DNA from: Micrococcaceae bacterium Sec5.1
Lineage (GTDB): Bacteria > Actinomycetota > Actinomycetes > Actinomycetales > Micrococcaceae
Length of the DNA: 64,000 bases
Assembly: GCA_039636795.1 (NCBI GenBank)
Contig: CP143430.1
Location: 682,001 to 746,000 of the forward strand
Reading direction: 5' to 3'
Position numbers and translations under genes: made by a program. Positions 1-64,000 of the stretch are shown piece by piece. The notes beneath the pieces are model-generated. The model worked only from the letters and a program-made list of their open reading frames with translations. It ran no database searches and had not been told where the DNA came from. How positions within the stretch are numbered: the stretch's first letter is position 1; every line of letters starts with the position of its first letter.

Positions 1-168
1 CCATAAGCAGCTCTCGGTGTATCTCCCACCCCAGCGCGGATGACGCGGATCCCGCTCACCGATCTGGACTTCTGGAGCTCCCGTTCCCGGGCAATGGGTT
101 CGGGCTGGCGGTACCTACAAGATAACTGGTCAACCGGTTGACGAGGGCATCAGCTGTCGCGCTAAAAT
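1..168. other. Left-edge segment, no confident gene
   Basis: A plus-strand frame is open from the window edge and ends in TAA at 123-125. It has no start here and could be the 3' end of a gene lying outside the window. The roughly 40 residues are not recognisable and third-position GC is only moderate, so I do not call it a gene. The only clear structure is the palindrome at 129-142. Confidence 0.3.
129..142. promoter_or_regulatory. 14-bp perfect palindrome, candidate operator
   Basis: GTCAACCGGTTGAC reads identically on both strands. It lies about 150 bp before the likely start of the apionate-lactonase-like gene. Short perfect palindromes of this size are typical of GntR- or LacI-type operators. 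No regulator gene for this block is visible in the window, so the partner is unknown. Confidence 0.45.
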
Positions 169-294
169 TTGCCAATGCTGAGAGACAGCGCCGAAGGGTT
201 CCGCCCGAAATGCGGACAAGTAGAAAGCAGTGACGTGTCCTTTGTGTCCTCATCAAAGTCGGGGGAGTTATCAGAGTCGCTGCAGCGGCGGCTC

Positions 295-2058
295 ATGCCC
301 CCTGTCCGACTGCTGACGGCAGGTCCTTGGTCAGCACGGCTCACAGGTGACGAACTAGGTCACATTGCTTATGCTGACCGACCTGTGTTGCGGGCGGTCA
401 AGGCCGTGGTGCGGGACCAGGACTGGCGCACGCCCCAACCGCGGCTGAGCAACATCGAAGTAACGCACAACGACGACGGCCTTCGGGTGCGCTGGGAAGT
501 TAGGTATGCGGGCTATGGGATCGATTATGGGGGGTTCTTGGCTGCTAGCTTTACGCCGGAAGCCCTGGACATTTCGTTTGAAGGTACTGCTATCCACACT
601 TTCCGCAGCAACAGGATCGGTTTGGTGGTGCTTCACCCGCCCACTGACGCGGGCCGAGAGATTCGGGTGGAGCATCCCGATGGAACCAAAGAGCGTGCGC
701 ACTTTCCTGTCGCTATCAGCCCGCACCAGCCGTTCAGGGACATAGCAGCCCTTGAGTGGGTAGATGCAGGCACCGCTTTCCGCTTGTCATTTACCGGCGA
801 CATCTTCGAGACTGAGGATCAGCGGAACTGGACAGACGCGTCGTTCAAGACCTACAGCACGCCGCTTGCTCGGCCTTTCCCTGTTGTTGTTGCCCGCGGT
901 GACACCGTACGCCAGGCCGTGCGCATGGCCGCAGCTCCCTTCGAGCCCAAGGAAACGCCGAACAGCGTTTCAGTTGCCCCCTTGCCCAGGAACGACGAGA
1001 CAATCGTGATCGATGCCCGCCTCGGTCTGACTGCGGGACACGTTCCAGCGTTGGCTCTGGGAGCCGGATCACCTTCCCAGACCGTTCCTCCCCTCCCCGG
1101 ACTTGAGGCGGTTCTGGTAGAACTCAGCGAAGGAGCAGATTCGAATTCCCGGTCGGGCTGGGCGAATCAGTTAACTGATGCTGCGAAACAGGCAGCAATC
1201 CATGGCGCCGCTCTCGATATCAGAGCAGTGACCCGCGACCCTGCAGGTGTTGTAGCGGACCTCGAACCGTACTTGTCCCGGACCCTCCGGCTGGGAGTGT
1301 TTGATCCGGTTAGCCACGTGACCGACCATAGCTCGTGGCCGAAATTCAGGTCGGCGGTGCGGGCTGCCGGGTTCAATGGCAGTCTCTTGGCCGGCGCGCG
1401 GTCGCAATTCACGGAATTGAATCGAAATAGCAGCCGCCTCCCGCTGGATGCAGACGCCGTAACCTTCAGTGTCACGCCCCAGACGCATACTTCCGAAGTT
1501 GCCCACATCATCGAGAGCGTGCCGATGCAGGAGCTGGTGCTTGAAAATGCGCTGCGCCTGGGCGGCGGCAAGACCGTCCACGTGGGGCCGGTGACCCTCC
1601 TTCCCAGATTCAACGCCGTTGCAACGTCCGGCGTTGCCTCCGACATGGAATTTGATGAGTTGCAGGCCGAACCTTTCGCGGCTGCTTGGGTCTTGGCAAG
1701 TGTCGCGGCACTAACTCGCAAGGAGGTCGGTTCCGTAACCTTCTTCGAAACATCTGGGCCAAGGGGTATTGCTGACCGTACGGGACGGCTGAACCCTGCC
1801 GGTGAAGTGCTGAAGGAGCTTGCGGCCCTGAGGAGCAGCCCGACGCTGTCAGTTGACCTTTCGACCGATCTTCCCGTCACGATATATCCAGTCCAATCGT
1901 CGGCAGGCCTAGTCGTTTTCGGAGCAAACCTGTCCCAGTCGCGAGTAGACCTTAACATCCACGGACCGGATGACGACGTGGGCGAAGGGCCTCGGCGCCT
2001 TACCTTGCAGCCGTGGTCAGCAGACATTCTGCATTACTGTCCCCAACCTGTTGATTAG
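295..2058 (+). CDS. D-apionate lactonase-like protein
   Basis: A soluble protein of about 587 aa without signal peptide or membrane segments. The N-terminal half (GPWSARLTGDEL, VRDQDWRTP, later EDQRNWTDASFKTY) matches what I remember of the D-apionate lactonase (ApnL) family, which hydrolyses apionolactone to D-apionate in branched-chain pentose catabolism. The frame is open from 169. I prefer the ATG at 295 because the conserved part starts immediately after it; the ribosome site there is weak. It is followed by an SDR gene 54 bp downstream on the same strand and, further on, by a remnant of an ApnO-type domain, which fits the same pathway. Codon use is less GC-biased than in the core genes, suggesting acquisition. 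The assignment is from memory of the family, not from a search. Confidence 0.55.
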   Translation: MPPVRLLTAGPWSARLTGDELGHIAYADRPVLRAVKAVVRDQDWRTPQPRLSNIEVTHNDDGLRVRWEVRYAGYGIDYGGFLAASFTPEALDISFEGTAIHTFRSNRIGLVVLHPPTDAGREIRVEHPDGTKERAHFPVAISPHQPFRDIAALEWVDAGTAFRLSFTGDIFETEDQRNWTDASFKTYSTPLARPFPVVVARGDTVRQAVRMAAAPFEPKETPNSVSVAPLPRNDETIVIDARLGLTAGHVPALALGAGSPSQTVPPLPGLEAVLVELSEGADSNSRSGWANQLTDAAKQAAIHGAALDIRAVTRDPAGVVADLEPYLSRTLRLGVFDPVSHVTDHSSWPKFRSAVRAAGFNGSLLAGARSQFTELNRNSSRLPLDADAVTFSVTPQTHTSEVAHIIESVPMQELVLENALRLGGGKTVHVGPVTLLPRFNAVATSGVASDMEFDELQAEPFAAAWVLASVAALTRKEVGSVTFFETSGPRGIADRTGRLNPAGEVLKELAALRSSPTLSVDLSTDLPVTIYPVQSSAGLVVFGANLSQSRVDLNIHGPDDDVGEGPRRLTLQPWSADILHYCPQPVD

Positions 2059-2112
2059 CTCAAGAAGTTCACGCCCGCGCCGAACCGCATCGCCCCACAA
2101 AAGGAGACCCTG

Positions 2113-2868
2113 ATGACCCCACGCCTACAAGGAAAAACTGCCCTCGTTACAGGGGCCGGCTCGGGCATCGGACTTGCTGTTGCACAGCGATTCGTTGCCG
2201 AAGGTGCAACGGTCTACTTTGCCGATGTCAACGTGGAGGCAGCAGAAAAGGCTGCGGCGGCCACGGGAACAACCCACGCGCACGCTCTTCGGATGGATAT
2301 TTCTGACGAGGAAAGTGTCATGGCCGCTTACGCTGCCTTGGCCGTTAACGACAGGCTGGATGTTGTTGTGGCGAACGCTGGAGTACAGCTGTTCGGTCAT
2401 GATGCTCGAGTCGGGGAGCTTGATCTGGACGTGTGGGAGAAAACAATCAACATCAACCAGCGGGGCACGTTTCTCACCCTCAAGCACGCTGTCAGGGCAA
2501 TGGAAAACAGGGGTGGCGCCATCATCTGCACAGGCAGCCCCACGGCCGTCGTGGCGTGCGGCAGGACGTTCACCGCGTACACCAGCTCCAAAGCCGGAGT
2601 GCACGGTCTTGCGCGTGTGGTCGCAGCTGATTACGCACACGCGGGAATCCGCGTCAACATCGTCGTCCCCGGATACACGGAGACGCCCCTCGTGCAGGCC
2701 ATCGCAGATGACCCTGTTAGCCGCGCCGGCCTGGTTGAATCCACGATGATGAGGCGCCCGGGAACAGCCTCCGATGTGGAAGGCATCATGGTGTTCCTGG
2801 CTAGCGACGATGCCGCCTACGCTACCGGCGGCATTTTTACAGTCGACGGCGGCCTGACAGCACTATGA
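2113..2868 (+). CDS. SDR family NAD(P)-dependent oxidoreductase
   Basis: A 251-aa classical short-chain dehydrogenase. The cofactor motif TGAGSGIG lies at residues 13-20, NAG at 88-90, and the catalytic set is S142, Y156 and K160 (YTSSK). The C-terminal FTVDGG is usual for the family. The acidic residue after the second beta strand (FADVN) favours NAD over NADP. The ATG is preceded by AAAAGGAG. Its place 54 bp after the lactonase-like gene suggests it oxidises a sugar or sugar acid in the same pathway; the substrate cannot be read from the sequence. Confidence 0.9.
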   Translation: MTPRLQGKTALVTGAGSGIGLAVAQRFVAEGATVYFADVNVEAAEKAAAATGTTHAHALRMDISDEESVMAAYAALAVNDRLDVVVANAGVQLFGHDARVGELDLDVWEKTININQRGTFLTLKHAVRAMENRGGAIICTGSPTAVVACGRTFTAYTSSKAGVHGLARVVAADYAHAGIRVNIVVPGYTETPLVQAIADDPVSRAGLVESTMMRRPGTASDVEGIMVFLASDDAAYATGGIFTVDGGLTAL

Positions 2869-3086
2869 AGGGTCATGGCACTGTCCGCAGGGCATGCCAT
2901 AAAGCCCTGGGAGGGCGCCAGTTGGACCTGGCCAGCATGCTCCGGCCGCGCAAACAGCCTCCGTAACGGCAGCAGGCAGGGTTCGTGGCCGTAACAAAAT
3001 ACAACCCGCAATCGGAAGCATGCTCAAAGCATGATTTCCAGTTGACTCAACATTTCGATAAGCAGCACTAACACTCAGGAGTCTCC

Positions 3087-4043
3087 ATGCAAAGACGCAG
3101 ACTAATTATCAATACCGACGCCAAGAACGAGGCGGACGATCAGTTTGCGATCGTCCAGGGTCTTCTTTCGCCGAGTCTGGACATCCGGGGAATTATTCCG
3201 GCGCATTTCGGAACATCCCGTACTCTTTCGAGCCGAGCAGAGTCGCGCGAAGAGGTCGATTTTTTGCTGGACCATCTCCGGCTTCGCGATAACATTGTGG
3301 TCGCCGATGGGGCAGATGTAGCGCTTCCTGACGAATTCACTGCCGTCCCCTCCGCGGGTTCGCGTTTGATAATTGACGAGGCGTTTGCGAGCGATGACCG
3401 CTTGTTTGTGGCATTTCTTGGTCCTTTGACTGACATGGCCTCGGCGATCCTCGAGGAGCCCTCTATCCAGGACCGGGACGTTGTCGTCGTGTGGATCGGT
3501 GGTCCTCCCTACGGCGGTACGGTTCACGAGTACTCAAATGAGTTCAATCTCAGCAACGACGTGCATGCCGCCAATGTGGTCTTCAGCTCGCGACTCACCA
3601 TCTGGCAGATCCCGATGAGCGTCTACACCATGGTGGGCGTCGGTTATGCAGAACTGGCAGGTAGGGTCCGGCCTTGCGGAAAGTTGGGTGAATACCTTAC
3701 TCAACAACTGATCGACTTCAACGACGCCCATGGGCTGAACATGGAGTACCGCACCCTGGGCGACAGCCCGGCCATTGGAGTCGTGATGAACCCATCTGGC
3801 GCAATTTGGCGGGACTGGCCAAGACGCCGCTTCACTGATGACTGCCAAATGATTCCGTCGGACGGTGGCTCAATCCTGGACGGCCCCCTCAAACCGACTC
3901 GCACTGTAGATGCTGATTTCGTCAATAGAACCGTGCGGGTAGCGGAATCAATTGACTCGCGCTGGCTCCTTGAGGATTTCTTCCATAAGCTGGATCAGTT
4001 CTCCAAGAGCATTGAAGCTGGTGGCGCCAGCGGAAAAATATAA
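3087..4043 (+). CDS. Nucleoside hydrolase-like protein
   Basis: A 318-aa protein of the inosine-uridine nucleoside hydrolase fold. The N-terminal NTDAKNEADDQFAI (D11, D17, D18) corresponds to the Ca-binding DxDxGxDD signature but is atypical. EFNLSNDVHAANVVF matches the second family signature, with its Asp. The family cleaves N-glycosidic bonds of nucleosides; the divergent first motif leaves the substrate open. AGGAG precedes the ATG by a good distance. The codon mix is less GC-rich than in the core genes. It is the last gene of the block before a strong terminator. A role in pentose salvage beside the apionate-like genes is only an inference. Confidence 0.8.
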   Translation: MQRRRLIINTDAKNEADDQFAIVQGLLSPSLDIRGIIPAHFGTSRTLSSRAESREEVDFLLDHLRLRDNIVVADGADVALPDEFTAVPSAGSRLIIDEAFASDDRLFVAFLGPLTDMASAILEEPSIQDRDVVVVWIGGPPYGGTVHEYSNEFNLSNDVHAANVVFSSRLTIWQIPMSVYTMVGVGYAELAGRVRPCGKLGEYLTQQLIDFNDAHGLNMEYRTLGDSPAIGVVMNPSGAIWRDWPRRRFTDDCQMIPSDGGSILDGPLKPTRTVDADFVNRTVRVAESIDSRWLLEDFFHKLDQFSKSIEAGGASGKI

Positions 4044-4092
4044 GCGACAAGTGCAGTAGGACCTGGTCGCCGAAGGTCTTTTCAAGTAAGAA

Positions 4093-4129
4093 AGAAAAGC
4101 TCCCAACTGATACTGTTGGGAGCTTTTCT
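4093..4129. terminator. Bidirectional terminator hairpin
   Basis: A perfect 15-bp stem (4093-4107 with 4115-4129) closes a 7-nt loop. A/T-rich runs on both outer sides give U tracts in either direction. It lies between the nucleoside hydrolase gene and the oppositely oriented ApnO-type remnant, so it can end both transcripts. Confidence 0.9.
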
Positions 4130-4204
4130 TTTGGGAGAAATAGGTGGTAATACGATGTGCCGTAGTAGGAAACTCACATGGCTGCCGCCACGGTCCTAAC
4201 AGCT

Positions 4205-4597
4205 CTAACGCTTTACGGCTTCGAGCTTGAGCATTTTGGCGATGACGTTGTCGAGTTCGGAGTCGTTGAAGATCTTCTTCCAGTCGTCCTTGATGATGGT
4301 GTCTTTGCCGTACTGGATGGCGATTTCGCAGGCCTCGGAGAACGGGTTGGAGCCGCGCAGGGCGTTGGTGAGGGCGATTTGGACGTGGCCGAACAGCATG
4401 GCCTTCGCAGCGGCCTCGGGTACGCCGACGGTGTGGACGGTCTCGTGCAGCGCCTCGTTCAGGAGGGTGCCGATCATGCAGGCCTCGGGCGCGTCGTCGT
4501 CGATCGCGGCGACTACGTTCTGGGGGGCGCCTTCGCCGCCGACCCAACGCCAACACGAATGTATGCCGGCGTCGCTCCTGACATCCCAAGTAGCCAT
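4205..4597 (-). pseudogene. C-terminal remnant of a phosphogluconate-dehydrogenase-like (ApnO-type) protein
   Basis: From the ATG at 4597 there are 130 codons. About the last 90 residues (LFGHVQIALTNALRG, then IIKDDWKKIF near the end) look like the C-terminal domain found in D-apionate oxidoisomerase ApnO and related proteins of roughly 370 aa. The N-terminal Rossmann domain is missing. The first 40 residues (rich in W, H, G, D) do not resemble the family, and no dinucleotide motif is found upstream on this strand. A purine-rich stretch before the ATG could still allow translation. I read this as a truncated relic, probably of a second enzyme of the apionate-like block. Confidence 0.6.
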
Positions 4598-4824
4598 CTT
4601 GGAGCCCCCCTTGCGTAGATGAACCCCACATTGCGGTTCCTTTGGAATCGCCGCTGAACGTCGCAGTGGAATCCATCCTGGCCTCCTTGGCAGCCATGGC
4701 CCGGCCCCTTCCGGCACCAAACGCTCGCGCCTTTTCCGGTCCGCGGGCGTAAAATTGGCGTACTGGTACGGCATACGCCGTCCTGCCGCTTTTTCTCTCT
4801 CCAGTTGAAAGGAGGTGGAAGAAC

Positions 4825-5055
4825 ATGGGACGCAAGTTGGAAACCTTTCAGCACGTGACCGAGCGGCTGCAGTCCGTATTCGGACCGGCAACCCATGGGG
4901 ACACGGATGCCCCTGTTGTGCATAAACACGACGACTTCGAAACGGCTTCCGAGGAAGACTTGAAGAATTTCGAGGTTGAGACCGATTCGGAGGGTCATCA
5001 CTACGCTGTCCGGAACAACGATCCCGGGCCGACTTCAACTGACTACAGCGTGTGA
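4825..5055 (+). CDS. Small acidic hypothetical protein
   Basis: A 76-aa, Asp/Glu-rich protein with no membrane segment or signal peptide. The AAAGGAGGT box nine bases before the ATG is close to ideal, which makes translation likely. A compact terminator follows. I do not recognise the family. Composition (acidic, with His and Thr) suggests a soluble or disordered small protein; no function is proposed. Confidence 0.75.
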   Translation: MGRKLETFQHVTERLQSVFGPATHGDTDAPVVHKHDDFETASEEDLKNFEVETDSEGHHYAVRNNDPGPTSTDYSV

Positions 5056-5099
5056 CCACCAGTGACTGTGACCGACAGTAACAGCGGCACCCAAATACC

Positions 5100-5129
5100 G
5101 AAGGACCGGACCGCGAACTCCGGTCCTTC
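5100..5129 (+). terminator. Terminator after the small acidic gene
   Basis: An 11-bp stem (5100-5110 with 5119-5129) with an 8-nt loop lies 45 bp after the stop, followed by a short T-rich stretch. The AAGGACCGGA arm recurs inside the larger hairpin at 5814-5861. Confidence 0.8.
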
Positions 5130-5246
5130 CTTATTCCGATCCAGCCTTGCCCTGCCACTGTTGAGCCACTTATAAGCATGCTTATTATATGAGTGCACGG
5201 ACAAGTGATGAGCACGCATACGTTCTGGGAAATGAGGGGGCTGTCA

Positions 5247-5606
5247 ATGAGCGCTCAAGATGATGCGGCAATGGCCCAGAGAGGCTCTGGACGGGCGGAC
5301 CACATACAGCCAGGGGTGGCACCGGCAAGTTCCCGGCCCACGCGAACAGCAGCGATCTGGGTGGCCGTAGCTGTGGGCCTGGTGGTGTTGGTCCTGTTGA
5401 TCGTGTTCTTCGTCCAGAACCAGGACATGGTCACCGTCCGGTTCTTCGGATTGGAAGGCTCCCTCGCCCTCGGCACCACGCTTTTCATCGCAGCCGTTGG
5501 CGGGGGTGTGCTGGTGGCGCTTGCCGGCGGTGCGCGGATTCTTCAACTCAGGGTGAGCAACCATCGGCGCCAGAAGATGATCGGCGGACAGGGAGGCGGG
5601 CTATGA
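5247..5606 (+). CDS. LapA-domain membrane protein
   Basis: A 119-aa protein with a polar N-terminus of about 45 residues, then two hydrophobic segments: AAIWVAVAVGLVVLVLLIVF and a second one after the VTVRFFG turn (ALGTTLFIAAVGGGVLVALAGG). The NQDMVTVRFFG link between two helices is typical of the LapA (lipopolysaccharide assembly protein A) domain, a small inner-membrane module also present in Gram-positives, where its role is unclear. An in-frame ATG exists at 5193. I chose 5247 because of the AGGGGG box seven bases before it. It overlaps the next small gene by an ATGA junction. Confidence 0.85.
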   Translation: MSAQDDAAMAQRGSGRADHIQPGVAPASSRPTRTAAIWVAVAVGLVVLVLLIVFFVQNQDMVTVRFFGLEGSLALGTTLFIAAVGGGVLVALAGGARILQLRVSNHRRQKMIGGQGGGL

Positions 5607-5782
5607 CGGACACGCCACGCGACGATGACAAGTCGCCGGGCCCGCCTGCTCCAGAGGACGGCAGGGAGGCCGCCAGCCTTCTCGGCGACGCCCTTTCGCC
5701 TGTGGTCGCTCCTGAATACACCGACGAGGAGCGACTGTCGGAGCCAGATAAGTCCGAGCCCGATAAGTCCGAGCACGTATAA
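5603..5782 (+). CDS. 59-aa acidic small protein coupled to the LapA gene
   Basis: The ATG at 5603 overlaps the TGA of the LapA-domain gene, so the two are translationally coupled. The frame runs 59 codons to TAA at 5780-5782, and a GGAGG-like box lies before the ATG. The product is acidic and Pro-rich, probably disordered, and carries a short direct repeat near the end (EPDKS twice). No family is recognised. The coupling and the hairpin just downstream are the evidence that it is a real gene. Confidence 0.6.
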   Translation: MTDTPRDDDKSPGPPAPEDGREAASLLGDALSPVVAPEYTDEERLSEPDKSEPDKSEHV

Positions 5783-5813
5783 GGAGGGCAAAGAGGAAGC
5801 AGGCGACAAGTAG

Positions 5814-5861
5814 TTAATTGCGGAAGGACCGGAGCGTGCGCTCCGGTCCTTCCGCAATTAA
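5814..5861. terminator. Perfect 23-bp hairpin, bidirectional terminator
   Basis: Positions 5814-5836 pair perfectly with 5839-5861, leaving a 2-nt loop. The ends are A/T-rich (TTAATTG/CAATTAA). It sits between the convergent LapA operon and the DUF4193 gene. The inner GGACCGGAGC resembles the terminator at 5100-5129. Confidence 0.85.
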
Positions 5862-5915
5862 TCCCGACGGCGGCACTCCCTGACGATTCATGTTCCGCCG
5901 GGGTGGCGGTCGTCT

Positions 5916-6215
5916 TTAGCCTTCGCAGTCAGTGCAGTAGGCGACGCCATCCTTTTCGCGGGCAATCTGCGAACGGTGGCGGACCAGGAAGCATGAGTTA
6001 CAAGTGAACTCGTCGTTTGCCTGGGGGATGACCTGGATGATGAGTTCTTCAGCGACGATTTCGCCGCCGGGACCGTTGGCGTCCAGGCCGTCAGTTTCGT
6101 CGAGTTCAAGAACGACGCTCTTCGCCGTGGGGGCGCTGGCGGACTGGAGCGCCTGGAGGGACTGCTCCTGGTTCTCTTTTACATCGGTACGGAGTTCGTC
6201 GTAGTCGGCTGCCAC
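5916..6215 (-). CDS. DUF4193 family protein
   Basis: A 99-aa protein with an acidic N-terminal half and a C-terminal zinc-ribbon-like arrangement: CNSC, then about 20 residues later CTDC next to the C-terminus. This pattern and length match DUF4193, a conserved actinobacterial family of unknown function. It is monocistronic, read away from the GH3 gene's terminator region. Metal binding by the four cysteines is inferred from their spacing. Confidence 0.9.
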   Translation of the reverse strand: MAADYDELRTDVKENQEQSLQALQSASAPTAKSVVLELDETDGLDANGPGGEIVAEELIIQVIPQANDEFTCNSCFLVRHRSQIAREKDGVAYCTDCEG

Positions 6216-6322
6216 TTTTTGATGCCTCTTCGTGTTAGGGGGTTACCGGGTATGCAACGTACAGCATGCCATGAAAATTCCATACCATACCCCAGATTCG
6301 GCGCTTGTGGCGAAAACCACGT

Positions 6323-6351
6323 GCGTGGCGGCCCAAAAAAGGCCGCCACGC
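6323..6351 (-). terminator. Terminator of the GH3 glycosidase gene
   Basis: A perfect 11-bp G/C-rich stem (6323-6333 with 6341-6351) with an A-rich loop lies about 20 bp past the glycosidase stop codon on the minus strand. Confidence 0.75.
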
Positions 6352-6372
6352 CGCGCCAATTGCCCTCTATTA

Positions 6373-8865
6373 TTACCGCACCTCGATGTCCAGAGTCTGG
6401 AAGGTGTCCGCAACATGGCGACCCACCAGCAGCCGGAAGCTTCCACGCTCAAACTGCCAGCCGCCGTCGTAGTGCGCAAAAGCCTTTGCCGGAATGCGGA
6501 CTTCAACGCTGTCAGTCCCCGCTGGAGCAAGGTGCGTTCCCGCGTAGCCCGCCAACCAACGGACCGGACGTTCCACAGCGGAATCGGTGCGCTCAAGGTA
6601 GACCTGAACCACTTCACGTCCCGTACGCGTGCCGGTGTTCTTCACCGGGACGTGCACAACCACGTCCTTGCCGGCCTGAACCGACTGTGGCGCGTGTGGG
6701 GTGCCGAATTCGAAAGTCGTATACCCGAGACCGAAGCCGAAAGGCAGCGCCGGAGCCGGGCCGCCTGCCGCTTGCTGCTTGAGCCACGCGCGGTAGCCCA
6801 CATGAATTCCCTCGGAGTAGACCACTTTGCCGTCTACGGGAGTGGTGTTCAGGACCGGGACATCTCCAAGGGGTGCCGGCCACGTTGTAGGGAGCCGACC
6901 ACCAGGTTCATCGGCGCCAAGCAGGATATCTGCAATCGCGCTGCCGAACTCCTGTCCACCGAACCAGCCCAGCAGCACCGCGTTTACCTTCTCGAGCCAC
7001 GGCATCACCACCGGTGAGCCCGAGTTCACAACCACTACCGTGCGTGGGTTGACTGCGGCGACAGCCTCAACGAGTTCGTTCTGGAACCCGGGGAGGTCCA
7101 GGTCCTTACGGTCAAAGCCCTCGGATTCGATGGCTGCATTGGTTCCTACGACCACAACAGCTACATCTGAAGACCGGGCGGCTTCCACCGCGGCGTCGAT
7201 CTCCGCCTGGGGATCCGCCACCACGGTTTCTTCGCCCAGCAGGATTGCCGTGAACGGGATGATCTGTTCCTTGGGGAGGCGGTATTCGGCCTCGATGCGC
7301 ACGCTTTGGCCGACTGCGGTCTCAACTGCGTGAACAGTCTTGGGCGGATCGAAGAGTGCAGCACCGAGGACGTCGGTGTCGTCCTGGATCTCTTCGTTGA
7401 AGACTTCGGCTCCATCCAATGAGAGACGGATGTGCCCCACAGTGCCTACTCCGAGGTGGTGGACACCTGCCGAGTCGGCTGTCCAATCGGTTTCCATCCG
7501 AATGATGGCAGCGCCTTCCGGGATGCCGATTCCGAACCAGATCAAATGTGAGGCGAGGCGGTCGTCGCCCGAAATCTCTGTGCCGTCCTCCGCGAGGAAC
7601 GTCACACGGATCCCTGGGACGTTGGAGACCGGATTGTGCAGTGAAGTCCGGGGGAACGCCTGGAGGCCCTCGGCCACCTTGGCGCCGCGCGCGTAGGTGA
7701 CACGGACGCCGTCGGGCAGTGCATTACGCAGGCCCTCCAGTGGCGAGACGGTGTACTTAGGCATCACCGTGGCGCTTCCGCCGCCTTGCGTCCGGGCCTC
7801 TGCCGCATTGTGGCCAATCACCGCAACGCTGTTCAGGGTGGTGGGATCCAGTGGCAGGATGCCGCCTTCGTTACGGACCAGCACGGCGCCTCGGACGGCA
7901 ACTTCACGCGCGACGGCGGCCCCGTCAAGTTTCGCGGGGAGATCGGTGACCGCGGGCTGGAAGCCTTCGAGGGAGCCGACGCGGGCAGCGAGTCGCAGGA
8001 TACGGGTGACCTTTTCCCGGATGGCCCCGCGGCTGACTCGGCCATCATTGACGGCGGCCAGAAGCTTGGGTCCCCAATGGCCTACAGGCCCTGGCATTTC
8101 CAGATCCTGGTGGGCGTTTGCGGCATCAACGGAACGCACTCCCGTCCAGTCCGAAACCACCACGCCGTCGAAGCCCCATTCCGTGGAGAGCGGGGTTTCC
8201 AGCAGCTTGTTTTCGCTCGCCGTGGTGCCATTGATGGAGTTGTAGGAGCTCATGACCAGCCAAGCTCGCGCTTCCGTAATGGCGTCTTCAAACGCTGCCA
8301 GATAGAGCTCGCGCAGCGGGCGTTCGTCCACTACAGAGTCGGAAGTGAAGCGTTCCGTCTCGGCCTCGTTGGCCAGGTAGTGCTTGGGAGTCGCTCCTAC
8401 GCCCATGGACTGCACTCCGGCGACGTACGCGGCGGCCATCGTTGCCGTGAGCCGCGGATCCTCGCTCATGCATTCGAAATGACGGCCACCCAGCGGCGAA
8501 CGATGAAGGTTGATGGTGGGGCCGAGTACGGCGTGGACGCCCTTGCGGCGGGCCTCCTGGCCGAGAACCTGCCCGTAGCGGCGAGCGGTTTCCACGCTCC
8601 ACGTGGCGGAGAGCGCGGACGAGGACGGGAGGGAGATTGAGTCGTGGCGTTCGTCGAAGTCTTCGCCACGGACGCCGGCCGGTCCGTCGGACAGGACGAC
8701 GCGACTGAGCCCAATTTCAGGGATGGCGTGGGTGGACCAGACATCCGCTCCCGTCAGTAGTTGGATCTGCTGCTCCAGGGACAGGCTCTGTGCCAGTTCC
8801 CGGATGCGATCTTCGGCATCGGGCACGCCTGTTGCCAGGACTGCTTGGGAGAGTGTGGGGTTCAT
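6373..8865 (-). CDS. Glycoside hydrolase family 3 beta-glycosidase
   Basis: About 830 aa, a multi-domain GH3 enzyme. The N-terminal TIM barrel has the substrate-binding PKHY around residue 161 and the nucleophile Asp in VVVSDWTG near residue 239. An alpha/beta domain follows. A lectin-like insertion around residues 400-520 (LIWFGIGIPEGAAIIRMETD) resembles a PA14 domain, and a fibronectin-III-like end is seen in VQVYLERTD. There is no signal peptide, so it probably acts in the cytoplasm on imported oligosaccharides or glycosides. I chose the ATG at 8865 because of its AGGAG box; another lies 24 bp upstream. It is divergent from a TetR gene, with two operator-like repeats in between. Confidence 0.92.
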   Translation of the reverse strand: MNPTLSQAVLATGVPDAEDRIRELAQSLSLEQQIQLLTGADVWSTHAIPEIGLSRVVLSDGPAGVRGEDFDERHDSISLPSSSALSATWSVETARRYGQVLGQEARRKGVHAVLGPTINLHRSPLGGRHFECMSEDPRLTATMAAAYVAGVQSMGVGATPKHYLANEAETERFTSDSVVDERPLRELYLAAFEDAITEARAWLVMSSYNSINGTTASENKLLETPLSTEWGFDGVVVSDWTGVRSVDAANAHQDLEMPGPVGHWGPKLLAAVNDGRVSRGAIREKVTRILRLAARVGSLEGFQPAVTDLPAKLDGAAVAREVAVRGAVLVRNEGGILPLDPTTLNSVAVIGHNAAEARTQGGGSATVMPKYTVSPLEGLRNALPDGVRVTYARGAKVAEGLQAFPRTSLHNPVSNVPGIRVTFLAEDGTEISGDDRLASHLIWFGIGIPEGAAIIRMETDWTADSAGVHHLGVGTVGHIRLSLDGAEVFNEEIQDDTDVLGAALFDPPKTVHAVETAVGQSVRIEAEYRLPKEQIIPFTAILLGEETVVADPQAEIDAAVEAARSSDVAVVVVGTNAAIESEGFDRKDLDLPGFQNELVEAVAAVNPRTVVVVNSGSPVVMPWLEKVNAVLLGWFGGQEFGSAIADILLGADEPGGRLPTTWPAPLGDVPVLNTTPVDGKVVYSEGIHVGYRAWLKQQAAGGPAPALPFGFGLGYTTFEFGTPHAPQSVQAGKDVVVHVPVKNTGTRTGREVVQVYLERTDSAVERPVRWLAGYAGTHLAPAGTDSVEVRIPAKAFAHYDGGWQFERGSFRLLVGRHVADTFQTLDIEVR

Positions 8866-8927
8866 GTACTTGACTCCTGATGAACTCAATGACCCACCGT
8901 CGGGTCTTATCAGGAGACTTTAGCGAC

Positions 8928-8952
8928 AAAAATCTAGTGTGACTAGGTTTTT
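8928..8952. promoter_or_regulatory. Inverted repeat 1, candidate TetR operator
   Basis: AAAAATCTAG, five bases, then CTAGGTTTTT: 10-bp arms with one mismatch. It lies between the divergent GH3 and tetR genes, the usual place for a local TetR-family operator. It is repeated at 8961-8981. Confidence 0.65.
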
Positions 8953-8960
8953 ATGGAAAT

Positions 8961-8981
8961 AAATCTAGGACGACTCGATTT
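8961..8981. promoter_or_regulatory. Inverted repeat 2, candidate TetR operator
   Basis: AAATCTAG, five bases (GACGA), then CTCGATTT: the same plan as the first repeat with one mismatch. Together they fit the pattern AAATCTAG-N5-CTMGRTTT. It lies 25 bp before the tetR start, so autoregulation is likely. Confidence 0.6.
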
Positions 8982-9006
8982 TTGATGGGTGAAATAGACT
9001 GACTCA

Positions 9007-9621
9007 ATGTCTACTTCCAAGGCCCGCGGTCAATATGCGAAGGGTGCGGAACGCCGCGAACAAATCATCCAGACGGCTACCGACGTCTTTGCGACCGAAG
9101 GATTCGAAGGGACTGCGCTCAAGCGCGTCGCGGAACTCGTTGGGGTCAAGGAAGCCACCCTTTTCCACTACTTCAAGGGCAAGCAGGAACTCCTCACCGC
9201 AGTCCTGGCAGAGCGCGACCGACGGGCCATGGCTGTGGCAGGCCAGGAGGAGGTGGGCCTTAGCCTCATGCCGCCGATCGCCGAGCGGAACCAGCATGAG
9301 CCGGGGCTGACTACGCTGTACGCCGTCGCATCCGCCACAGCCAATGATCCCGGCCATGACTCCCACGGATACTTCAAAGAGCGGTACGAAAACGTGGTGC
9401 AGGGAATCAGCGAGGACATCGCCCGACGCCAGCAGACCGGTGAAGTCCGGGGCGACGTCGACGCGGCCATGCTGTCCAGATTGGTTGTCGCGGCGTTCGA
9501 TGGCCTGCAGTTGCAGTGGCTCTATGACAAAGACGTGGACATGGCGGAGGGACTAAGGCAGCTCATCGACGTCCTGCTGGCTCCGACTCACCCAAGTAGC
9601 TCGCAGCAGAGCGCGTTATGA
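9007..9621 (+). CDS. TetR/AcrR family regulator of the GH3 gene
   Basis: A 204-aa one-component repressor. The N-terminal helix-turn-helix (FEGTALKRVAELVGVKEATL, then FHYFKGKQELL) is canonical; the rest is the variable ligand-binding and dimer domain. It is divergent from the GH3 glycosidase, and the shared intergenic region holds two matching inverted repeats, so it most likely controls the glycosidase and itself in response to a sugar or aglycone. Its stop codon lies in the loop of a 17-bp terminator hairpin. Confidence 0.9.
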   Translation: MSTSKARGQYAKGAERREQIIQTATDVFATEGFEGTALKRVAELVGVKEATLFHYFKGKQELLTAVLAERDRRAMAVAGQEEVGLSLMPPIAERNQHEPGLTTLYAVASATANDPGHDSHGYFKERYENVVQGISEDIARRQQTGEVRGDVDAAMLSRLVVAAFDGLQLQWLYDKDVDMAEGLRQLIDVLLAPTHPSSSQQSAL

Positions 9622-9646
9622 AGGCTCAAAACGCGCTCTGCTGCGA
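9601..9646. terminator. Terminator overlapping the tetR stop codon
   Basis: A 17-bp perfect stem (9601-9617 with 9630-9646) with a 12-nt loop. The left arm is the end of the tetR coding region and the loop contains its TGA. It also lies downstream of the convergent lysC gene. Confidence 0.8.
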
Positions 9647-9675
9647 CCTGGTTGGGGTGCGTCGCTTGCTGAGCC

Positions 9676-11022
9676 CTAGCGGCCGGTGCCGCCATAAACG
9701 GTAGCTTCAGCGTCGCCGTCGAGCTCGAACGCGGCGTGGATGGCGCGGACGGCGTCATCCAGGGCGTCCGCGCTGGTAACCACGGAGATGCGGATTTCCG
9801 ACGTGGAGATCATGTCGATGTTGATGCCGGCATCGGAGAGGGCCTTGAAGAACGTTGCCGAAACGCCGGGGTGTGAACGCATCCCAGCGCCGATCAGGGA
9901 CAGCTTGCCAACGTGCTCGTTGTATTCGATGCTCTCGAAGCCGATCTGGCCTTCAGCTGCCCGCAGGGCTGCCAAAGCATCGGCGCCTTCAACGATTGGG
10001 AGGGTGAACGAGATGTCCGTGCGGCCCGTGCCGTGGGTGGACACGTTCTGCACGATCATGTCGATGTTCGAGTGCGCGTCCGCGATTACCTGGAAGATCG
10101 CGGCGGCCTTGCCGGGGATGTCCGGTACGCCTACAACGGTGACCTTGGCTTCGGACCGGTCGTGTGCAACGCCTGAGATGATTGGCTGCTCCAAGGCAAC
10201 TCCCTCTTGAATCGTGAACTTTTCATCGGCGCTCGGGATGACCCACGTGCCTTCGTGCTGGCTGAATGAGGAACGGACGTGCAGCGGCACGCCGAAACGG
10301 CGGGCATATTCCACGCACCGCAGGTGCAGAATCTTGGCGCCGGAAGCAGCGAGTTCCAGCATTTCTTCGCTGGAGATGCGGTCGATCTTCTGGGCGGAGG
10401 ACACAACGCGGGGGTCGGCGGTGTAGATGCCGTCCACGTCGGTGTAGATTTCGCAAACGTCGGCTTCGAGCGCTGCAGCCAAAGCAACGGCCGTAGTGTC
10501 CGAGCCGCCACGCCCCAGCGTGGTGATCTCGTTGGTGCTGCGGCTCATGCCCTGGAAGCCCGCCACGATCGCAATGTGTCCCTTGTCCAGGGCGGTGCGG
10601 ATGCGGTGGGGGTCGACGTCGATAATCCGGGCCTTGCCGTGGATGCCGTCGGTAATCATGCCTGCCTGGGAGCCCGTGAAGGACTGTGCCGAGGCGCCAA
10701 ACTTGTTGATGGCCATAGCAAGCAGTGCCATGGAAATTCGCTCTCCTGCGGAAAGGAGCATGTCCATTTCGCGGGCAGGAGCGGAGTCCGTCACCTGTCC
10801 TGCGAGGTCCAGGAGTTCGTCGGTGGTGTCTCCCATGGCGGAAACAACAACCACAACCTCGTTGCCGGCCTTCTGCGCATCCACAACACGCTGAGCGACC
10901 CGCTTGATGCCATCAGCATCGGCAACCGAGGAACCGCCGAACTTCTGAACGATCAGCTGCTTGGTAATGGCAGCTCCGTCGGAGAGCTCTTCGATCTTCA
11001 CTTCGGTAGTGGGCATAGTCAT
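9676..11022 (-). CDS. lysC: Aspartate kinase
   Basis: 448 aa, first enzyme of the aspartate family pathway (ATP plus L-aspartate to 4-phospho-L-aspartate), leading to lysine, threonine, methionine and diaminopimelate. The kinase signature KFGGSS is at residues 27-32. [11 protein letters not shown] and the C-terminal ACT pair ([29 protein letters not shown]) mark a feedback-regulated actinobacterial lysC. Length is slightly above the usual 420-425 aa because of a longer N-terminus. GAGGG lies before the ATG. In many actinobacteria asd follows; here a TetR gene lies downstream in opposite orientation instead. Confidence 0.96.
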
Positions 11023-11215
11023 GCGCGCACCCTCACTGCATCAATAGGGTTCGAACGCGGCATGCCAAACTCCAAATTCCAAATTTGAGCACGCCTGCGT
11101 AGCTTATTTGGCCAGTTTATCGCCGTGTTGTCTCACCACAGGAATTGTGACCACATGGCGGCCACACAGGCGTTTCGGCAGCAGGTCCACGGGCGTACGA
11201 TCCCTTTTATGAGCA

Positions 11216-12349
11216 TTGCGTGGTGCCATGGCCTGGGTTCCTGAGGACCCGGACGATCCCGGGCCAGCGCGCAGCGATTCGGAATACGAAGTGATCGGCG
11301 GCGGCGTCATCGACGACCGGTTTCCGCGGCGCGACGGGACCGCGGGCAGTGAACACAGGCTGAACCATCAACCTGGGATCGCTGACATCCTTGGAGCCGC
11401 TGTGCGGGAGGCCTGGGATGACTGCCGCACGTCCTTGCGATCGTGGTTCTGGTTGGCCTGCGCATGCGCCCTGATGCTCGCCTGGGCGACGGCCGCAACT
11501 GTGGTCGCCTTCGGCGAAGCCAACGGATGGTTCGAATCGAGCCTGTCAAGCGCCATCTACATTTTGATGGCCGGATTGATGGCAGTCGTTTCGGCGCTCC
11601 TCGGAGCAATGTGGGGCTTCCGTCAATTAGGGCGAACATTCTTCGGCGTGCTGTTCGCCGCATTCTTCCGCGGGGCGGTCTTCGCAGTGCCATCCGGCAT
11701 CGTGCTGCTCGCGGTGGGCGTGGCCGTCGGCGGGCCGATCGCGTTGGCGGGTGCCGGCGTCGTGGTTGTTGTCCTTGAAATTGTGTTGTTTGGACTCATA
11801 GGTGCCGGTGCCCGCGCATGCTCTGGCCGAACGGCGGCAAGTGTTGCCCTGGCTGCGGCGCTGGTGGCGTTCCTGTGCCTGGGCAATGTAGCTGCCACCA
11901 TTGCGCTGCTGCCCGGGACCGTCGTGATGGACCAAGCGTCAGTGCCCATCAACGTGGAGCGGGACGACAACGGACGGATCACAGCGTACGAGTGCGTTGG
12001 GCGTCTCCGCCCCGTGGAAGTGACGCATACAGAGCGGGTTGCTTGGCTGGCAGCTTCCAACCCCGTCCTGCTCTTCGGTAGCATCGCCTCGGAGGCGCTC
12101 CCCAAGGAGCATGAACTGGCATGGGTGTTGTCCGGCCTGCAGTGGGCAGCGGATGGACCGAGCCGTGATGTTCCGTGTATCGGAGGGGAATCAAGTGATC
12201 AGCTTGCGCCTCCGGTGCCCATCGCCCTCACCGGCCTCGTGATTCAGGCAGTGGTCGCTGCCTTGGTGCTCCTGCCAGGGCGCTGGTTGTCGTCACGCCG
12301 CCTTATGTCAGCGCATTCCGGCGGCCCTCAAACGCCCGGCCAAGCGTGA
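11216..12349 (+). CDS. Multi-pass membrane protein of unknown function
   Basis: Up to 377 aa. A cytoplasmic-type polar N-terminus of about 80 residues is followed by at least six hydrophobic segments: near [60 protein letters not shown], the LAGAG segment, [20 protein letters not shown] and a last one near the C-terminus. A soluble loop of about 100 residues precedes the last helix. The TTG at 11216 has no good ribosome site; the ATG at 11228 is an alternative. The 3' end overlaps the convergent recR by 47 bp. No family is recognised. Confidence 0.7.
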
Positions 12350-12902
12350 CTTCATCGGCGTACTCAAGGTCCCCGCCCACTGGCAGGCCGGAAGCCAACC
12401 GCGTGACCGTGATCCCGATCGATTTGAGCATGCGGGCCAAATAGGTAGCCGTGGCCTCGCCCTCAAGGTTTGGATCAGTAGCGATGATGATTTCCTGGAT
12501 GGCGCCATCGTTGAGGCGTGTGAGGAGTTCGCGGATCCGCAACTGCTCCGGGCCAATGCCGGCGATCGGATTGATGGCTCCACCCAGCACGTGATACCGG
12601 CCGCGGAATGATCGCGTGCGCTCGACAGCAAGAACGTCCTTGGATTCCTCAACCACGCAAATGACCGACGGATCCCGCCTCGGGTCGCGACAAATGTTGC
12701 ACATTTCCTGCTCGGTGACGTTGCCGCACACAGTGCAGAACTTGACCCGTTCCTTCACCGTGGTGATGGCCGTAACGAGCCGTTTCATGTCCTCGGGATC
12801 GGCCTCAAGGATGTGGAACGCCAGGCGCTGTGCCGATTTCGGGCCCACACCGGGAAGCCGGCCGAGCTCGTCAATCAGCTCTTGAACTGCACCTTCGTAC
12901 AA
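12303..12902 (-). CDS. recR: Recombination mediator protein RecR
   Basis: 199 aa, the usual RecR length. The N-terminal [15 protein letters not shown] is a helix-hairpin-helix DNA contact. A zinc finger (C56, C59, C68, C71) and a Toprim domain ([14 protein letters not shown] and further) follow. RecR works with RecF/RecO to load RecA at gaps. The start is TTG with GAGGA just before it. It lies 33 bp downstream of dnaX on the same strand, the dnaX-recR order common in bacteria. Its last 47 bp overlap the convergent membrane-protein gene. Confidence 0.97.
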
Positions 12903-12935
12903 AATGTCCTCGTTTGTTTGGTATCAATGCTGTCA

Positions 12936-15900
12936 TCAGCGGGGTTGCAGGGGAGAACCATCCAAGGCGCGCTCTTCGATCAGCTTTCCGCCCAGAATAC
13001 GCTCCACGGCAGCCCGCCCAAAGACCCTCGATTCCTCGATCGTCTCGTCCTCCGGGCTGGGGATGTCCTCAGGTGCCGGCTCCGACCGGGCCTGGGTCCG
13101 CACGGGCGCCTGCACCCGTCCGGCTTGGGCTTCAGGACTGTTGGTCAAGCGCTGGTAAAGGCTCTGGCGACCCGAAGGACCGCTCGACGGCGCGCCTTCC
13201 TCAAGCGTCGCAACGGAGCCACTGGCGTGTTGGGTTTCCGTAGCTGTGATGGGCCATGCGGCAGGCGCTTGGGTCGCCTGGGCAGGTATGGTGCCGGGCC
13301 AGCTCGACGCCGGAGCGACGTCCCAGCCCGACGAGCCGTTTTGCTCCGCTTTGGTCAGGTGGCCATACGTCGGGGTTGCTGCGTCAGCCGTGTTCGCTGG
13401 GGCTTGCGCCGCCGTTGCTTGCGCCGCTGGGGCTTGCCTGTCGGTTGGGGCCTGCCAGTCCGGGGCTTGCGCCGCGGCGGGTTCGTAGTCGGGGTTGCTC
13501 GACACACCCGTGTCGGCCTCAACTGGAGCCTGTGGTTTGGCACCCACGTTGGAGTCGGTCCCGACCACCCACGTGCCCGGCGCTTGTTCTACTGCCCGGG
13601 ACCAGGGGTCGTGGGAAGCGGTCGCTTCTGAGGTTTTGACAGCTGTAGTGACCGGCGATGCGGGGGTGTGCTCCGCAGGGGTTTGGTGGTCAGGGATTTG
13701 TTCCGATGACGTGGACTGTGCCGGACGTTCCGAGAAAGCCTGTGCCTGGGTGGTATTCGGACCGGAAAAAGCGGGTGAGGGTTCCCAATCCATCGGCGGT
13801 TCTTCGTCCAGCGGTGGTGCATCTTCGTCGAGCGGAGGACCCCAATCCTCGTCGGGGTAGGAGTAGTCTCCAGTTGGCTCCAAAGCGGCAGCAGGCGCGC
13901 GTGTCTCTGCAGTTGCAGGTGCTTGGGCGGCCGGTGCTGGCGTCTCTGGATAGGCAAGTGCTGGTGCGGCTTGCTGCGCGGGTTCTGGCGTCGTCCACTG
14001 GGCAGGTTCTGGCGCAGCACTGGGAACCATGGCTTCCCTATGCGGCGCGTCCGTTGCCGAAGCAGAAGCGGCGGGTGCCGGCGTCGTGGGTTCTTGCTGT
14101 GCCGGGGCGTGCGCATTGGCGGGGACTGCCTCCGGCCCGGCGGGAACCGGTGGGGCTGCCTGAGGGCCAGCGGGTGCCAAGCCCCAGGCAGAGTCGACCG
14201 ACGAAACAGGGGTCGGGGCAGGGGCAGGCGCGGCCGGCACTGGCACGTCCGGCACCGGGACAGCTGGCGCTGTGCTTGGGGCCGGCGCTGCCGAGAGTGA
14301 TGCTGATGGTGATGTCGACGGTGCTGTGGTGCCAGGTGACGCCGGAAGATCCCGGCTAGTAGGTGCTTTTGGGTTTGGCTCAGAGCTCGCTGAGCTGTTG
14401 CCGCCGGCCACTGCGACGATCTGGCAGTCGATGCCGATGGTCTTGTGGATTGCCTGGCGAAGGTTCTCGGCGTGATCCGCGCGCCCAAAGGCACCGGCGA
14501 GCCCGGCCGTGGTGAAGGCGAGTGTCAGCACCTGGCCGTCGAACTGTGCCACCTGGGCATTCGGTTCGACCAAGGCCCAGGTGCTGCGCTTGATCTTGGT
14601 CAGCGTCTGCAGGACTTCGGGCCAGGCGCGACGGAGGGCTTCGACGTCTCCACCAGCGGCTGGCGCTGGCCGGGACGCCGGGGCTGGCTGCGAAGCTGGT
14701 GCGGTCTGCGAGGCGGGTGCAGTCTGCGGAGCTGGTTGTGGCGCGGCGGGAGGGGCCGTCGCAGCGGGTTGCTTCGGCGAGGGAGCATTCTGGACAGGAC
14801 GCTGTGCAGCCGTCGACTCGTCCACGGGCCAGTCGTTGGTCGAGACGCGAGGAGCGGAGAGTTGCTCCCGCGACACGGGCGTTGACGACGTGTCCGGCAC
14901 GGCTACAGGCGCCTGAACTGGTGCCGGTGCTGGTGACTGAACTGGTGCAGATGCCGGAGTCGCCGTCGGTGGGACCGATACTGCTGCCGCCGGCGCTTGC
15001 GCGGGGGCAGACTGGGCAACGGGTACAACCGCGGGTGAAGAAGCCGCGGCGGAAGGCGTGCCGGAAGCGGCAGCCGGGATCCCGGCGTCGCCCGCGTAAT
15101 TCAGTCGACGCTCCACGCGGTCGATCCGGGCCGCAATGCCCCGTTCTGTTTCCTCGGAGCTGGGCAGCAGGATCCGCGCGCACAGAAGTTCCAAGTGCAG
15201 GCGCGGGGAGGTGGCTCCGGTCATTTCCGTGAGCGCCGTGTTGGTGACGTCCGCGGCGCGGGAAAGCTCCGCAGCGCCCAGGTTCGTGGCCTGGTTGCGC
15301 ATCCGGGCAATCTGGTCCTCGGGCACGCCACGGAGGATCGCCTGTGCGCTCTCAGGCATTGCCTGGACGATGATGAGGTCCCGGAAGCGCTCCAGGAGGT
15401 CTTCCACGAAGCGCCGGGGATCGTGCCCGGTCTGGATAACGCGGTCAACGGCGCGGAAGACAGTTGCGGAATCGGCTGCTGCGACGGCGTCCACGACGTC
15501 GTCCAGCAAGGAAGCGTGCGTGTAGCCGAGAAGCGCGACGGCGAGCTCGTAGTCCAGGCCGTTGGGTCCCGCGCCTGCCATGAGCTGATCCAGCACGGAC
15601 AAGGTATCGCGGACGGAACCGCCACCGGCGCGGATAACGAGCGAAAGCACGCCCGGAGCTACGGGGACGTTCTCCTGGTGGCAGAGCAGCTCAAGGTACT
15701 TCATGAGCGGCTCGGGCGGCACCAAGCGGAATGGGTAGTGGTGGGTACGCGAGCGGATGGTGCCGATGACTTTGTCCGGCTCCGTGGTGGCAAAGATGAA
15801 CTTGATGTGTTCCGGCGGCTCTTCGACGATCTTCAGGAGCGCGTTGAAGCCAGCCGACGTGACCATGTGCGCTTCGTCGATAATGAAGATCTTGTAGCGG

Positions 15901-16262
15901 TCCCGCACCGGGGCGAAGGTTGCGCGCTCGCGGAGATCGCGGGCGTCGTCGACGCCGCCGTGGCTGGCGGCGTCAATCTCGATGACGTCCAGGGACCCTG
16001 AGCCGCCGCGCGCGAGTTCGATGCAGCTGGGGCATTTGCCGCAGGGGGTGTCGGTGGGTCCCTCGGCGCAGTTAAGGCAACGGGCCAGAATGCGCGCGGA
16101 GGTGGTCTTGCCGCAGCCGCGGGGGCCGGAGAAGAGGTACGCGTGGTTCACGCGGTTCTTCCGCAGGGCCGTCATCAGGGGCTCGGTGACGTGTTCCTGC
16201 CCGATAACGTCCGCGAAAGAGTCCGGGCGATACCTTCGATACAGGGCAGTTGTAACAGTCAC
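12936..16262 (-). CDS. dnaX: DNA polymerase III subunit gamma/tau
   Basis: 1108 aa, the clamp-loader ATPase. Walker A GPRGCGKT is at 46-53, zinc-binding cysteines at about 65, 74, 77 and 80, and the Walker B/DEAH box in IFIIDEAHM near 129. The AAA+ and collar part ends near residue 370. The remaining 700 or so residues are low-complexity, rich in Ala, Pro, Gln and Ser, interrupted by a more ordered stretch near residues 540-640 (WPEVLQTLTKIKRSTWALV) that looks like the tau polymerase-binding region. The start is GTG. It is followed by recR and preceded by the SRP RNA. The long tail is typical of actinobacteria but large even so. Confidence 0.96.
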   Translation of the reverse strand: MTVTTALYRRYRPDSFADVIGQEHVTEPLMTALRKNRVNHAYLFSGPRGCGKTTSARILARCLNCAEGPTDTPCGKCPSCIELARGGSGSLDVIEIDAASHGGVDDARDLRERATFAPVRDRYKIFIIDEAHMVTSAGFNALLKIVEEPPEHIKFIFATTEPDKVIGTIRSRTHHYPFRLVPPEPLMKYLELLCHQENVPVAPGVLSLVIRAGGGSVRDTLSVLDQLMAGAGPNGLDYELAVALLGYTHASLLDDVVDAVAAADSATVFRAVDRVIQTGHDPRRFVEDLLERFRDLIIVQAMPESAQAILRGVPEDQIARMRNQATNLGAAELSRAADVTNTALTEMTGATSPRLHLELLCARILLPSSEETERGIAARIDRVERRLNYAGDAGIPAAASGTPSAAASSPAVVPVAQSAPAQAPAAAVSVPPTATPASAPVQSPAPAPVQAPVAVPDTSSTPVSREQLSAPRVSTNDWPVDESTAAQRPVQNAPSPKQPAATAPPAAPQPAPQTAPASQTAPASQPAPASRPAPAAGGDVEALRRAWPEVLQTLTKIKRSTWALVEPNAQVAQFDGQVLTLAFTTAGLAGAFGRADHAENLRQAIHKTIGIDCQIVAVAGGNSSASSEPNPKAPTSRDLPASPGTTAPSTSPSASLSAAPAPSTAPAVPVPDVPVPAAPAPAPTPVSSVDSAWGLAPAGPQAAPPVPAGPEAVPANAHAPAQQEPTTPAPAASASATDAPHREAMVPSAAPEPAQWTTPEPAQQAAPALAYPETPAPAAQAPATAETRAPAAALEPTGDYSYPDEDWGPPLDEDAPPLDEEPPMDWEPSPAFSGPNTTQAQAFSERPAQSTSSEQIPDHQTPAEHTPASPVTTAVKTSEATASHDPWSRAVEQAPGTWVVGTDSNVGAKPQAPVEADTGVSSNPDYEPAAAQAPDWQAPTDRQAPAAQATAAQAPANTADAATPTYGHLTKAEQNGSSGWDVAPASSWPGTIPAQATQAPAAWPITATETQHASGSVATLEEGAPSSGPSGRQSLYQRLTNSPEAQAGRVQAPVRTQARSEPAPEDIPSPEDETIEESRVFGRAAVERILGGKLIEERALDGSPLQPR

Positions 16263-16301
16263 AAGTGAAACCTACCTATAGGGACTGACATTTTAAATAA
16301 G

Positions 16302-16391
16302 AGACCCCTCATGCACCCGCCAGAGCCCATCTACCCTTGCTACCTTCCGGTCCTGGGGGAGTTCAACAGGATGACGCCACATGAGGGGCCG
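16302..16391 (-). ncRNA. ffs: Small signal recognition particle RNA (4.5S-type)
   Basis: The minus strand reads GGCCCCTCATG at the 5' end and pairs with CATGAGGGGTC at the 3' end, giving a single long hairpin of about 90 nt. Near the tip it carries the conserved apical signature AGGACCGGAAGGTAGCAAGG, the GGAA tetraloop and the asymmetric internal loop bound by Ffh. It lies directly upstream of dnaX on the same strand, a placement seen in related bacteria. Ends are set by the terminal pairing and may be off by a few bases. Confidence 0.93.
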
Positions 16392-16626
16392 TCGACAAGC
16401 TTACCTGAACTTGGTTATTGGTTCGAATCGGCACAAAGGGCTGTGGAAAACGCTCGACGGCGGCTGGTTGCGAGTTTCGGCCGCTCCTGAGCGCTTGCCT
16501 TGGACGTGTGAGAGGAATCCGTAGTTTGTCGGAGAGGTGCAATAGGATCGCCAAATCAGTCCCGCCGCGTCTGCCGATAAAGTTCATTTGCGCAAAGGGT
16601 TAGTGATCTAGCGTTAAGACGGAGGG

Positions 16627-17190
16627 ATGGCGACGTACGCGTTCATCGACGAGTCCCTGGTAGGTCTTCGAAGCGGGAATGATGTCTACGTCCTTGGGGC
16701 GGTAGTGCTTGCTCAATGTGACTTGGAAGTCGCTCGGGAAGCCCTGCGGTCGTTGAAAAGTAAATCAGCGAAGAAGCTGCATTGGCGCGATGAGCGTGTT
16801 GATTCGCGACGCCGGCTGGTCAAGGAAATCTCCAGTCTTCCGCTAACTTGTTGCGTGGTGGTCCGATCAGAGCCCAGGGCGGACAGTCAAGAGCGGCAGC
16901 GAAGGCTCTGTTTGGAGCGGCTGTTTCACGAACTGGATCATCTTGGAGTATTGCGCGCCGTTATTGAGTCCCGAGGCAAAGCGGATGACGGGCGGGACAT
17001 GAAGATGCTCCAGATCATGCGTTCGGCACGTGCAATAGGCCCCGGCATACGGATGGAACATATGGCCGGGCCGAATGAACCACTACTCTGGGCCGCGGAC
17101 ATCGTATGCGGTGCCGTTACGCAGCGGGAGCAGAACGTGAGCGAATATTTTGACGAGATCGCCTCCTTGGCGAACCTCCACCTGCTCTGA
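16627..17190 (+). CDS. DUF3800-like RNase H-fold protein
   Basis: 187 aa, no membrane segment. The N-terminal YAFIDES followed by YVLGAVVL, and a late LLWAADIVCGAVTQREQ, resemble DUF3800, a family with an RNase-H-like fold and acidic residues (D/E after beta 1, D in the AD motif) arranged like a nuclease site. Function is unknown; DUF3800 genes often occur in variable regions. It stands alone between the SRP RNA and the YqfO-like gene. Codon use is less GC-biased than in dnaX, suggesting it was inserted here. Confidence 0.6.
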   Translation: MATYAFIDESLVGLRSGNDVYVLGAVVLAQCDLEVAREALRSLKSKSAKKLHWRDERVDSRRRLVKEISSLPLTCCVVVRSEPRADSQERQRRLCLERLFHELDHLGVLRAVIESRGKADDGRDMKMLQIMRSARAIGPGIRMEHMAGPNEPLLWAADIVCGAVTQREQNVSEYFDEIASLANLHLL

Positions 17191-17341
17191 CCAGCAATTA
17201 AAAGCGCGAAGCCCCAGGCCCTGTCATCCGGCAGGAACTCCTGAGGCTCACTTCCAAGCCCACCTCGATGGACTGGCGTCTAACCAGTATCGTTGGCGAA
17301 GGCAACCAGGTCAACAGGGATGAGCGAAAGGACCCAACTTC

Positions 17342-17665
17342 TCAGCGCCACCCATTCACCGGCCACGTCATGAAAGCCGGTTCCTCGTAGGGGTGCGCAG
17401 CGCGCAGAGCCAGCACAACGGCGTCGAGCACGTCCTCCTCAACCACGCACTCAACCCGGGTTTCCGGCACCTGCTCGCTGGTTCCGACGTCGCCGATGAA
17501 CGGCTGCGCGCCCGGCAGGGGAGTGAAGTGGCCAGTACCCGGTGCTGTAAACGAGCAATGCGAGTAGTCGCCGATCCGGCCTGCGCCGGCGTCCCCGATT
17601 GCCTTTAGGACGGCCGAAGTGTGGGTCTCGGGAACGTAAACAACCAGGGCGTGGAGCTGCGTCAT
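17342..17665 (-). CDS. YqfO/NIF3-insert-like PII-fold protein
   Basis: 107 aa. The pattern VVYVPETHTSAVLKAIGDAGAG, a YSHCSF stretch, and C-terminal AAHPYEEPAF matches the stand-alone form of the domain inserted in Nif3/YqfO proteins (COG3323), structurally related to PII and CutA. HPYEEP is the most diagnostic element. The biochemical role is not established. It is monocistronic with AGGA before its ATG. Confidence 0.85.
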   Translation of the reverse strand: MTQLHALVVYVPETHTSAVLKAIGDAGAGRIGDYSHCSFTAPGTGHFTPLPGAQPFIGDVGTSEQVPETRVECVVEEDVLDAVVLALRAAHPYEEPAFMTWPVNGWR

Positions 17666-17968
17666 GGGAACATCCTGTCAGTAACTTCGGCTGCAAAGCA
17701 GCGCACACCATTGCATATCTGCGGGTCACAGCGGACCATGGGTATGTACACCGATTGGGGCAATCTCAAGATTGTGAGCTGCGGGGCCTGGGGGCGAGGG
17801 GCCGGACCCGGCAGCTCAACGGTGATACCGCAAGAATGGGCGCGTTGGGGGCGTCCATTTTTCCGTTAAGGAGCGGTTTTGACCGACGCACCTGGAGGCC
17901 TCGCCGGGCCGATTACACGATGCCGAAATTCTCAGGTACAGTAGTATCTGCTTTCGATTCGGAAGCAA
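17666..17968. other. 303-bp non-coding stretch before tRNA-Ser
   Basis: I see no convincing coding frame here. The last 60 bp include TTACAC, about 18 bp, then TACAGT, a plausible promoter for the tRNA. Nothing else stands out. Confidence 0.5.
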
Positions 17969-18053
17969 GGAGAATTCGCCTAGCGGCCTATGGCGCACGC
18001 CTGGAACGCGTGTTGGGTTAACGCCCTCGGGGGTTCAAATCCCCCATTCTCCG
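17969..18053 (+). tRNA. tRNA-Ser (anticodon GGA)
   Basis: 85 nt, a class II tRNA. The acceptor GGAGAAT pairs with ATTCTCC and a G discriminator follows. The anticodon stem CACGC/GCGTG encloses loop CTGGAAC with anticodon GGA (reads UCC and UCU). A long variable arm and a T arm GGGGGTTCAAATCCCCC are present. CCA is not encoded. A strong terminator follows within 6 bp. No integrated element is visible at its 3' end. Confidence 0.96.
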
Positions 18054-18058
18054 CGTTT

Positions 18059-18087
18059 GGCCCCGGTCCCCAGGACCGGGGCCTTTT
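18059..18087 (+). terminator. Terminator of tRNA-Ser
   Basis: A perfect 11-bp stem (18059-18069 with 18073-18083), 3-nt loop, then TTTT. It also lies just past the stop of the convergent lysR gene. Confidence 0.9.
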
Positions 18088-18096
18088 GCGTTCCTG

Positions 18097-19026
18097 CTAC
18101 CGCGCATCCGCCTGCTGCCCTGCGTCAACTTGCTGCGCAGCGGCCACCCGCTCCAGTACTTCCCGGCACGCAAGAATCGCGGGGTGGATCCGCCCGGCCG
18201 TCCTTGTGGACGTGAAGACGGTCCGCGTTGGCAGGCTGGGGAGGTCCAGCAGTTGGACGGGGCGCGTCCGGCCCGTCCAGACGAGGTCCGGCATGAGGGC
18301 AACGGCGTTTCCGGATTCAATGAGGCGGATCTGCGCCTGAAGGTCGGCTGTTTCGTAACGGACGTCCGGTTCGAAGCCGGCGGATCGGCAGGCCTGCTCA
18401 GCCCAGTGCCGGGAGGCGGCGCCACGGGGCTCCATGACCCAGGGCATGTTAGCGGTGTCGGCCAGTGAGGCAACAAGTTCCCCGCCCAGTCCTACCGGGG
18501 GAGTGGCCAGCCGGATGGCGTCACTGGTCAGCGTTGCCCGGTCCAGCCCCGGGTGATGCGGCGCAGCGTGTCCGGGATATTGCTCGGCCACTACGATGTC
18601 GAAGTCACGTGCCCAGGTTTCGTAAAGGGCCGTCTCGGGTTCGCGCTGGGTCATTTCCACGCGCACTTCCGGATACTCCTGGCGCATGATGCTGAGGAAG
18701 TCAGGCAGCAGCGCGAGTGCGGCCGACTGGAACACTGCCAACCGGACCGTTCCTGTGACTGTGGACAGCGACGCGGCCAGTTCGGTTTCGGCGCGTTCCA
18801 GTGTCTCCAGGAGGGCGGCGGTGTGTGCAACCAGGATCTCGGCTTGAGGTGTCAGCTGCACCCGGCGGCCAGCCTTGCGAAGCAGTTCGACGCCTGCTTC
18901 CTTCTCCAGCAGGGTCAGTTGCTGGGAAACGGAAGAGGGGCTGTACTGCATGGCATCGGCCACCTCAGCGAGCGTTCCGCGGATCTTCAATTCGTGCAGC
19001 AAACGCAGCCTGCGGACGTCCAGCAA
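18097..19026 (-). CDS. LysR family regulator divergent from putA
   Basis: About 309 aa. The winged helix (TLAEVADAMQYSPSSVSQQL) is at the N-terminus and the periplasmic-binding-protein-like effector domain follows from about residue 90. I chose the TTG at 19026 because GGAGG lies five bases before it and the protein then starts MLDVRRLRLLHEL, as relatives do; a TTG 12 bp upstream is possible. It is divergent from putA across about 120 bp holding a 16-bp palindrome, so it is probably the proline-responsive activator or repressor of putA. Confidence 0.9.
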   Translation of the reverse strand: MLDVRRLRLLHELKIRGTLAEVADAMQYSPSSVSQQLTLLEKEAGVELLRKAGRRVQLTPQAEILVAHTAALLETLERAETELAASLSTVTGTVRLAVFQSAALALLPDFLSIMRQEYPEVRVEMTQREPETALYETWARDFDIVVAEQYPGHAAPHHPGLDRATLTSDAIRLATPPVGLGGELVASLADTANMPWVMEPRGAASRHWAEQACRSAGFEPDVRYETADLQAQIRLIESGNAVALMPDLVWTGRTRPVQLLDLPSLPTRTVFTSTRTAGRIHPAILACREVLERVAAAQQVDAGQQADAR

Positions 19027-19068
19027 GGCGGCCTCCAAAGGATCGGGATGGGTAATGAATATTCGTCA

Positions 19069-19084
19069 GAAAAGATCGCTTTTC
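19069..19084. promoter_or_regulatory. Palindrome between lysR and putA, candidate operator
   Basis: GAAAAG-ATCG-CTTTTC is a perfect 6+4+6 inverted repeat. It lies about 40 bp from the lysR start and 65 bp before putA, a typical place for a LysR recognition site, although it lacks the classical T-N11-A form. Confidence 0.5.
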
Positions 19085-19149
19085 CTAACGTGATTGTAGA
19101 TCCATACTGATGGAAACAAACAAACTTCTCCGTCTCAGAAGGAGCTCCA

Positions 19150-22100
19150 ATGACCAGCACCCTCCCGGTTGCCGCCGCCCCGCGCACTCAGGATTCCGGG
19201 CAGTTCGATGCACTTGCACAGGAAGCCATCGCGTTGGTCCGCCACTGGCTTACCGAAGCCAGCAAGATTCCCGTGGACGTGTCCGCCCAGCGCCTCGCCG
19301 GCGTCTTGAAGGACCCGAATGGCCTTGACTTCACGGTCGGATTCGTCGACGGCGTCATCCGCCCCGAGGATCTGTCGGTCGCCGGCCGCAAGCTCGCCGA
19401 GCTGGCCCCAAAGGTGCCCAAGTTCCTGCCGTGGTACATGCGCAGCGCTGTCCGTGTAGGTGGCGTGATGGCTCCGATCCTCCCGCACGTGGTCATTCCG
19501 ATTGCGCGCCGCGTGCTCCGCGAGATGGTGGGCCACCTGATTGTGGACGCCACGGATGCCAAGCTCGGCCCCGCCATCGCCAAGATCCGCCAGGACGGCG
19601 TGCACCTGAACGTGAACCTCCTCGGCGAGGCTGTCCTCGGTGAGCACGAAGCCCAGCGCCGCCTGGATGGCACGCTCAAGCTCCTTGCCCGGGAAGACGT
19701 TGACTACGTCTCCATCAAGGAATCCTCCACCGTGGCCCCGCACTCCCCGTGGGCCTTCGACGAAGCCGTCGATCACGTGGTGGAGAAGCTCACCCCGCTG
19801 TACCGCCTGGCCGCGTCCTTCCCCAAGCCCAAGTTCATCAACCTGGACATGGAGGAGTACAAGGACCTCAGCATGACCATTGCCGTGTTCAAGCGGATCC
19901 TGGACATGCCGGAGTTCAAGAACCTCGAGGCCGGTATCGTGCTCCAGGCGTACCTCCCGGATGCGCTCGGTGCCATGCACGAACTGCAGGAGTGGGCCGC
20001 TGCCCGCCGCGCACAGGGCGGTGCACCCATCAAGGTCCGCGTCGTCAAAGGCGCCAACCTGCCCATGGAACAGGTAGAAGCTTCCCTGCACGATTGGCCG
20101 CTGGCGACGTGGGGCAGCAAGCAGGACTCGGACACCAGCTACAAGAACGTCATCAACTACGCCCTCACCCCGGAGCACATTGACGCCGTCCGCATTGGCG
20201 TCGCGGGACATAACCTGTTCGACGTCGCATTTGCGTGGCTGCTCGCCAAGGAACGTGGCGTGATCCAGGGCATCGAGTTCGAAATGCTCCTCGGCATGGC
20301 AACCGGCCAGGCCACGGCTGTCCGCAAGGACGTCGGCAGCCTCCTGCTCTACACACCGGTGGTCCACCCGGGCGAGTTCGACGTCGCCATCGCGTACCTG
20401 ATCCGCCGCCTCGAAGAAGGTGCCAGCCAGGAAAACTTCATGTCCGCAGTGTTCGAGCTCAGTGAAAACGAAGCTCTCTTCAAGCGTGAGCAGCAGCGCT
20501 TCCTGAACTCCCTGGCCAGCATGACAGACGAGGTTCCGGGCCCCAACCGCAAGCAGGACCGCCGCCTGCCAGCCGAACCGGCCCCGTTGGAGGGCTTCCG
20601 CAACACTCCGGACACGGACCCGGCACTCCCGGCAAACCGCGCCTGGGGCCGCGAGATCCTCAAGCGCATTCCCGGCTCCACCGCCGGCAACAAGATCGTG
20701 GAATCCACCAAGGTCTCCGACACCGCCCAGCTGGACCAGATCATCGCCACCGCCGTGGATCACGGCAAGGCCTGGGGCGCCCGCCCGGCAGCCGAACGCG
20801 CCGCAATCCTGCACCGCGCCGGCGACGTCCTTGAAGCCCGCCGCGCAGAACTCCTCGAGGTCATGGCTTCCGAGACCGGCAAGACCATCGACCAAGGCGA
20901 CCCCGAGGTCAGCGAAGCAATCGACTTCGCGCACTACTACGCCGAGCGCGCCAAGGACCTGGAAACGGTCGACGGCGCCACCTTCGTCCCAGCCAACCTC
21001 ACCGTCGTGACCCCGCCGTGGAACTTCCCGGTGGCGATCCCCGCAGGCTCGACGCTCGCAGCGCTCGCCTCAGGTTCCGCCGTCGTGATTAAGCCTGCTA
21101 AGCAGGCGCGCCGCTCCGGTTCCGTCATGGTGGATGCGCTCTGGGAGGCTGGCGTGCCACGTGAAGTCCTGGCGCTCGTGCAGCTTGAAGAGCGGGAACT
21201 CGGCACCCAGCTGGTCTCGCACCCGAGCGTCGACCGCGTCATCCTCACCGGTGGCTACGAAACCGCTGAGCTGTTCCGCTCGTTCCGGCAGGACCTGCCG
21301 CTGCTCGCGGAAACGTCGGGCAAGAACGCTATCATCGTCACCCCGAGTGCTGACCTGGATCTGGCCGCGAAGGACGTCGTGTACTCGGCCTTCGGCCACG
21401 CAGGCCAGAAGTGCTCGGCTGCATCGCTGGTGATCCTCGTGGGCTCGGTCGCGAAGAGCGCGCGTTTCCATAACCAGCTGATTGACGCAGCCCGCTCGCT
21501 GACTGTCGGCTACCCGGAGAACGCCACATCGCAGATGGGGCCGATCATCGAGCCGGCCAGCGGCAAGCTCCTGAACGCCCTGACCACTCTGGGCGAAGGC
21601 GAAAGCTGGGCGATCAAGCCTGAGCGCCTGGACGAGACAGGCCGCCTGTGGTCCCCGGGCGTCCGTTCGGGCGTCAAGCGTGGCTCCTACTTCCACCTGA
21701 CTGAGTTCTTCGGCCCGGTCCTTGGCGTGATGACTGCTGAGACCCTCGAGGAAGCCATCGCCATCCAGAACGAGATCGAGTACGGCCTCACCGCTGGCCT
21801 GCACTCCCTGGACTCCGCTGAAATGGGCGTCTGGCTGGACACCATCCAGGCCGGAAACCTGTACGTCAACCGCGGCATCACCGGTGCGATCGTCCAGCGC
21901 CAGCCGTTCGGTGGCTGGAAGAAGTCGGCCGTTGGCGCCGGAACCAAGGCTGGCGGACCGAACTACCTCATTGGCCTGGGCAGCTGGCTCCCCGCCGAAG
22001 CCAAGGCCAAGCGCGGCACCGTACTTCAGGGCGCTGCCGCCCAGGTGCTTGCAGCTGCCAAGTCCGCTGACGTGACGGCCGGGGAGCTCCAGACCCTCCA

Positions 22101-22611
22101 GCAGTCACTCTTCAGCGACGCCGCCGCCTGGGAATCCGAATTCGGCACCCGCAAGGACGTCTCGGCGCTCTCGGCAGAGCGCAACGTTTTCCGCTACCGC
22201 CCGATCCCGGTCACGGTCCGCCTCTCCGAAGGTGAGCGGCTCGCTGAGCTGCTCCGCGTAGTGGCAGCCGGCGCAGTGGCGGGCTCGGCGCTCAAGGTGA
22301 GCTCCGCCGTCGTGCTTGAAGATGCTGTGGTGAATGTGTTCGCGAACCTGGGCGTCAGCGTCCGGATCGAGGACGACGCCGCATGGCTGGCTCGTGCAGC
22401 AAAGTTCGACGCCGGCCGGATCCGCCTGATTGGTGGCGACTTTGCCGCGCTGAGCGCAGCCATGGGTGGCCGCCCGGATGTTGCCGTCTACCACGGTGAA
22501 GTGACGCAGGCCGGCCGCATCGAGATGCTCCCGTTCCTGCGCGAGCAGGCCGTGTCCATTACGGCGCACCGCTTCGGTACCCCGAACCACCTCTCGGACC
22601 ACCTGATCTAA
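19150..22611 (+). CDS. putA: Bifunctional proline dehydrogenase / glutamate semialdehyde dehydrogenase
   Basis: 1153 aa. The N-terminal half is the FAD-dependent proline dehydrogenase barrel (roughly residues 80-450), oxidising proline to pyrroline-5-carboxylate. The second half is an aldehyde dehydrogenase that makes glutamate, with PPWNFPVAIPAGS, catalytic Glu in ETSGKNAI, catalytic Cys755 in GQKCSA and the late PFGGWKKS. There is no N-terminal DNA-binding domain, so unlike enterobacterial PutA it is not its own repressor; the divergent LysR fits that job. A C-terminal extension of about 150 residues follows the ALDH domain. AGAAGGAG precedes the ATG. Confidence 0.96.
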   Translation: MTSTLPVAAAPRTQDSGQFDALAQEAIALVRHWLTEASKIPVDVSAQRLAGVLKDPNGLDFTVGFVDGVIRPEDLSVAGRKLAELAPKVPKFLPWYMRSAVRVGGVMAPILPHVVIPIARRVLREMVGHLIVDATDAKLGPAIAKIRQDGVHLNVNLLGEAVLGEHEAQRRLDGTLKLLAREDVDYVSIKESSTVAPHSPWAFDEAVDHVVEKLTPLYRLAASFPKPKFINLDMEEYKDLSMTIAVFKRILDMPEFKNLEAGIVLQAYLPDALGAMHELQEWAAARRAQGGAPIKVRVVKGANLPMEQVEASLHDWPLATWGSKQDSDTSYKNVINYALTPEHIDAVRIGVAGHNLFDVAFAWLLAKERGVIQGIEFEMLLGMATGQATAVRKDVGSLLLYTPVVHPGEFDVAIAYLIRRLEEGASQENFMSAVFELSENEALFKREQQRFLNSLASMTDEVPGPNRKQDRRLPAEPAPLEGFRNTPDTDPALPANRAWGREILKRIPGSTAGNKIVESTKVSDTAQLDQIIATAVDHGKAWGARPAAERAAILHRAGDVLEARRAELLEVMASETGKTIDQGDPEVSEAIDFAHYYAERAKDLETVDGATFVPANLTVVTPPWNFPVAIPAGSTLAALASGSAVVIKPAKQARRSGSVMVDALWEAGVPREVLALVQLEERELGTQLVSHPSVDRVILTGGYETAELFRSFRQDLPLLAETSGKNAIIVTPSADLDLAAKDVVYSAFGHAGQKCSAASLVILVGSVAKSARFHNQLIDAARSLTVGYPENATSQMGPIIEPASGKLLNALTTLGEGESWAIKPERLDETGRLWSPGVRSGVKRGSYFHLTEFFGPVLGVMTAETLEEAIAIQNEIEYGLTAGLHSLDSAEMGVWLDTIQAGNLYVNRGITGAIVQRQPFGGWKKSAVGAGTKAGGPNYLIGLGSWLPAEAKAKRGTVLQGAAAQVLAAAKSADVTAGELQTLQQSLFSDAAAWESEFGTRKDVSALSAERNVFRYRPIPVTVRLSEGERLAELLRVVAAGAVAGSALKVSSAVVLEDAVVNVFANLGVSVRIEDDAAWLARAAKFDAGRIRLIGGDFAALSAAMGGRPDVAVYHGEVTQAGRIEMLPFLREQAVSITAHRFGTPNHLSDHLI

Positions 22612-22620
22612 GGCCTGGCC

Positions 22621-22667
22621 ACGAAGGCCGGGTAGGACGGATTCGTTCCGACCTGCCCGGCCTTCGT
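22621..22667 (+). terminator. Terminator of putA
   Basis: A 20-bp stem (22621-22640 with 22648-22667) with two imperfect positions and a 7-nt loop starts about 10 bp after the putA stop, followed by TGTTGT. Confidence 0.85.
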
Positions 22668-22693
22668 TGTTGTCGATTGATCAGGCCCTACGT

Positions 22694-22779
22694 CCACCAC
22701 CCACTTTGGCTGGGTTTGAGCCCGACACACCAGGAATTGCGGCGCGGTCAAATGCCTACGGATTCAAAGTGGGTGGTGG
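22694..22779. repeat. Long-spaced 15-bp inverted repeat
   Basis: CCACCACCCACTTTG at 22694-22708 is exactly complementary to 22765-22779, with 56 bp between. It lies in the gap between the convergent putA and DUF2236 genes, after the putA terminator. It could be a structured RNA end, a second terminator or the remains of a small repeat element. No target duplication was noticed. Confidence 0.55.
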
Positions 22780-22797
22780 CGGTACAGGCCAGGACCA

Positions 22798-23721
22798 TCA
22801 GGCCTCCGCATATCCCAGCCTCTGCAGCCGCCGTCGCGCTGCGAGTTCGCTTGGACCATGTGAACCAAGGGCCAGCCGGACCATGCCCAGAACAATGCGA
22901 CCGGTGGTGATGGCAGGCAAGGGGATTGGACCCAGTCGCGCGGGTCGCAGGCCCAGCATGTCCCGGTACTTGGGTTCAAGGCTTGCGACGGCGGCAGCGA
23001 ACAGTATCCGGTATCCCGGCAGAAGGAGTGGGCTCAAGGGCGGGCGGCGTATAAAGGCAATGGTTTCCGCCAGCCGGTCATCCGAGCGCAAGATCCCGGA
23101 GGCGTACCAGGCTTCCAGTTCCTGGCGCACCTGGGCTTCGGTGAGCGGCGGGTCCTCCACGCCCATGAGCCGGCCGGCCTGCGCCCACTCGCGGACGTAG
23201 GCATCCGGGCTGCCGGGTATCGGATGGCCCCAGATGCGGTTGGCAGTAAGGAAGGAATCCGCGTAGGTGACATGGACCCAGCGGAGCAGTTCGGGATCAT
23301 TGGCGGCGTAGGGGCGGTACGCTCCGGTGCCGTCCACGTAGCTTCCCCGGACGTGCTCGTGGATTTTCCGGACACGGTACGTTGCTGCCTCAGCAGCTTC
23401 CTTGGAGCCGTACGTGACCGTGAAAATCCAGCGCACGGTACTGGCCAGCCGGCCCAGAGGATCTTCTTTGAAGCCGGAGTGCTCGTAAACACCCGCAAGC
23501 GCGCCGGGATGCAGGGACTGCATCAGCAGGACCCTGATTCCGGCGACGATAGTGGCCATGGAGCCATGCACCGCCCAGACGGCCGAGCCCGGAAGGTGAT
23601 ATCCGGCGTCGTTCCCTTCTGCGAGGCGCGGCACCCACTCGGGTGGCGTTCCGGCCGTTCCCGTGAAAGTGCGTTGAAGTTCGTACCTGTACTCGGTGAG
23701 GTAATTCCTCATGCATCCCAT
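22798..23721 (-). CDS. DUF2236 / MpaB-type oxygenase family protein
   Basis: About 307 aa. GSAVWAVHGSMATIVAGIRVLLMQSLHPGALAGVYEHS and later YADSFLTANRIWG carry the family's conserved residues (H in HPGA; the YADS/W-G region), as in the heme-binding latex-clearing/MpaB-like oxygenases annotated DUF2236. The substrate is unknown. The frame is open from a GTG at 23808, but a terminator hairpin (23765-23801) lies inside that extension, so I prefer ATG 23721 (or 23712). It is downstream of the MFS gene on the same strand. Confidence 0.82.
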   Translation of the reverse strand: MGCMRNYLTEYRYELQRTFTGTAGTPPEWVPRLAEGNDAGYHLPGSAVWAVHGSMATIVAGIRVLLMQSLHPGALAGVYEHSGFKEDPLGRLASTVRWIFTVTYGSKEAAEAATYRVRKIHEHVRGSYVDGTGAYRPYAANDPELLRWVHVTYADSFLTANRIWGHPIPGSPDAYVREWAQAGRLMGVEDPPLTEAQVRQELEAWYASGILRSDDRLAETIAFIRRPPLSPLLLPGYRILFAAAVASLEPKYRDMLGLRPARLGPIPLPAITTGRIVLGMVRLALGSHGPSELAARRRLQRLGYAEA

Positions 23722-23764
23722 GAGACCGCTCTTCGCGGAACCTGTACAGAGCAATTTGTGTACA

Positions 23765-23801
23765 GCTCCTGCCCTGCGGAGGCGGTCGAAAGGGCAGGAG
23801 C
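23765..23801 (-). terminator. Hairpin between the MFS and DUF2236 genes
   Basis: A perfect 11-bp stem (23765-23775 with 23791-23801) with a 15-nt loop lies just after the MFS stop on the minus strand. It argues against the upstream GTG start of the DUF2236 gene. Read-through may still allow some co-transcription. Confidence 0.65.
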
Positions 23802-23813
23802 CGTGCACAAAAC

Positions 23814-25253
23814 CTAGGAGCGAATCCGGCGCCTTGACGGTGCAGCTGCCACCAGCAGCGCTGCAATGGCGACGGCGGCACTCAGGATGAGGCCCGGGCG
23901 GTACTGTTCCAGCATGGCTTGGGCGCTGACGGTTCCAGCCGCCTGTCCGTGGCCGCTCACCAAAGCGGTGGTGACTGCCAGGACCAGTGCTGCCCCCACT
24001 TGGGTGCTGGTCTGGATCAAACCGGCAGCCAGGCCTTGCTCAGAGTCCTTGATGCCCGTGGTGGCCTGGACATTGATGGACGGGAAGGCCAGAGCGAATC
24101 CGATGCCCAGCAGGATCACCGAGGGCAGGATGTCCAAGGCGTAGTTGGGCGTGGTACCCACCCGGAGGAACAGGACGTAGCCCAATCCAAGCGCCGTGAG
24201 GCCTGTGAGGATCAGTTGGGTGGCACCGAATTTCTCGATCAGCCGGTCAGCAAAAGGTGCACTCGTGGCCACCAGCAGTCCAGCGGGCAGCAGAGCCAAA
24301 GCCATGCCCAAAGGCGTCCAACCGAGCACCGACTGCAGGAACATGGTGACGATGAACTGGAAACTCAGGTAGGAACCGAAAAGCCCCACTGCACTGAGGT
24401 TGGCCCGGGCTACCCAGCCTTCCTTAAGGATGCCGAAGCGGATCAGCGGGTGCTTGACCTTGTTCTCGATCACCGCGAAGGCCGCAAGGACCGCCGCAGA
24501 TACTGCGAATCCGGCGATAGTTGCCACAGATCCCCAGCCCTGCTCCGGCGCTGAAACCAGCGTATAGACGAGGCCGAGCATGCCCAGCGCGAGCGTCACG
24601 GCACCCCAGATGTCATGCCCGCTGTTTTCTGCGGACGGCTTGTCTTTCGGAATGAATTTCATGCCCAGCAGGACAACAGCGACGGCGATCGGCACGGAAA
24701 CCAGGAACGTCCACCGCCAGCTCAGGCTGGTCATCAGCCCGCCGACCACCAGGCCCAACGAGAAGCCGCTGGCGCCGAACGTGGTGAAGATGGATAGAGC
24801 CTTGTTGCGCTCGCGGCCCTCGGCGAAGTTAGTGGTGATGATCGAGAAACCTGTTGGCGCGGTGAACGCTGCCGCGAGGCCCTTAACGAACCGGGTGGCG
24901 ATCAGGATCGCGGGATCATCCACGAGGCCACCGAGGAGTGAGGCTGCGGCGAACACCGCCAAGGCGATGAGGAATATGCGACGGCGGCCCAGCAGGTCCG
25001 CGAGTCGGCCGCCCAGGAGCAGGAGGCTTCCGTAACCCAGGACGTAGGCGGAGACGATCCACTGGAGGGAATCGGTTCCGAGGTTGAGTTCATGTCCGAT
25101 GGAAGGCAGGGCCACGCCAACCATGGAAACATCCAGCCCGTCCAGGGCGAGGACGGTGCAGACAACCATCAGCAACAGCCACTGGGCGCGCGTCCAACGT
25201 ACGGCTGCAACCACGGTCTCGGCAGATCTTTGAAGGGTGGTGGGTGATGTCAT
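23814..25253 (-). CDS. MFS transporter, DHA2-like drug exporter
   Basis: 479 aa with about 14 hydrophobic segments. LALDGLDVSMVGVALPSI in helix 1 and GRLADLLGRRR after helix 2 are hallmarks of the 14-helix DHA2 proton-antiport exporters. It probably exports an unknown toxic compound across the plasma membrane. It is divergent from a marR-type gene 96 bp away with a palindrome between, so it is probably derepressed by its substrate. Confidence 0.92.
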   Translation of the reverse strand: MTSPTTLQRSAETVVAAVRWTRAQWLLLMVVCTVLALDGLDVSMVGVALPSIGHELNLGTDSLQWIVSAYVLGYGSLLLLGGRLADLLGRRRIFLIALAVFAAASLLGGLVDDPAILIATRFVKGLAAAFTAPTGFSIITTNFAEGRERNKALSIFTTFGASGFSLGLVVGGLMTSLSWRWTFLVSVPIAVAVVLLGMKFIPKDKPSAENSGHDIWGAVTLALGMLGLVYTLVSAPEQGWGSVATIAGFAVSAAVLAAFAVIENKVKHPLIRFGILKEGWVARANLSAVGLFGSYLSFQFIVTMFLQSVLGWTPLGMALALLPAGLLVATSAPFADRLIEKFGATQLILTGLTALGLGYVLFLRVGTTPNYALDILPSVILLGIGFALAFPSINVQATTGIKDSEQGLAAGLIQTSTQVGAALVLAVTTALVSGHGQAAGTVSAQAMLEQYRPGLILSAAVAIAALLVAAAPSRRRIRS

Positions 25254-25273
25254 GCCACCAAGCTATATGACAC

Positions 25274-25286
25274 GTCATTGAATGAC
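25274..25286. promoter_or_regulatory. Palindrome between MFS and marR genes, candidate MarR operator
   Basis: GTCATT-G-AATGAC is perfect around a central base. It lies 20 bp before the MFS start and 64 bp before marR. ATATGAC recurs on both sides (25266 and 25292), extending the repeated region. Confidence 0.55.
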
Positions 25287-25349
25287 AAGGAATATGACGC
25301 AGAATATTATGACGTGGATTCTAATGGCGGAATGGACTAGGATCGGGTC

Positions 25350-25727
25350 ATGGCAACGACGCGTGACCGCCAGCTTGTTGAGCAGTGGCGAAGCATTCAG
25401 GACTCCTACTTCCGCACCGCAGGAGCCATTGACCGCGCCTTGGAAGCCAAGTTCGATATCGGGTTGAACGAGTTCGAAATCCTGGACCTCGTGGCAGAAA
25501 GCACTGACGCCGCTTGCCGCATGAAGTCTTTGGGGGAGCGCACCCCCATGACCCAAAGCGCCGTGTCCAAGGTGGTGGACAGGCTGGAAAAAGCAGGGCT
25601 GGTCTCCCGCCAAACGTGCGCCGATGATCGTCGCTCCCTGTTTCTTGAACTCACAGAAGCCGGCCGCGCGCTGCACGAATCCGCCGCCGTGGAACACCGT
25701 GCACTGCTCAAGGAAAACCTCGGCTAA
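25350..25727 (+). CDS. MarR family regulator
   Basis: 125 aa, short for MarR but with the full winged helix: MTQSAVSKVVDRLEKAGLV is the recognition region and CADDRRSLFLELTEAG the wing. It is divergent from the MFS exporter and most likely represses it, with release on binding of a small phenolic or drug-like ligand. A cysteine in the wing (RQTCADDRR) could make it redox-sensitive; this is only a possibility. Confidence 0.9.
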   Translation: MATTRDRQLVEQWRSIQDSYFRTAGAIDRALEAKFDIGLNEFEILDLVAESTDAACRMKSLGERTPMTQSAVSKVVDRLEKAGLVSRQTCADDRRSLFLELTEAGRALHESAAVEHRALLKENLG

Positions 25728-25885
25728 GGCGTCCTCCCCGAATCTCAAGATCCCTTGAGCAAAAACTGAGGAAACCCTGCGCTTCACTGGGGCCGGAAAG
25801 CCTTTATTTTCATTTTGATTCCCGCAACAATGGTGCTTGCACGCCAGGCTGGGGTTTGGTGCCGCTGGCTTTGGGGAGTGTTCTT

Positions 25886-27541
25886 GTGGGCAAGCATAGT
25901 GAATCTTACCGATATGTAGACTTGGTGCGCACCGACGTTTTTCGTCGCATGCTCATCGCCGGAATCCTGGCAGCCGTAGCCTTTTTCGCTTTTGGTTTCC
26001 AACCCCTGAATTCCGTCTCTACCGGCTCCGTGGATGGTTCTGTGGCGCAAGGCGTCGTTGGACCTTTCTCGCTTGGCAGCCTAGTGCCGCCAGAAGCCGA
26101 AACAACAGTGATCGACACCATGCCTGAGCCGCCGGCCCAAGAGGCTGGCACGCCCATGGTCTACTTCGACCGCGCACTTGTCCGGACAGTGGCCAAGGAC
26201 GGATCCTCCGGCCTGACCGTCGCTTCGTCAGGTTTGTCGCGTCCACCGGCCGGCAGCCTTTACGCGCCGCTGGAAGTCCTCAATCCGAGTTCTCCGTACG
26301 GCTACCGCTACAGTCCGTTGACCGGACTTCCCGGCGAGTTCCACTGGGGCCAGGATTACGCTGCGGCATGCGGCACACGGGTCTACGCCGCCGACGCCGG
26401 AGTGGTCAAGGCCGTCGGCTGGCACCCTTGGGGTGGAGGCAACCGTGTTGAGATTGAACACGGCAACGGCCTGGTCACCACGTACAACCACCTTCAAGGG
26501 ATTGGTGTTACCCAAGGCCAGTCCGTGCGAGTCGGAGAAGTCATCGCCGAGGTAGGGACCACAGGGTGGTCCACTGGTTGCCACTTGCACTTTGAGACGA
26601 TCGTAAACGGCCTGCACACCAACCCCAATGGCTGGATCTACCTGCCGCTCCGGCAGATCGATCCGCTGCAGAACATCACCATGGTGAACTACCAGCCTGG
26701 AGTTGGAACAGGCGTCTCTGCCTCGCCGCAGTGGGCCGTGCCGGTGTCAGACAGCAGCAACCGGGCCGTCATAGGTGGCGACCACGAAGAGAGCGTTGCT
26801 CCGCCGGTGATCACACAGCCGGGCACTTCGGGCACGACGCCGCCTGTCACGCAGGCGCCGCCGGCTACCTCGCCGCCCACGCAGACCGTCACACCGACTC
26901 CGACGGCCACGGCAACGCCAACCCCGACAGGGACGGCAACGCCTACGCCAACGGCTACAGCGACACCAACCGCGACGGCAACGCCAAGCCCGACGGCGAC
27001 TTCCACGCCGACGCCCACGCCGACGCCCACGCCGACGTCCACTACAACGACGCCTGTCACGACGACGCCTGGTACGACAACACCTGGCACAACGACACCT
27101 GGCACAACGACTACTGTGCCCAGCACGTCGCCGGTGGCTCCCAACACCGCCACCCCGCCCGCCGTCGTCGAGCCCGTGGCGCCGGTCGCGCCCGTGGCGC
27201 CTGTTGCTCCCGCAGCGCCCGTGAATCCGGCCCCTGCTCCAGTAGCCCCTGCGCCCGCACCGGTAGCTGTTGCACCAGCCCCCGTGGTAGTTGCGCCAGC
27301 GCCGGTAGTTGTAGCACCGGCACCCGTGGTGGTTGCTCCCGCCCCGGCCGTGGTCACTCAAACCGTGGCGCCCGTGGCTCCCGTGCCGGCGGCCCCCGTG
27401 CCCAGCCCCGCGGCAGTGCTTCCGTCAACGCCTCCGGCAGTGGTTCTTCCGCCTGGATACATCCTCATTGGCCCGGACAAGGTCCAGCGGCCGGACGGCG
27501 TGATCGTGCCGTTGTCTTCGCTCATCCTTCCCGCGTCATAA
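25886..27541 (+). CDS. M23 peptidase with long repetitive Thr/Pro/Ala/Val tail
   Basis: About 551 aa. The N-terminus (VFRRMLIAGILAAVAFFAFG) is a membrane anchor or uncleaved signal, so the protein acts outside the membrane. The LytM/M23 zinc metallopeptidase domain spans about residues 135-255, with HWGQD (H and D ligands) and HLHFE (third ligand), and should cut peptidoglycan cross-bridges. From about 330 a low-complexity tail follows: PT/AT repeats, TTPG repeats, then VAPAPVV repeats, ending in a short folded-looking piece (PPGYILIGPDKVQRPDG). The GTG at 25886 has GGGGAG seven bases before it; a TTG 30 bp upstream is open too. Confidence 0.9.
   Translation: MGKHSESYRYVDLVRTDVFRRMLIAGILAAVAFFAFGFQPLNSVSTGSVDGSVAQGVVGPFSLGSLVPPEAETTVIDTMPEPPAQEAGTPMVYFDRALVRTVAKDGSSGLTVASSGLSRPPAGSLYAPLEVLNPSSPYGYRYSPLTGLPGEFHWGQDYAAACGTRVYAADAGVVKAVGWHPWGGGNRVEIEHGNGLVTTYNHLQGIGVTQGQSVRVGEVIAEVGTTGWSTGCHLHFETIVNGLHTNPNGWIYLPLRQIDPLQNITMVNYQPGVGTGVSASPQWAVPVSDSSNRAVIGGDHEESVAPPVITQPGTSGTTPPVTQAPPATSPPTQTVTPTPTATATPTPTGTATPTPTATATPTATATPSPTATSTPTPTPTPTPTSTTTTPVTTTPGTTTPGTTTPGTTTTVPSTSPVAPNTATPPAVVEPVAPVAPVAPVAPAAPVNPAPAPVAPAPAPVAVAPAPVVVAPAPVVVAPAPVVVAPAPAVVTQTVAPVAPVPAAPVPSPAAVLPSTPPAVVLPPGYILIGPDKVQRPDGVIVPLSSLILPAS
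26881..27360 (+). repeat. Low-complexity coding repeats in the M23 peptidase gene
   Basis: Three blocks lie in frame: PT/AT dipeptides (about 26890-27040), three or four copies of TTPG (about 27050-27115), and VAPAP-V units of about 21-24 bp (about 27170-27350). Such runs may vary in length between strains and probably form a stiff spacer through the wall. Confidence 0.85.
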
Positions 27542-27640
27542 GCCAGCGAGCGTAGGTACCCCTAGGTTTCATGGCTGCGGCAGCTCCCGTAAGCTCGATG
27601 GCGGCAATCCCGCCAGACGACGTCGTCAGGAAGCGATCAC

Positions 27641-28123
<483 letters not shown>

Positions 28124-28227
28124 GAGTCCTCGAATTCGAAAGGAGAAAGAAATTTTCCAACATTCCGCCGGCAGTTGGCCTCTTGTTGGCTTGTTGTCTG
28201 GTTGGATTGGAAGTACTGGAATGACAC

Positions 28228-28244
28228 GGGAGACGCCGTCTCCC
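28228..28244 (+). terminator. Short hairpin before the phosphodiesterase gene
   Basis: A 7-bp stem (GGGAGAC with GTCTCCC) with a 3-nt loop lies 20 bp before the phosphodiesterase start. There is no clear T tract, so it may be a leader hairpin rather than a terminator. Confidence 0.35.
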
Positions 28245-28263
28245 ACCAAACGCTAAGGCAGCT

Positions 28264-29247
28264 ATGGAGCTCATCGAGGCCGAGTACCCCAAACCAGGTC
28301 ATGTGCTTTTGCACTTGAGCGATCTTCACTTGGTGGCCGGTCCAGACACACTTCATGGTTCTGTTGACAGCGCTGCCAGGCTCCAGGAGATCTGCGATCA
28401 GATCATTGCCTCCAGGATCAGGCCAGAGGCCATCATCTTCACCGGAGACCTTGCGGACAAGGGCGAGTTCCGAGCCTACAAACGTCTCCGCGAAATGATT
28501 GAGCCTGTGTGCGATGCGCTCGGAGCGAAGGCCATTTGGGCCATGGGCAACCACGACAACCGCGCGAACTTCCGTTCCGCCTTCCTGGATGCCTCCGTAG
28601 CGAGCCGGCCGCAGGATCCTGTGGACCGCAGCTACTTCGTCAACGGGCTCCGGATCATCACCCTGGACACCACGGTCCCCGGACACCACCATGGCGAGTT
28701 GTCCGAATCCCAGCTTCAGTGGCTGGCTGACGAGTTGGCCACTCCCGCCCCGGACGGCACCATACTTGCCCTTCACCATCCGCCGGTCCCGTGCGTCCAG
28801 GACCTGGCCGTGTTGGTGGAGTTGCGCGGCCAAGCCGCCCTGGCCGCCGTCGTCCGAAACACAGACGTCCGCACCATCCTGGGTGGCCACCTGCACTACT
28901 CGACGACGGCGAGCTTCGCCGGCATCCCGGTATCGGTCGCCTCAGCTACCTGCTATACCCAAGACCTGGGGGTGCGTGCCGGCGGACAGCGCGGACGTGA
29001 CGGAGCGCAGTCGTACAACATGATCCACGTCTACGAGCACACGATCGTGCATTCCGTGGTTCCGATGTCCGGTGGCGTCACAGTTGGCGAGCCCTTGGAT
29101 GCAGCCGAGGTTCAGCGGCGGCTGGGGGCGGCCGGCATCCGCATTCCGCACGAGTCCCGGGTGGGGGCCCACACGTCGCCGGGCACGCACACCTCCTCGC
29201 TTCCGCTTGTTTCTCCCGGTGGCTTTACTTCTCCCAAGGTGCCTTAA
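28264..29247 (+). CDS. Calcineurin-like phosphodiesterase (CpdA/Rv0805-like)
   Basis: 327 aa. The metallophosphoesterase signature is complete: D20 and H22 in LSDLHL, GD at 61-62, GNHD at 95-98, H in LALHHPP, and GGHLHYS. This is the class III cyclic nucleotide phosphodiesterase layout with two metals. The substrate could be cAMP, another cyclic nucleotide or a phospholipid headgroup. The C-terminal 40 residues are Ser/Thr/His/Pro-rich and probably disordered. The 3' end overlaps the convergent Stealth gene by 23 bp. Confidence 0.9.
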
Positions 29248-30814
29248 CCGGGAAGTACTTCTCCAGGAAGTCGGTCACCAGGTCGGCTCGTTCATTCGCC
29301 TCGACTTCGGGGAAACTGCCGTCATTCAGGCAGAAGAAGTCCATGTGGCGCTTTGCGAGCAGCTTGGGCAGGTAGTGCAGTCCGGCCCACATGGTGGAGT
29401 CCACATACCTGACCTTGGCGTTGGTCTGCGTAACGGCGCGGCCGGTGAGCAGTGCGTAGTAGTGGTAGAACGAGTTGGTCACTGAAATGTTGTCGGCTGC
29501 TCGGAACCGGCTGCCGGCGGTCTTCGCGAACTCGGCGGGAAATTCCTTCTCCATCTGGGCCACCACGCTCCGGCGCAGGGGAGCGGCCGTGTGTTCCAGG
29601 TGCCTGGTGGTGATCCGTCCGAAGCGTTCCCACAGCAGCTTGCGGTTGACACGTGCAGCGTTCTCGAAGCCACTGCGTTCGGCATCGTTCTCTCCGAGCC
29701 CAATTCGCGTGTCAGCCTCGATGAACTTGGTGATTCCTCCGGGCGTGAAGAACATGTCCGGGCCAACGGGACGGCCGAAGAACATGTCGTCGTTGGAGTA
29801 GAGGAAGTGCTCGGACAGTCCCTCGATGTGGTGCAGCTGGCACTCCACGGCTTGCGAGTTGTGGGTGGGCAACACTGACGGATCGGCGAAGAACTCTTCG
29901 CTGCGCACGATCGTCACCGAGGGGTGGTCGGCCAACCACGCCGGGGCGGGCGAATCGGTGGCGATGAAGATCCTGCGGATCCACGGTGCAAACATGTGTA
30001 CCGAGCGCAGCGCATACTTCAGCTCGTTGATCTGCCGGAAGCGTGCCTCATGGTCGTCGCCCTCGCCGAGGACAGCCCCAGACTGCTGGGCGCGCCTCCT
30101 GGCGATGTATTCGGGGTCGCTGCCATCCACCCACGAGAAGACGATGTCGATGTCGAAGTCGATGTCGCTTGCATGGTCAGCGAACATGTTCTCGATGGTC
30201 GGCCAGGTGAGGCCGTGGCGCTGCACGGTACCGCGCACGGCGTCCTGGCGCAGCATGGTGCGCCGTGTCAGGGAATTCTCCACGGGGAGTTCAAGGCGGT
30301 CGCCTTCGAACCTCCACAGCTCCAACTGGACACCAAGGGCAGGGCCGTACCAAAGCCCGCCGCCGAGCTCCACCCTGGGCCGGTACAGGCGGAAGATCCG
30401 TGCCTTCCGGTTGGCCGAGAGTTCGCCATCTGCCACCAGGACCGAGGTTTTCTTCTTGGCATCGACGGTCATGGAGTAGAACGGCTCATTGCGGAAGGCA
30501 GCAACCAGGGCCTCGCGCACATCCTTGCGCGACTCCCAGTCGACGGCGATGACCGGCCTTTCGTCGTTGCCACGCACCAGGATGAAGTCCACGCCGGCTG
30601 CGTCCAAGGCAGCGCGGATGGCCAGGAGGTCAGCAACCATGGCCTGCTGGGGCGTGAGGTCGCCGTTAAGGAGGGCGTATCGCCCGCGGTGACGGACGAC
30701 GTCGGACCTGTGCTTCAGGTGGGCAACGACGGCAGGTGAGACCGCCTCGGCGATCGCATCTTCCTCTACGGTGGGGCTGCCGTGGTAAATCGGATCGACC
30801 TGTGCTTGCGTGAT
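29225..30814 (-). CDS. Stealth family capsular/exopolysaccharide phosphotransferase
   Basis: 471 aa from the ATG at 30640, or 529 aa if it starts at 30814. It has the Stealth conserved regions: [16 protein letters not shown], then [25 protein letters not shown], then [11 protein letters not shown] and [12 protein letters not shown]. The family transfers hexose-1-phosphate units in wall or capsule polymers. The frame stays open for 58 codons above 30640 and encodes [15 protein letters not shown] and other family-like residues, but it has no ATG, GTG or TTG. An ATC at 30814 with GGAG seven bases before it is the best start I can see. It follows the HAD gene by 63 bp on the same strand. Confidence 0.85.
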
Positions 30815-30826
30815 GGCTTTTCTCCG

Positions 30827-30858
30827 TACTGTTGTGAGTCGTTACTGTTGTGAGTCGT
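30827..30858. repeat. 16-bp tandem duplication in the Stealth leader
   Basis: TACTGTTGTGAGTCGT occurs twice with no gap (30827-30842 and 30843-30858), between the HAD stop and the presumed Stealth start. It looks like a recent slippage duplication. Confidence 0.9.
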
Positions 30859-30877
30859 TTCTGGGGAATCCAGGAGT

Positions 30878-31798
30878 CTAGATGGCGAGGGCGTCGCGCC
30901 AGCTGCGCAGGAAGGCTCCGCCGGCGTCGTCGTGAATGACGTCGTCCGCCAGCTCGAGGTCAGCGGCGGTAAGAATGGTGTAAGGCTTCACCGGAACGCC
31001 GTCTGCGGGCCGGACGTCCACGTGCTTCACGTCGTGGTCGTTGTGGTGAAGCCAGTCTGCCATGGCGTAGTCCGTACGGGAATCACCTACTGTGCGCCAG
31101 GAGAGTGGGGTGATTCCCTGGGCGGCCAACAATTCCACAGCCCGGCTGGCGCCAAGGTCCTTGCCCAAGCGGACGGATTCGATGTCCGTGGAAATGATGG
31201 TGGGGTCCAGTCGGTAGTCCACGGTGTCATCGGACTCAGGGGCGTGGTGGTCCAGGATGGCTGCGTTCAGGCCGTGGCGGCCCATGATGTTCAGGGCATC
31301 GGCGTCGAAGAGTTTTTGCTCGGCCAGGTAATCTTCGCTGGCCACTTCAACGTGCTGCTCAACGGAGACCATGGCACGCTTGGTCTCATCGAAGAACATA
31401 TGCGCGGAGTAGTCCTCGGCAACGAGCCTGCGGATGTCATCCCCATATGCCTTGGGCACGGCGAGCTCGTGGTCCACGTGGATGGGGCCAGGACCGGCGG
31501 CGGTGTAGCTGAACCACACGGCGCCCTTTTCGCAGATGGCGTGGATGATGGTGTCGGCCGGCATTCCAGCAGCGATCATCGGCCCCATGACCTGTTCGCT
31601 GATGAAGGCATCCGAGCGGCCTGTGTTGAAGATGACGGGGATGCCGGCCGAAGCCAGCGCCGCGAGGTCTGCGATGATATCCGGCTTGACGTCGCGCGTC
31701 ACAGGGCTGGCGATGGGGCCGTCGACGTCCAGCAGCAGCGCGAGGGCTGGGGCCGTGTGGGCAGCGGTCCGGTCGGTACCTTGGAGCGATTGAGTCAT
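30878..31798 (-). CDS. HAD superfamily hydrolase
   Basis: 306 aa. Motif I is DVDGPI (D24 nucleophile, D26 acid/base), motif II is in FNTGRSD, and motifs III/IV are in WRTVGDSRTDYAMAD. The cap between motifs I and IV resembles the Cof/type IIB group (sugar phosphate phosphatases such as trehalose-6-phosphate or mannosyl-phosphoglycerate phosphatase). It is likely co-transcribed with the Stealth phosphotransferase, suggesting a role in sugar-phosphate turnover for surface polymers. The substrate is not deducible. Confidence 0.88.
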   Translation of the reverse strand: MTQSLQGTDRTAAHTAPALALLLDVDGPIASPVTRDVKPDIIADLAALASAGIPVIFNTGRSDAFISEQVMGPMIAAGMPADTIIHAICEKGAVWFSYTAAGPGPIHVDHELAVPKAYGDDIRRLVAEDYSAHMFFDETKRAMVSVEQHVEVASEDYLAEQKLFDADALNIMGRHGLNAAILDHHAPESDDTVDYRLDPTIISTDIESVRLGKDLGASRAVELLAAQGITPLSWRTVGDSRTDYAMADWLHHNDHDVKHVDVRPADGVPVKPYTILTAADLELADDVIHDDAGGAFLRSWRDALAI

Positions 31799-31829
31799 GC
31801 CCCTATTCTGTCAGTCCCCGAGGTGTGCA

Positions 31830-31841
31830 TCACAGCTGTGA
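31830..31841. promoter_or_regulatory. 12-bp palindrome in a divergent promoter region
   Basis: TCACAGCTGTGA is perfect. It lies about 30 bp before the HAD gene start, between divergent genes. It could be a repressor site; the regulator is not apparent. Confidence 0.35.
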
Positions 31842-31935
31842 CGCCAGACGTTCGGATAGTCACCGTTTGGCCACAACCTGCGTGTGCCGGGGGTCACAAG
31901 TTCCGTTAGCGCAGCAACTTCCATAGGCTTGCAGG

Positions 31936-32235
31936 GTGATCTTCAAAGCTGTGGGCGAGGGACGCCCGTACCCTGACCATGGATATTCCGCGCCCCGTGA
32001 CTGGGCTGCCCTTCCACCGCGGCCCGTTCGCCTCGATGAACTCGTCACCACCAAGCGCACCCTTGATCTGGAGGCGTTGCTGGCAGAAGATTCAACGTTT
32101 TTTGGGGATTTGTTCCCGCACGTGGTTCAGTACCAGGGCGTGCTGTACCTCGAAGATGGGCTGCATCGGGCAGTCCGCACCGCGCTCCACCAGAGGACGG
32201 CCATCCACGCACGCGTGCTGGTGATCGATGGCTAG
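31936..32235 (+). CDS. Conserved actinobacterial small protein, ParB/Srx-like core
   Basis: 99 aa, soluble. The end VVQYQGVLYLEDGLHRAVRTALHQRTAIHARV has the DG.HR..A...I.ARV pattern of ParB/sulfiredoxin-fold proteins. Homologues, as I remember them, sit directly before LytR_C proteins in related genomes, and some are labelled VapB antitoxin without clear reason. There is no toxin gene here. Its stop overlaps the next start by 8 bp, so the two products are made together. Confidence 0.7.
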   Translation: MIFKAVGEGRPYPDHGYSAPRDWAALPPRPVRLDELVTTKRTLDLEALLAEDSTFFGDLFPHVVQYQGVLYLEDGLHRAVRTALHQRTAIHARVLVIDG

Positions 32236-32902
32236 GCAGCGCAAGCGTCCCAAAGATGTGACGCAGTTACACGGGCACCATGTGGTGACCGGACCGGAGC
32301 TTCGTGCCACCTTCGCCGAGGACGCACGTGCCCAACGCAGCCGCTTCCGGCGCCGGGTCTTCCACGCCATCGTTCTTGTCCTGCTGGTTGGTGTCATAGC
32401 GGCCGGAGCAATCGGCGCCTGGGCCATCATGAACGGCGTCATCAGGATTCCGACGGCGATCGCCAGCAAGGCGCCCACCAGCCTCTGCCCCACCACCACG
32501 TTCGATTACGTGCCCAACGAAACCGTGAATATCAACGTCTTCAACGCCACATCGCGTGCAGGCCTCGCTACTACTGTTGCCGACGAGTTCAAAGCACGGG
32601 GGCACAAAGTCCTGTCTGTGGACAACAGCGACACTGCCTACTCGGGGATCGGCGTGGTCGTTTCAGGAGTCAAAGGCCAGGCAGCTGCATTCAACATCCA
32701 GCGGAATTTGGCGGGTACGGACTACTTCCAGGACAACCGCGAAGACGAATCAGTGGACGTAGTCCTCACCCGAGGCTTTCAGGGCTTGGTGGAACCGCAG
32801 CTCGTGGATCAGACTCCCGGCAAGCTCAGCTGTCCGCGTGAGGACCTGAGGATTGCGGATACTTCCCGATGGCCGATCATCCCCACCCGCCCGGCTCAGT
32901 AG
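32228..32902 (+). CDS. LytR C-terminal domain membrane protein
   Basis: 224 aa. Basic cytoplasmic N-terminus, one transmembrane helix (HAIVLVLLVGVIAAGAIGAW, residues about 47-66), then an external LytR_C domain (VNINVFNATSRAGLATTVADEFKARGHKV) at about 97-190. The domain is found attached to, or apart from, LytR-CpsA-Psr wall-polymer ligases and may bind wall substrates. Translation is coupled to the 99-aa gene before it. Confidence 0.88.
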   Translation: MARQRKRPKDVTQLHGHHVVTGPELRATFAEDARAQRSRFRRRVFHAIVLVLLVGVIAAGAIGAWAIMNGVIRIPTAIASKAPTSLCPTTTFDYVPNETVNINVFNATSRAGLATTVADEFKARGHKVLSVDNSDTAYSGIGVVVSGVKGQAAAFNIQRNLAGTDYFQDNREDESVDVVLTRGFQGLVEPQLVDQTPGKLSCPREDLRIADTSRWPIIPTRPAQ

Positions 32903-32935
32903 GGCGGGGCAGTAGGCCGGGACAGTAGGCCGGGC
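32897..32935 (+). repeat. Three 13-bp tandem repeats at the stop of the LytR_C gene
   Basis: CAGTAGGGCGGGG, CAGTAGGCCGGGA and CAGTAGGCCGGGC follow one another without gaps. The TAG of the first unit is the stop codon; the other units repeat a TAG. Confidence 0.85.
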
Positions 32936-33017
32936 TGACGACGCGTAGGCTGATTTTCGCCACGCAAAGTGGTGGGCGATGCCCTGATTTGGGTGTCGCC
33001 GCCCTGTTGCTCTGGCG

Positions 33018-33704
33018 TTAGCCGGCCAGAGTGTCAGGGACTGCACCATCCACGCGGATGGCCTTGCCGGCCTCATCGAACTGCGCTCCCGCACCTAGCT
33101 GGATGAACCGCACCGTTTGCGCTGTCTGGAGCTCGACGTCGGAGGCTGGGGCAGGCGGGGGAGTCTCGCCGTCGGGCGTTCGGTTGCGTCGTGCGGCGCT
33201 TGCTGAGAGTGTGCCGTGGATGAGCCGCGCCAACTGGGCGACATCCGTGTCCGGCAGGTAGCCCTGCTGGACGCCGTCAGTCAGGATGTCCTGGAGGAGG
33301 ACGTTGAGATCGCCCACGTGATCCGCGAGCTTAGCGAACGAGGCTGGGGATAAGACGGCGGCCATCGCTGGCCCCGGCGGAAGGTGGCGGCGGCTGAGGT
33401 CTTCTACCTGGGCGCGGACGTAGAGGGCCAGCCGGTCCACCGGGTTATCAAGAGCTGCAAGCGATTCGCGAAGGTCCACGATGAAGCGCTCGGTTTCATC
33501 CAGCGCGTACGCAATGAGCAACTGCTCCATGTCTGCGTAGTAGTTGTAAACGGCGGTGCGGCCAACACCCGCGTGGCGCGCGACGTCCGTCATGGTGAGG
33601 CCGGGCAGGCCATGGGTAAAGAGGAGCTCGCCAAAGGCGGTCAGAATACGGCGTTGGGTCTCGGCGCGTTGGGCAGCATTCGTGGCGGCCGTGATCCTGG
33701 GCAT
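33018..33704 (-). CDS. TetR/AcrR family regulator
   Basis: 228 aa. The N-terminal DNA-binding helices (LTMTDVARHAGVGRTAVYNY) are canonical; the ligand domain is unassigned. It is divergent from the LacI-type gene of the arabinoside operon. There is no obvious enzyme or pump next to it, so its target may be itself, the neighbouring operon or a distant locus. Confidence 0.9.
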   Translation of the reverse strand: MPRITAATNAAQRAETQRRILTAFGELLFTHGLPGLTMTDVARHAGVGRTAVYNYYADMEQLLIAYALDETERFIVDLRESLAALDNPVDRLALYVRAQVEDLSRRHLPPGPAMAAVLSPASFAKLADHVGDLNVLLQDILTDGVQQGYLPDTDVAQLARLIHGTLSASAARRNRTPDGETPPPAPASDVELQTAQTVRFIQLGAGAQFDEAGKAIRVDGAVPDTLAG

Positions 33705-33712
33705 ATAGACAC

Positions 33713-33725
33713 TTTACAATGATGT
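33713..33725. promoter_or_regulatory. Operator-like sequence next to tetR, shared with the ABC promoter
   Basis: TTTACAATGATGT differs at two of 13 positions from ATTACAACGATGT at 34915-34927. It lies 9 bp before the tetR start and within a wider GACAC-N11-GTGTC inverted repeat (33709-33729). Either the LacI or the TetR protein could bind both places. Confidence 0.45.
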
Positions 33726-33864
33726 GTCACCAAGTCCTGCCAACTGGTGTACATCTGGCGCCCTTGGAGGCCTTCCTCGAGCCATTGCGCATGGGCAAAC
33801 TCGCGTAACATCGTGGGAACCGGACTCGAACTTCACCCGGACACTAAATTCACAAGGGGGACTG

Positions 33865-34863
33865 TTGCGGGCAACGGTCAAGGATGTGGCACGCCGCGCG
33901 GGAGTGTCGCCGAAAACCGTCTCGAACGTCATGAACGGAATCGTGCCGGTCAGCGCTCCAACGCGGCTCAGGGTTGAGCAGGCAATGCAGGAGCTGGATT
34001 ACGTTCCCAACCTTTCCGCCCGCGGACTCCGCAACGGCCGCTCCGGTGTCATCGCGTTGGCCTTGCCTGATCTGGCCACCCCGTTCTCCGCTGAGATAGC
34101 CCAGAGCATCGTGGAAGTAGCCCACGAGCAGGGCTGGAGCGTCCAGATCGAGGAAACCGGTTCGGATCCGCAGCGCGAGCAGGAGTTGATGACCCGCGCG
34201 CGCTCCAACCTCATCGATGGGCTCATTCTCAATCCGGTGGTGCTGGATGAAAGTGCCGTCAAGGTTGGGGTGGCCTTGCCTCCCGTCGTGCTGCTGGGTG
34301 AAGTGACCCAGGAGCTTGCGGACCGTGTTTACGTGGACAGTTTCGCGGCGGCACGGGATATGACGCTGGCCCTGGCCAAGTTCGGGCGTCGGCGTATCGC
34401 CGTGCTCGGCATAAACAAGACTAGGCAGTCTGCCACGTCGATTCAACGCAGACAGGGTTACGAGGCTGCACTCCAGATCCTCGGGATCCCCTTGGATGAA
34501 TCCCTGCTGATTTCCTGCTCGCCTTGGACGCCTGGAGCTGCAGCCGAATCACTGACCCGCTATCTGGATTCCAACCCGCTGCCGGAGGCGCTGTTCTGCT
34601 TCACGGATTCGCTGGCCATTGGAGCCCTCAATACGCTGTGGAAGAGGGGTGTCCGTGTTCCTGATGACGTCGCGGTGGCCGGTTTCGACGACGTCATGGA
34701 TGGGCGCTACGCAGTTCCCTCGCTGACCACCGTATCTTTCGACAAGCGGACCATCGCCACCGAAGCGCTGCGCCTGCTCACTGAGCGTATGGCGGACAGG
34801 GGCCACGGACAACGCGTCGTCACGGTGGACTACACCATTGTAGAGCGGGACAGCACGGGCTAA
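33865..34863 (+). CDS. LacI family regulator of the arabinoside operon
   Basis: About 332 aa. Helix-turn-helix TVKDVARRAGVSPKTVSNVMNG comes first, then a periplasmic-binding-like sugar domain (VIALALPDLATPFSAEI, VAVAGFDDVMDGRY). The frame is open 47 codons further up, but the TTG at 33865 sits right before the conserved start and after AAGGGGG. It lies upstream of, and in line with, the ABC importer and GH51 genes, so it is probably their arabinose- or arabino-oligosaccharide-responsive repressor. Two operator-like sites lie before the importer. Confidence 0.92.
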   Translation: MRATVKDVARRAGVSPKTVSNVMNGIVPVSAPTRLRVEQAMQELDYVPNLSARGLRNGRSGVIALALPDLATPFSAEIAQSIVEVAHEQGWSVQIEETGSDPQREQELMTRARSNLIDGLILNPVVLDESAVKVGVALPPVVLLGEVTQELADRVYVDSFAAARDMTLALAKFGRRRIAVLGINKTRQSATSIQRRQGYEAALQILGIPLDESLLISCSPWTPGAAAESLTRYLDSNPLPEALFCFTDSLAIGALNTLWKRGVRVPDDVAVAGFDDVMDGRYAVPSLTTVSFDKRTIATEALRLLTERMADRGHGQRVVTVDYTIVERDSTG

Positions 34864-34882
34864 GCGGCCCTTGAAATTTAAG

Positions 34883-34896
34883 TGTGCGCGCTAACA
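34883..34896. promoter_or_regulatory. LacI-type operator half-match
   Basis: TGTGCGCGCTAACA is an imperfect palindrome (10 of 14 positions) centred on GCGC. It resembles the TGTTAGCGCTAACA type often seen with LacI proteins in actinobacteria. Confidence 0.5.
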
Positions 34897-34914
34897 ATTT
34901 CTCTTGCCTCAAAT

Positions 34915-34930
34915 ATTACAACGATGTAAT
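34915..34930. promoter_or_regulatory. Near-perfect 16-bp palindrome before the ABC importer
   Basis: ATTACAAC/GATGTAAT has one mismatched pair and is centred on CG, the usual LacI operator plan. It lies about 115 bp before the binding-protein start. Confidence 0.6.
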
Positions 34931-35044
34931 GTGAGAGCCGCGTCACCCCCGGGCCACCCTTTTACCCGGCAGTGGAGATGCACCGAAGCCGGATTTGCGC
35001 AGCAGTTGTGTCCTTTTCAGCGGACCCTTCCAAAGGAGTGACGG

Positions 35045-36379
35045 GTGAAGCAGTTTGAATCTTTGACCGGGAAACAGTTGTCCCGGAGACAGTTATTAAC
35101 GGGATCGGCCCTCCTCGGAGGCGGGCTTCTGGCCACCAGCCTCACGGGCTGTGGAGGTGCGGCCCAAGCCACCGGCGTCAGGGAGATCAACTTCTGGCAT
35201 CTCTTATCCGGCGGCGACGGTACCAAGATGCAAGCGATGATCGCCAATGCCAATCAAGCCAACCCCGGTTTCAAGGTGCACCCCACCGTGTTGGCCTGGG
35301 GCCCGCCGTACTACACCAAGCTGGCCATGGCATCTGCCGGGGGCCGACCTCCTGAGGTAGCCATCATGCATGCCAGCCGGGTCCCGGGGTATGCCCCGGG
35401 CGGCCTCATAGAGCCTTGGGATCTGGGGCTGCTTGCGGAGAATGGCATCACGCCGGAGAACTTCGCGCCGCGCATCTGGGAAAAGGGCCAGCAAGATGGG
35501 AAGGTTTTCTCCATCGCGCTGGACTCCCACCCGTTCATCATGTTCTACAACACGGACGTCGCCGGTAAAGCCGGGCTCCTGGAAAGTAATGGCCAGTTGC
35601 AGGAGGTCAGTTCGCCCGATGAGTTCAAGGCCATGGCACTGGAGATGCAAAAGATCACCAAGGCCCACGGATTGTCCTTTGGCTACCTGAACCTGGGCTC
35701 GCAGATGTGGCGACTGTTCTACACGCTCTACAAGCAGCACGGAGCGGAAATTGTCCTCACGCCCGGCCGCCAGATGGAGGCGGACAGGGACGCTGCGATC
35801 GAATCGCTGGAGTTCATGGCCTCGCTCTTCGACGACACCATCGCGGCCAAGAGCGGCGACATCAACACCGGTATCGCAGAATTCGTCCGTGGCGATTCGG
35901 GAATGCTCTTCAGTGGAGGCTGGGAACTGCCCACCATGAAGAAAGCAAAGTTGCCGGTTGACGCCGCCACCATCCCCACTCTTTATGGGACACCGGCCTC
36001 CTACGCCGACTCGCATTCCTTCGTCCTCCCGCGGCAGCTCGCGGTAGACGAAGCGAAACGGAAGGATGCGTACAAGTTCGTCAGTGACGTTCTGAAGGGT
36101 TCGCTGTTGTGGGCCGAGGCCGGCCATATCCCGGCGTACCAGCCGGTGGTTCAATCGCCGGACTACGGGAAGCTCACGCCGCAGATCCACTACGCCAACG
36201 CGGCGGACATCATCGCCTACGATCCCGAATCCTGGTTCAGCGGCTCGGGATCGGACTGGCAGACCTACTTTGCCGAGCATATCCAGAACGTGCTTCTGGG
36301 GCGCGACAAAGCAAGCACAGGGTGGGATGGCTTCGTGGCCCGCACCAACGACCTTCTATCCCGGCCCAACCCGGTCTGA
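35045..36379 (+). CDS. ABC sugar importer, substrate-binding lipoprotein
   Basis: 444 aa, family 1 extracellular solute-binding protein. The N-terminus has a twin-arginine motif (SRRQLLTG) followed by a hydrophobic stretch and a lipobox (TSLTGC), so it is a Tat-exported lipoprotein. It captures the sugar outside the membrane and delivers it to the two permeases downstream. The start is GTG with AAAGGAG before it. With GH51 at the end of the operon, arabinose-containing oligosaccharides are the likely cargo. Confidence 0.93.
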   Translation: MKQFESLTGKQLSRRQLLTGSALLGGGLLATSLTGCGGAAQATGVREINFWHLLSGGDGTKMQAMIANANQANPGFKVHPTVLAWGPPYYTKLAMASAGGRPPEVAIMHASRVPGYAPGGLIEPWDLGLLAENGITPENFAPRIWEKGQQDGKVFSIALDSHPFIMFYNTDVAGKAGLLESNGQLQEVSSPDEFKAMALEMQKITKAHGLSFGYLNLGSQMWRLFYTLYKQHGAEIVLTPGRQMEADRDAAIESLEFMASLFDDTIAAKSGDINTGIAEFVRGDSGMLFSGGWELPTMKKAKLPVDAATIPTLYGTPASYADSHSFVLPRQLAVDEAKRKDAYKFVSDVLKGSLLWAEAGHIPAYQPVVQSPDYGKLTPQIHYANAADIIAYDPESWFSGSGSDWQTYFAEHIQNVLLGRDKASTGWDGFVARTNDLLSRPNPV

Positions 36380-36415
36380 CCGGTACCAGCGCACCGAGCG
36401 ACAAAGGAGTCCTTC

Positions 36416-37360
36416 ATGAGTTCCTCTACACTGTCCCGGCAGACCAGCCAACCACGGACAACACCAGGCCCAGGCAAGGCAGGGCTATCTCTGCGAAGAA
36501 GCAGGGACAACCTGAACGGATGGGCCTTCGCAACCCCGTTCCTGGTGTTCTTCCTCGTCTTCCTCGTTTGGCCCATTCTGTACGGCTTTTACATGAGTCT
36601 CACGGGCAAATCCCTGACAGGCGCCAACGACAGTCTCATCGGCTTTGCAAACTATGCTGAAGCCTTTGCCGATGCCGGCATGTGGCGTTCATTGGGCAAC
36701 ACCCTGTACTTCACAGTCATCAGCACTGTCCCACTGGTGCTGGTTGCGTTGGTGATGGCGGCGCTCCTGAATATCGGCCTTCCAGCCCAGTGGCTATGGC
36801 GGCTTTCCTACTTTGCACCGTTCCTGTTGGCTTCCACCGTTGTCTCGTTGTTCTTCGTCTGGATGTACAACCCGCAACTGGGTTTGATCAACGATTTCCT
36901 GTCAAAGTTCGGAATACCAAAAGTCGGGTGGCTGAACGATCCCAATGTGGCCATGTGGTCAATCGTGATCGCGACACTCTGGTGGACGGTGGGCTTCAAT
37001 TTCCTTCTCTATCTGGCGGCAATGCAGAACATCCCCGTCCAGCACTATGAGGCAGCGTCACTGGATGGTGCCGGCCCTTGGCGGCAATTCTTCTCCATCA
37101 CTCTGCCGCAGCTCACGCCCACCACCGTAATGATCGTGTTGCTCCAGATCCTGGCTTCCCTGAAGGTCTTTGACCAGATTTACCAGATGACAGCCGGGGG
37201 TCCGGGCGGATCTACCCGTCCCGTGGTCCAGTACATCTTCGAAACCGGGTTCACCGGATACCGGCTGGGGTATTCCGCAGCTATCTCCTACATCTTCTTC
37301 GGACTGATTGTGCTGGTTTCCGCGCTGCAGTTCGTCATCACCCGCCGCAGGAGCGCATAG
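36416..37360 (+). CDS. ABC sugar importer permease (MalF-like)
   Basis: 314 aa with six membrane helices, the first at about residues 38-60 (FATPFLVFFLVFLVWPILYGF). The EAA loop is YEAASLDGAGPWRQFFSITLP. It is the first of the two permeases of the importer. AAAGGAG precedes the ATG. Only 2 bp separate it from the second permease gene. Confidence 0.95.
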   Translation: MSSSTLSRQTSQPRTTPGPGKAGLSLRRSRDNLNGWAFATPFLVFFLVFLVWPILYGFYMSLTGKSLTGANDSLIGFANYAEAFADAGMWRSLGNTLYFTVISTVPLVLVALVMAALLNIGLPAQWLWRLSYFAPFLLASTVVSLFFVWMYNPQLGLINDFLSKFGIPKVGWLNDPNVAMWSIVIATLWWTVGFNFLLYLAAMQNIPVQHYEAASLDGAGPWRQFFSITLPQLTPTTVMIVLLQILASLKVFDQIYQMTAGGPGGSTRPVVQYIFETGFTGYRLGYSAAISYIFFGLIVLVSALQFVITRRRSA

Positions 37361-37362
37361 CC

Positions 37363-38262
37363 ATGGCAACCCCTACCCTCACCCGTTCGACCCCAGCCGC
37401 GCCAACCACCGCCCTGAAAATCCGCCAGCCACGGAAAAGGCTGACCGTCGGCAGGGTCGCAGCAGTCGTCGTCGCCGCTTTGATCGCTGTCCTCTGGCTG
37501 ATCCCGTTCGCGTGGGCCACGGTCACTGCCTTCAAGTCCGAAGCGGATGCGTCGGCGTCCAAGGTCAGCTGGTTTCCGCCGTCGGGATTTACCTTCGATG
37601 CCTTCGTCAATGTGTTCCAAGCCGGGAACATCCCGCTCTGGACGTGGAACTCGCTCTACACCTCCGCGGCCATCACGGCAATCACACTGGTGATCTCGGC
37701 TCTCATGGCCTACGCACTCTCCAGGATCGAGTTCAAAGGCAAGAAGGTCCTGATGGTCGTGATCATCGCAGCCATCATTGTCCCGCCACCCGTGCTGATG
37801 ATTCCGCTCTTCTACCAAATGCTCGCGTTCAAAATGATCGATACCTCATGGGCCATCATCCTGCCGCAGGTGATCCATCCCGCCATGGTGTTTGTCCTCA
37901 AAAAGTTCTTCGACCAGATCCCGCATGAACTGGAAGAAGCTGCAGTGATGGACGGCGCCAGTCGCCTCCGGATCTTCCTGCAGATCATCCTGCCGTTGTC
38001 CCGGCCCATCCTGGCCGCCGTCGCGATCTTCGTGTTCATCGGTGCGTGGAACAACTTCCTGTGGCCCTTCATCTCCACCAACGACGACTCCCTGCTGACC
38101 CTCCCCGTAGGCCTGCAAACCATCAAGAGTGCTTACGGCGTCCAGTACGCACAGAACATGGCGTCCGCTTTGTTGGCCGCTTTGCCGCTCATCGTCGTCT
38201 TCCTGTTCTTCCAACGCCAGATCATCAAGGGCGTCGCGACGACGGGACTCGCCGGAACCTGA
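37363..38262 (+). CDS. ABC sugar importer permease (MalG-like)
   Basis: 299 aa, six helices, the EAA loop in LEEAAVMDGASRLRIFLQIILP. It pairs with the MalF-like subunit. No ATPase gene is in the operon, as is usual for CUT1 importers that share an MsmK/MsiK-type ATPase encoded elsewhere. Confidence 0.95.
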   Translation: MATPTLTRSTPAAPTTALKIRQPRKRLTVGRVAAVVVAALIAVLWLIPFAWATVTAFKSEADASASKVSWFPPSGFTFDAFVNVFQAGNIPLWTWNSLYTSAAITAITLVISALMAYALSRIEFKGKKVLMVVIIAAIIVPPPVLMIPLFYQMLAFKMIDTSWAIILPQVIHPAMVFVLKKFFDQIPHELEEAAVMDGASRLRIFLQIILPLSRPILAAVAIFVFIGAWNNFLWPFISTNDDSLLTLPVGLQTIKSAYGVQYAQNMASALLAALPLIVVFLFFQRQIIKGVATTGLAGT

Positions 38263-38311
38263 TCCGGCACCTTCGCCTACCAACTGTTTGAGAACACAAC
38301 CAAGGAGATAC

Positions 38312-39850
38312 ATGTCCCGCGCACGCATCACCCTCGATCGCGATTTCACCATCGGCGAGGTACCCCGACGCCTCTTCGGCTCCTTCGTGGAACACATGGG
38401 CCGCTGTGTGTACAGCGGCATCTACGAACCCGGACACCCTGAGGCCGACGAGAACGGCTTCCGCCAGGACGTCCTGAAGCTGGTCAAGGAACTTGGCGCC
38501 ACTGTTATCCGGTACCCCGGCGGCAACTTCGTCTCCGGCTATAACTGGGAGGACGGGATCGGCCCCCGCGAAACCAGGCCCCGCCGCCTGGACGGTGCCT
38601 GGCACACGGTGGAAACGAATGCTTTCGGCCTTCACGAGTTCGTGGACTGGTCCAAGCAAGCCGGTACGGAAATCATGGAAGCCATCAACCTGGGCACCAG
38701 GGGAGTGGATGCTGCCCGCGAGATCGTGGAGTACGCCAACCACCCTGGCGGGAGCTACTGGTCCGATCTGCGCGCCAAGAACGGCCACAAGGACCCGTTC
38801 GATATCAAGCTGTGGTGCCTGGGCAACGAAATGGACGGCCCGTGGCAGATCGGCCACAAGACCGCCGAGGAGTATGGGCGACTTGCCCAGGAAGCGGCCA
38901 AGGCCATGCGCTTCGTGGACCCCGACATTGAGCTTGTTGCGTGCGGCAGCTCCAACTCCCGGATGCCCACGTTCGGTGCCTGGGAGCAGACGGTCCTCAC
39001 CCACACCTACGACGAGGTGGATTACGTTTCCCTCCATGCCTACTACTACGAGCACGAAGGTGATGTTGGCAGCTTCCTGGCATCCGCCGTCGATACCGAC
39101 TACTTCATCGAGTCAGTGATCGCCACCGCGGACGCCGTGCGGGCCAAGGGCAAGCACAAGAAACACATCAACCTGTCCTTCGACGAATGGAACGTCTGGT
39201 ACCAGCGCGGCCTGGACACTGAGGACCAGCCTCACAACGTGATCAAGGCGGGCTGGCGCGAGCACCCGCGCATCATCGAAGACAAGTACAACGTGACGGA
39301 TGCCGTGGTGGTGGGCACCCTGCTCAACTCCCTGCTCCGCCACGGCGACCGCGTCAAGATCGCCAACCAGGCGCAACTGGTCAACGTCATCGCGCCCATC
39401 CTGTCGGAAGAGAACGGACCGGCGTGGAAGCAGACCATTTTCCACCCGTTCGCCCGGATGGCTGAGCTCGCCAAGGGCCAGATCCTGCGGCTTTCGGTGG
39501 ACTCGGACAAGTACTCGAACAACCGCTTCGGGGACACGGACCTTGTAGATGTCAGCGCTACGTGGAACGAGGAAACGGGCCGGCTGGCCCTGTTCTTCGC
39601 GAACCGCGGGCTGGAAGAAGCTGCCGACGTCGAGGTTGCCCTGCGCGGCTTCGACGCCCGCCAGGTTCTCCGCGCCGAAGTCCTGGAGATCCCCGAGGGC
39701 GGCGACAGGTTCACCACCAACACGCAGGACCAGCAGGGCCGCGTCGGTCTGAAGCCGCTGGAAGGCGTCAAGGCGACTGGTTCGGAGCTTCGGCTGACGC
39801 TGCCCGCGTTGTCCTGGGCCGTCGTCGAGCTTGAGGTCGTGAAGGCCTAG
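38312..39850 (+). CDS. Alpha-L-arabinofuranosidase, GH51
   Basis: 512 aa. The GH51 TIM barrel has acid/base Glu173 in CLGNEMDGPW and nucleophile Glu292 in SFDEWNVWY, followed by a C-terminal beta domain. It has no signal peptide, so it acts on imported arabino-oligosaccharides and releases arabinofuranose. An upstream open frame overlaps the permease gene; the ATG at 38312 with AAGGAGATA before it is the true start. Last gene of the LacI-controlled operon. The usual gene names abfA/arfA cannot be distinguished. Confidence 0.95.
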   Translation: MSRARITLDRDFTIGEVPRRLFGSFVEHMGRCVYSGIYEPGHPEADENGFRQDVLKLVKELGATVIRYPGGNFVSGYNWEDGIGPRETRPRRLDGAWHTVETNAFGLHEFVDWSKQAGTEIMEAINLGTRGVDAAREIVEYANHPGGSYWSDLRAKNGHKDPFDIKLWCLGNEMDGPWQIGHKTAEEYGRLAQEAAKAMRFVDPDIELVACGSSNSRMPTFGAWEQTVLTHTYDEVDYVSLHAYYYEHEGDVGSFLASAVDTDYFIESVIATADAVRAKGKHKKHINLSFDEWNVWYQRGLDTEDQPHNVIKAGWREHPRIIEDKYNVTDAVVVGTLLNSLLRHGDRVKIANQAQLVNVIAPILSEENGPAWKQTIFHPFARMAELAKGQILRLSVDSDKYSNNRFGDTDLVDVSATWNEETGRLALFFANRGLEEAADVEVALRGFDARQVLRAEVLEIPEGGDRFTTNTQDQQGRVGLKPLEGVKATGSELRLTLPALSWAVVELEVVKA

Positions 39851-39866
39851 CGTCGCCCCTTAAGAG

Positions 39867-39929
39867 CAACGCGGGGTCACTTATGGCCTATCCCGAGGCG
39901 GATTATGGGCCATAAGTGACCTCGCGTTG
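39867..39929. terminator. Long hairpin terminator after GH51
   Basis: A 22-bp stem (39867-39888 with 39908-39929) with a single G-U pair and a 19-nt loop, followed by TTTTAATT on the plus strand. It also lies past the stop of the convergent DsbA-like gene. Confidence 0.88.
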
Positions 39930-39931
39930 TT

Positions 39932-40633
39932 TTAATTGACGCTGCAGCCGTCCGGACCGCAGGCCTCTGCGTCGGATGCGCCCACGGGGATCAGGGGATT
40001 GGCTTCCTGCCACGCCTGGTTCAGCGCCTCACTGAAGAGCTCAGCCGGCTGGGCGCCCGAGATGCCGTACTTGCGGTCGATGACGAAGAACGGAACGCCG
40101 GTGACGCCGATGGCGCGGGCCTCGTTGATGTCCTCGTTGACGGCGTCTGAATATTTGTCGCTGGTGAACAGCTCTGCGACTTCGCTGGCCGGGAGTTCCA
40201 GAGCGGCGCCAAGTTCCGTGAGGTATTCCTGGTTGCCGATGTCCTTGCCGTGCTCGAAGTGATCGCTCAGCAACCGTTCTTTGGCGGCATCCTGGCGGCC
40301 ATGGGCTGCGGCGAGGTGGATGAGGCGGTGGGCCGTGAAGCTGTTGGCGACTACTACCTTGTCGAAGTGATAGTCCAGGTCCTCGCCCTTGGCGGTCTCC
40401 GTGACATGGGCGAACATCTGCTTGACCTGCTCCGGGGCCATGCCCTTGCGCTTGCTCAGGTAATCCAGTTCCGTGCCGTCATAGTGCTCCGGGATTGAGG
40501 GATCCAGCTGGTAGCTCTTCCACTCAATGTCCACGGAATCACGGTGCGGGAACTGTGCCAGGGCAGTCTCAAAACGGCGCTTGCCGATGTAGCACCACGG
40601 ACACGCGACGTCGGACCAGATCTCAATCTTCAT
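39932..40633 (-). CDS. DsbA family oxidoreductase (FrnE-like)
   Basis: 233 aa. Thioredoxin fold with active site C11-P-W-C14 right after the start (WSDVACPWCYIG), a helical insertion, and cis-Pro in GVTGVPFFVI. This matches the cytoplasmic FrnE/2-hydroxychromene-isomerase-like group, not secreted DsbA, since it lacks a signal peptide. I chose the ATG at 40633 because of a GGAGG box and direct entry into the fold. The C-terminus has an extra CGPDGC pair. Confidence 0.92.
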   Translation of the reverse strand: MKIEIWSDVACPWCYIGKRRFETALAQFPHRDSVDIEWKSYQLDPSIPEHYDGTELDYLSKRKGMAPEQVKQMFAHVTETAKGEDLDYHFDKVVVANSFTAHRLIHLAAAHGRQDAAKERLLSDHFEHGKDIGNQEYLTELGAALELPASEVAELFTSDKYSDAVNEDINEARAIGVTGVPFFVIDRKYGISGAQPAELFSEALNQAWQEANPLIPVGASDAEACGPDGCSVN

Positions 40634-40851
40634 GCTGTGGTCAACCTCCAGGGCCGCGGGGGCATTCCGGAAAAGTCTGTTATTTTCGTCACCCATTGCC
40701 GGGGCGGGCGTGCCCAGCCTAATGTGTGAAGCAGGTTATGCAGCTAGCCGGTGGGGCGCTCTTCGCCCCAGGAATCGCGTGTGTCTGGGGCCGCGATCAA
40801 CACGAGGTTGAACCCCGTGCGTGGGTTCGAATGTTTGTGGAGGCCTACAGC

Positions 40852-41934
40852 ATGCGCGTTGGACTCATCGTTGGGCCATGGTTCACAGTGCCCCCGGAAC
40901 GGTACGGCGGCACGGAACGGGTTGTAGATGCGTTGGCCCGCGCCCTTGCCGATGCCGGGCACGAGGTGCTCCTGGCCACGGCAGCCGACAGTACTTGCCC
41001 GGTTCCCCAATTGCGGGGCTTTGGGCCGAGCGAGCCTGAAGAGTTGGGGCAGACGCTCAGCGAGTTGCACCACGTCATCAAGGCTTATGCCGGCATGAAG
41101 GACGTAGACATCATCCACGACCACACCCTTGCCGGGCCCCTCTACGCCCACCGGCCGCCGGGTGTTCCCGTAGTGACCACCGTCCATGGCCCGCTGACAC
41201 CGAGGTATGCAGGGCTCTACCGGGATATGGCCCAGGACACCGCAATCATCGGCATTTCGCATGACCAATGCAGCCGCATTTCCGACCTGCAAATATCCGC
41301 AGTCATCCACCACGGCCTGGACCTGTCCACGGTTTCTGTCGGCGACGGGGCCGGCGGCTACGCATGCTTTGTTGGACGTATGTGCCCGGACAAAGGCTTG
41401 CTGGAGGCGGTGGCCGTTGCCCGCGAGGCCGGTGTGCCGCTGCGCATCGCTGCCAAGATGCATGCCAAGGAGGAGCGGGACTACTTCCACGACGTCGTGG
41501 AGCCGATCCTTGGGTCACAGGAAGAATTCCTCGGCGAACTCTCAGATCCGGAGAAGTACGAACTGATGGGTGGGGCGATGGCGCTGATCAACCCCATCCA
41601 GTGGCATGAACCGTTCGGGCTGGTCATGATCGAGGCGTTGGCCACAGGAACACCAGTTCTGTCCACCCCCATGGGCGCGGCACCGGAAATAGTCCAGCAT
41701 GGCGTCACAGGATATCTCTCGCAGACCAATGAACTCGCAGGGTTTGTACAGGACGTGCAAGGGATCAGCCGTGCGGAATGTCGGCGAACCGTGGATGAGT
41801 ATTTCAACGCTGCACGGATGGCGGCGGACCATCTGGACCTTTACGCCACGGTCATTGAAGAATTCAAGGCCGGGGGACTTCCCGGGGACGGCAAGTTGCA
41901 AGACAATCAGAGGCAAGCCCCCATCAACCTGTGA
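40852..41934 (+). CDS. Glycosyltransferase family 4 protein
   Basis: 360 aa, GT-B fold. The N-terminal GPWFTVPPERYGGTERVV and C-terminal HEPFGLVMIEALATGTPVL (Glu-X7-Glu) are GT4 features. A nucleotide-sugar donor is likely. The frame is open from 40726; I take the ATG at 40852 with GGAGG eight bases before it. It lies 40 bp before a glycogen-debranching-like gene, so the two are likely co-expressed; the pair is discussed in the findings. Confidence 0.92.
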   Translation: MRVGLIVGPWFTVPPERYGGTERVVDALARALADAGHEVLLATAADSTCPVPQLRGFGPSEPEELGQTLSELHHVIKAYAGMKDVDIIHDHTLAGPLYAHRPPGVPVVTTVHGPLTPRYAGLYRDMAQDTAIIGISHDQCSRISDLQISAVIHHGLDLSTVSVGDGAGGYACFVGRMCPDKGLLEAVAVAREAGVPLRIAAKMHAKEERDYFHDVVEPILGSQEEFLGELSDPEKYELMGGAMALINPIQWHEPFGLVMIEALATGTPVLSTPMGAAPEIVQHGVTGYLSQTNELAGFVQDVQGISRAECRRTVDEYFNAARMAADHLDLYATVIEEFKAGGLPGDGKLQDNQRQAPINL

Positions 41935-41974
41935 CTGATGAGCAGGACATCTCCCGAGGAAGGCTTCGTGGGCC

Positions 41975-44110
41975 ATGACTGCTTGGAACGCCGATACGGA
42001 GGCAGGCGCTTCCGAGCTGGGCGCTGTAACCATCGTGGAAGGTTCATCCTTCTGCATCTCCGCCCACTCCGGTGACATCCACGGCGGCGGCTCCCAAGGC
42101 ACCTACTACCAGGACACCCGGATCGTGTCGCGTTGGATCCTGAGGATCAACGGGGCCCTCCGGGAACCATTGGGCACCACCAACCGCACCGCGTTCCAAG
42201 CCGAATATGTTGGCCGGGCCTGCTCCAGCGATGGGCGCTTTGACAGTCCGCTGGTTGTACAGCATCAGCGGCATGTGGGCGCCGGACTGCGGGATGACCT
42301 CACTATCAGGAACTACTCCGGGCAGCCGGCGCCGTGCGAAATCGAGTTGCTCATCGACGCCGACCTCGCAGACCTCTTCGACGTCAAGGGTGGCCGGGCA
42401 AGCCGGGCAGGAACCGCGGAGAAGACTGCCCACAAGAAGGAGCTGCACATTGAGTCCGTCCACGCCAACGGGGAACGCCGTGGCGTGGTGTTCCGGGCTT
42501 CGGGAGCCAAAGCGAATCCGGAAGGACTAACGTTCCACATCACCATCCCGGCCCGCAGTCAATGGAGTACCAGCGTCATTGCCATTCCGTTGATCAACGG
42601 AAAACGCCCGGATGACCCGTTCACGGAAACCACGGCGCTGCACCACACCATTGGGGTCCGTCGGCACATGGCGTGGGCGGAGCACATTCCCCGGATCGCA
42701 GTCACGGACAGAAACGTTGAGGAAGTCCTGGAACGAAGCCAGAGCGATCTTGGTTCGTTGCGGATCTTCGACCACGAACACCCCGGGCGTGCTGCTGTCG
42801 CAGCAGGCGCGCCGTGGTTCATGGCACTGTTTGGACGCGACTCCATAGTGGCGTCGTATATGTCACTCATGGTGGATCCCGGACTGGCAGCGGGCTCGTT
42901 GCAAACACTGGCCGGACTTCAGGGCAGCAAAGAGGACGTCGACTCCGAGGAAGAACCGGGTCGGATGCCCCACGAGGTGAGGCTGGGAGTCACGGCAGGA
43001 CTCTCCTTGGGCGGAACCGCCTACTACGGGACGATCGATGCGACCCCTCTCTTCGTCATGCTGCTGGGGGAGCTGAGCCGATGGGGCTTGGGCGCGGACA
43101 TCATCGAGTCCCTCCTTCCCCATGCCGATCGTGCTATCTCCTGGATGGAAAACTACGGCGACCGGGATGGCGATGGGTTCATCGAGTACCAGCGCCCCAA
43201 CAGCCACGGCCTGATCAATCAAGGGTGGAAGGACTCCTGGGACGGCATCAACTTCGCAGACGGCAGGATCGCTGAAACACCCATCGCATTGTGCGAGGTC
43301 CAGGCCTACGCCTATGGGGCCTACGTTGGGCGTTCGCTCTTGGCGCGTGCAGCGGGCGATACCGCCGTCGAACGCCGTTGCGCCGACCGGGCCGAAGCGC
43401 TGAAGGATGCGTTCAACGAGGCTTTCTGGCTGCCGGACAAGGGTTATTTCGCCCTTGCCCTGGATAAGGACAAGAAACCCGTGGATTCCTGTACGTCCAA
43501 CATGGGCCACTGTTTGTGGACGGGCATTGTGGACGAGGACAAGGCTGCACTTGTGGCGGAGCGGCTGATGTCGCCTGAGATGTTCACGGGCTGGGGGATC
43601 CGCACCCTGGGTTCGGACATGGGAGCTTACAACCCCGTCAGCTACCACAACGGCTCGGTCTGGCCTCACGATACGGCTCTCGTGGCCACTGGACTCATGC
43701 GGTACGGCTTCGTCAAGGAAGCCAGCCGGGTAGCGAGTGGATTGTTCGACGCCGCTGAGCACTTTGGCGGTCAGCTTCCGGAACTGTTCTGCGGCTTTGA
43801 TCGCTCAGACTTTCCGGAGCCGGTGCCCTATCCGACGGCGTGTTCCCCGCAGGCGTGGGCGGCTGCGGCCCCGATTCAGCTGGCCCGCATCCTGCTGCGG
43901 TTTGACCCAGATTTCACTAGGAAAGTACTGCATCTGGCGCCCATCCTCCCGGATGCGTTCGGGGAGTTCAAAGCCGAAAACGTGCTGCTGGGGCGCTCGC
44001 GGGTCACCATCCAGGCTTCCGCGGGCAATGGCACCGTGACAGGGTTACCGGCTGGCTTGGAGCTGCACTCCGATCCCCGACCACCCTTGGCGGGGGACTT
44101 GTTCGGCTAG
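41975..44110 (+). CDS. Glycogen debranching enzyme-like protein (GDE_N plus GH15-like)
   Basis: 711 aa. The N-terminal beta domain (VEGSSFCISAHSGDIHGG) matches the N-terminal glycogen debranching domain, and the C-terminal two-thirds is an alpha/alpha barrel (PWFMALFGRDSIV, INQGWKDSWDGI, SYHNGSVWPHDTAL) as in amylo-alpha-1,6-glucosidases. It probably removes alpha-1,6 branches or trims a glucan in the cytoplasm. It follows the GT4 gene closely. Confidence 0.9.
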   Translation: MTAWNADTEAGASELGAVTIVEGSSFCISAHSGDIHGGGSQGTYYQDTRIVSRWILRINGALREPLGTTNRTAFQAEYVGRACSSDGRFDSPLVVQHQRHVGAGLRDDLTIRNYSGQPAPCEIELLIDADLADLFDVKGGRASRAGTAEKTAHKKELHIESVHANGERRGVVFRASGAKANPEGLTFHITIPARSQWSTSVIAIPLINGKRPDDPFTETTALHHTIGVRRHMAWAEHIPRIAVTDRNVEEVLERSQSDLGSLRIFDHEHPGRAAVAAGAPWFMALFGRDSIVASYMSLMVDPGLAAGSLQTLAGLQGSKEDVDSEEEPGRMPHEVRLGVTAGLSLGGTAYYGTIDATPLFVMLLGELSRWGLGADIIESLLPHADRAISWMENYGDRDGDGFIEYQRPNSHGLINQGWKDSWDGINFADGRIAETPIALCEVQAYAYGAYVGRSLLARAAGDTAVERRCADRAEALKDAFNEAFWLPDKGYFALALDKDKKPVDSCTSNMGHCLWTGIVDEDKAALVAERLMSPEMFTGWGIRTLGSDMGAYNPVSYHNGSVWPHDTALVATGLMRYGFVKEASRVASGLFDAAEHFGGQLPELFCGFDRSDFPEPVPYPTACSPQAWAAAAPIQLARILLRFDPDFTRKVLHLAPILPDAFGEFKAENVLLGRSRVTIQASAGNGTVTGLPAGLELHSDPRPPLAGDLFG

Positions 44111-44142
44111 CTGGTCACGGCCTCAGGCCGAGCTGCCATTGA

Positions 44143-44673
44143 CTAGAGTGTGTGTTCCATGACGAAGTCATGTTCCACGGTGTCTCCCAGTTTGAAGGAC
44201 TTGGTGCCCACCCTCTGGAATCCATTCTTTTCGTAGAAGCGGATGGCCTTGGCGTTTTCACTGTTCACGCCGAGCCAGACTCCGGCCGCGCCCTTCTCTG
44301 CGGCATCGGCGATCGAGGCCTTCATGAGGCGGGATGCGGCTCCCTGGCCGTGGTGGTCCGGGTGGACGTAGCACTTGCTGACTTCCGTGGAGGGGAGCGC
44401 AGAGAGCACGGAAGCTACATCCGGGTCGCTTGCCGGCTTGGCAATCAGCATGGTGTACCCGTTGAGCTGGCCGTCGTCGTCGAGCACCAAAATGGTGATG
44501 TTCGGATCGGCGAGGTAATCCACGAAGTTGGCCTCGGCGAGCGTCTTCTCGAGATGGGCCTGGATGTCCGCCGGTGAGGCGCCGGGCGGGCACGCCAGCG
44601 GGAAGGTGACGGCCGCCAGTTCGGCGAGCTTTCCGGCGTCGTCTGCTGTTGCTGTTCGAATGGTCTCGGCCAC
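44143..44673 (-). CDS. GNAT family N-acetyltransferase
   Basis: 176 aa. Acetyl-CoA site in VHPDHHGQGAASRLMKASI; the C-terminal FYEKNGFQRVGTKSF is the usual beta-bulge end of the fold. The acceptor is unknown. It is monocistronic, separated from the universal stress gene by a hairpin. Confidence 0.92.
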   Translation of the reverse strand: MAETIRTATADDAGKLAELAAVTFPLACPPGASPADIQAHLEKTLAEANFVDYLADPNITILVLDDDGQLNGYTMLIAKPASDPDVASVLSALPSTEVSKCYVHPDHHGQGAASRLMKASIADAAEKGAAGVWLGVNSENAKAIRFYEKNGFQRVGTKSFKLGDTVEHDFVMEHTL

Positions 44674-44699
44674 GTGGTCCCCCTTGGAGTCTGTTTACG

Positions 44700-44736
44700 G
44701 CTAATGCCCCTAAGAACGAATCTTAAGGGCATTAGC
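44700..44736 (-). terminator. Terminator of the tct-usp operon
   Basis: A 16-bp stem (44700-44715 with 44721-44736) with one mismatch and a 5-nt loop, 25 bp past the universal stress protein stop on the minus strand. Confidence 0.85.
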
Positions 44737-44760
44737 TGAACACATCTCCCGGTTTTGCGT

Positions 44761-45149
44761 TTAGTCTGCTTTCACCGCGAGCACCGGGCAGTCCGCCTCC
44801 AACAGGATCCGTTGCGAGACGCTGCCCATGATGAGTTTGCCTACCGGGCTGCGGCGGCGGAGGCCAATCACAATCAGCTCGGCGTTGTGCTCGTCGGCCG
44901 CATCCAGTACCTCAGCAGCGGCATCATGGCCGCGGACGGGCTGCTTGATGATGTGCTCGATGCCTTGCAGTGCCAGGCGTTCCTCGATGGTCTGGATCTC
45001 AGGTTCCTGGGCATACCTGTTGTCCACCAAGGCGTCGCCCTTGGAAGAGTTGATCACCAACAAGGTGTCGTTGCTTTTCTTCGCTTCGGCGATGGCTTGG
45101 GTCAATGCGGCTTCGCCCTCGGGCGTGGGGACGTATCCCACCACGATGG

Positions 45150-45153
<4 letters not shown>
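44761..45153 (-). CDS. Universal stress protein
   Basis: 130 aa, a single UspA domain. The nucleotide-binding signature is in [18 protein letters not shown] (G-x2-G-type with the late GS). It overlaps the stop of tctA by an ATGA junction, so it is the last cistron of the TctCBA operon, a link seen for USP genes beside TTT transporters. It may tune or sense the transporter's activity; this is inference. Confidence 0.93.
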
Positions 45154-46759
<1,606 letters not shown>

Positions 46760-46760
<1 letters not shown>

Positions 46761-47263
46761 CAGAGGATTCCTTCCAGGAGTCCGGCCGGCAACGCAATGC
46801 CAAGGCCGAGGTAGAAGCCGTAGAAGGTGGCCAGGGATAGTGCAACGGAGATGATCCCGTCACGAACGTAGTGCCGGCTGCCAAGTGCCAGCACGCTGCC
46901 CCAGAACAGGACAGTGCCGGAGATGACCCAGCCGGCCCAGTCGATGAGCAGGATGTTGAGGATGAAGGCTCCTGCAAGGGGAAGCACGGTCTTCCAATCG
47001 GCGGGGTGCGCGAGGTCAATGTCCTCGCCGCCTTCCACTTCGCCTTTGCCACCGCGGAGAACGTTGATGGCCAGCAGAACTGCGCAGACCACCAGGAGCC
47101 CGGCAACAACGAAGGGAACCGCCTTGGGCCCTACCGGGTCCGACTTCGAATAGGGGGTGACCAGGCCGTTGGCGTCGAGGAAGACAAGGACGCCTACCGC
47201 GCCGAGCAGGAGGGCTACCCCCAGCTCGGCGCGGCCCTTGAGGCCTGTTGCCAGAGTGCTCAC
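46760..47263 (-). CDS. tctB: Tripartite tricarboxylate transporter, small permease TctB
   Basis: 167 aa, four membrane helices: [38 protein letters not shown], then two more after the cytoplasmic loop. Order TctC-TctB-TctA with overlapping stops is the classic operon. The start is GTG, overlapping the tctC stop. Confidence 0.93.
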
Positions 47264-48270
47264 GCCAAGCCAAGCTTGGTGAGCACGTCCGCCACCCGCT
47301 TGTCCTGGTCCGTCAGGAACTTCTGGAACTCGTCACCGGTGATGAAGGCGTCGGTCCAGCTGTGGGTCTTGAGGGCTTCTTTCCAGCCAGCGGATTCGTG
47401 CATCTTCTCCAGTGCGGCAATCAGGGACTTCTTGTCGTCCTCGCTGATGCCTGGAGGCGCCACCATGCCACGCCAGTTGGTGAAGACCAGATCGATCTTG
47501 GACTCCTTCAGCGTGGGGGCGTCAACACCTTCAAGACGCTTCTCGCCACTGGTGGCCAGGACGCGTACTTCACCGGACTTGATCTGCTGAAGGTACTCGC
47601 CGGCACCCGAAGCAGCGAAGCCAAGCTTGTTGCCCAGGATGGCTGGAAGGAGATCTCCACCGCCGTCGTAAGCGACGTAGTTGACCTTCGTGGCGTCAAT
47701 GCCAACTGCGCCTGCCAACTGCATGGGCAAGAGGTGGTCGGGACCACCAGGCGAGGAACCGCCACCCACGGAGATCGAACCGGGATCTGCCTTCCAGGCC
47801 TTCACGAGGTCATCGATGGTCTTGTATGGGGAGTCCTTGCTGACCATGATGGCGCCGGGCTCTTCAATGAGCCGTGCCAGCGGGGTGGTCTGGGTCAGCT
47901 TCGACTCGGACTTGTTGGTGTAACTGGCACCAACAACACCCAGACCCATGAGCATGGTGAGGTCCCCGTTGCCCTTTTCGTTGACGACGCGGGCCAGACC
48001 CACCGTGCCGCCTGCACCTGCAAGGTTGAAGACCTCCGTGTTGTTGGCGATCTTCTCGTCGTCGAGCACCTTGGCGGCCGCCCGTGCGGTGGTGTCGTAA
48101 CCGCCGCCGGGAGTATTGGGAACCATGATCTGGAGTCCGGTGACGGGTCCGGCTGCAGCGCCGGAGCTGGCAGAACCGGTGGAGCTCTTACCTGTGGCGC
48201 CGCAGCCGGTGGCCATCAGGGCGATGCCGGCAGCGACGGCGGCGATTCGCAATGCGCGGATCTGGCGCAT
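47260..48270 (-). CDS. tctC: Tripartite tricarboxylate transporter, binding protein TctC
   Basis: 336 aa. An N-terminal lipoprotein signal ends in the lipobox ALMATGCG, followed by the Bug-type binding fold (LQIMVPNTPGGGYDTTARAAAKVL). It binds a di- or tricarboxylate outside the membrane. GAGGA precedes the ATG. It is divergent from the two-component system that probably controls it. Confidence 0.95.
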   Translation of the reverse strand: MRQIRALRIAAVAAGIALMATGCGATGKSSTGSASSGAAAGPVTGLQIMVPNTPGGGYDTTARAAAKVLDDEKIANNTEVFNLAGAGGTVGLARVVNEKGNGDLTMLMGLGVVGASYTNKSESKLTQTTPLARLIEEPGAIMVSKDSPYKTIDDLVKAWKADPGSISVGGGSSPGGPDHLLPMQLAGAVGIDATKVNYVAYDGGGDLLPAILGNKLGFAASGAGEYLQQIKSGEVRVLATSGEKRLEGVDAPTLKESKIDLVFTNWRGMVAPPGISEDDKKSLIAALEKMHESAGWKEALKTHSWTDAFITGDEFQKFLTDQDKRVADVLTKLGLA

Positions 48271-48537
48271 GGTGTTCCTCTTCTCATCATCGAAAAATTC
48301 AGTGCGGGGCGATCAGCGTTGTGCCCCCGTGAACTGATGCTAGGTGCCGGCGTGACGGTCATCACTCTTGTGTTCGCAGTGATCTTTAAGTTCATTGCGT
48401 TCACGCCTCTGCCGTGTCATACGGCGCAGCCCCGCTGGTGCTCAGCGTGCTTAGGGTATAGTTCCGATACGCCAAGGCGGACTACTTTGAAACTGTTAGC
48501 GGCCCTTGCATATTGGAATCACCAAAGGATCCAAACA

Positions 48538-50127
48538 GTGACTCGACGAAGAGGAATGTCCTTGGCAGGGCAGTACCTTGTGCTGCAGTTGTTGATCGTC
48601 CTGGCGGTCCTGGTCGCTGTTGTAGCCATCTCCCTGGCCCAATCTGCTGCTGCTTTTGAACGCACTGAAGGACGCCGGGCATTGTCCGCGGCAGAGGCCC
48701 TGGGCAACAACCCCACTGTGCGCGCCCTGTTGCCCACCGCCGAACCCCGCAACGGGTCATCCCTTCCCGCCGTGGCCGAGTCCATTCGCACTGTATCCGG
48801 ATCTTCCCACGTGGCACTCGCAAAGCTGGACGGCACGGTAGTGACGTCCTCGGATCCCAGCCAGCTGGGCAAGCCGCTCCTGCTGGGCGACAGCAGGGTC
48901 AAGGAAGGCCGGGCCTGGACCGGAGTCCTTGCCGGCAACGAAGGGAAAGTTCTCTCAGCACACGTGCCGGTACTGGACGACTCCGGGGCCATGATCGGCA
49001 TCGCCTCCATCAGCAGGAACTATCCGTCCGCCCTTGAACGGCTGGAAGACGTGGTCCCCAACCTCCTCACCTACCTTGGCGTCGCGAGTGTCCTGGGCGT
49101 CGCCGGTTCCCTTCTGCTGTCCCGTCGCGTCAAACGGCAAACCCTCGGAATGGAGCCCCGGGAGATCACGGGGCTCGTGGAAAACCGTGAAGCGATGCTG
49201 CAAGGCCTCAAGGAAGGGGTGGTGGCGCTGGACCCGCACGAGCGGATTACAGTGGCAAATGAGAGCGCCCGTCAACTCCTCGGATTGCCCGCAGACTGTG
49301 TGGGCCGAAAACTTGGGTCTCTCCATGTGGACCACGCGCTGAAGGTGGGACTAACCCGGGAACAGTCAGACCCCGACCAACTGGTGCTCGTGGGGGACCG
49401 GCTGGTAGTCATGAACAGGGTGGCCCTGAAGTCCCATGGGCGCGACATCGGCTCCGTGACAACCCTGAGGGACCGGACCGAGTTGTCGTCCTTGGAGAGT
49501 GAACTCGGAGCCACGCGAACCGTGACGGACACTTTGCGTGCCCAAGCCCACGAATTCGCAAACCAACTCCACGTCATTTCCGGCCTGATCCAGATTGGCG
49601 AATATGATTCCGTGGTGCAGTTCGTCAACGGCGCCACCGTGGACCGGACCCGGCTCAACGATGAAGTGACCAGCCGTATCGAGGACCCGGCGCTCGCCGC
49701 CCTCCTGATAGCCAAAGCCAGTTTGGCCACCGAGCGGGGCGTGGAACTGCAGATCGACCCGCAGTCCGGGCTCCCGCGCGTGAACGAGGAACTCTCCCGG
49801 GACCTCACCACCGTGGTGGGCAATTTGGTGGATAACGCGTTCGACGCCGTCGCCGGACGGGTTGGGGCATCCGTACGGGTGTTGGTGGTCAACTCTGCGG
49901 ACGGTGTTTCGGTCACCGTCCGGGACAACGGACCAGGCGTGCCCTCCGGCTCCGCTGAGGACATTTTCCGGCAGGGTTTTTCCACGAAGGAACCCGGGCC
50001 TGGCGACGCCCGGGGCTTCGGCCTGGCGCTCTCACGGGTGATCTGCCGTCGGTCCGGGGGCGATCTAACGGTCGCCAACGACCATGGGGCAATTTTCACC
50101 GCACAATTCAATAAAGGGGCAGTGTAA
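48538..50127 (+). CDS. Sensor histidine kinase, CitA/DcuS type
   Basis: About 529 aa. TM1 is at about 13-36 (YLVLQLLIVLAVLVAVVAIS), an external sensor domain follows to about 180, TM2 (LLTYLGVASVLGVAGSLLLS), a PAS domain (MLQGLKEGVVALDPHERI), the SpoOB-type DHp with the phospho-accepting His in AHEFANQLHVISG, and the HATPase boxes NLVDNAFDAV, DNGPGVP and GFGLAL. This is the carboxylate-sensing CitA/DcuS architecture. The frame is open far upstream through the antisense of tctC; GTG 48538 has AAAGGA eight bases before it. Confidence 0.92.
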   Translation: MTRRRGMSLAGQYLVLQLLIVLAVLVAVVAISLAQSAAAFERTEGRRALSAAEALGNNPTVRALLPTAEPRNGSSLPAVAESIRTVSGSSHVALAKLDGTVVTSSDPSQLGKPLLLGDSRVKEGRAWTGVLAGNEGKVLSAHVPVLDDSGAMIGIASISRNYPSALERLEDVVPNLLTYLGVASVLGVAGSLLLSRRVKRQTLGMEPREITGLVENREAMLQGLKEGVVALDPHERITVANESARQLLGLPADCVGRKLGSLHVDHALKVGLTREQSDPDQLVLVGDRLVVMNRVALKSHGRDIGSVTTLRDRTELSSLESELGATRTVTDTLRAQAHEFANQLHVISGLIQIGEYDSVVQFVNGATVDRTRLNDEVTSRIEDPALAALLIAKASLATERGVELQIDPQSGLPRVNEELSRDLTTVVGNLVDNAFDAVAGRVGASVRVLVVNSADGVSVTVRDNGPGVPSGSAEDIFRQGFSTKEPGPGDARGFGLALSRVICRRSGGDLTVANDHGAIFTAQFNKGAV

Positions 50128-50129
50128 TC

Positions 50130-50798
50130 GTGATCAAAGTCTTGATTGTGGATGACGACTTCATGGTGGCCAAGGTCCACGCAGGTTTCATCCAGCGGAC
50201 GCCCGGGTTCGGCGTCGTTGGTGTTGCGCACACAGGCGCGCAGGCCATCCTTGAAACGCAGCGGCTGCAGCCGGACCTTGTGCTGTTGGATATCCATCTC
50301 CCGGACATCAACGGGCTGGACCTGATGCATCAGCTCCGGGACGTTGCCCCGGACCTTGACGTGTTGGTGATCAGTGCGGCCCGTGAAACCGAGACGGTGC
50401 GCAAAGCACTGCGCGGGGGTATTGTGCACTACCTGATCAAGCCGTTTTCGCAGTCTGATCTTCAGGAACGTTTGCAGCACTATCTGAATGCCTACCAAGG
50501 GCTGGACGCCTCCAAGGACGTGGCCGAGCAATCGGATGTCAACCGGGTATTCGGGCTGGATTCCGCTCAACGTACGCTGCCCAAGGGCTGCAGCGTGGAG
50601 ACACTGGAACTCGTGGAGGCCGCGCTGAAATCAGCCCCCGGCGACGTCTCCGCCGCCGAAGTTGCCGAGCAATTGGGGACCTCCCGGGTCAGCGCCCGCC
50701 GTTACCTTGAGTACCTCCATGACGAAGGCGCGTTGGAAGTGCGGCTGAAGTACGGCGTCGGGCGTCCTGAGAGAAGGTATGTGCTGAAGGGGCGGTGA
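50130..50798 (+). CDS. Response regulator, CitB/DcuR type
   Basis: 222 aa. Receiver domain with acidic D8-D10, phospho-acceptor D54 in VLLDIHLPD and K104 in LIKPF; the C-terminal HTH is of the CitB family (VSAAEVAEQLGTSRVSARRYLEYL). It starts at GTG two bases after the kinase stop. The pair is divergent from tctCBA and is likely to activate it in response to external carboxylate. Confidence 0.94.
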   Translation: MIKVLIVDDDFMVAKVHAGFIQRTPGFGVVGVAHTGAQAILETQRLQPDLVLLDIHLPDINGLDLMHQLRDVAPDLDVLVISAARETETVRKALRGGIVHYLIKPFSQSDLQERLQHYLNAYQGLDASKDVAEQSDVNRVFGLDSAQRTLPKGCSVETLELVEAALKSAPGDVSAAEVAEQLGTSRVSARRYLEYLHDEGALEVRLKYGVGRPERRYVLKGR

Positions 50799-50899
50799 GC
50801 CGCTTGTGACGGGGTGCCCGTCCGTCTTGCCCCAAGGGTCAATTGATAAACTGGGTGCACGTCCATGATCAGGCTTTCTGACAAAGGAGCGTGAGTACG

Positions 50900-51325
50900 A
50901 TGCCCAAGACCGGCAAGAACGATCATGCCCGCAAAGACGAACTCCCCTCCACTCTGCAGCGCTCTGAGCAGAAGGCCCAGGATACCTTCGCCAAGACCTA
51001 CGACTCCGCCATGGAGACGTACGACAACGATGAGAGCCGGGCGGCCCGCACCGCCTTTGCCGCGGTGAAGCACAGCTACGAGAAGGTTGGCGACCATTGG
51101 GAGGCGAAGGAGGAACGCGGTCCTTCTGACCCGCACGCGGAAGAGGGCATTGAGTCAACGCGACCAACCGCCGGGGGAGTGGACGCCAACGCATCCAAGG
51201 AACATCTCTATCAACGCGCCCAGGAGCTGGACATCAAAGGCCGCTCGAAAATGAGCAAGGATGAACTCGTCACGGCGCTGCAGAAAGCCAACGACGCCGC
51301 AACGCGGAAGGCGCGAGGGGGCTAG
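50900..51325 (+). CDS. ChaB/Rho-N domain small protein
   Basis: About 141 aa, charged and soluble. The N-terminal half has the ChaB-like pattern (ELPSTLQRSEQKAQDTFAKTYDSAME), and the C-terminal part is Rho-N/SAP-like (YQRAQELDIKGRSKMSKDELVTAL), a nucleic-acid-binding fold. The function in actinobacteria is unknown. AGGAG lies about ten bases before the ATG; a GTG 9 bp upstream is too close to it. Confidence 0.82.
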   Translation: MPKTGKNDHARKDELPSTLQRSEQKAQDTFAKTYDSAMETYDNDESRAARTAFAAVKHSYEKVGDHWEAKEERGPSDPHAEEGIESTRPTAGGVDANASKEHLYQRAQELDIKGRSKMSKDELVTALQKANDAATRKARGG

Positions 51326-51355
51326 GTCGGGATTCCAGGTCCTCGGCCGACATAA

Positions 51356-51832
51356 CTACGCCGCCACCGTCTTCAGATAATTCCGGATCCCATCGACCAC
51401 TAGCTCATGGTCCTCATCAGAGCTCAATCCGGCCACGGTAACGGCACCAATAACACCGGCACCGCGCACACGGATCGGGAACGAGCCACCGGCGAGCGTG
51501 TAATCCTCATGGGCAAGCCAGCCGCCTCCCAGAGGGCTGTGCGTGCGGGCGGAGAACTGTTCAGTTAACAAGGCTGTGCTGTGTTCAAAACGCAGCACCG
51601 AGGCAGACTTGCGGCGGATCCACTCCTCTTGGTCGGCCGTGGCTCCGGGCAGGACGCAGCGGAAGAGCACAAGGTTGTGCCGCCGGATATCGATGGCAAC
51701 GCCATAATCGGAAGCGATCGCGTGGTTGGCGATGAGCGAGCCGAGGCGCCAAGCGTCGTGGTGGTCAAAGCTTGCGAAGACGAGTTCTTCCTCTTGCTGG
51801 CGGAGCTCCACAAGGCGGGCAGATTCAGTCAT
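51356..51832 (-). CDS. HbpS/GlcG-type heme-degrading domain protein
   Basis: 158 aa, UPF0303/Haem_degrading family. The core (FDHHDAWRLGSLIANHAIASDYGVAIDI, then GGSFPIRVRGAGVIGAVTVAGLS) is well conserved. Relatives bind or degrade heme or cobalamin, or are small companions of catabolic enzymes. It overlaps the next Gfo/Idh/MocA gene by 4 bp on the same strand, so it belongs to the catabolic island. Confidence 0.85.
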   Translation of the reverse strand: MTESARLVELRQQEEELVFASFDHHDAWRLGSLIANHAIASDYGVAIDIRRHNLVLFRCVLPGATADQEEWIRRKSASVLRFEHSTALLTEQFSARTHSPLGGGWLAHEDYTLAGGSFPIRVRGAGVIGAVTVAGLSSDEDHELVVDGIRNYLKTVAA

Positions 51833-52863
51833 TTCGTTGCACCTTCTTCTGAAACAACAGCATCCGCCGCGTACGACAGCCCGATCTGGCGGCGGATTTC
51901 ATCCATGGCCGCCATGATGGCCACGCTTTCGCTCGGCGGCAGGATGGTGCCAGCGGTCTCACCGGCGCGGATCAGGCGTTCCAGCTCGGCCGCCTGGTAC
52001 TGCATTCCCCGGCTCTTCACGGGCTGCTCGAAACGCTCCACCACCTCGCCATCAACGCGGAAAACGGTGAAGGGCACTTGGTTGTACCAGGTGTGTTCGA
52101 TGTCGATATAGCCCTCTGTACCGATCACCATAGCGCGGTTGGCGCTGGCGGCGTCGAGTTCGCAGTCCACAATGGCCTGTTGCCCGTCGGCGTACTCGAA
52201 GATGGCCGCCGTTTGCCTGTCCACGCCGGTGGCCGACATGGAGGCGCTTGCCCGGATTATGGCAGGCGTACCCAGGATGTCGAAGGCAAAGGAGATCGGG
52301 TAGATGCCCAGGTCCAGCAAAGCTCCGCCGCCCAGGGCGGGATCGTTGAGCCGGTGGGCAGGGTCCTTGGGAAGGCTCTGGTTGTGGCTGGCAACCACCT
52401 TCCGGACCTCGCCGATGGTGCCTTCCTGGATGAGTTCGCGGATGCGCACCATGTGCGGGAGGAAACGCGTCCACATAGCTTCCAAAGCCACAAGGCCTTT
52501 GGACTCGGCCAGGTCCACGATCTCCTGGGCTTGGCGGGCGTTCATCGTGAAGGCCTTCTCCACCAGCACGTGCTTTCCGGCGTTGAGCGCCAAGAGTGCG
52601 TTGGCATGATGGAACGGGTGCGGCGTAGCGATGTAGACCACGTCAACCAGCGGGTCTGCCACCAAGTCCTCGTAACTGCCGTGTGCGGTCATCACGCCGT
52701 GCAGCTCAGCGAAGGCTTTGCTCGACTCCAATGAGCGTGAGCCCACAGCCTGCACGGTAAAGCCGTTCTCTTTCAGGTCCTGCGTCTGGAGTCCGGCAAT
52801 AAATCCTGTGCCGAGGATGCCCCAGCGGATTGTTCCGTCGGAGGTGCCATTGCTGAGGGTCAC
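51829..52863 (-). CDS. Gfo/Idh/MocA family oxidoreductase 1
   Basis: About 344 aa. The NAD(P)-binding Rossmann region starts WGILGTGFIAG and HVLVEKA replaces the usual EKP. The C-terminal alpha/beta domain has GGGALLDLGIYP with the family His/Asp replaced in part (DLGIYPISFAFD). I chose the GTG at 52863 because AAGGA lies eight bases before it; upstream codons run into the neighbouring gene. It may be a dehydrogenase or reductase for a keto-sugar. Confidence 0.88.
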   Translation of the reverse strand: MTLSNGTSDGTIRWGILGTGFIAGLQTQDLKENGFTVQAVGSRSLESSKAFAELHGVMTAHGSYEDLVADPLVDVVYIATPHPFHHANALLALNAGKHVLVEKAFTMNARQAQEIVDLAESKGLVALEAMWTRFLPHMVRIRELIQEGTIGEVRKVVASHNQSLPKDPAHRLNDPALGGGALLDLGIYPISFAFDILGTPAIIRASASMSATGVDRQTAAIFEYADGQQAIVDCELDAASANRAMVIGTEGYIDIEHTWYNQVPFTVFRVDGEVVERFEQPVKSRGMQYQAAELERLIRAGETAGTILPPSESVAIMAAMDEIRRQIGLSYAADAVVSEEGATK

Positions 52864-52867
52864 GTGC

Positions 52868-53767
52868 TTAGTCCTTCGTCGAGTCAGAAAGCGGGTAGGC
52901 CACATACGCAAAACGCCGGGAGTCCGGCGACCAGCTGTTGACGTTGAGGCTACCTTGGCCACCGAAAAGTGGCCATGTATGCAGCGGCGTGGCCCAGTCG
53001 TGTGTAGAAACAAGTACGACGGCGACCGGCAGGTCAGCGGGGTGTCCTACCGTTCCGCTGGGGAACCGGATGTAACTGGCGTACCGGCCATCGGGGGAGA
53101 GATGCGGGAACCAGTCGACTGTTTCGGATTCGAGGAGCCGCTCGAAGCCAGTGCCGTCCACGCGAACCCGGGCGAGCTGGGCGTGACCCGGCGTGGACGA
53201 AAAGGATTCCGTGTTCAGGTAAAGCCATTTCCCATCGGGCGAGTATTCCGGCCCGTCGCAGTGGCCAGCGCCGACATCAAAGCGGCCGACATCCACGCTG
53301 GCGGTAGCGCCGCCGTCGGACGCTGTGGTCATCAGGCGACCTGGCTGCGTGAAGTCTCCCGCTTCGATCCCCACATACGCCAACTCCTTGCCGTCCGGGC
53401 TGACGCCGTGGAGGAAATGGAAGAAGCCGTCGTCCTCGGTGATGCGAGTGACCGGTCCGCCGCCCAGTAAAGCACGGTAGATGTGGCCGTCGTTCGCGGA
53501 GACGAAGATTCCCTGGCCGTCAGGTGTCAGGACGTGGTCGTTGTTCAGGTCCGGGACCCCCGTGAGGGAGATAGGTTCCAGAGAGCCTGCGTCGAGATCG
53601 AAACGCCATAGCTTGCCATCCCCGTTGAGGATGAGTGAGCTTCCGTCGAGGGTCCAGTTGGGCGCTTCGAGAAGGAGGTCGTCGGTGCTGTAAAGCAGCG
53701 CCGACTCCCCGGTGACCGACGCGATCCACACCTCACAGCGCTGGCCGGATTGAAGGGTGCGGATCAC
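52868..53767 (-). CDS. TolB-like beta-propeller protein
   Basis: 299 aa. Repeated WD40-like/PD40 units (SPDGKWLYLNTES, SPDGRYASYIRFP, SPDSRRFAYVAYP, TPDGQGIFVSANDG) suggest a five- to six-bladed propeller. No signal peptide is seen, so it is probably cytoplasmic; relatives include oligogalacturonate lyase-like proteins. Its stop lies 5 bp before the Gfo start, so it is co-transcribed in the island. Start is GTG. Enzyme or carrier role is unknown. Confidence 0.82.
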   Translation of the reverse strand: MIRTLQSGQRCEVWIASVTGESALLYSTDDLLLEAPNWTLDGSSLILNGDGKLWRFDLDAGSLEPISLTGVPDLNNDHVLTPDGQGIFVSANDGHIYRALLGGGPVTRITEDDGFFHFLHGVSPDGKELAYVGIEAGDFTQPGRLMTTASDGGATASVDVGRFDVGAGHCDGPEYSPDGKWLYLNTESFSSTPGHAQLARVRVDGTGFERLLESETVDWFPHLSPDGRYASYIRFPSGTVGHPADLPVAVVLVSTHDWATPLHTWPLFGGQGSLNVNSWSPDSRRFAYVAYPLSDSTKD

Positions 53768-53797
53768 GTCGGTCCTTTCCTGGTCCTTGCTGCTGAA

Positions 53798-54799
53798 CTA
53801 GTCCTTGCTGCTGAAGGCGGCGTCGAAGCTGGTTTGGGAGGCGGGGAAGTCGTATCTTTTGAGGGCGGCGAGGGCTTCGGGGGCGCCGTGGAGGCGGTCC
53901 ATGCCGGCGTCTTCCCATTCGATGCTGATGGGGCCGGTGTAGCCGATGGCGGTAAGGGCCCGGAAGGAGGATTCCCAGGGCACGTCTCCGCGTCCGGCGG
54001 AAACGAAGTCCCAGCCACGGCGCGGATCTCCCCAGGGCAGGTGGGAGCCCATCACGGTGTTGCGGCCGGTGGGCCGGAGCTTGGTGTCCTTGCAGTCCAC
54101 GTGGTAGATGCGGTCCTTGAAGTCCCAGATGAAGGAGACGGGGTCGATGCCTTGCCACATGAAGTGGGAGGGGTCCCAGTTCAGGCCGAACGTGGGCCGG
54201 TGGCCGATGGCTTCCAGGGTCCGGACGGTGGTCCAGTAGTCGTAGGCGATCTCGGAAGGGTGGACTTCGTGGGCGAAGCGGACCCCGCATTCATCGAACA
54301 CGTCCAGGATGGGGTTCCACCGGTCCGCGAAGTCCTGGTAGCCGGCGTCGATGACTTTTTCGGGGACGGGCGGGAACATGGCGACGTACTGCCAGATGGA
54401 GGACCCGGTGAACCCGACCACGGTGTCGACCCCCAATGCGCGGGCGAGCCGGGCGGTGTGTTTCATTTCTTCGGCGGCGCGTTGACGGACGCCTTCGGGG
54501 TCCCCGTCACCCCACACGCGGGACCCGACGATTGCTTCGTGGCGGAAGTCGATGGGGTCATCGCACACGGCCTGGCCTTTGAGGTGGTTGGAGATGGCCC
54601 AGACCTTCAGGTTGTACTTTTCAAGGACGGCGAGTTTGGACTCGACGTAGCCGGGTTCGTCCCAGCGCCAGGCGTCCAGGTGGTCTCCGGAGACGGCGAT
54701 TTCCAGGCCGTCGTAGCCCCAGCCCGAGGCAAGGCGGGCGACTTCCTCGAAGGGGAGGTCGGCCCACTGGCCGGTGAACAAGGTGTACGGGCGGGGCAT
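53798..54799 (-). CDS. Sugar phosphate isomerase/epimerase family protein A
   Basis: 333 aa, xylose-isomerase-like TIM barrel. The metal ligands look complete: Glu in HEVHPSEIAYD, Asp in NWDPSHFMW, His in IYHVDCKD and Glu in SIEWEDAGMD. It differs clearly from the two shorter barrels in the island. Barrels of this kind act as epimerases or as 3-keto-glycoside eliminases and hydratases. It lies one base before the LGDH-like dehydrogenase stop, with AAGGAG before its ATG. Confidence 0.88.
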   Translation of the reverse strand: MPRPYTLFTGQWADLPFEEVARLASGWGYDGLEIAVSGDHLDAWRWDEPGYVESKLAVLEKYNLKVWAISNHLKGQAVCDDPIDFRHEAIVGSRVWGDGDPEGVRQRAAEEMKHTARLARALGVDTVVGFTGSSIWQYVAMFPPVPEKVIDAGYQDFADRWNPILDVFDECGVRFAHEVHPSEIAYDYWTTVRTLEAIGHRPTFGLNWDPSHFMWQGIDPVSFIWDFKDRIYHVDCKDTKLRPTGRNTVMGSHLPWGDPRRGWDFVSAGRGDVPWESSFRALTAIGYTGPISIEWEDAGMDRLHGAPEALAALKRYDFPASQTSFDAAFSSKD

Positions 54800-54800
54800 G

Positions 54801-56015
54801 TCAGGCTCCTTCAGTGGTGGTGGTGGTGTTTAGGGAGGTGGTGTGAAGCTGGATCAGTGAGCTTTTGGCCGCCGCGGATTCTTCGATGGCAGCGAGCACA
54901 TGCTGGACGTTCAGCCCTTCTTCGAACGACGGCGAGGGCTGGCTGCCGTCCCGAATGGCCAGCAGGAAGTCCCGGATCTGGTGCGTGAAGGTGTGTTCCC
55001 AGCCGATGATGTGACCCTGCGGCCACCACGCTTCGAGGTAGGGGTGCTCGGGTTCGTTGACGAGGATCCGGCGGAAGCCCTGCTCGCGGACTGGTGCGGT
55101 CGCGTCCAGGAAGCCGAGCTCGTTCAGCGCTTCGAGGTCGAACAGGATGGTGCCTTTGTCTCCGTAGATTTCGAGCTTGAGGGAGTTCTTCTGGCCGGTC
55201 GCTACCCGGCTGACTTCCAGCGAGGCGATTGCTCCGGAGGCGAGTGTCAACGTGGCCCAGGCGGCGTCGTCGACCGTTACGTCTTCGGGGCCATTCGGCC
55301 CCGGGCGGCGATTCACGAAGGTGTGCAGGCGGCCCGTGACCTCGGTGACGCCGTCACCCAGGAGGAACAGGACTTGGTCGATGGCGTGCGAGGCGATGTC
55401 GCCCAGCGCGCCGGATCCGGCGGTTTCCTTGCGGAGCCGCCAGGTCATGGGGGATTCGGCGTCGGAGAGCCAGTCCTGCAGGTAGGCGGCCCGGACGTGC
55501 CGGACGGTGCCGAGGCGGCCTTCGGCGATCAGTTCGCGTGCAAGCGCCAACGCGGGGACGCGGCGGTAGTTGAAACCGATCATCGACTGCACGCCCTTGG
55601 CGCGGCCTGAGGCGGCGGCTGCAGTCATGGCTTCGGCCTCGGCGATCGTATTCGCCAGCGGCTTTTCCACCAGGACGTGTTTGCCGGCCTCGAGGGCGGC
55701 GATGGCGATTTCGGCGTGCATCCAGCCCGGGGCGCAGATATCGACGATGTGGATGTCGTCACGTTCAATGACCGAGCGCCAGTCCGTGGCGGACTCGGCC
55801 CAGCCGTACTTGGCGGCGGCCTCGGCTACCAGGGAGGCGTCCCGGCCGACGAGCACTTTTTGCTCGAAGGCCGGGACGTCGAAGAAGCTGGCCACATTCC
55901 GCCACGCGTTCGAGTGGGCTTTACCCATGAACGCGTAGCCGATCGCGGCGACCCCCAATGGGCGGGTAGGTTGCTGGGTGCCCTGGCTCTGGTCAGTGTG
56001 GGCGGGGGTGCTCAT
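54801..56015 (-). CDS. Gfo/Idh/MocA family oxidoreductase 2, levoglucosan dehydrogenase-like
   Basis: 404 aa. AAIGYAFMGKAHSNAWRNV at the start, VLVEKPLA, and then YLQDWLSDAESPMTWRLRK with GSGALGDIASHAID are close to what I remember of the actinobacterial levoglucosan dehydrogenase, which oxidises C3-OH of a sugar ring with NAD. The catalytic Lys of EKP and the GD..H..D set are present. It may start a 3-keto pathway in this island. The end has five ACC codons in a row. Confidence 0.85.
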   Translation of the reverse strand: MSTPAHTDQSQGTQQPTRPLGVAAIGYAFMGKAHSNAWRNVASFFDVPAFEQKVLVGRDASLVAEAAAKYGWAESATDWRSVIERDDIHIVDICAPGWMHAEIAIAALEAGKHVLVEKPLANTIAEAEAMTAAAASGRAKGVQSMIGFNYRRVPALALARELIAEGRLGTVRHVRAAYLQDWLSDAESPMTWRLRKETAGSGALGDIASHAIDQVLFLLGDGVTEVTGRLHTFVNRRPGPNGPEDVTVDDAAWATLTLASGAIASLEVSRVATGQKNSLKLEIYGDKGTILFDLEALNELGFLDATAPVREQGFRRILVNEPEHPYLEAWWPQGHIIGWEHTFTHQIRDFLLAIRDGSQPSPSFEEGLNVQHVLAAIEESAAAKSSLIQLHTTSLNTTTTTEGA

Positions 56016-56033
56016 GGTGGGGTTCCTCGTTAC

Positions 56034-57173
56034 TTACGGAGTTGCGGTTGCCTGGAGTGTTGCGGTTTCCGGCGCCCAGTCCTCCGGGACTGCTTCAGAG
56101 GCGGGCGCGTTGCTGGTGACGTCTACGAACGAGCCCGATTCCACGGATTCGGAAATCGAGACCATCGTGTCCAGCACGTGGTAGGCCAGTTCGCCGGTGG
56201 CGCGGTGCGGGGCGCCTGAACGGAGGGCACGGGCCATGTCCAGCACGCCCAGGCCCCGCCCGTTGGCCGGTCCGGTGGCCGGGATGATCTCGGGTTCTTC
56301 CGCACCTGGACGCCAGAGCTTGAGGTCGCCGTCGAAATAGTTCGGGTCCGGCAGCGAGAGCGTGGCTTCGGAGCCGGTGATTTCCACGAACCCCATCCGC
56401 AGGCGCGGGGACTCGAACGAGAACACGCTGTGCGAGGACGCACCGCTTTCGAACTGCGCCATCGCGGAGACGTGGGTGGGGACCTCGACGGCGAATTCCT
56501 CCCCGGCCTTCGGACCGGAACCAATGATCCGGGTCGCTTTCGCGGAGGAGCCGACGGCGGCCACCTTACGGACCGAGCCGAACGTCTGGATGAGGGCCGT
56601 GAGGTAGTACGGGCCCATGTCGAACAACGGGCCGGCGCCGTCCTGAAACAAGAACGCCGGGTTCGGGTGCCAGGATTCCGGGCCCGGCGTCTGGAAGGTG
56701 GTCATTCCCGTCAACGGGGTGCCGATGTCCCCGCGCTCGATGATCCTGCGCGCGGTCTGCAAGCCGGCCCCCAGGAACGTATCAGGCGCTGTGCCAAGCC
56801 GCGTCCCCGCAGCGTCGGCTGCTTTCAGCAGGCCAAGGCCGGACTCGCGGTCCAGGGAGAATGGCTTCTCCGTCCAGACGTGCTTGCCGGCGTTGACTGC
56901 GGCCGTGGCAACCTCGACGTGCGCCGCCGGGATGGTCAGGTTCACGATGATCTCGACGTCGGGATGGTTCAGTGCCAGCTCGGGCGCACCGAATTCGGGG
57001 ATCCCGTATTCCTTGGCCCGCGCCGCGGCGGCCTCGACGAAGAGGTCTGCGATCACCAGGACCTTCACGTCCGGAAAGACCGTAAGGTTATCCAGATACT
57101 GCTTGCTGATATTGCCCGCACCGATGACGGCGACGTCAACGGGACCCTTGCGGGTTGAAGGTGTGAAACTCAT
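56034..57173 (-). CDS. Gfo/Idh/MocA family oxidoreductase 3 (module copy 1)
   Basis: 379 aa. The Rossmann start is VIGAGNISKQYLDNL, with EKPFS and LFDMGPYYLTALIQTFG further on. It is a close paralogue of the protein at 61293-62450 through nearly all its length. The ATG overlaps the stop of the TIM-barrel gene (57170-57946) by 4 bp, exactly as in the second copy. It may reduce or oxidise a keto-sugar intermediate. Confidence 0.88.
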   Translation of the reverse strand: MSFTPSTRKGPVDVAVIGAGNISKQYLDNLTVFPDVKVLVIADLFVEAAAARAKEYGIPEFGAPELALNHPDVEIIVNLTIPAAHVEVATAAVNAGKHVWTEKPFSLDRESGLGLLKAADAAGTRLGTAPDTFLGAGLQTARRIIERGDIGTPLTGMTTFQTPGPESWHPNPAFLFQDGAGPLFDMGPYYLTALIQTFGSVRKVAAVGSSAKATRIIGSGPKAGEEFAVEVPTHVSAMAQFESGASSHSVFSFESPRLRMGFVEITGSEATLSLPDPNYFDGDLKLWRPGAEEPEIIPATGPANGRGLGVLDMARALRSGAPHRATGELAYHVLDTMVSISESVESGSFVDVTSNAPASEAVPEDWAPETATLQATATP

Positions 57174-57946
57174 GCCCCTGCCTCCTCGGAAATAGTTCCC
57201 TCGGCTGCCTGAACGCTTGCCGCAGCCGTCAAATACCTCAGGCTCTCGGTGATGCCCTCAAAAATATCGCCGGAGTAGTCGTCGAACTCCACCACGCCAA
57301 CTTCCAGGGACTTGGCTGCTGAGATGATGTCTAGGACCGGGATGCTTCCCTGGCCGGCGGGCTGTTGGGCCTTGGTATCCGTGGTGGCCGGTCCGTCCTT
57401 GATGTGGATGAGCTTCACCCGGTCGCCCAGGCGCTCCAGCAGCGAAACCGGATCCTGGCCACCGACAGCTGCCCAATACGTATCCACCTCGAGGACGAGT
57501 TCCGGATCCAGCAGTCCCTCGAAGTACTCCAGTGCGGTCTGGCCCTCAATGGTGGACTCCAGCTCCCACGCATGGTTGTGGTAGCCAACGCGAATGCCGT
57601 ACTCGGCGCCCTTCTTCGCTGCCGCGTTCAGCGCTGCGGCGGTGGACTGGATAGTCCCGGCGTCCTGCCAGTGCTCCGCAGGAAGGAAAGGATCAATCAC
57701 GGTGGTGATGCCCAGTTCCTTGGCCGCAGCGAAAATCTCTTCCTGGTCCTGGCTCAAAAGGGGCGCGTGCCCGGACGGAGCGGTGAGGCCGTTCTCCCTC
57801 AAAGCAGCGCCGAGTTCTTGGGCGGTGGCCACGAAGTTGTACGGTTCCACCTGCGTGAAGCCGATCTCCGCGACTCTCCTGATGGTCCCAGACAGGTCTT
57901 CCTGGATGGCGTTGCGAACGGTGTAGAGCTGAAGTGAATACGACAT
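57170..57946 (-). CDS. Sugar phosphate isomerase/epimerase family protein B (module copy 1)
   Basis: 258 aa, TIM barrel. SYSLQLYTVRNAI at the start; metal ligands in VGYHNHAWELE, LEVDTYWAAVGG, LIHIKDG and VVEFDDY. It closely resembles the protein at 62447-63187. It could be an isomerase, eliminase or hydratase of a keto-sugar. GAAGG lies before the ATG; the next gene is translationally coupled. Confidence 0.88.
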   Translation of the reverse strand: MSYSLQLYTVRNAIQEDLSGTIRRVAEIGFTQVEPYNFVATAQELGAALRENGLTAPSGHAPLLSQDQEEIFAAAKELGITTVIDPFLPAEHWQDAGTIQSTAAALNAAAKKGAEYGIRVGYHNHAWELESTIEGQTALEYFEGLLDPELVLEVDTYWAAVGGQDPVSLLERLGDRVKLIHIKDGPATTDTKAQQPAGQGSIPVLDIISAAKSLEVGVVEFDDYSGDIFEGITESLRYLTAAASVQAAEGTISEEAGA

Positions 57947-57971
57947 GGATGCCTTCTCAGTGATCGTCCGG

Positions 57972-58002
57972 TGTTGCTCGTACTTGGCTGTTGCTCGTAC
58001 TT
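57972..58002. repeat. 14-bp direct repeat upstream of module copy 1
   Basis: TGTTGCTCGTACTT occurs at 57972-57985 and 57989-58002 (17-bp period), between the permease stop and the TIM-barrel gene. It could be a regulator site or a slippage product. Confidence 0.8.
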
Positions 58003-58012
58003 AACAGTGAAC

Positions 58013-58852
58013 CTACTTAACCGCTCCTGACGACAGCCCTGCCACCAAGTGTTTTTGCACCAGGATGAATCCGATCAAAACGGGAAGGCTGACCACAACG
58101 GAAGCGGCCATGAGCTGGTTCCAAAACACGTCTGATTCACTGGCGTAGGCCTTGAGCCCCAGGGACAGTGTTTTTGTGGATTCGTTGGTCAGCACGGATG
58201 CGAACAAAACCTCGCCCCATGCGGAGATGAAGGAATACACGGCAACTGCGATGATGCCCGGCTTGGCAACAGGGAGGATCACACGGAACAGTGCTCCCAT
58301 CCTCCCGGTGCCATCGATCATCGAAGCCTCTTCCAGTTCCTTGGGTATCGAGGCGAAGTAGCCGCTCAGCATCCAGATGGCGAAGGGCAACGTGAACGTC
58401 ATGTACGTGATGATCAGCCCGAGGTAGGAGCCCTGCAGCTGCAAGCCGGTCATGTTGCGGATCTGCGTGAAGATCAGGTACAGCGGCAGGAGGAACAGGA
58501 TGCCAGGGAACATCTGGGTGGAGAGGACAGTCAGGCTGAAGGCGCGCTTTCCCTTGAACTGCAAGCGCGCAATGGCGTAGGCGGCCAGGACTGCGACTGT
58601 CACTGAGCACGCTGTTGCGCAGACGGTGATGATGAGGCTGTTCTGGAAGTACTTGGCCAGCGGAACCGTGGTCCAGATATCCAGGTACGGTGAGGCGGTG
58701 ATTTCCCGGGGAATCCACTGGAAGAGCCCTGAGACGTCCTTGAGGGGTTTCAATGAGGTGGAGACCACTACGAAGAGCGGGATCGCCACCCAGAGGGACA
58801 GGATGGTCAGGACTATGGTCCTGAGGATCCGGAAGTTGCGTGTCTCAATCAT
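58013..58852 (-). CDS. ABC sugar importer permease (MalG-like), island
   Basis: 279 aa, six helices, with the EAA loop [22 protein letters not shown]. The ATG at 58852 overlaps the stop of the first permease by 8 bp, with AAGGGAG before it; an ATG 48 bp upstream falls in the neighbour gene. No ATPase gene is nearby. Confidence 0.95.
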
Positions 58853-59858
58853 TGTCGGCTCCCTTGGGCAGCACCATGCGGATGTAGAAAGCGGAGGCAA
58901 TGAACAGGGCGATCAGCAGCAGTACGCTCATTGCGCCGCCCAGACCGAAGTTCCAACTGCCGAAGGAGTTTTGGTAGATCAGTGGGGAAATAAGGGTGGC
59001 TTCCTTGGGAGACGTGGCTCCGAACAGGACGAACGGGACGTTGAACTGGTTGAAGGTCCACAGCGACATGACCATGAGCAGCACCCCGTTGGCCGGGCGG
59101 ACCATGGGCAACGTGATGCGACGGAACTGCTGCCAGAGCGTAGCGCCGTCAATGGCCGCTGCCTCATAGACGTCAGTGGGAACGTTCTGCAGGGCAGCCA
59201 TCAGCATGAGGAACGCGAAGGGCCACAACTGCCACACGTTCACAATCACCATGGCTCCGAAGGAGTTCTGGCCCAGCAGCCAGAAGGGGCGTTCGTCGCC
59301 GAAGAGGTGAAGGGTGTCCACCAGGATCTGGTTCACGGCACCATCGCGCTGGTTGAACATGAAAGCCCACGCGATGGTTCCGACATATGCCGGGAGTGCG
59401 TACGGGACCAGGAAGAACGTGCGAAGAAGTGCGCGTCCCCTGAAGTTGGAGGACAGGAAAACCGCGCCTGCCATGCCGAGCACCCAGGAGAAGCCGACCA
59501 CCAGGATGGTGTACCCCAGCGTGCGGCCAACCGTGCTGAAGAAGGCCTGACCGATGGTGCTGTCCGGGTTGAGGCCGTTGATGAAGTTCTGCAGCCCTAC
59601 GAACGGCGCGTTGAGCCAGTTGGTGAGGTTGAGCTGCGTCAGGGAGATGAACGCGATCCAGATGCCAAGGAGCATCGGTCCGATGTGGATCAGGAGCTCA
59701 AGGATCGCGGCCGGAAGGATCAAGCCGTAGGGGAGGAATGAGCGAAGCCGTTTACGTACCGGCGGTGTGCTTGCTGCCCGTTTTTGGCCGGGCTCGGGAT
59801 CAACGGCAGCGGGGCTGCCTGCAGCGGCCGGGCCGCTGTCCAATGCTGAATGGGACAT
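58845..59858 (-). CDS. ABC sugar importer permease (MalF-like), island
   Basis: 337 aa. A polar N-terminus of about 45 residues precedes six helices; the EAA loop is YEAAAIDGATLWQQFRRITLP. The ATG at 59858 has AAAGGAG six bases before it; a longer frame reaches 59912 but crosses the hairpin at 59875-59910. Confidence 0.94.
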   Translation of the reverse strand: MSHSALDSGPAAAGSPAAVDPEPGQKRAASTPPVRKRLRSFLPYGLILPAAILELLIHIGPMLLGIWIAFISLTQLNLTNWLNAPFVGLQNFINGLNPDSTIGQAFFSTVGRTLGYTILVVGFSWVLGMAGAVFLSSNFRGRALLRTFFLVPYALPAYVGTIAWAFMFNQRDGAVNQILVDTLHLFGDERPFWLLGQNSFGAMVIVNVWQLWPFAFLMLMAALQNVPTDVYEAAAIDGATLWQQFRRITLPMVRPANGVLLMVMSLWTFNQFNVPFVLFGATSPKEATLISPLIYQNSFGSWNFGLGGAMSVLLLIALFIASAFYIRMVLPKGADND

Positions 59859-59874
59859 GGAAACTCCTTTGCCG

Positions 59875-59910
59875 GAGCGGGGACGCCACGTTGTGGTGGC
59901 GTCCCCGCTC
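59875..59910 (-). terminator. Intercistronic hairpin between binding-protein and permease genes
   Basis: A perfect 15-bp stem (59875-59889 with 59896-59910) with a 6-nt loop, no strong T tract. It probably stabilises or partly ends the transcript, giving more binding protein than permease. Confidence 0.8.
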
Positions 59911-59921
59911 ATGAGGCTTGG

Positions 59922-61250
59922 TTACTGGGCCGCGGCCATCTGGTTGTTGGCGTCCTTGAGGGCCGCCCGGATGTCGTCTTCGGAAACAGTTCCCGTTGCC
60001 GCCTTGGCAAAGAGGTTCTTGATTGCCGTGCCGGTGAGGGTCTCCATCTGACCCTCTTTCGCGATCAGCGGCATGGGCAGGGAGTGGTTGGCCAGGGCGT
60101 CATTCTTGGCCTTCACTTCTTCGGTCTGGAAGGCAGGATCGCTCGAAGCCGCGGTGACTACGGGCAGCGAGGAGTAGGCCTTGTTGAGGGCAATCTGCTC
60201 TTCGTCGCTGGTCAGGAACGCGGCAAGCTTGATGGCGTTTGCCTTGTTGTCGCTGTTCTTGAAGACGCTGAGGTTGATACCGGCCACGTGGCTCTGTGTG
60301 CCACGCTCACCGGTAGCTCCGGCGGTCATCATGGGGATCGGGGCTACGCCCCAGTCCTTGAAGTCGCGCGCTGCGAAGTTCTTCAGCGGGCTCTGGTCAA
60401 ACATCATGGCGGCCTTGCCGTTGATGAGGTTGTCCACCTTTTGGCTGCCCTGACTCAGTTCAGCGTCCGACGGCGACATCACCTTGTCCGTGGCCATCAA
60501 GTCCACGAACTGCTTGACTCCCTCAACCTGGGGATCGCTGTCGAAGGTGGGCTTTCCGCCAGCGTCGAACAAGGTGCCGCCGTTTTGCAGGCCACGAACG
60601 AACGCTTGGTGCGAGTTGGCGGAAACGGATGCTCCGGCTGCGGTGAAGCCCCACTGATCAGGCTTGCCGTCCCCGTTGGTGTCCTTGGTGAGCTTCTTGG
60701 CGTCAGCCACAAACTCGTCCCAGGTTGTGGGGGCCTTCTCGATGCCGGCTTCCTTGAACAGCTTGGTGTTGTAATACATGTTGTAGGCCAAACCGTAGAG
60801 CGGCACAGACGTCGGGGTCTTGCCTTCCGCGCCACCTGTCGACCAGCTGGTCTTCAGGAAGCGGTCCTTGCCGCCAACGGCCTCCAGCAGTTCACCTTCC
60901 ACGGGCTCAAAAGCGCCCGTCTCCTGCAGGGTCACGGCCCACGTGTTTCCGATGTTGAGGACGTCGGGGCCGTCGCCACTTGTGACTGCTGTAAGAATGC
61001 GGTTGTAGAGGTCTGTCCAGCTGATGACTTCCAGCTGTACCTTTACTCCGGTTTTTTCCGTAAAGCGATCCAGGGTGGGCTTCAGCTTGGCCGCGGTGTC
61101 GTCCAGGCTGTTGCCTTGATCCGATGCCCAGTAGGTGATGGTGTCGCTGCTTGCTTGTGGGCTGCTACCGCCGCCACCGCAGGCGCTGAGACCCAGTGCC
61201 AAGGCTGCCGTCGCGGCAACCGCCGATAGGACTTTCAGGGGATTCTTCAT
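59922..61250 (-). CDS. ABC sugar importer, substrate-binding lipoprotein, island
   Basis: 442 aa, family 1 solute-binding lipoprotein: hydrophobic signal (VLSAVAATAALALGLSACG) with lipobox LSAC. Binding of a mono- or oligosaccharide or glycoside is expected; residues of the site cannot be read. It belongs with the two permeases downstream. Confidence 0.95.
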   Translation of the reverse strand: MKNPLKVLSAVAATAALALGLSACGGGGSSPQASSDTITYWASDQGNSLDDTAAKLKPTLDRFTEKTGVKVQLEVISWTDLYNRILTAVTSGDGPDVLNIGNTWAVTLQETGAFEPVEGELLEAVGGKDRFLKTSWSTGGAEGKTPTSVPLYGLAYNMYYNTKLFKEAGIEKAPTTWDEFVADAKKLTKDTNGDGKPDQWGFTAAGASVSANSHQAFVRGLQNGGTLFDAGGKPTFDSDPQVEGVKQFVDLMATDKVMSPSDAELSQGSQKVDNLINGKAAMMFDQSPLKNFAARDFKDWGVAPIPMMTAGATGERGTQSHVAGINLSVFKNSDNKANAIKLAAFLTSDEEQIALNKAYSSLPVVTAASSDPAFQTEEVKAKNDALANHSLPMPLIAKEGQMETLTGTAIKNLFAKAATGTVSEDDIRAALKDANNQMAAAQ

Positions 61251-61292
61251 GATGCTCCGGTTTTCTCGTCGTCGAGCTGGTGCTGGCTGAAA

Positions 61293-62450
61293 CTAGGCTG
61301 AAAGGGTTGCTGCCGTGGGGTCCCAATCCTCGGGTAGGGCTGGAACCTGGGCGGCGGAGCTTTCCACATCCACGAAGGCGCGGTTGTCGATTGACTCTGC
61401 GATGGAGGCCATGGTGTCCAGGATGTGGAACGCAAGTTCACCCTGGGCGCGGTGTGGCCGGCCTTCACGGATGGCGCGGGCCATTTCCAGGACGCCCGCG
61501 CCACGGCTGGCAGTTGAGCCAATTGAAGGGACGGTTGTCCAATCGTCGGAACCGAGCGCGCAAATCCTGATGTCGCCGTCGAAGTTGTTCGGGTCCGGCA
61601 AAGCGATGGTGGCCTCGGAACCCGTGATCTCCACGAACCCTGCGCGCTTGAGCGGGGAATCGAAGCTGAAGATGCTCTGGGCAGACTCACCGTTCTCGAA
61701 CTCCAGGATGGAGCTGACGTGCGTAGGGACCGTGACGTCGAACGTCTCGCCTGCCTTGGGACCCGAGCCGATCACGCGTGTTTCGCGGGACTTCGAACCG
61801 AAAGCGGCTACCTTGCGGATGCTGCCGAAGGTCTGCACGAGCGTGGTCAGGTAGTAGGGGCCGATGTCGAACAGGGGACCCGCGCCGTCCTGGAACAGGA
61901 ATGCGGGGTTCGGGTGCCAGGATTCCGGGCCCGGGGACTGCATCAAGGTCAGTGCTGTCAGGGGAGTGCCGATGTCGCCGCGTTCAATCATCCGGCGGGC
62001 AGTTTGGAGGCCGGCGCCGAGGAACGTGTCCGGTGCGCAACCCAGCCTGAGGCCCGCTGCGTCCGCGGCCTTTAGCAAGCCCAAGCCACTTTCGCGGTCC
62101 AAGGAGAAGGGCTTTTCGCTCCAGACGTGCTTGCCTGCGTTGACAGCCTGCGTGGCAACTTCCACGTGGGCAGCGGGGATGGTCAGGTTGATGACAATCT
62201 CCACCTCGGGGTGGCCGAGGACAGCGTCGATGCCACCGTGCACGGGGATGCCGTACTCGTTGGCTCGGGTGGCTGCGGCCTCTTCGAACAAGTCACCGAT
62301 CGCCACAACGCGAACATCGGGGAAGCTTGTGAGGTTGTCGAGGTACTGCTTGCTGATGACACCTGCGCCGATGATGCCGACGCCAACGGGCCCTGAACCT
62401 AAGGGGGTTGACATCAGAGAACCAAAGGCCGCTCCTGCTGCGTTGCTCAT
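61293..62450 (-). CDS. Gfo/Idh/MocA family oxidoreductase 4 (module copy 2)
   Basis: 385 aa. Starts after a short extension with VGIIGAGVISKQYLDNL; EKPFS and LFDIGPYYLTTLVQTFG follow. It is a paralogue of the protein at 56034-57173, with the same motifs in the same order. The ATG overlaps the stop of its TIM-barrel partner by 4 bp; an internal ATG at 62414 is less likely because of that coupling. Confidence 0.88.
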   Translation of the reverse strand: MSNAAGAAFGSLMSTPLGSGPVGVGIIGAGVISKQYLDNLTSFPDVRVVAIGDLFEEAAATRANEYGIPVHGGIDAVLGHPEVEIVINLTIPAAHVEVATQAVNAGKHVWSEKPFSLDRESGLGLLKAADAAGLRLGCAPDTFLGAGLQTARRMIERGDIGTPLTALTLMQSPGPESWHPNPAFLFQDGAGPLFDIGPYYLTTLVQTFGSIRKVAAFGSKSRETRVIGSGPKAGETFDVTVPTHVSSILEFENGESAQSIFSFDSPLKRAGFVEITGSEATIALPDPNNFDGDIRICALGSDDWTTVPSIGSTASRGAGVLEMARAIREGRPHRAQGELAFHILDTMASIAESIDNRAFVDVESSAAQVPALPEDWDPTAATLSA

Positions 62451-63187
62451 GCGGACACCTTCCCAGCGCTGAGGTAGTTGTAGCTGTCTTCCACGGCGTC
62501 GAACATGTCGCCTTGGAAGTCGTCCAGTTCCACGACCGCTGCTTCAAGTGATCCGGCAGCGTTCAAGACGTCCCAGATAGGCATCTGACCGGCACCAACG
62601 GCGAGCTGGCTCGACGGATCGGGGGTTACGGGACCGTCCTTGATGTGGATGAACTTGACCCGATCACCAAGCCGGGCCAGGAGTTCGGCGGGATTCTGAC
62701 CACCGACTGCAGCCCAGTACGTGTCCAATTCAAGGACGACCTCGGGGTTGAGGTGGTCGGCCAAGTGTTCGATTGCCGTTTTGCCGTCAATGACGGACTC
62801 AACTTCCCACCAGTGGTTGTGATAACCGACGCGGACACCGTATTCGGATCCCTTGGCGGCAGCCGCGTTGAGCTGTTCCGCGGTTGCTTTGATGTCTTCG
62901 ATCGTGTTCCAGCGCTCGATCGGGACATGCGGGTCAATAACAGTTCCGATGCCCAAGTGCTTTGCAGCAGCAAAGATTGCGTCCTGGTCATCGCTGAGCA
63001 AAGGAGCGTGGCCGGACGGACCGGTGAGGTTGTTCTCCGTCAATGCCTGCTTGAGTTCTTCGGCCTTGGCAACGAAACGGTATGGCTCAACCATGGTGAA
63101 GCCGATCTCGGCCAAGCGCTGGATGGTTCCCGCCAGATCCTCTTCAAGGGCCTTTCGGACCGTGTAGAGCTGGATCGAATATGACAC
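62447..63187 (-). CDS. Sugar phosphate isomerase/epimerase family protein C (module copy 2)
   Basis: 246 aa. SYSIQLYTVRKAL at the start, GPSGHAPLLS, VGYHNHWWEVE, LELDTYWAAVGG and FIHIKDGP: the TIM-barrel relative of copy 1. The start is GTG with AGGAG five bases before it. It is the first gene of the minus-strand operon, divergent from the ROK regulator. Confidence 0.88.
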   Translation of the reverse strand: MSYSIQLYTVRKALEEDLAGTIQRLAEIGFTMVEPYRFVAKAEELKQALTENNLTGPSGHAPLLSDDQDAIFAAAKHLGIGTVIDPHVPIERWNTIEDIKATAEQLNAAAAKGSEYGVRVGYHNHWWEVESVIDGKTAIEHLADHLNPEVVLELDTYWAAVGGQNPAELLARLGDRVKFIHIKDGPVTPDPSSQLAVGAGQMPIWDVLNAAGSLEAAVVELDDFQGDMFDAVEDSYNYLSAGKVSA

Positions 63188-63281
63188 TGTCTCTCCTCGT
63201 CGTTGTGGGTGGAGGCAAATTGATGCCGTTGATTTCCGGCATTCAAGGGGATTGATGTGCTGCTCCTCACAACCTAGGGGG

Positions 63282-63307
63282 ACTTTTGCCGAGCGTCAAG
63301 CAAAAGT
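63282..63307. promoter_or_regulatory. Inverted repeat in the island/ROK divergent promoter region
   Basis: ACTTTTGC, ten bases, then GCAAAAGT: perfect 8-bp arms. It lies between the first island gene and the ROK gene, as expected for a ROK operator controlling both. A second AAACTT half-site follows at about 63322. Confidence 0.6.
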
Positions 63308-63370
63308 TGAAATATGGCCGACAAACTTCTGCCGCATGACACGCATAAGCAATCGTGCTTCACTAATGGC

Positions 63371-64000
63371 ATGACCTCAGCACCCGGACACCACGGCGGA
63401 AAAGACGCCCCCGCGCAGGACGCCGGTAACCTTTCACGTGCCGGGGACCTCTTCCAGCTCCTGCGGGACGGCCAAGCCCGGACCCGTGCTGAACTTGCCC
63501 TCACCACAGGACTCGCCCGCTCCACCGTCGCCTCCCGCATTGACGCCCTGATCGGATCCGGCCTCGTAGGGCCCGCCGGGGAGGCCACATCAAGTGGCGG
63601 AAGGCCGCCGTCGCGCTTTGCCTTCAACCCCGCCGCCCGCGTGGTCCTGGCCGTCGACGTCGGAGCGACCCACGTGATTGTGGCCGTCACCGACCTTGGT
63701 GGAAGTGTCCTGGCCGAACGCAGGCTGACGCAGGAAGTCGCCGCGGGTCCTGATGTTGTCCTTGGCCAGGTCATCAACGCCGGACGTGCGCTGCTGACCG
63801 AAGCCGGTCGTGAACTTGGCGACCTCGCCGGCATTGGCATCGGACTGCCCGGCCCCGTGGAACACGCGACCGGACGGCCGGTCAAGCCGCCCATCATGCC
63901 TGGCTGGGACGGATTCGACGTCGTTCCTTATGTCCAGCGCTCGCTGCCGGTTCCCGTGCTGGTGGACAACGACGTCAACATCATGGCGCTCGGCGAACGC
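63371..64000 (+). CDS. ROK family transcriptional regulator (partial)
   Basis: 210 codons to the window edge; the 3' end is missing. An N-terminal winged helix (RTRAELALTTGLARSTVASR) precedes the ROK sugar-kinase-like domain (LAVDVGATHVIVAVTDLGG, then GIGIGLPGPVEH and VLVDNDVN). ROK repressors such as XylR or NagC bind a sugar. It is divergent from the island operon and is its probable local repressor. I see no clear ribosome site before the ATG at 63371. Confidence 0.9.
   Translation, partial: MTSAPGHHGGKDAPAQDAGNLSRAGDLFQLLRDGQARTRAELALTTGLARSTVASRIDALIGSGLVGPAGEATSSGGRPPSRFAFNPAARVVLAVDVGATHVIVAVTDLGGSVLAERRLTQEVAAGPDVVLGQVINAGRALLTEAGRELGDLAGIGIGLPGPVEHATGRPVKPPIMPGWDGFDVVPYVQRSLPVPVLVDNDVNIMALGER

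Follow-up and report, generated by a model that had tools for sequence, protein, structure and literature searches.

The locus analyzed here lies within a 64,000-nucleotide stretch of the Micrococcaceae bacterium Sec5.1 genome (the window). It brings several look-alike oxidoreductases and TIM barrels together in one run of genes, and the question it raises is what these enzymes do jointly and which of them acts first. An earlier note on this DNA had proposed a pathway related to the levoglucosan and 3-keto-glycoside routes, opened by the oxidoreductase at 54801-56015. In our analysis the look-alike genes were given predicted steps and the first step was corrected. Judged from sequence, it is fairly probable that a ROK regulator controls the island as an operon by which one or more small glycosides are taken up and broken down without hydrolysis, with two heads feeding one tail.

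Gene content, conservation and regulation

Twelve genes occupy the minus strand between 63187 and 51356; neighbors overlap by 4 bp or lie no more than 66 bp apart, and the ROK gene is divergent from them. The features are as follows.

63314..64000, extending past the window (whole gene L003:2315-3592), plus strand: ROK-family regulator; PF00480 E 7e-60, read from the genome
63282..63307, plus strand: predicted ROK operator, 26 bp; kept in relatives
62447..63187, minus strand: TIM_A, predicted 3-keto-glycoside beta-eliminase, head A; 8bvk (AtOGE) E 5e-18, six active-site residues
61293..62450, minus strand: Gfo1, ThuB-like, predicted glycoside 3-dehydrogenase, head A; similar to rhizobial and S. 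meliloti Gfo
59922..61250, minus strand: sugar-binding lipoprotein of importer; PF01547, best solved relative Lin1841, E 8e-36
58845..59858 (ORF opens 59912; start chosen), minus strand: importer permease 1; PF00528
58013..58852 (ORF opens 58900; start chosen), minus strand: importer permease 2; PF00528
57170..57946, minus strand: TIM_B, predicted beta-eliminase, head B; 8bvk E 2e-19, same six residues as TIM_A
56034..57173, minus strand: Gfo2, ThuB-like, predicted glycoside 3-dehydrogenase, head B; 71% identical to Gfo1, DMGPY motif
54801..56015, minus strand: Gfo3, predicted 3-keto-glucose reductase (last step); adjoins hydratase type, LGDH model 333/650 bits, tree, neighbourhoods
53798..54799, minus strand: TIM_C, predicted 2-hydroxy-3-keto-glucal hydratase; 8ro4 E 1.4e-37, 2zds E 7e-167
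52868..53767, minus strand: propeller of six-bladed type; Pfam PD40
51829..52863 (ORF opens 53013), minus strand: Gfo4, oxidoreductase of the PD40 block; 35% identical to an Agrobacterium-plasmid Gfo adjoining PD40
51356..51832, minus strand: HbpS-like small protein of the PD40 block; PF03928 E 1e-28, same type adjoins PD40 elsewhere

By Pfam, the 12 proteins comprise four GFO_IDH_MocA, three AP_endonuc_2, one PD40, one HbpS-like, one SBP_bac_1 and two BPD_transp_1. Together with the coordinates, this confirmed the inventory of the earlier note (four Gfo/Idh/MocA oxidoreductases, three barrels, a propeller, an HbpS-like protein and an importer on one strand), and the full ROK gene bore out its divergent regulator. 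Its statement that the island lacks a glycoside hydrolase also held, with 0 matches to such Pfam families among the 12 proteins. No gene for an importer ATPase was found within 51356-63187.

The gene set of the island is beyond chance, because a plasmid of Arthrobacter sp. StoSoilB13 (L014) carries the complete set of 13 in unchanged order, with identities of 89-99%, and large parts also occur in further relatives. The eliminase-type barrel was present in 69 of the 197 family genomes sampled, and the non-hydrolytic breakdown of glycosides would thereby reach a gene set that is common across this family of soil bacteria; two close copies were found only in the Sec5.1 genome. Protein P0003 was present in 3/296 genomes of the phylum at E 1e-25, its own genome counted.

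The predicted operator is conserved in relatives, and the genome holds no further site at ≤3 mismatches beyond the one beside the ROK gene; a single conserved operator should make the inducer easy to screen. The best solved relative of the sugar-binding lipoprotein, Lin1841, is described in PMC12369401 as binding the beta-1,2-gluco-oligosaccharides Sop3-5. Deriving the substrate from the binding protein was rejected, as Lin1841 is too distant to name the sugar.

Gfo3, TIM_C and the first oxidation step

The earlier note had called for a comparison of Gfo3 with LgdA. Against the levoglucosan dehydrogenase (LGDH) model NF052479, with a cut-off of 650 bits, Gfo3 scored 333 bits; it also matched the solved LGDH 6a3f (E 3e-85). 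The true LGDH of the genome, at C1:2615595 (716 bits), lies ~1.9 Mb from the island, no LGDH stands beside the island barrels, and P. nitroguajacolicus SM1928, which has a one-head island (L077), has no LGDH above the cut-off. With the true LGDH elsewhere and Gfo3 under the cut-off, a levoglucosan cluster proper was rejected.

In the tree, Gfo3 grouped apart from LGDH, with a non-LGDH Gfo that is 82% identical to it and is located ~3 kb from the genome's own LGDH. This neighbor is no more than a candidate LgdC, because its catalytic E-H spacing is 93, not the 90 derived from LgdC residues E95/H185 (PMC10066097).

Gfo3 adjoins TIM_C, and the two types are adjacent in most loci compared. TIM_C aligned with 8ro4, a solved 2-hydroxy-3-keto-glucal hydratase, across 311 residues, and the acidic and His residues E178, H180, D209, H212, E294 and E296 were invariant in 5 sequences, but one His of the rhizobial proteins is Asp in TIM_C. 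Two genes in the genome strongly match the hydratase type, TIM_C and C1:1706881 (70%), neither of them within the LGDH locus. Both are candidates for the hydratase of levoglucosan-using Paenarthrobacter that was sought without success in PMC10066097.

Could Gfo3, as an LGDH relative, nevertheless perform the first C3 oxidation, leaving a ThuB-like Gfo as the final reductase? Its 39% identity to the genome's own LGDH (26% for the ThuB-like genes) and the 6a3f match favor this, and Gfo-type dehydrogenases are reversible, so that similarity cannot fix the direction of reaction for Gfo3 or the ThuB-like genes. We consider it unlikely, given the sub-threshold score, the tree, the adjacency to a hydratase type and the existence of TIM-Gfo1 pairs without Gfo3 in Clavibacter, Deinococcus and one family locus. 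Gfo3 looks like a last-step reductase on these comparisons, and the opening role that the earlier note gave it was not upheld; its identity to the rhizobial reductase is only ~29%. An assignment as C-glycoside deglycosidase was set aside after a comparison of the oxidoreductases with DgpA, which gave weak matches of 88 bits for Gfo3 and 44 bits for Gfo1.

Two predicted oxidation-elimination heads

Gfo1 and Gfo2 were classed as ThuB-like from 41-43% identity across 344-368 residues and a D[MI]GPY motif. Gfo1 is 41-42% identical to a rhizobial Gfo adjoining a TIM gene and to the S. meliloti Gfo adjoining a ThuA gene; for Gfo1 and Gfo2 together, the identity to the latter is 42-43%. Gfo2 shares its DMGPY motif with both the S. 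meliloti and the rhizobial relative. Gfo1 overlaps TIM_A and Gfo2 overlaps TIM_B. In TIM_A, residues E34, H60, H123, H125, D155 and H181 align with E39, H66, H132, H134, D163 and H189 of AtOGE, and TIM_B has counterparts of the same six AtOGE residues, so that the six kept active-site residues include the catalytic His134. Together with the 8bvk matches, these residues make TIM_A and TIM_B predicted AtOGE-type O-glycoside beta-eliminases. The first oxidation step more likely belongs to Gfo1 (61293-62450) and Gfo2 (56034-57173), because each overlaps an eliminase-like barrel. Since both of these barrels have the six AtOGE residues, we read the island as two heads for oxidation and elimination that share a single importer and a single tail for hydration and reduction.

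Related loci showed the same associations. In 21 loci with a TIM gene, picked by hand and mostly from TIM matches, the Gfo1 type was always present (21/21), and the Gfo3 and hydratase types were each present in 18/21. In Arthrobacter sp. ERGS1:01, ROK stands in a compact operon with only the TIM, Gfo1, Gfo3 and hydratase types, and on a Rhizobium plasmid the TIM-Gfo1 pair adjoins an importer and a hydratase-Gfo pair. At locus L069, where Gfo3 is absent, the hydratase adjoins an AtGFO-type Gfo (grouping with moderate support, 85/69).

The resemblance of Gfo1 and Gfo2 to the Gfo next to a ThuA gene would also suit a Thu-type trehalose or disaccharide route, in which the barrels substitute for ThuA and the products differ from those of beta-elimination; a second Sec5.1 cluster (L002) unites Gfo1, ThuA, hydratase and Gfo3 types. 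This is distinctly improbable, as the AtOGE residues are kept in the barrels, and TIM and ThuA need not replace each other, because one L069 operon has both. An inositol or plain sugar-isomerase operon is very improbable: among the ten island proteins scanned (all but Gfo1 and TIM_A), matches to the myo-inositol models TIGR04380 (IolG; at most 117 of 355 bits) and TIGR04379 (IolE; 41-44 of 290 bits) were weak and far under the curated cut-offs, and the closest solved relatives of the barrels with a named function are 3-keto-sugar enzymes, not the inositol or sugar-phosphate enzymes that the earlier note had named as a possible refutation.

Proposed pathway

A pathway of 3-keto-sugar oxidation, elimination, hydration and reduction is well supported as a class by sequence. 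From gene content and order, conservation, active-site residues and the operator, we infer the reactions, their order and the class of substrate. The importer would take up the glycoside, presumably powered by a shared ATPase whose gene lies outside the island, and Gfo1 or Gfo2 would oxidize it at C3 with NAD+. TIM_A or TIM_B would then use a divalent metal to release the aglycone by beta-elimination, giving 2-hydroxy-3-keto-glucal, to which TIM_C would add water to form 3-keto-glucose. Gfo3 with NADH would reduce this to glucose and close the redox cycle, heads A and B both supplying this tail. Of the pathway originally proposed, the route lacking a classical glycosidase is supported by sequence, and Gfo3 as its opening step is not.

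The PD40-Gfo4-HbpS block

This block recurs elsewhere, sometimes with PF06439 (3-keto-disaccharide hydrolase), which in some relatives' operons adjoins the hydratase, PD40, Gfo4 and HbpS types. The spread of these neighbors speaks against a link with PD40. Among the best 80 of 589 PD40 matches, counted by hand and with some loci ending at contig edges, at least one sought neighbor occurred at 17/18 loci within what we take to be Micrococcaceae versus 16/62 outside. In 12 plasmid records with PD40, three (L012, L074 and L075) had none of the sought neighbors and L073 had only a sugar isomerase gene.

The PD40 protein scored 39 bits against the Tol-Pal TolB model TIGR02800 (cut-off 343). An oligogalacturonate lyase is a doubtful assignment for it, given a weak fold match (3c5m, Foldseek rank 24, TMq 0.57, under TolB structures); 3c5m was absent from the 50 rows listed in a second comparison. 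For Gfo4, a role as NAD-dependent glycosidase was rejected, with 43 and 34 bits for 8qc2 and 8qc3, presumably GH188 sulfoquinovosidases, versus 176 for dihydrodiol dehydrogenase. Nor does a PF06439 gene complete the block, as the sole genome match above the cut-off (C1:5098445) sits in a 1225-aa frame outside the island.

The block probably carries out an additional step on a 3-keto-sugar. More tentatively, the propeller, usually named TolB, could be an unrecognised 3-keto-sugar enzyme partnered with Gfo4 and the HbpS-like protein, perhaps a metal-dependent lyase, hydrolase or isomerase. The island would then be two-headed and two-branched, with interchangeable cleavage modules (TIM eliminase, ThuA, PF06439, propeller) on a shared hydratase-reductase tail, a possible if somewhat doubtful reading.

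Comparison with known systems

The levoglucosan pathway, LgdA-LgdB1-LgdB2-LgdC (PMC7676230; Paenarthrobacter loci, PMC10066097), has the same two folds and four-step logic as the island. The island differs in being without LGDH and in having two heads, a PD40 block and a ROK operator. For this comparison the genome's own LGDH locus, 6a3f, 8bvk and 8ro4 were used in place of B. smithii LgdB1, LgdB2 and LgdC; in the LGDH locus the nearby Gfo closely resembles Gfo3, but the barrel is only 25-26% identical to the head barrels.

In Agrobacterium and Rhizobium, a glycoside operon comprises AtOGE, AtHYD and a Gfo reductase (PMC10628242); it shares with the island the six eliminase residues, a hydratase homologue and a hydratase-adjoining reductase, the place that Gfo3 holds here. 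The first dehydrogenase there is the 66-kDa GlycDH of A. tumefaciens, not a Gfo of island size, whereas the island has ThuB-like Gfo genes. The S. meliloti locus L016, taken as ThuA/ThuB-type and possibly the thu operon of earlier studies, resembles the island in its first Gfo, ROK regulator and ABC importer; it has ThuA where the island has a barrel, and the hydratase and Gfo3 are absent from the L016 stretch. The PF06439 routes (PMC9007349) have a counterpart in relatives' operons that pair PF06439 with the island-type hydratase and PD40 block, and the island differs in having no PF06439 gene. Overall, elimination-type sugar chemistry is already known from other bacteria, and the island would be a variant of it in which the front end is present twice and a propeller protein is added.

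Layout of the Island

The window occupies C1:682001-746000 of the Micrococcaceae bacterium Sec5.1 genome, a single contig of 5,426,886 bp. Twelve genes run along its minus strand from 63187 to 51356, and Pfam agreed with the fold that the earlier note had given to each island gene (Gfo, Gfo/Idh/MocA oxidoreductase; TIM, xylose-isomerase-like barrel):

63314, divergent, ROK gene
63282-63307, predicted ROK operator, ACTTTTGCCGAGCGTCAAGCAAAAGT, in the ROK-TIM_A intergenic region
62447-63187 (-), TIM_A
61293-62450 (-), Gfo1
(-), solute-binding protein
(-), two permeases, likely starts ATG 59858 and ATG 58852
57170-57946 (-), TIM_B
56034-57173 (-), Gfo2
54801-56015 (-), Gfo3
53798-54799 (-), TIM_C
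52868-53767 (-), PD40 propeller
51829-52863 (-), Gfo4, likely start GTG 52863
51356-51832 (-), HbpS-like

No importer ATPase gene lies within the operon; the best genome match to a rhizobial UgpC query was at C1:951245 (50% identical). Members of the PD40 propeller's family commonly carry the names TolB or biopolymer transporter Tol, although the propeller fails the TolB model. The sole tRNA gene detected in the window was tRNA-Ser (GGA), at 17969-18054.

Two Heads

TIM_A with Gfo1 (head A) and TIM_B with Gfo2 (head B) share the same 4-bp overlap, and are 63% (TIM) and 71% (Gfo) identical. Both Gfo proteins have 41-43% identity, over nearly their full length, to a rhizobial Gfo whose gene overlaps a TIM gene (L008) and to a Sinorhizobium meliloti Gfo adjoining ThuA-domain and ROK genes (L016); all four contain a D[MI]GPY motif. 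The barrels matched PDB 8bvk, identified as AtOGE in the accessible part of PMC10628242, with E-values of 5e-18 (TIM_A) and 2e-19 (TIM_B), and both retain the six active-site residues compared (E39, H66, H132, H134, D163 and H189 of AtOGE). TIM-Gfo1 pairs were also seen beside GH43 and GH3 genes on Clavibacter and Deinococcus plasmids (L009:6460-10056, L011:4709-9050), so such pairs can work alongside classical glycosidases as well.

The Tail and the Order of Steps

TIM_C matched 8ro4, a 2-hydroxy-3-keto-glucal hydratase, along 311 residues with an E-value of 1.4e-37, and has 29% identity to two rhizobial homologues. E178, H180, D209, H212, E294 and E296 were invariant among five aligned proteins, but one His of the rhizobial homologues is Asp in TIM_C and the ERGS1:01 protein. 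The solved structure nearest to TIM_C, 2zds, carries the description "putative DNA-binding protein", at odds with its resemblance to a sugar hydratase.

Gfo3 is probably, if by no means certainly, the last step of the route. This is because it lies directly upstream of TIM_C, with 1 bp between them; two rhizobial plasmids have a hydratase homologue followed by a Gfo; and, in the portion of PMC10628242 available, an A. tumefaciens Gfo was used together with OGE and HYD in a one-pot assay for 3-keto-phlorizin conversion to glucose, the HYD evidence being preliminary according to its authors. In addition, at L069 (genome G447), which has no Gfo3, the hydratase-adjacent Gfo joins the rhizobial (A. 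tumefaciens) type (support 85/69). The main rival to Gfo3 acting last is the reverse order of the Gfo steps.

The earlier note had made Gfo3 the first oxidation, and this is probably wrong: it scored 333 bits against the curated levoglucosan dehydrogenase (LGDH) model (cut-off 650), and the true LGDH (716 bits) is elsewhere, at C1:2615595. On the same grounds, we rejected the island as a levoglucosan locus.

The LGDH Locus

The Lgd route is given in the accessible part of PMC7676230, and that of PMC10066097 describes Paenarthrobacter strains with LgdA, LgdB1 and LgdC, without LgdB2. In Sec5.1, the LGDH locus (L001:5453-13934) holds a TIM gene adjoining LGDH, followed by one gene resembling EgtB/SenA and one resembling zinc alcohol dehydrogenases; 2-3 kb downstream of LGDH come a TIM gene for a 310-aa protein and a Gfo with 82% identity to Gfo3. 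Directly upstream are sulfonate-type binding protein and arylsulfatase-like genes. In a 34-protein tree, for which the program warned of long branches (LGDH included), this Gfo nested among island-type Gfo3 proteins (99/98), apart from LGDH. Since its catalytic E-H spacing of 93 differs from the 90 between E95 and H185 of LgdC (PMC10066097, as far as available), we do not call it LgdC as fact. In the P. nitroguajacolicus SM1928 assembly, the island occurs with a single head (L077), but no LGDH scored above the model cut-off.

Predicted Operator

With up to 3 mismatches allowed, the predicted operator matched nowhere else in the genome. Of the 20 short loci with a ROK-TIM intergenic region, 19 had a best match there with 0-4 mismatches, and in L028 the best had 9; 50 single-letter shuffles per region gave at best 6. 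Exact matches lay between ROK and TIM in three loci where these are some kilobases apart (L058, L062, L064). The operator was absent from L069.

Conservation

TIM_A-type genes (E 1e-25 or better) were found in 69 of 197 family genomes and 17 of 32 genera. By hand count, TIM adjoined a Gfo1-type gene in all 29 short loci taken from other genomes (L021-L049), and ROK was present in 20. We also tallied 22 wider loci, a non-random sample chosen mostly from TIM hits, with 18 of the genomes recurring among the short loci or in that list of hits; TIM was present in 21.

Genes in the 21 wider loci with TIM
Gfo1 type, 21
Gfo3 type, 18
hydratase type, 18
ROK, 18
PD40, 10
Gfo4 type, 8
HbpS, 5
ThuA, 3
PF06439, 1 (tied to 3-keto-disaccharide hydrolysis in the accessible part of PMC9007349)

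Among the 69, two close full-length TIM copies occurred in Sec5.1 only; the second copy in G393 is distant (36%), and G398 has one copy in two pieces. The whole two-headed order was observed on one Arthrobacter sp. StoSoilB13 plasmid record (L014). Another of its plasmid records carries a further TIM-Gfo1 pair (NZ_AP024648.1:98198-100104; 59% to TIM_A, 68% to Gfo1), and the modules therefore sit on large plasmids. Head A accompanies the island's importer in L050, and head B a different importer in L064; these arrangements are likely the two parents of the two-headed island.

Comparison with Known Systems

A second 3-keto-sugar-type cluster in Sec5.1 (L002:6031-11938, C1:1705031-1710938) comprises importer permeases, Gfo3-type, hydratase-type (70-72% to TIM_C), ThuA-domain and Gfo1-type genes. 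In the open-licence literature, we recognised no published account of the island's gene set; the induced regions in Figure 3 of PMC10066097, a source available in part, could include one. The pathway class proposed earlier, 3-keto-sugar oxidation, elimination, hydration and reduction, stands, and we read the island as a two-headed operon for these four steps, a variant of known chemistry.
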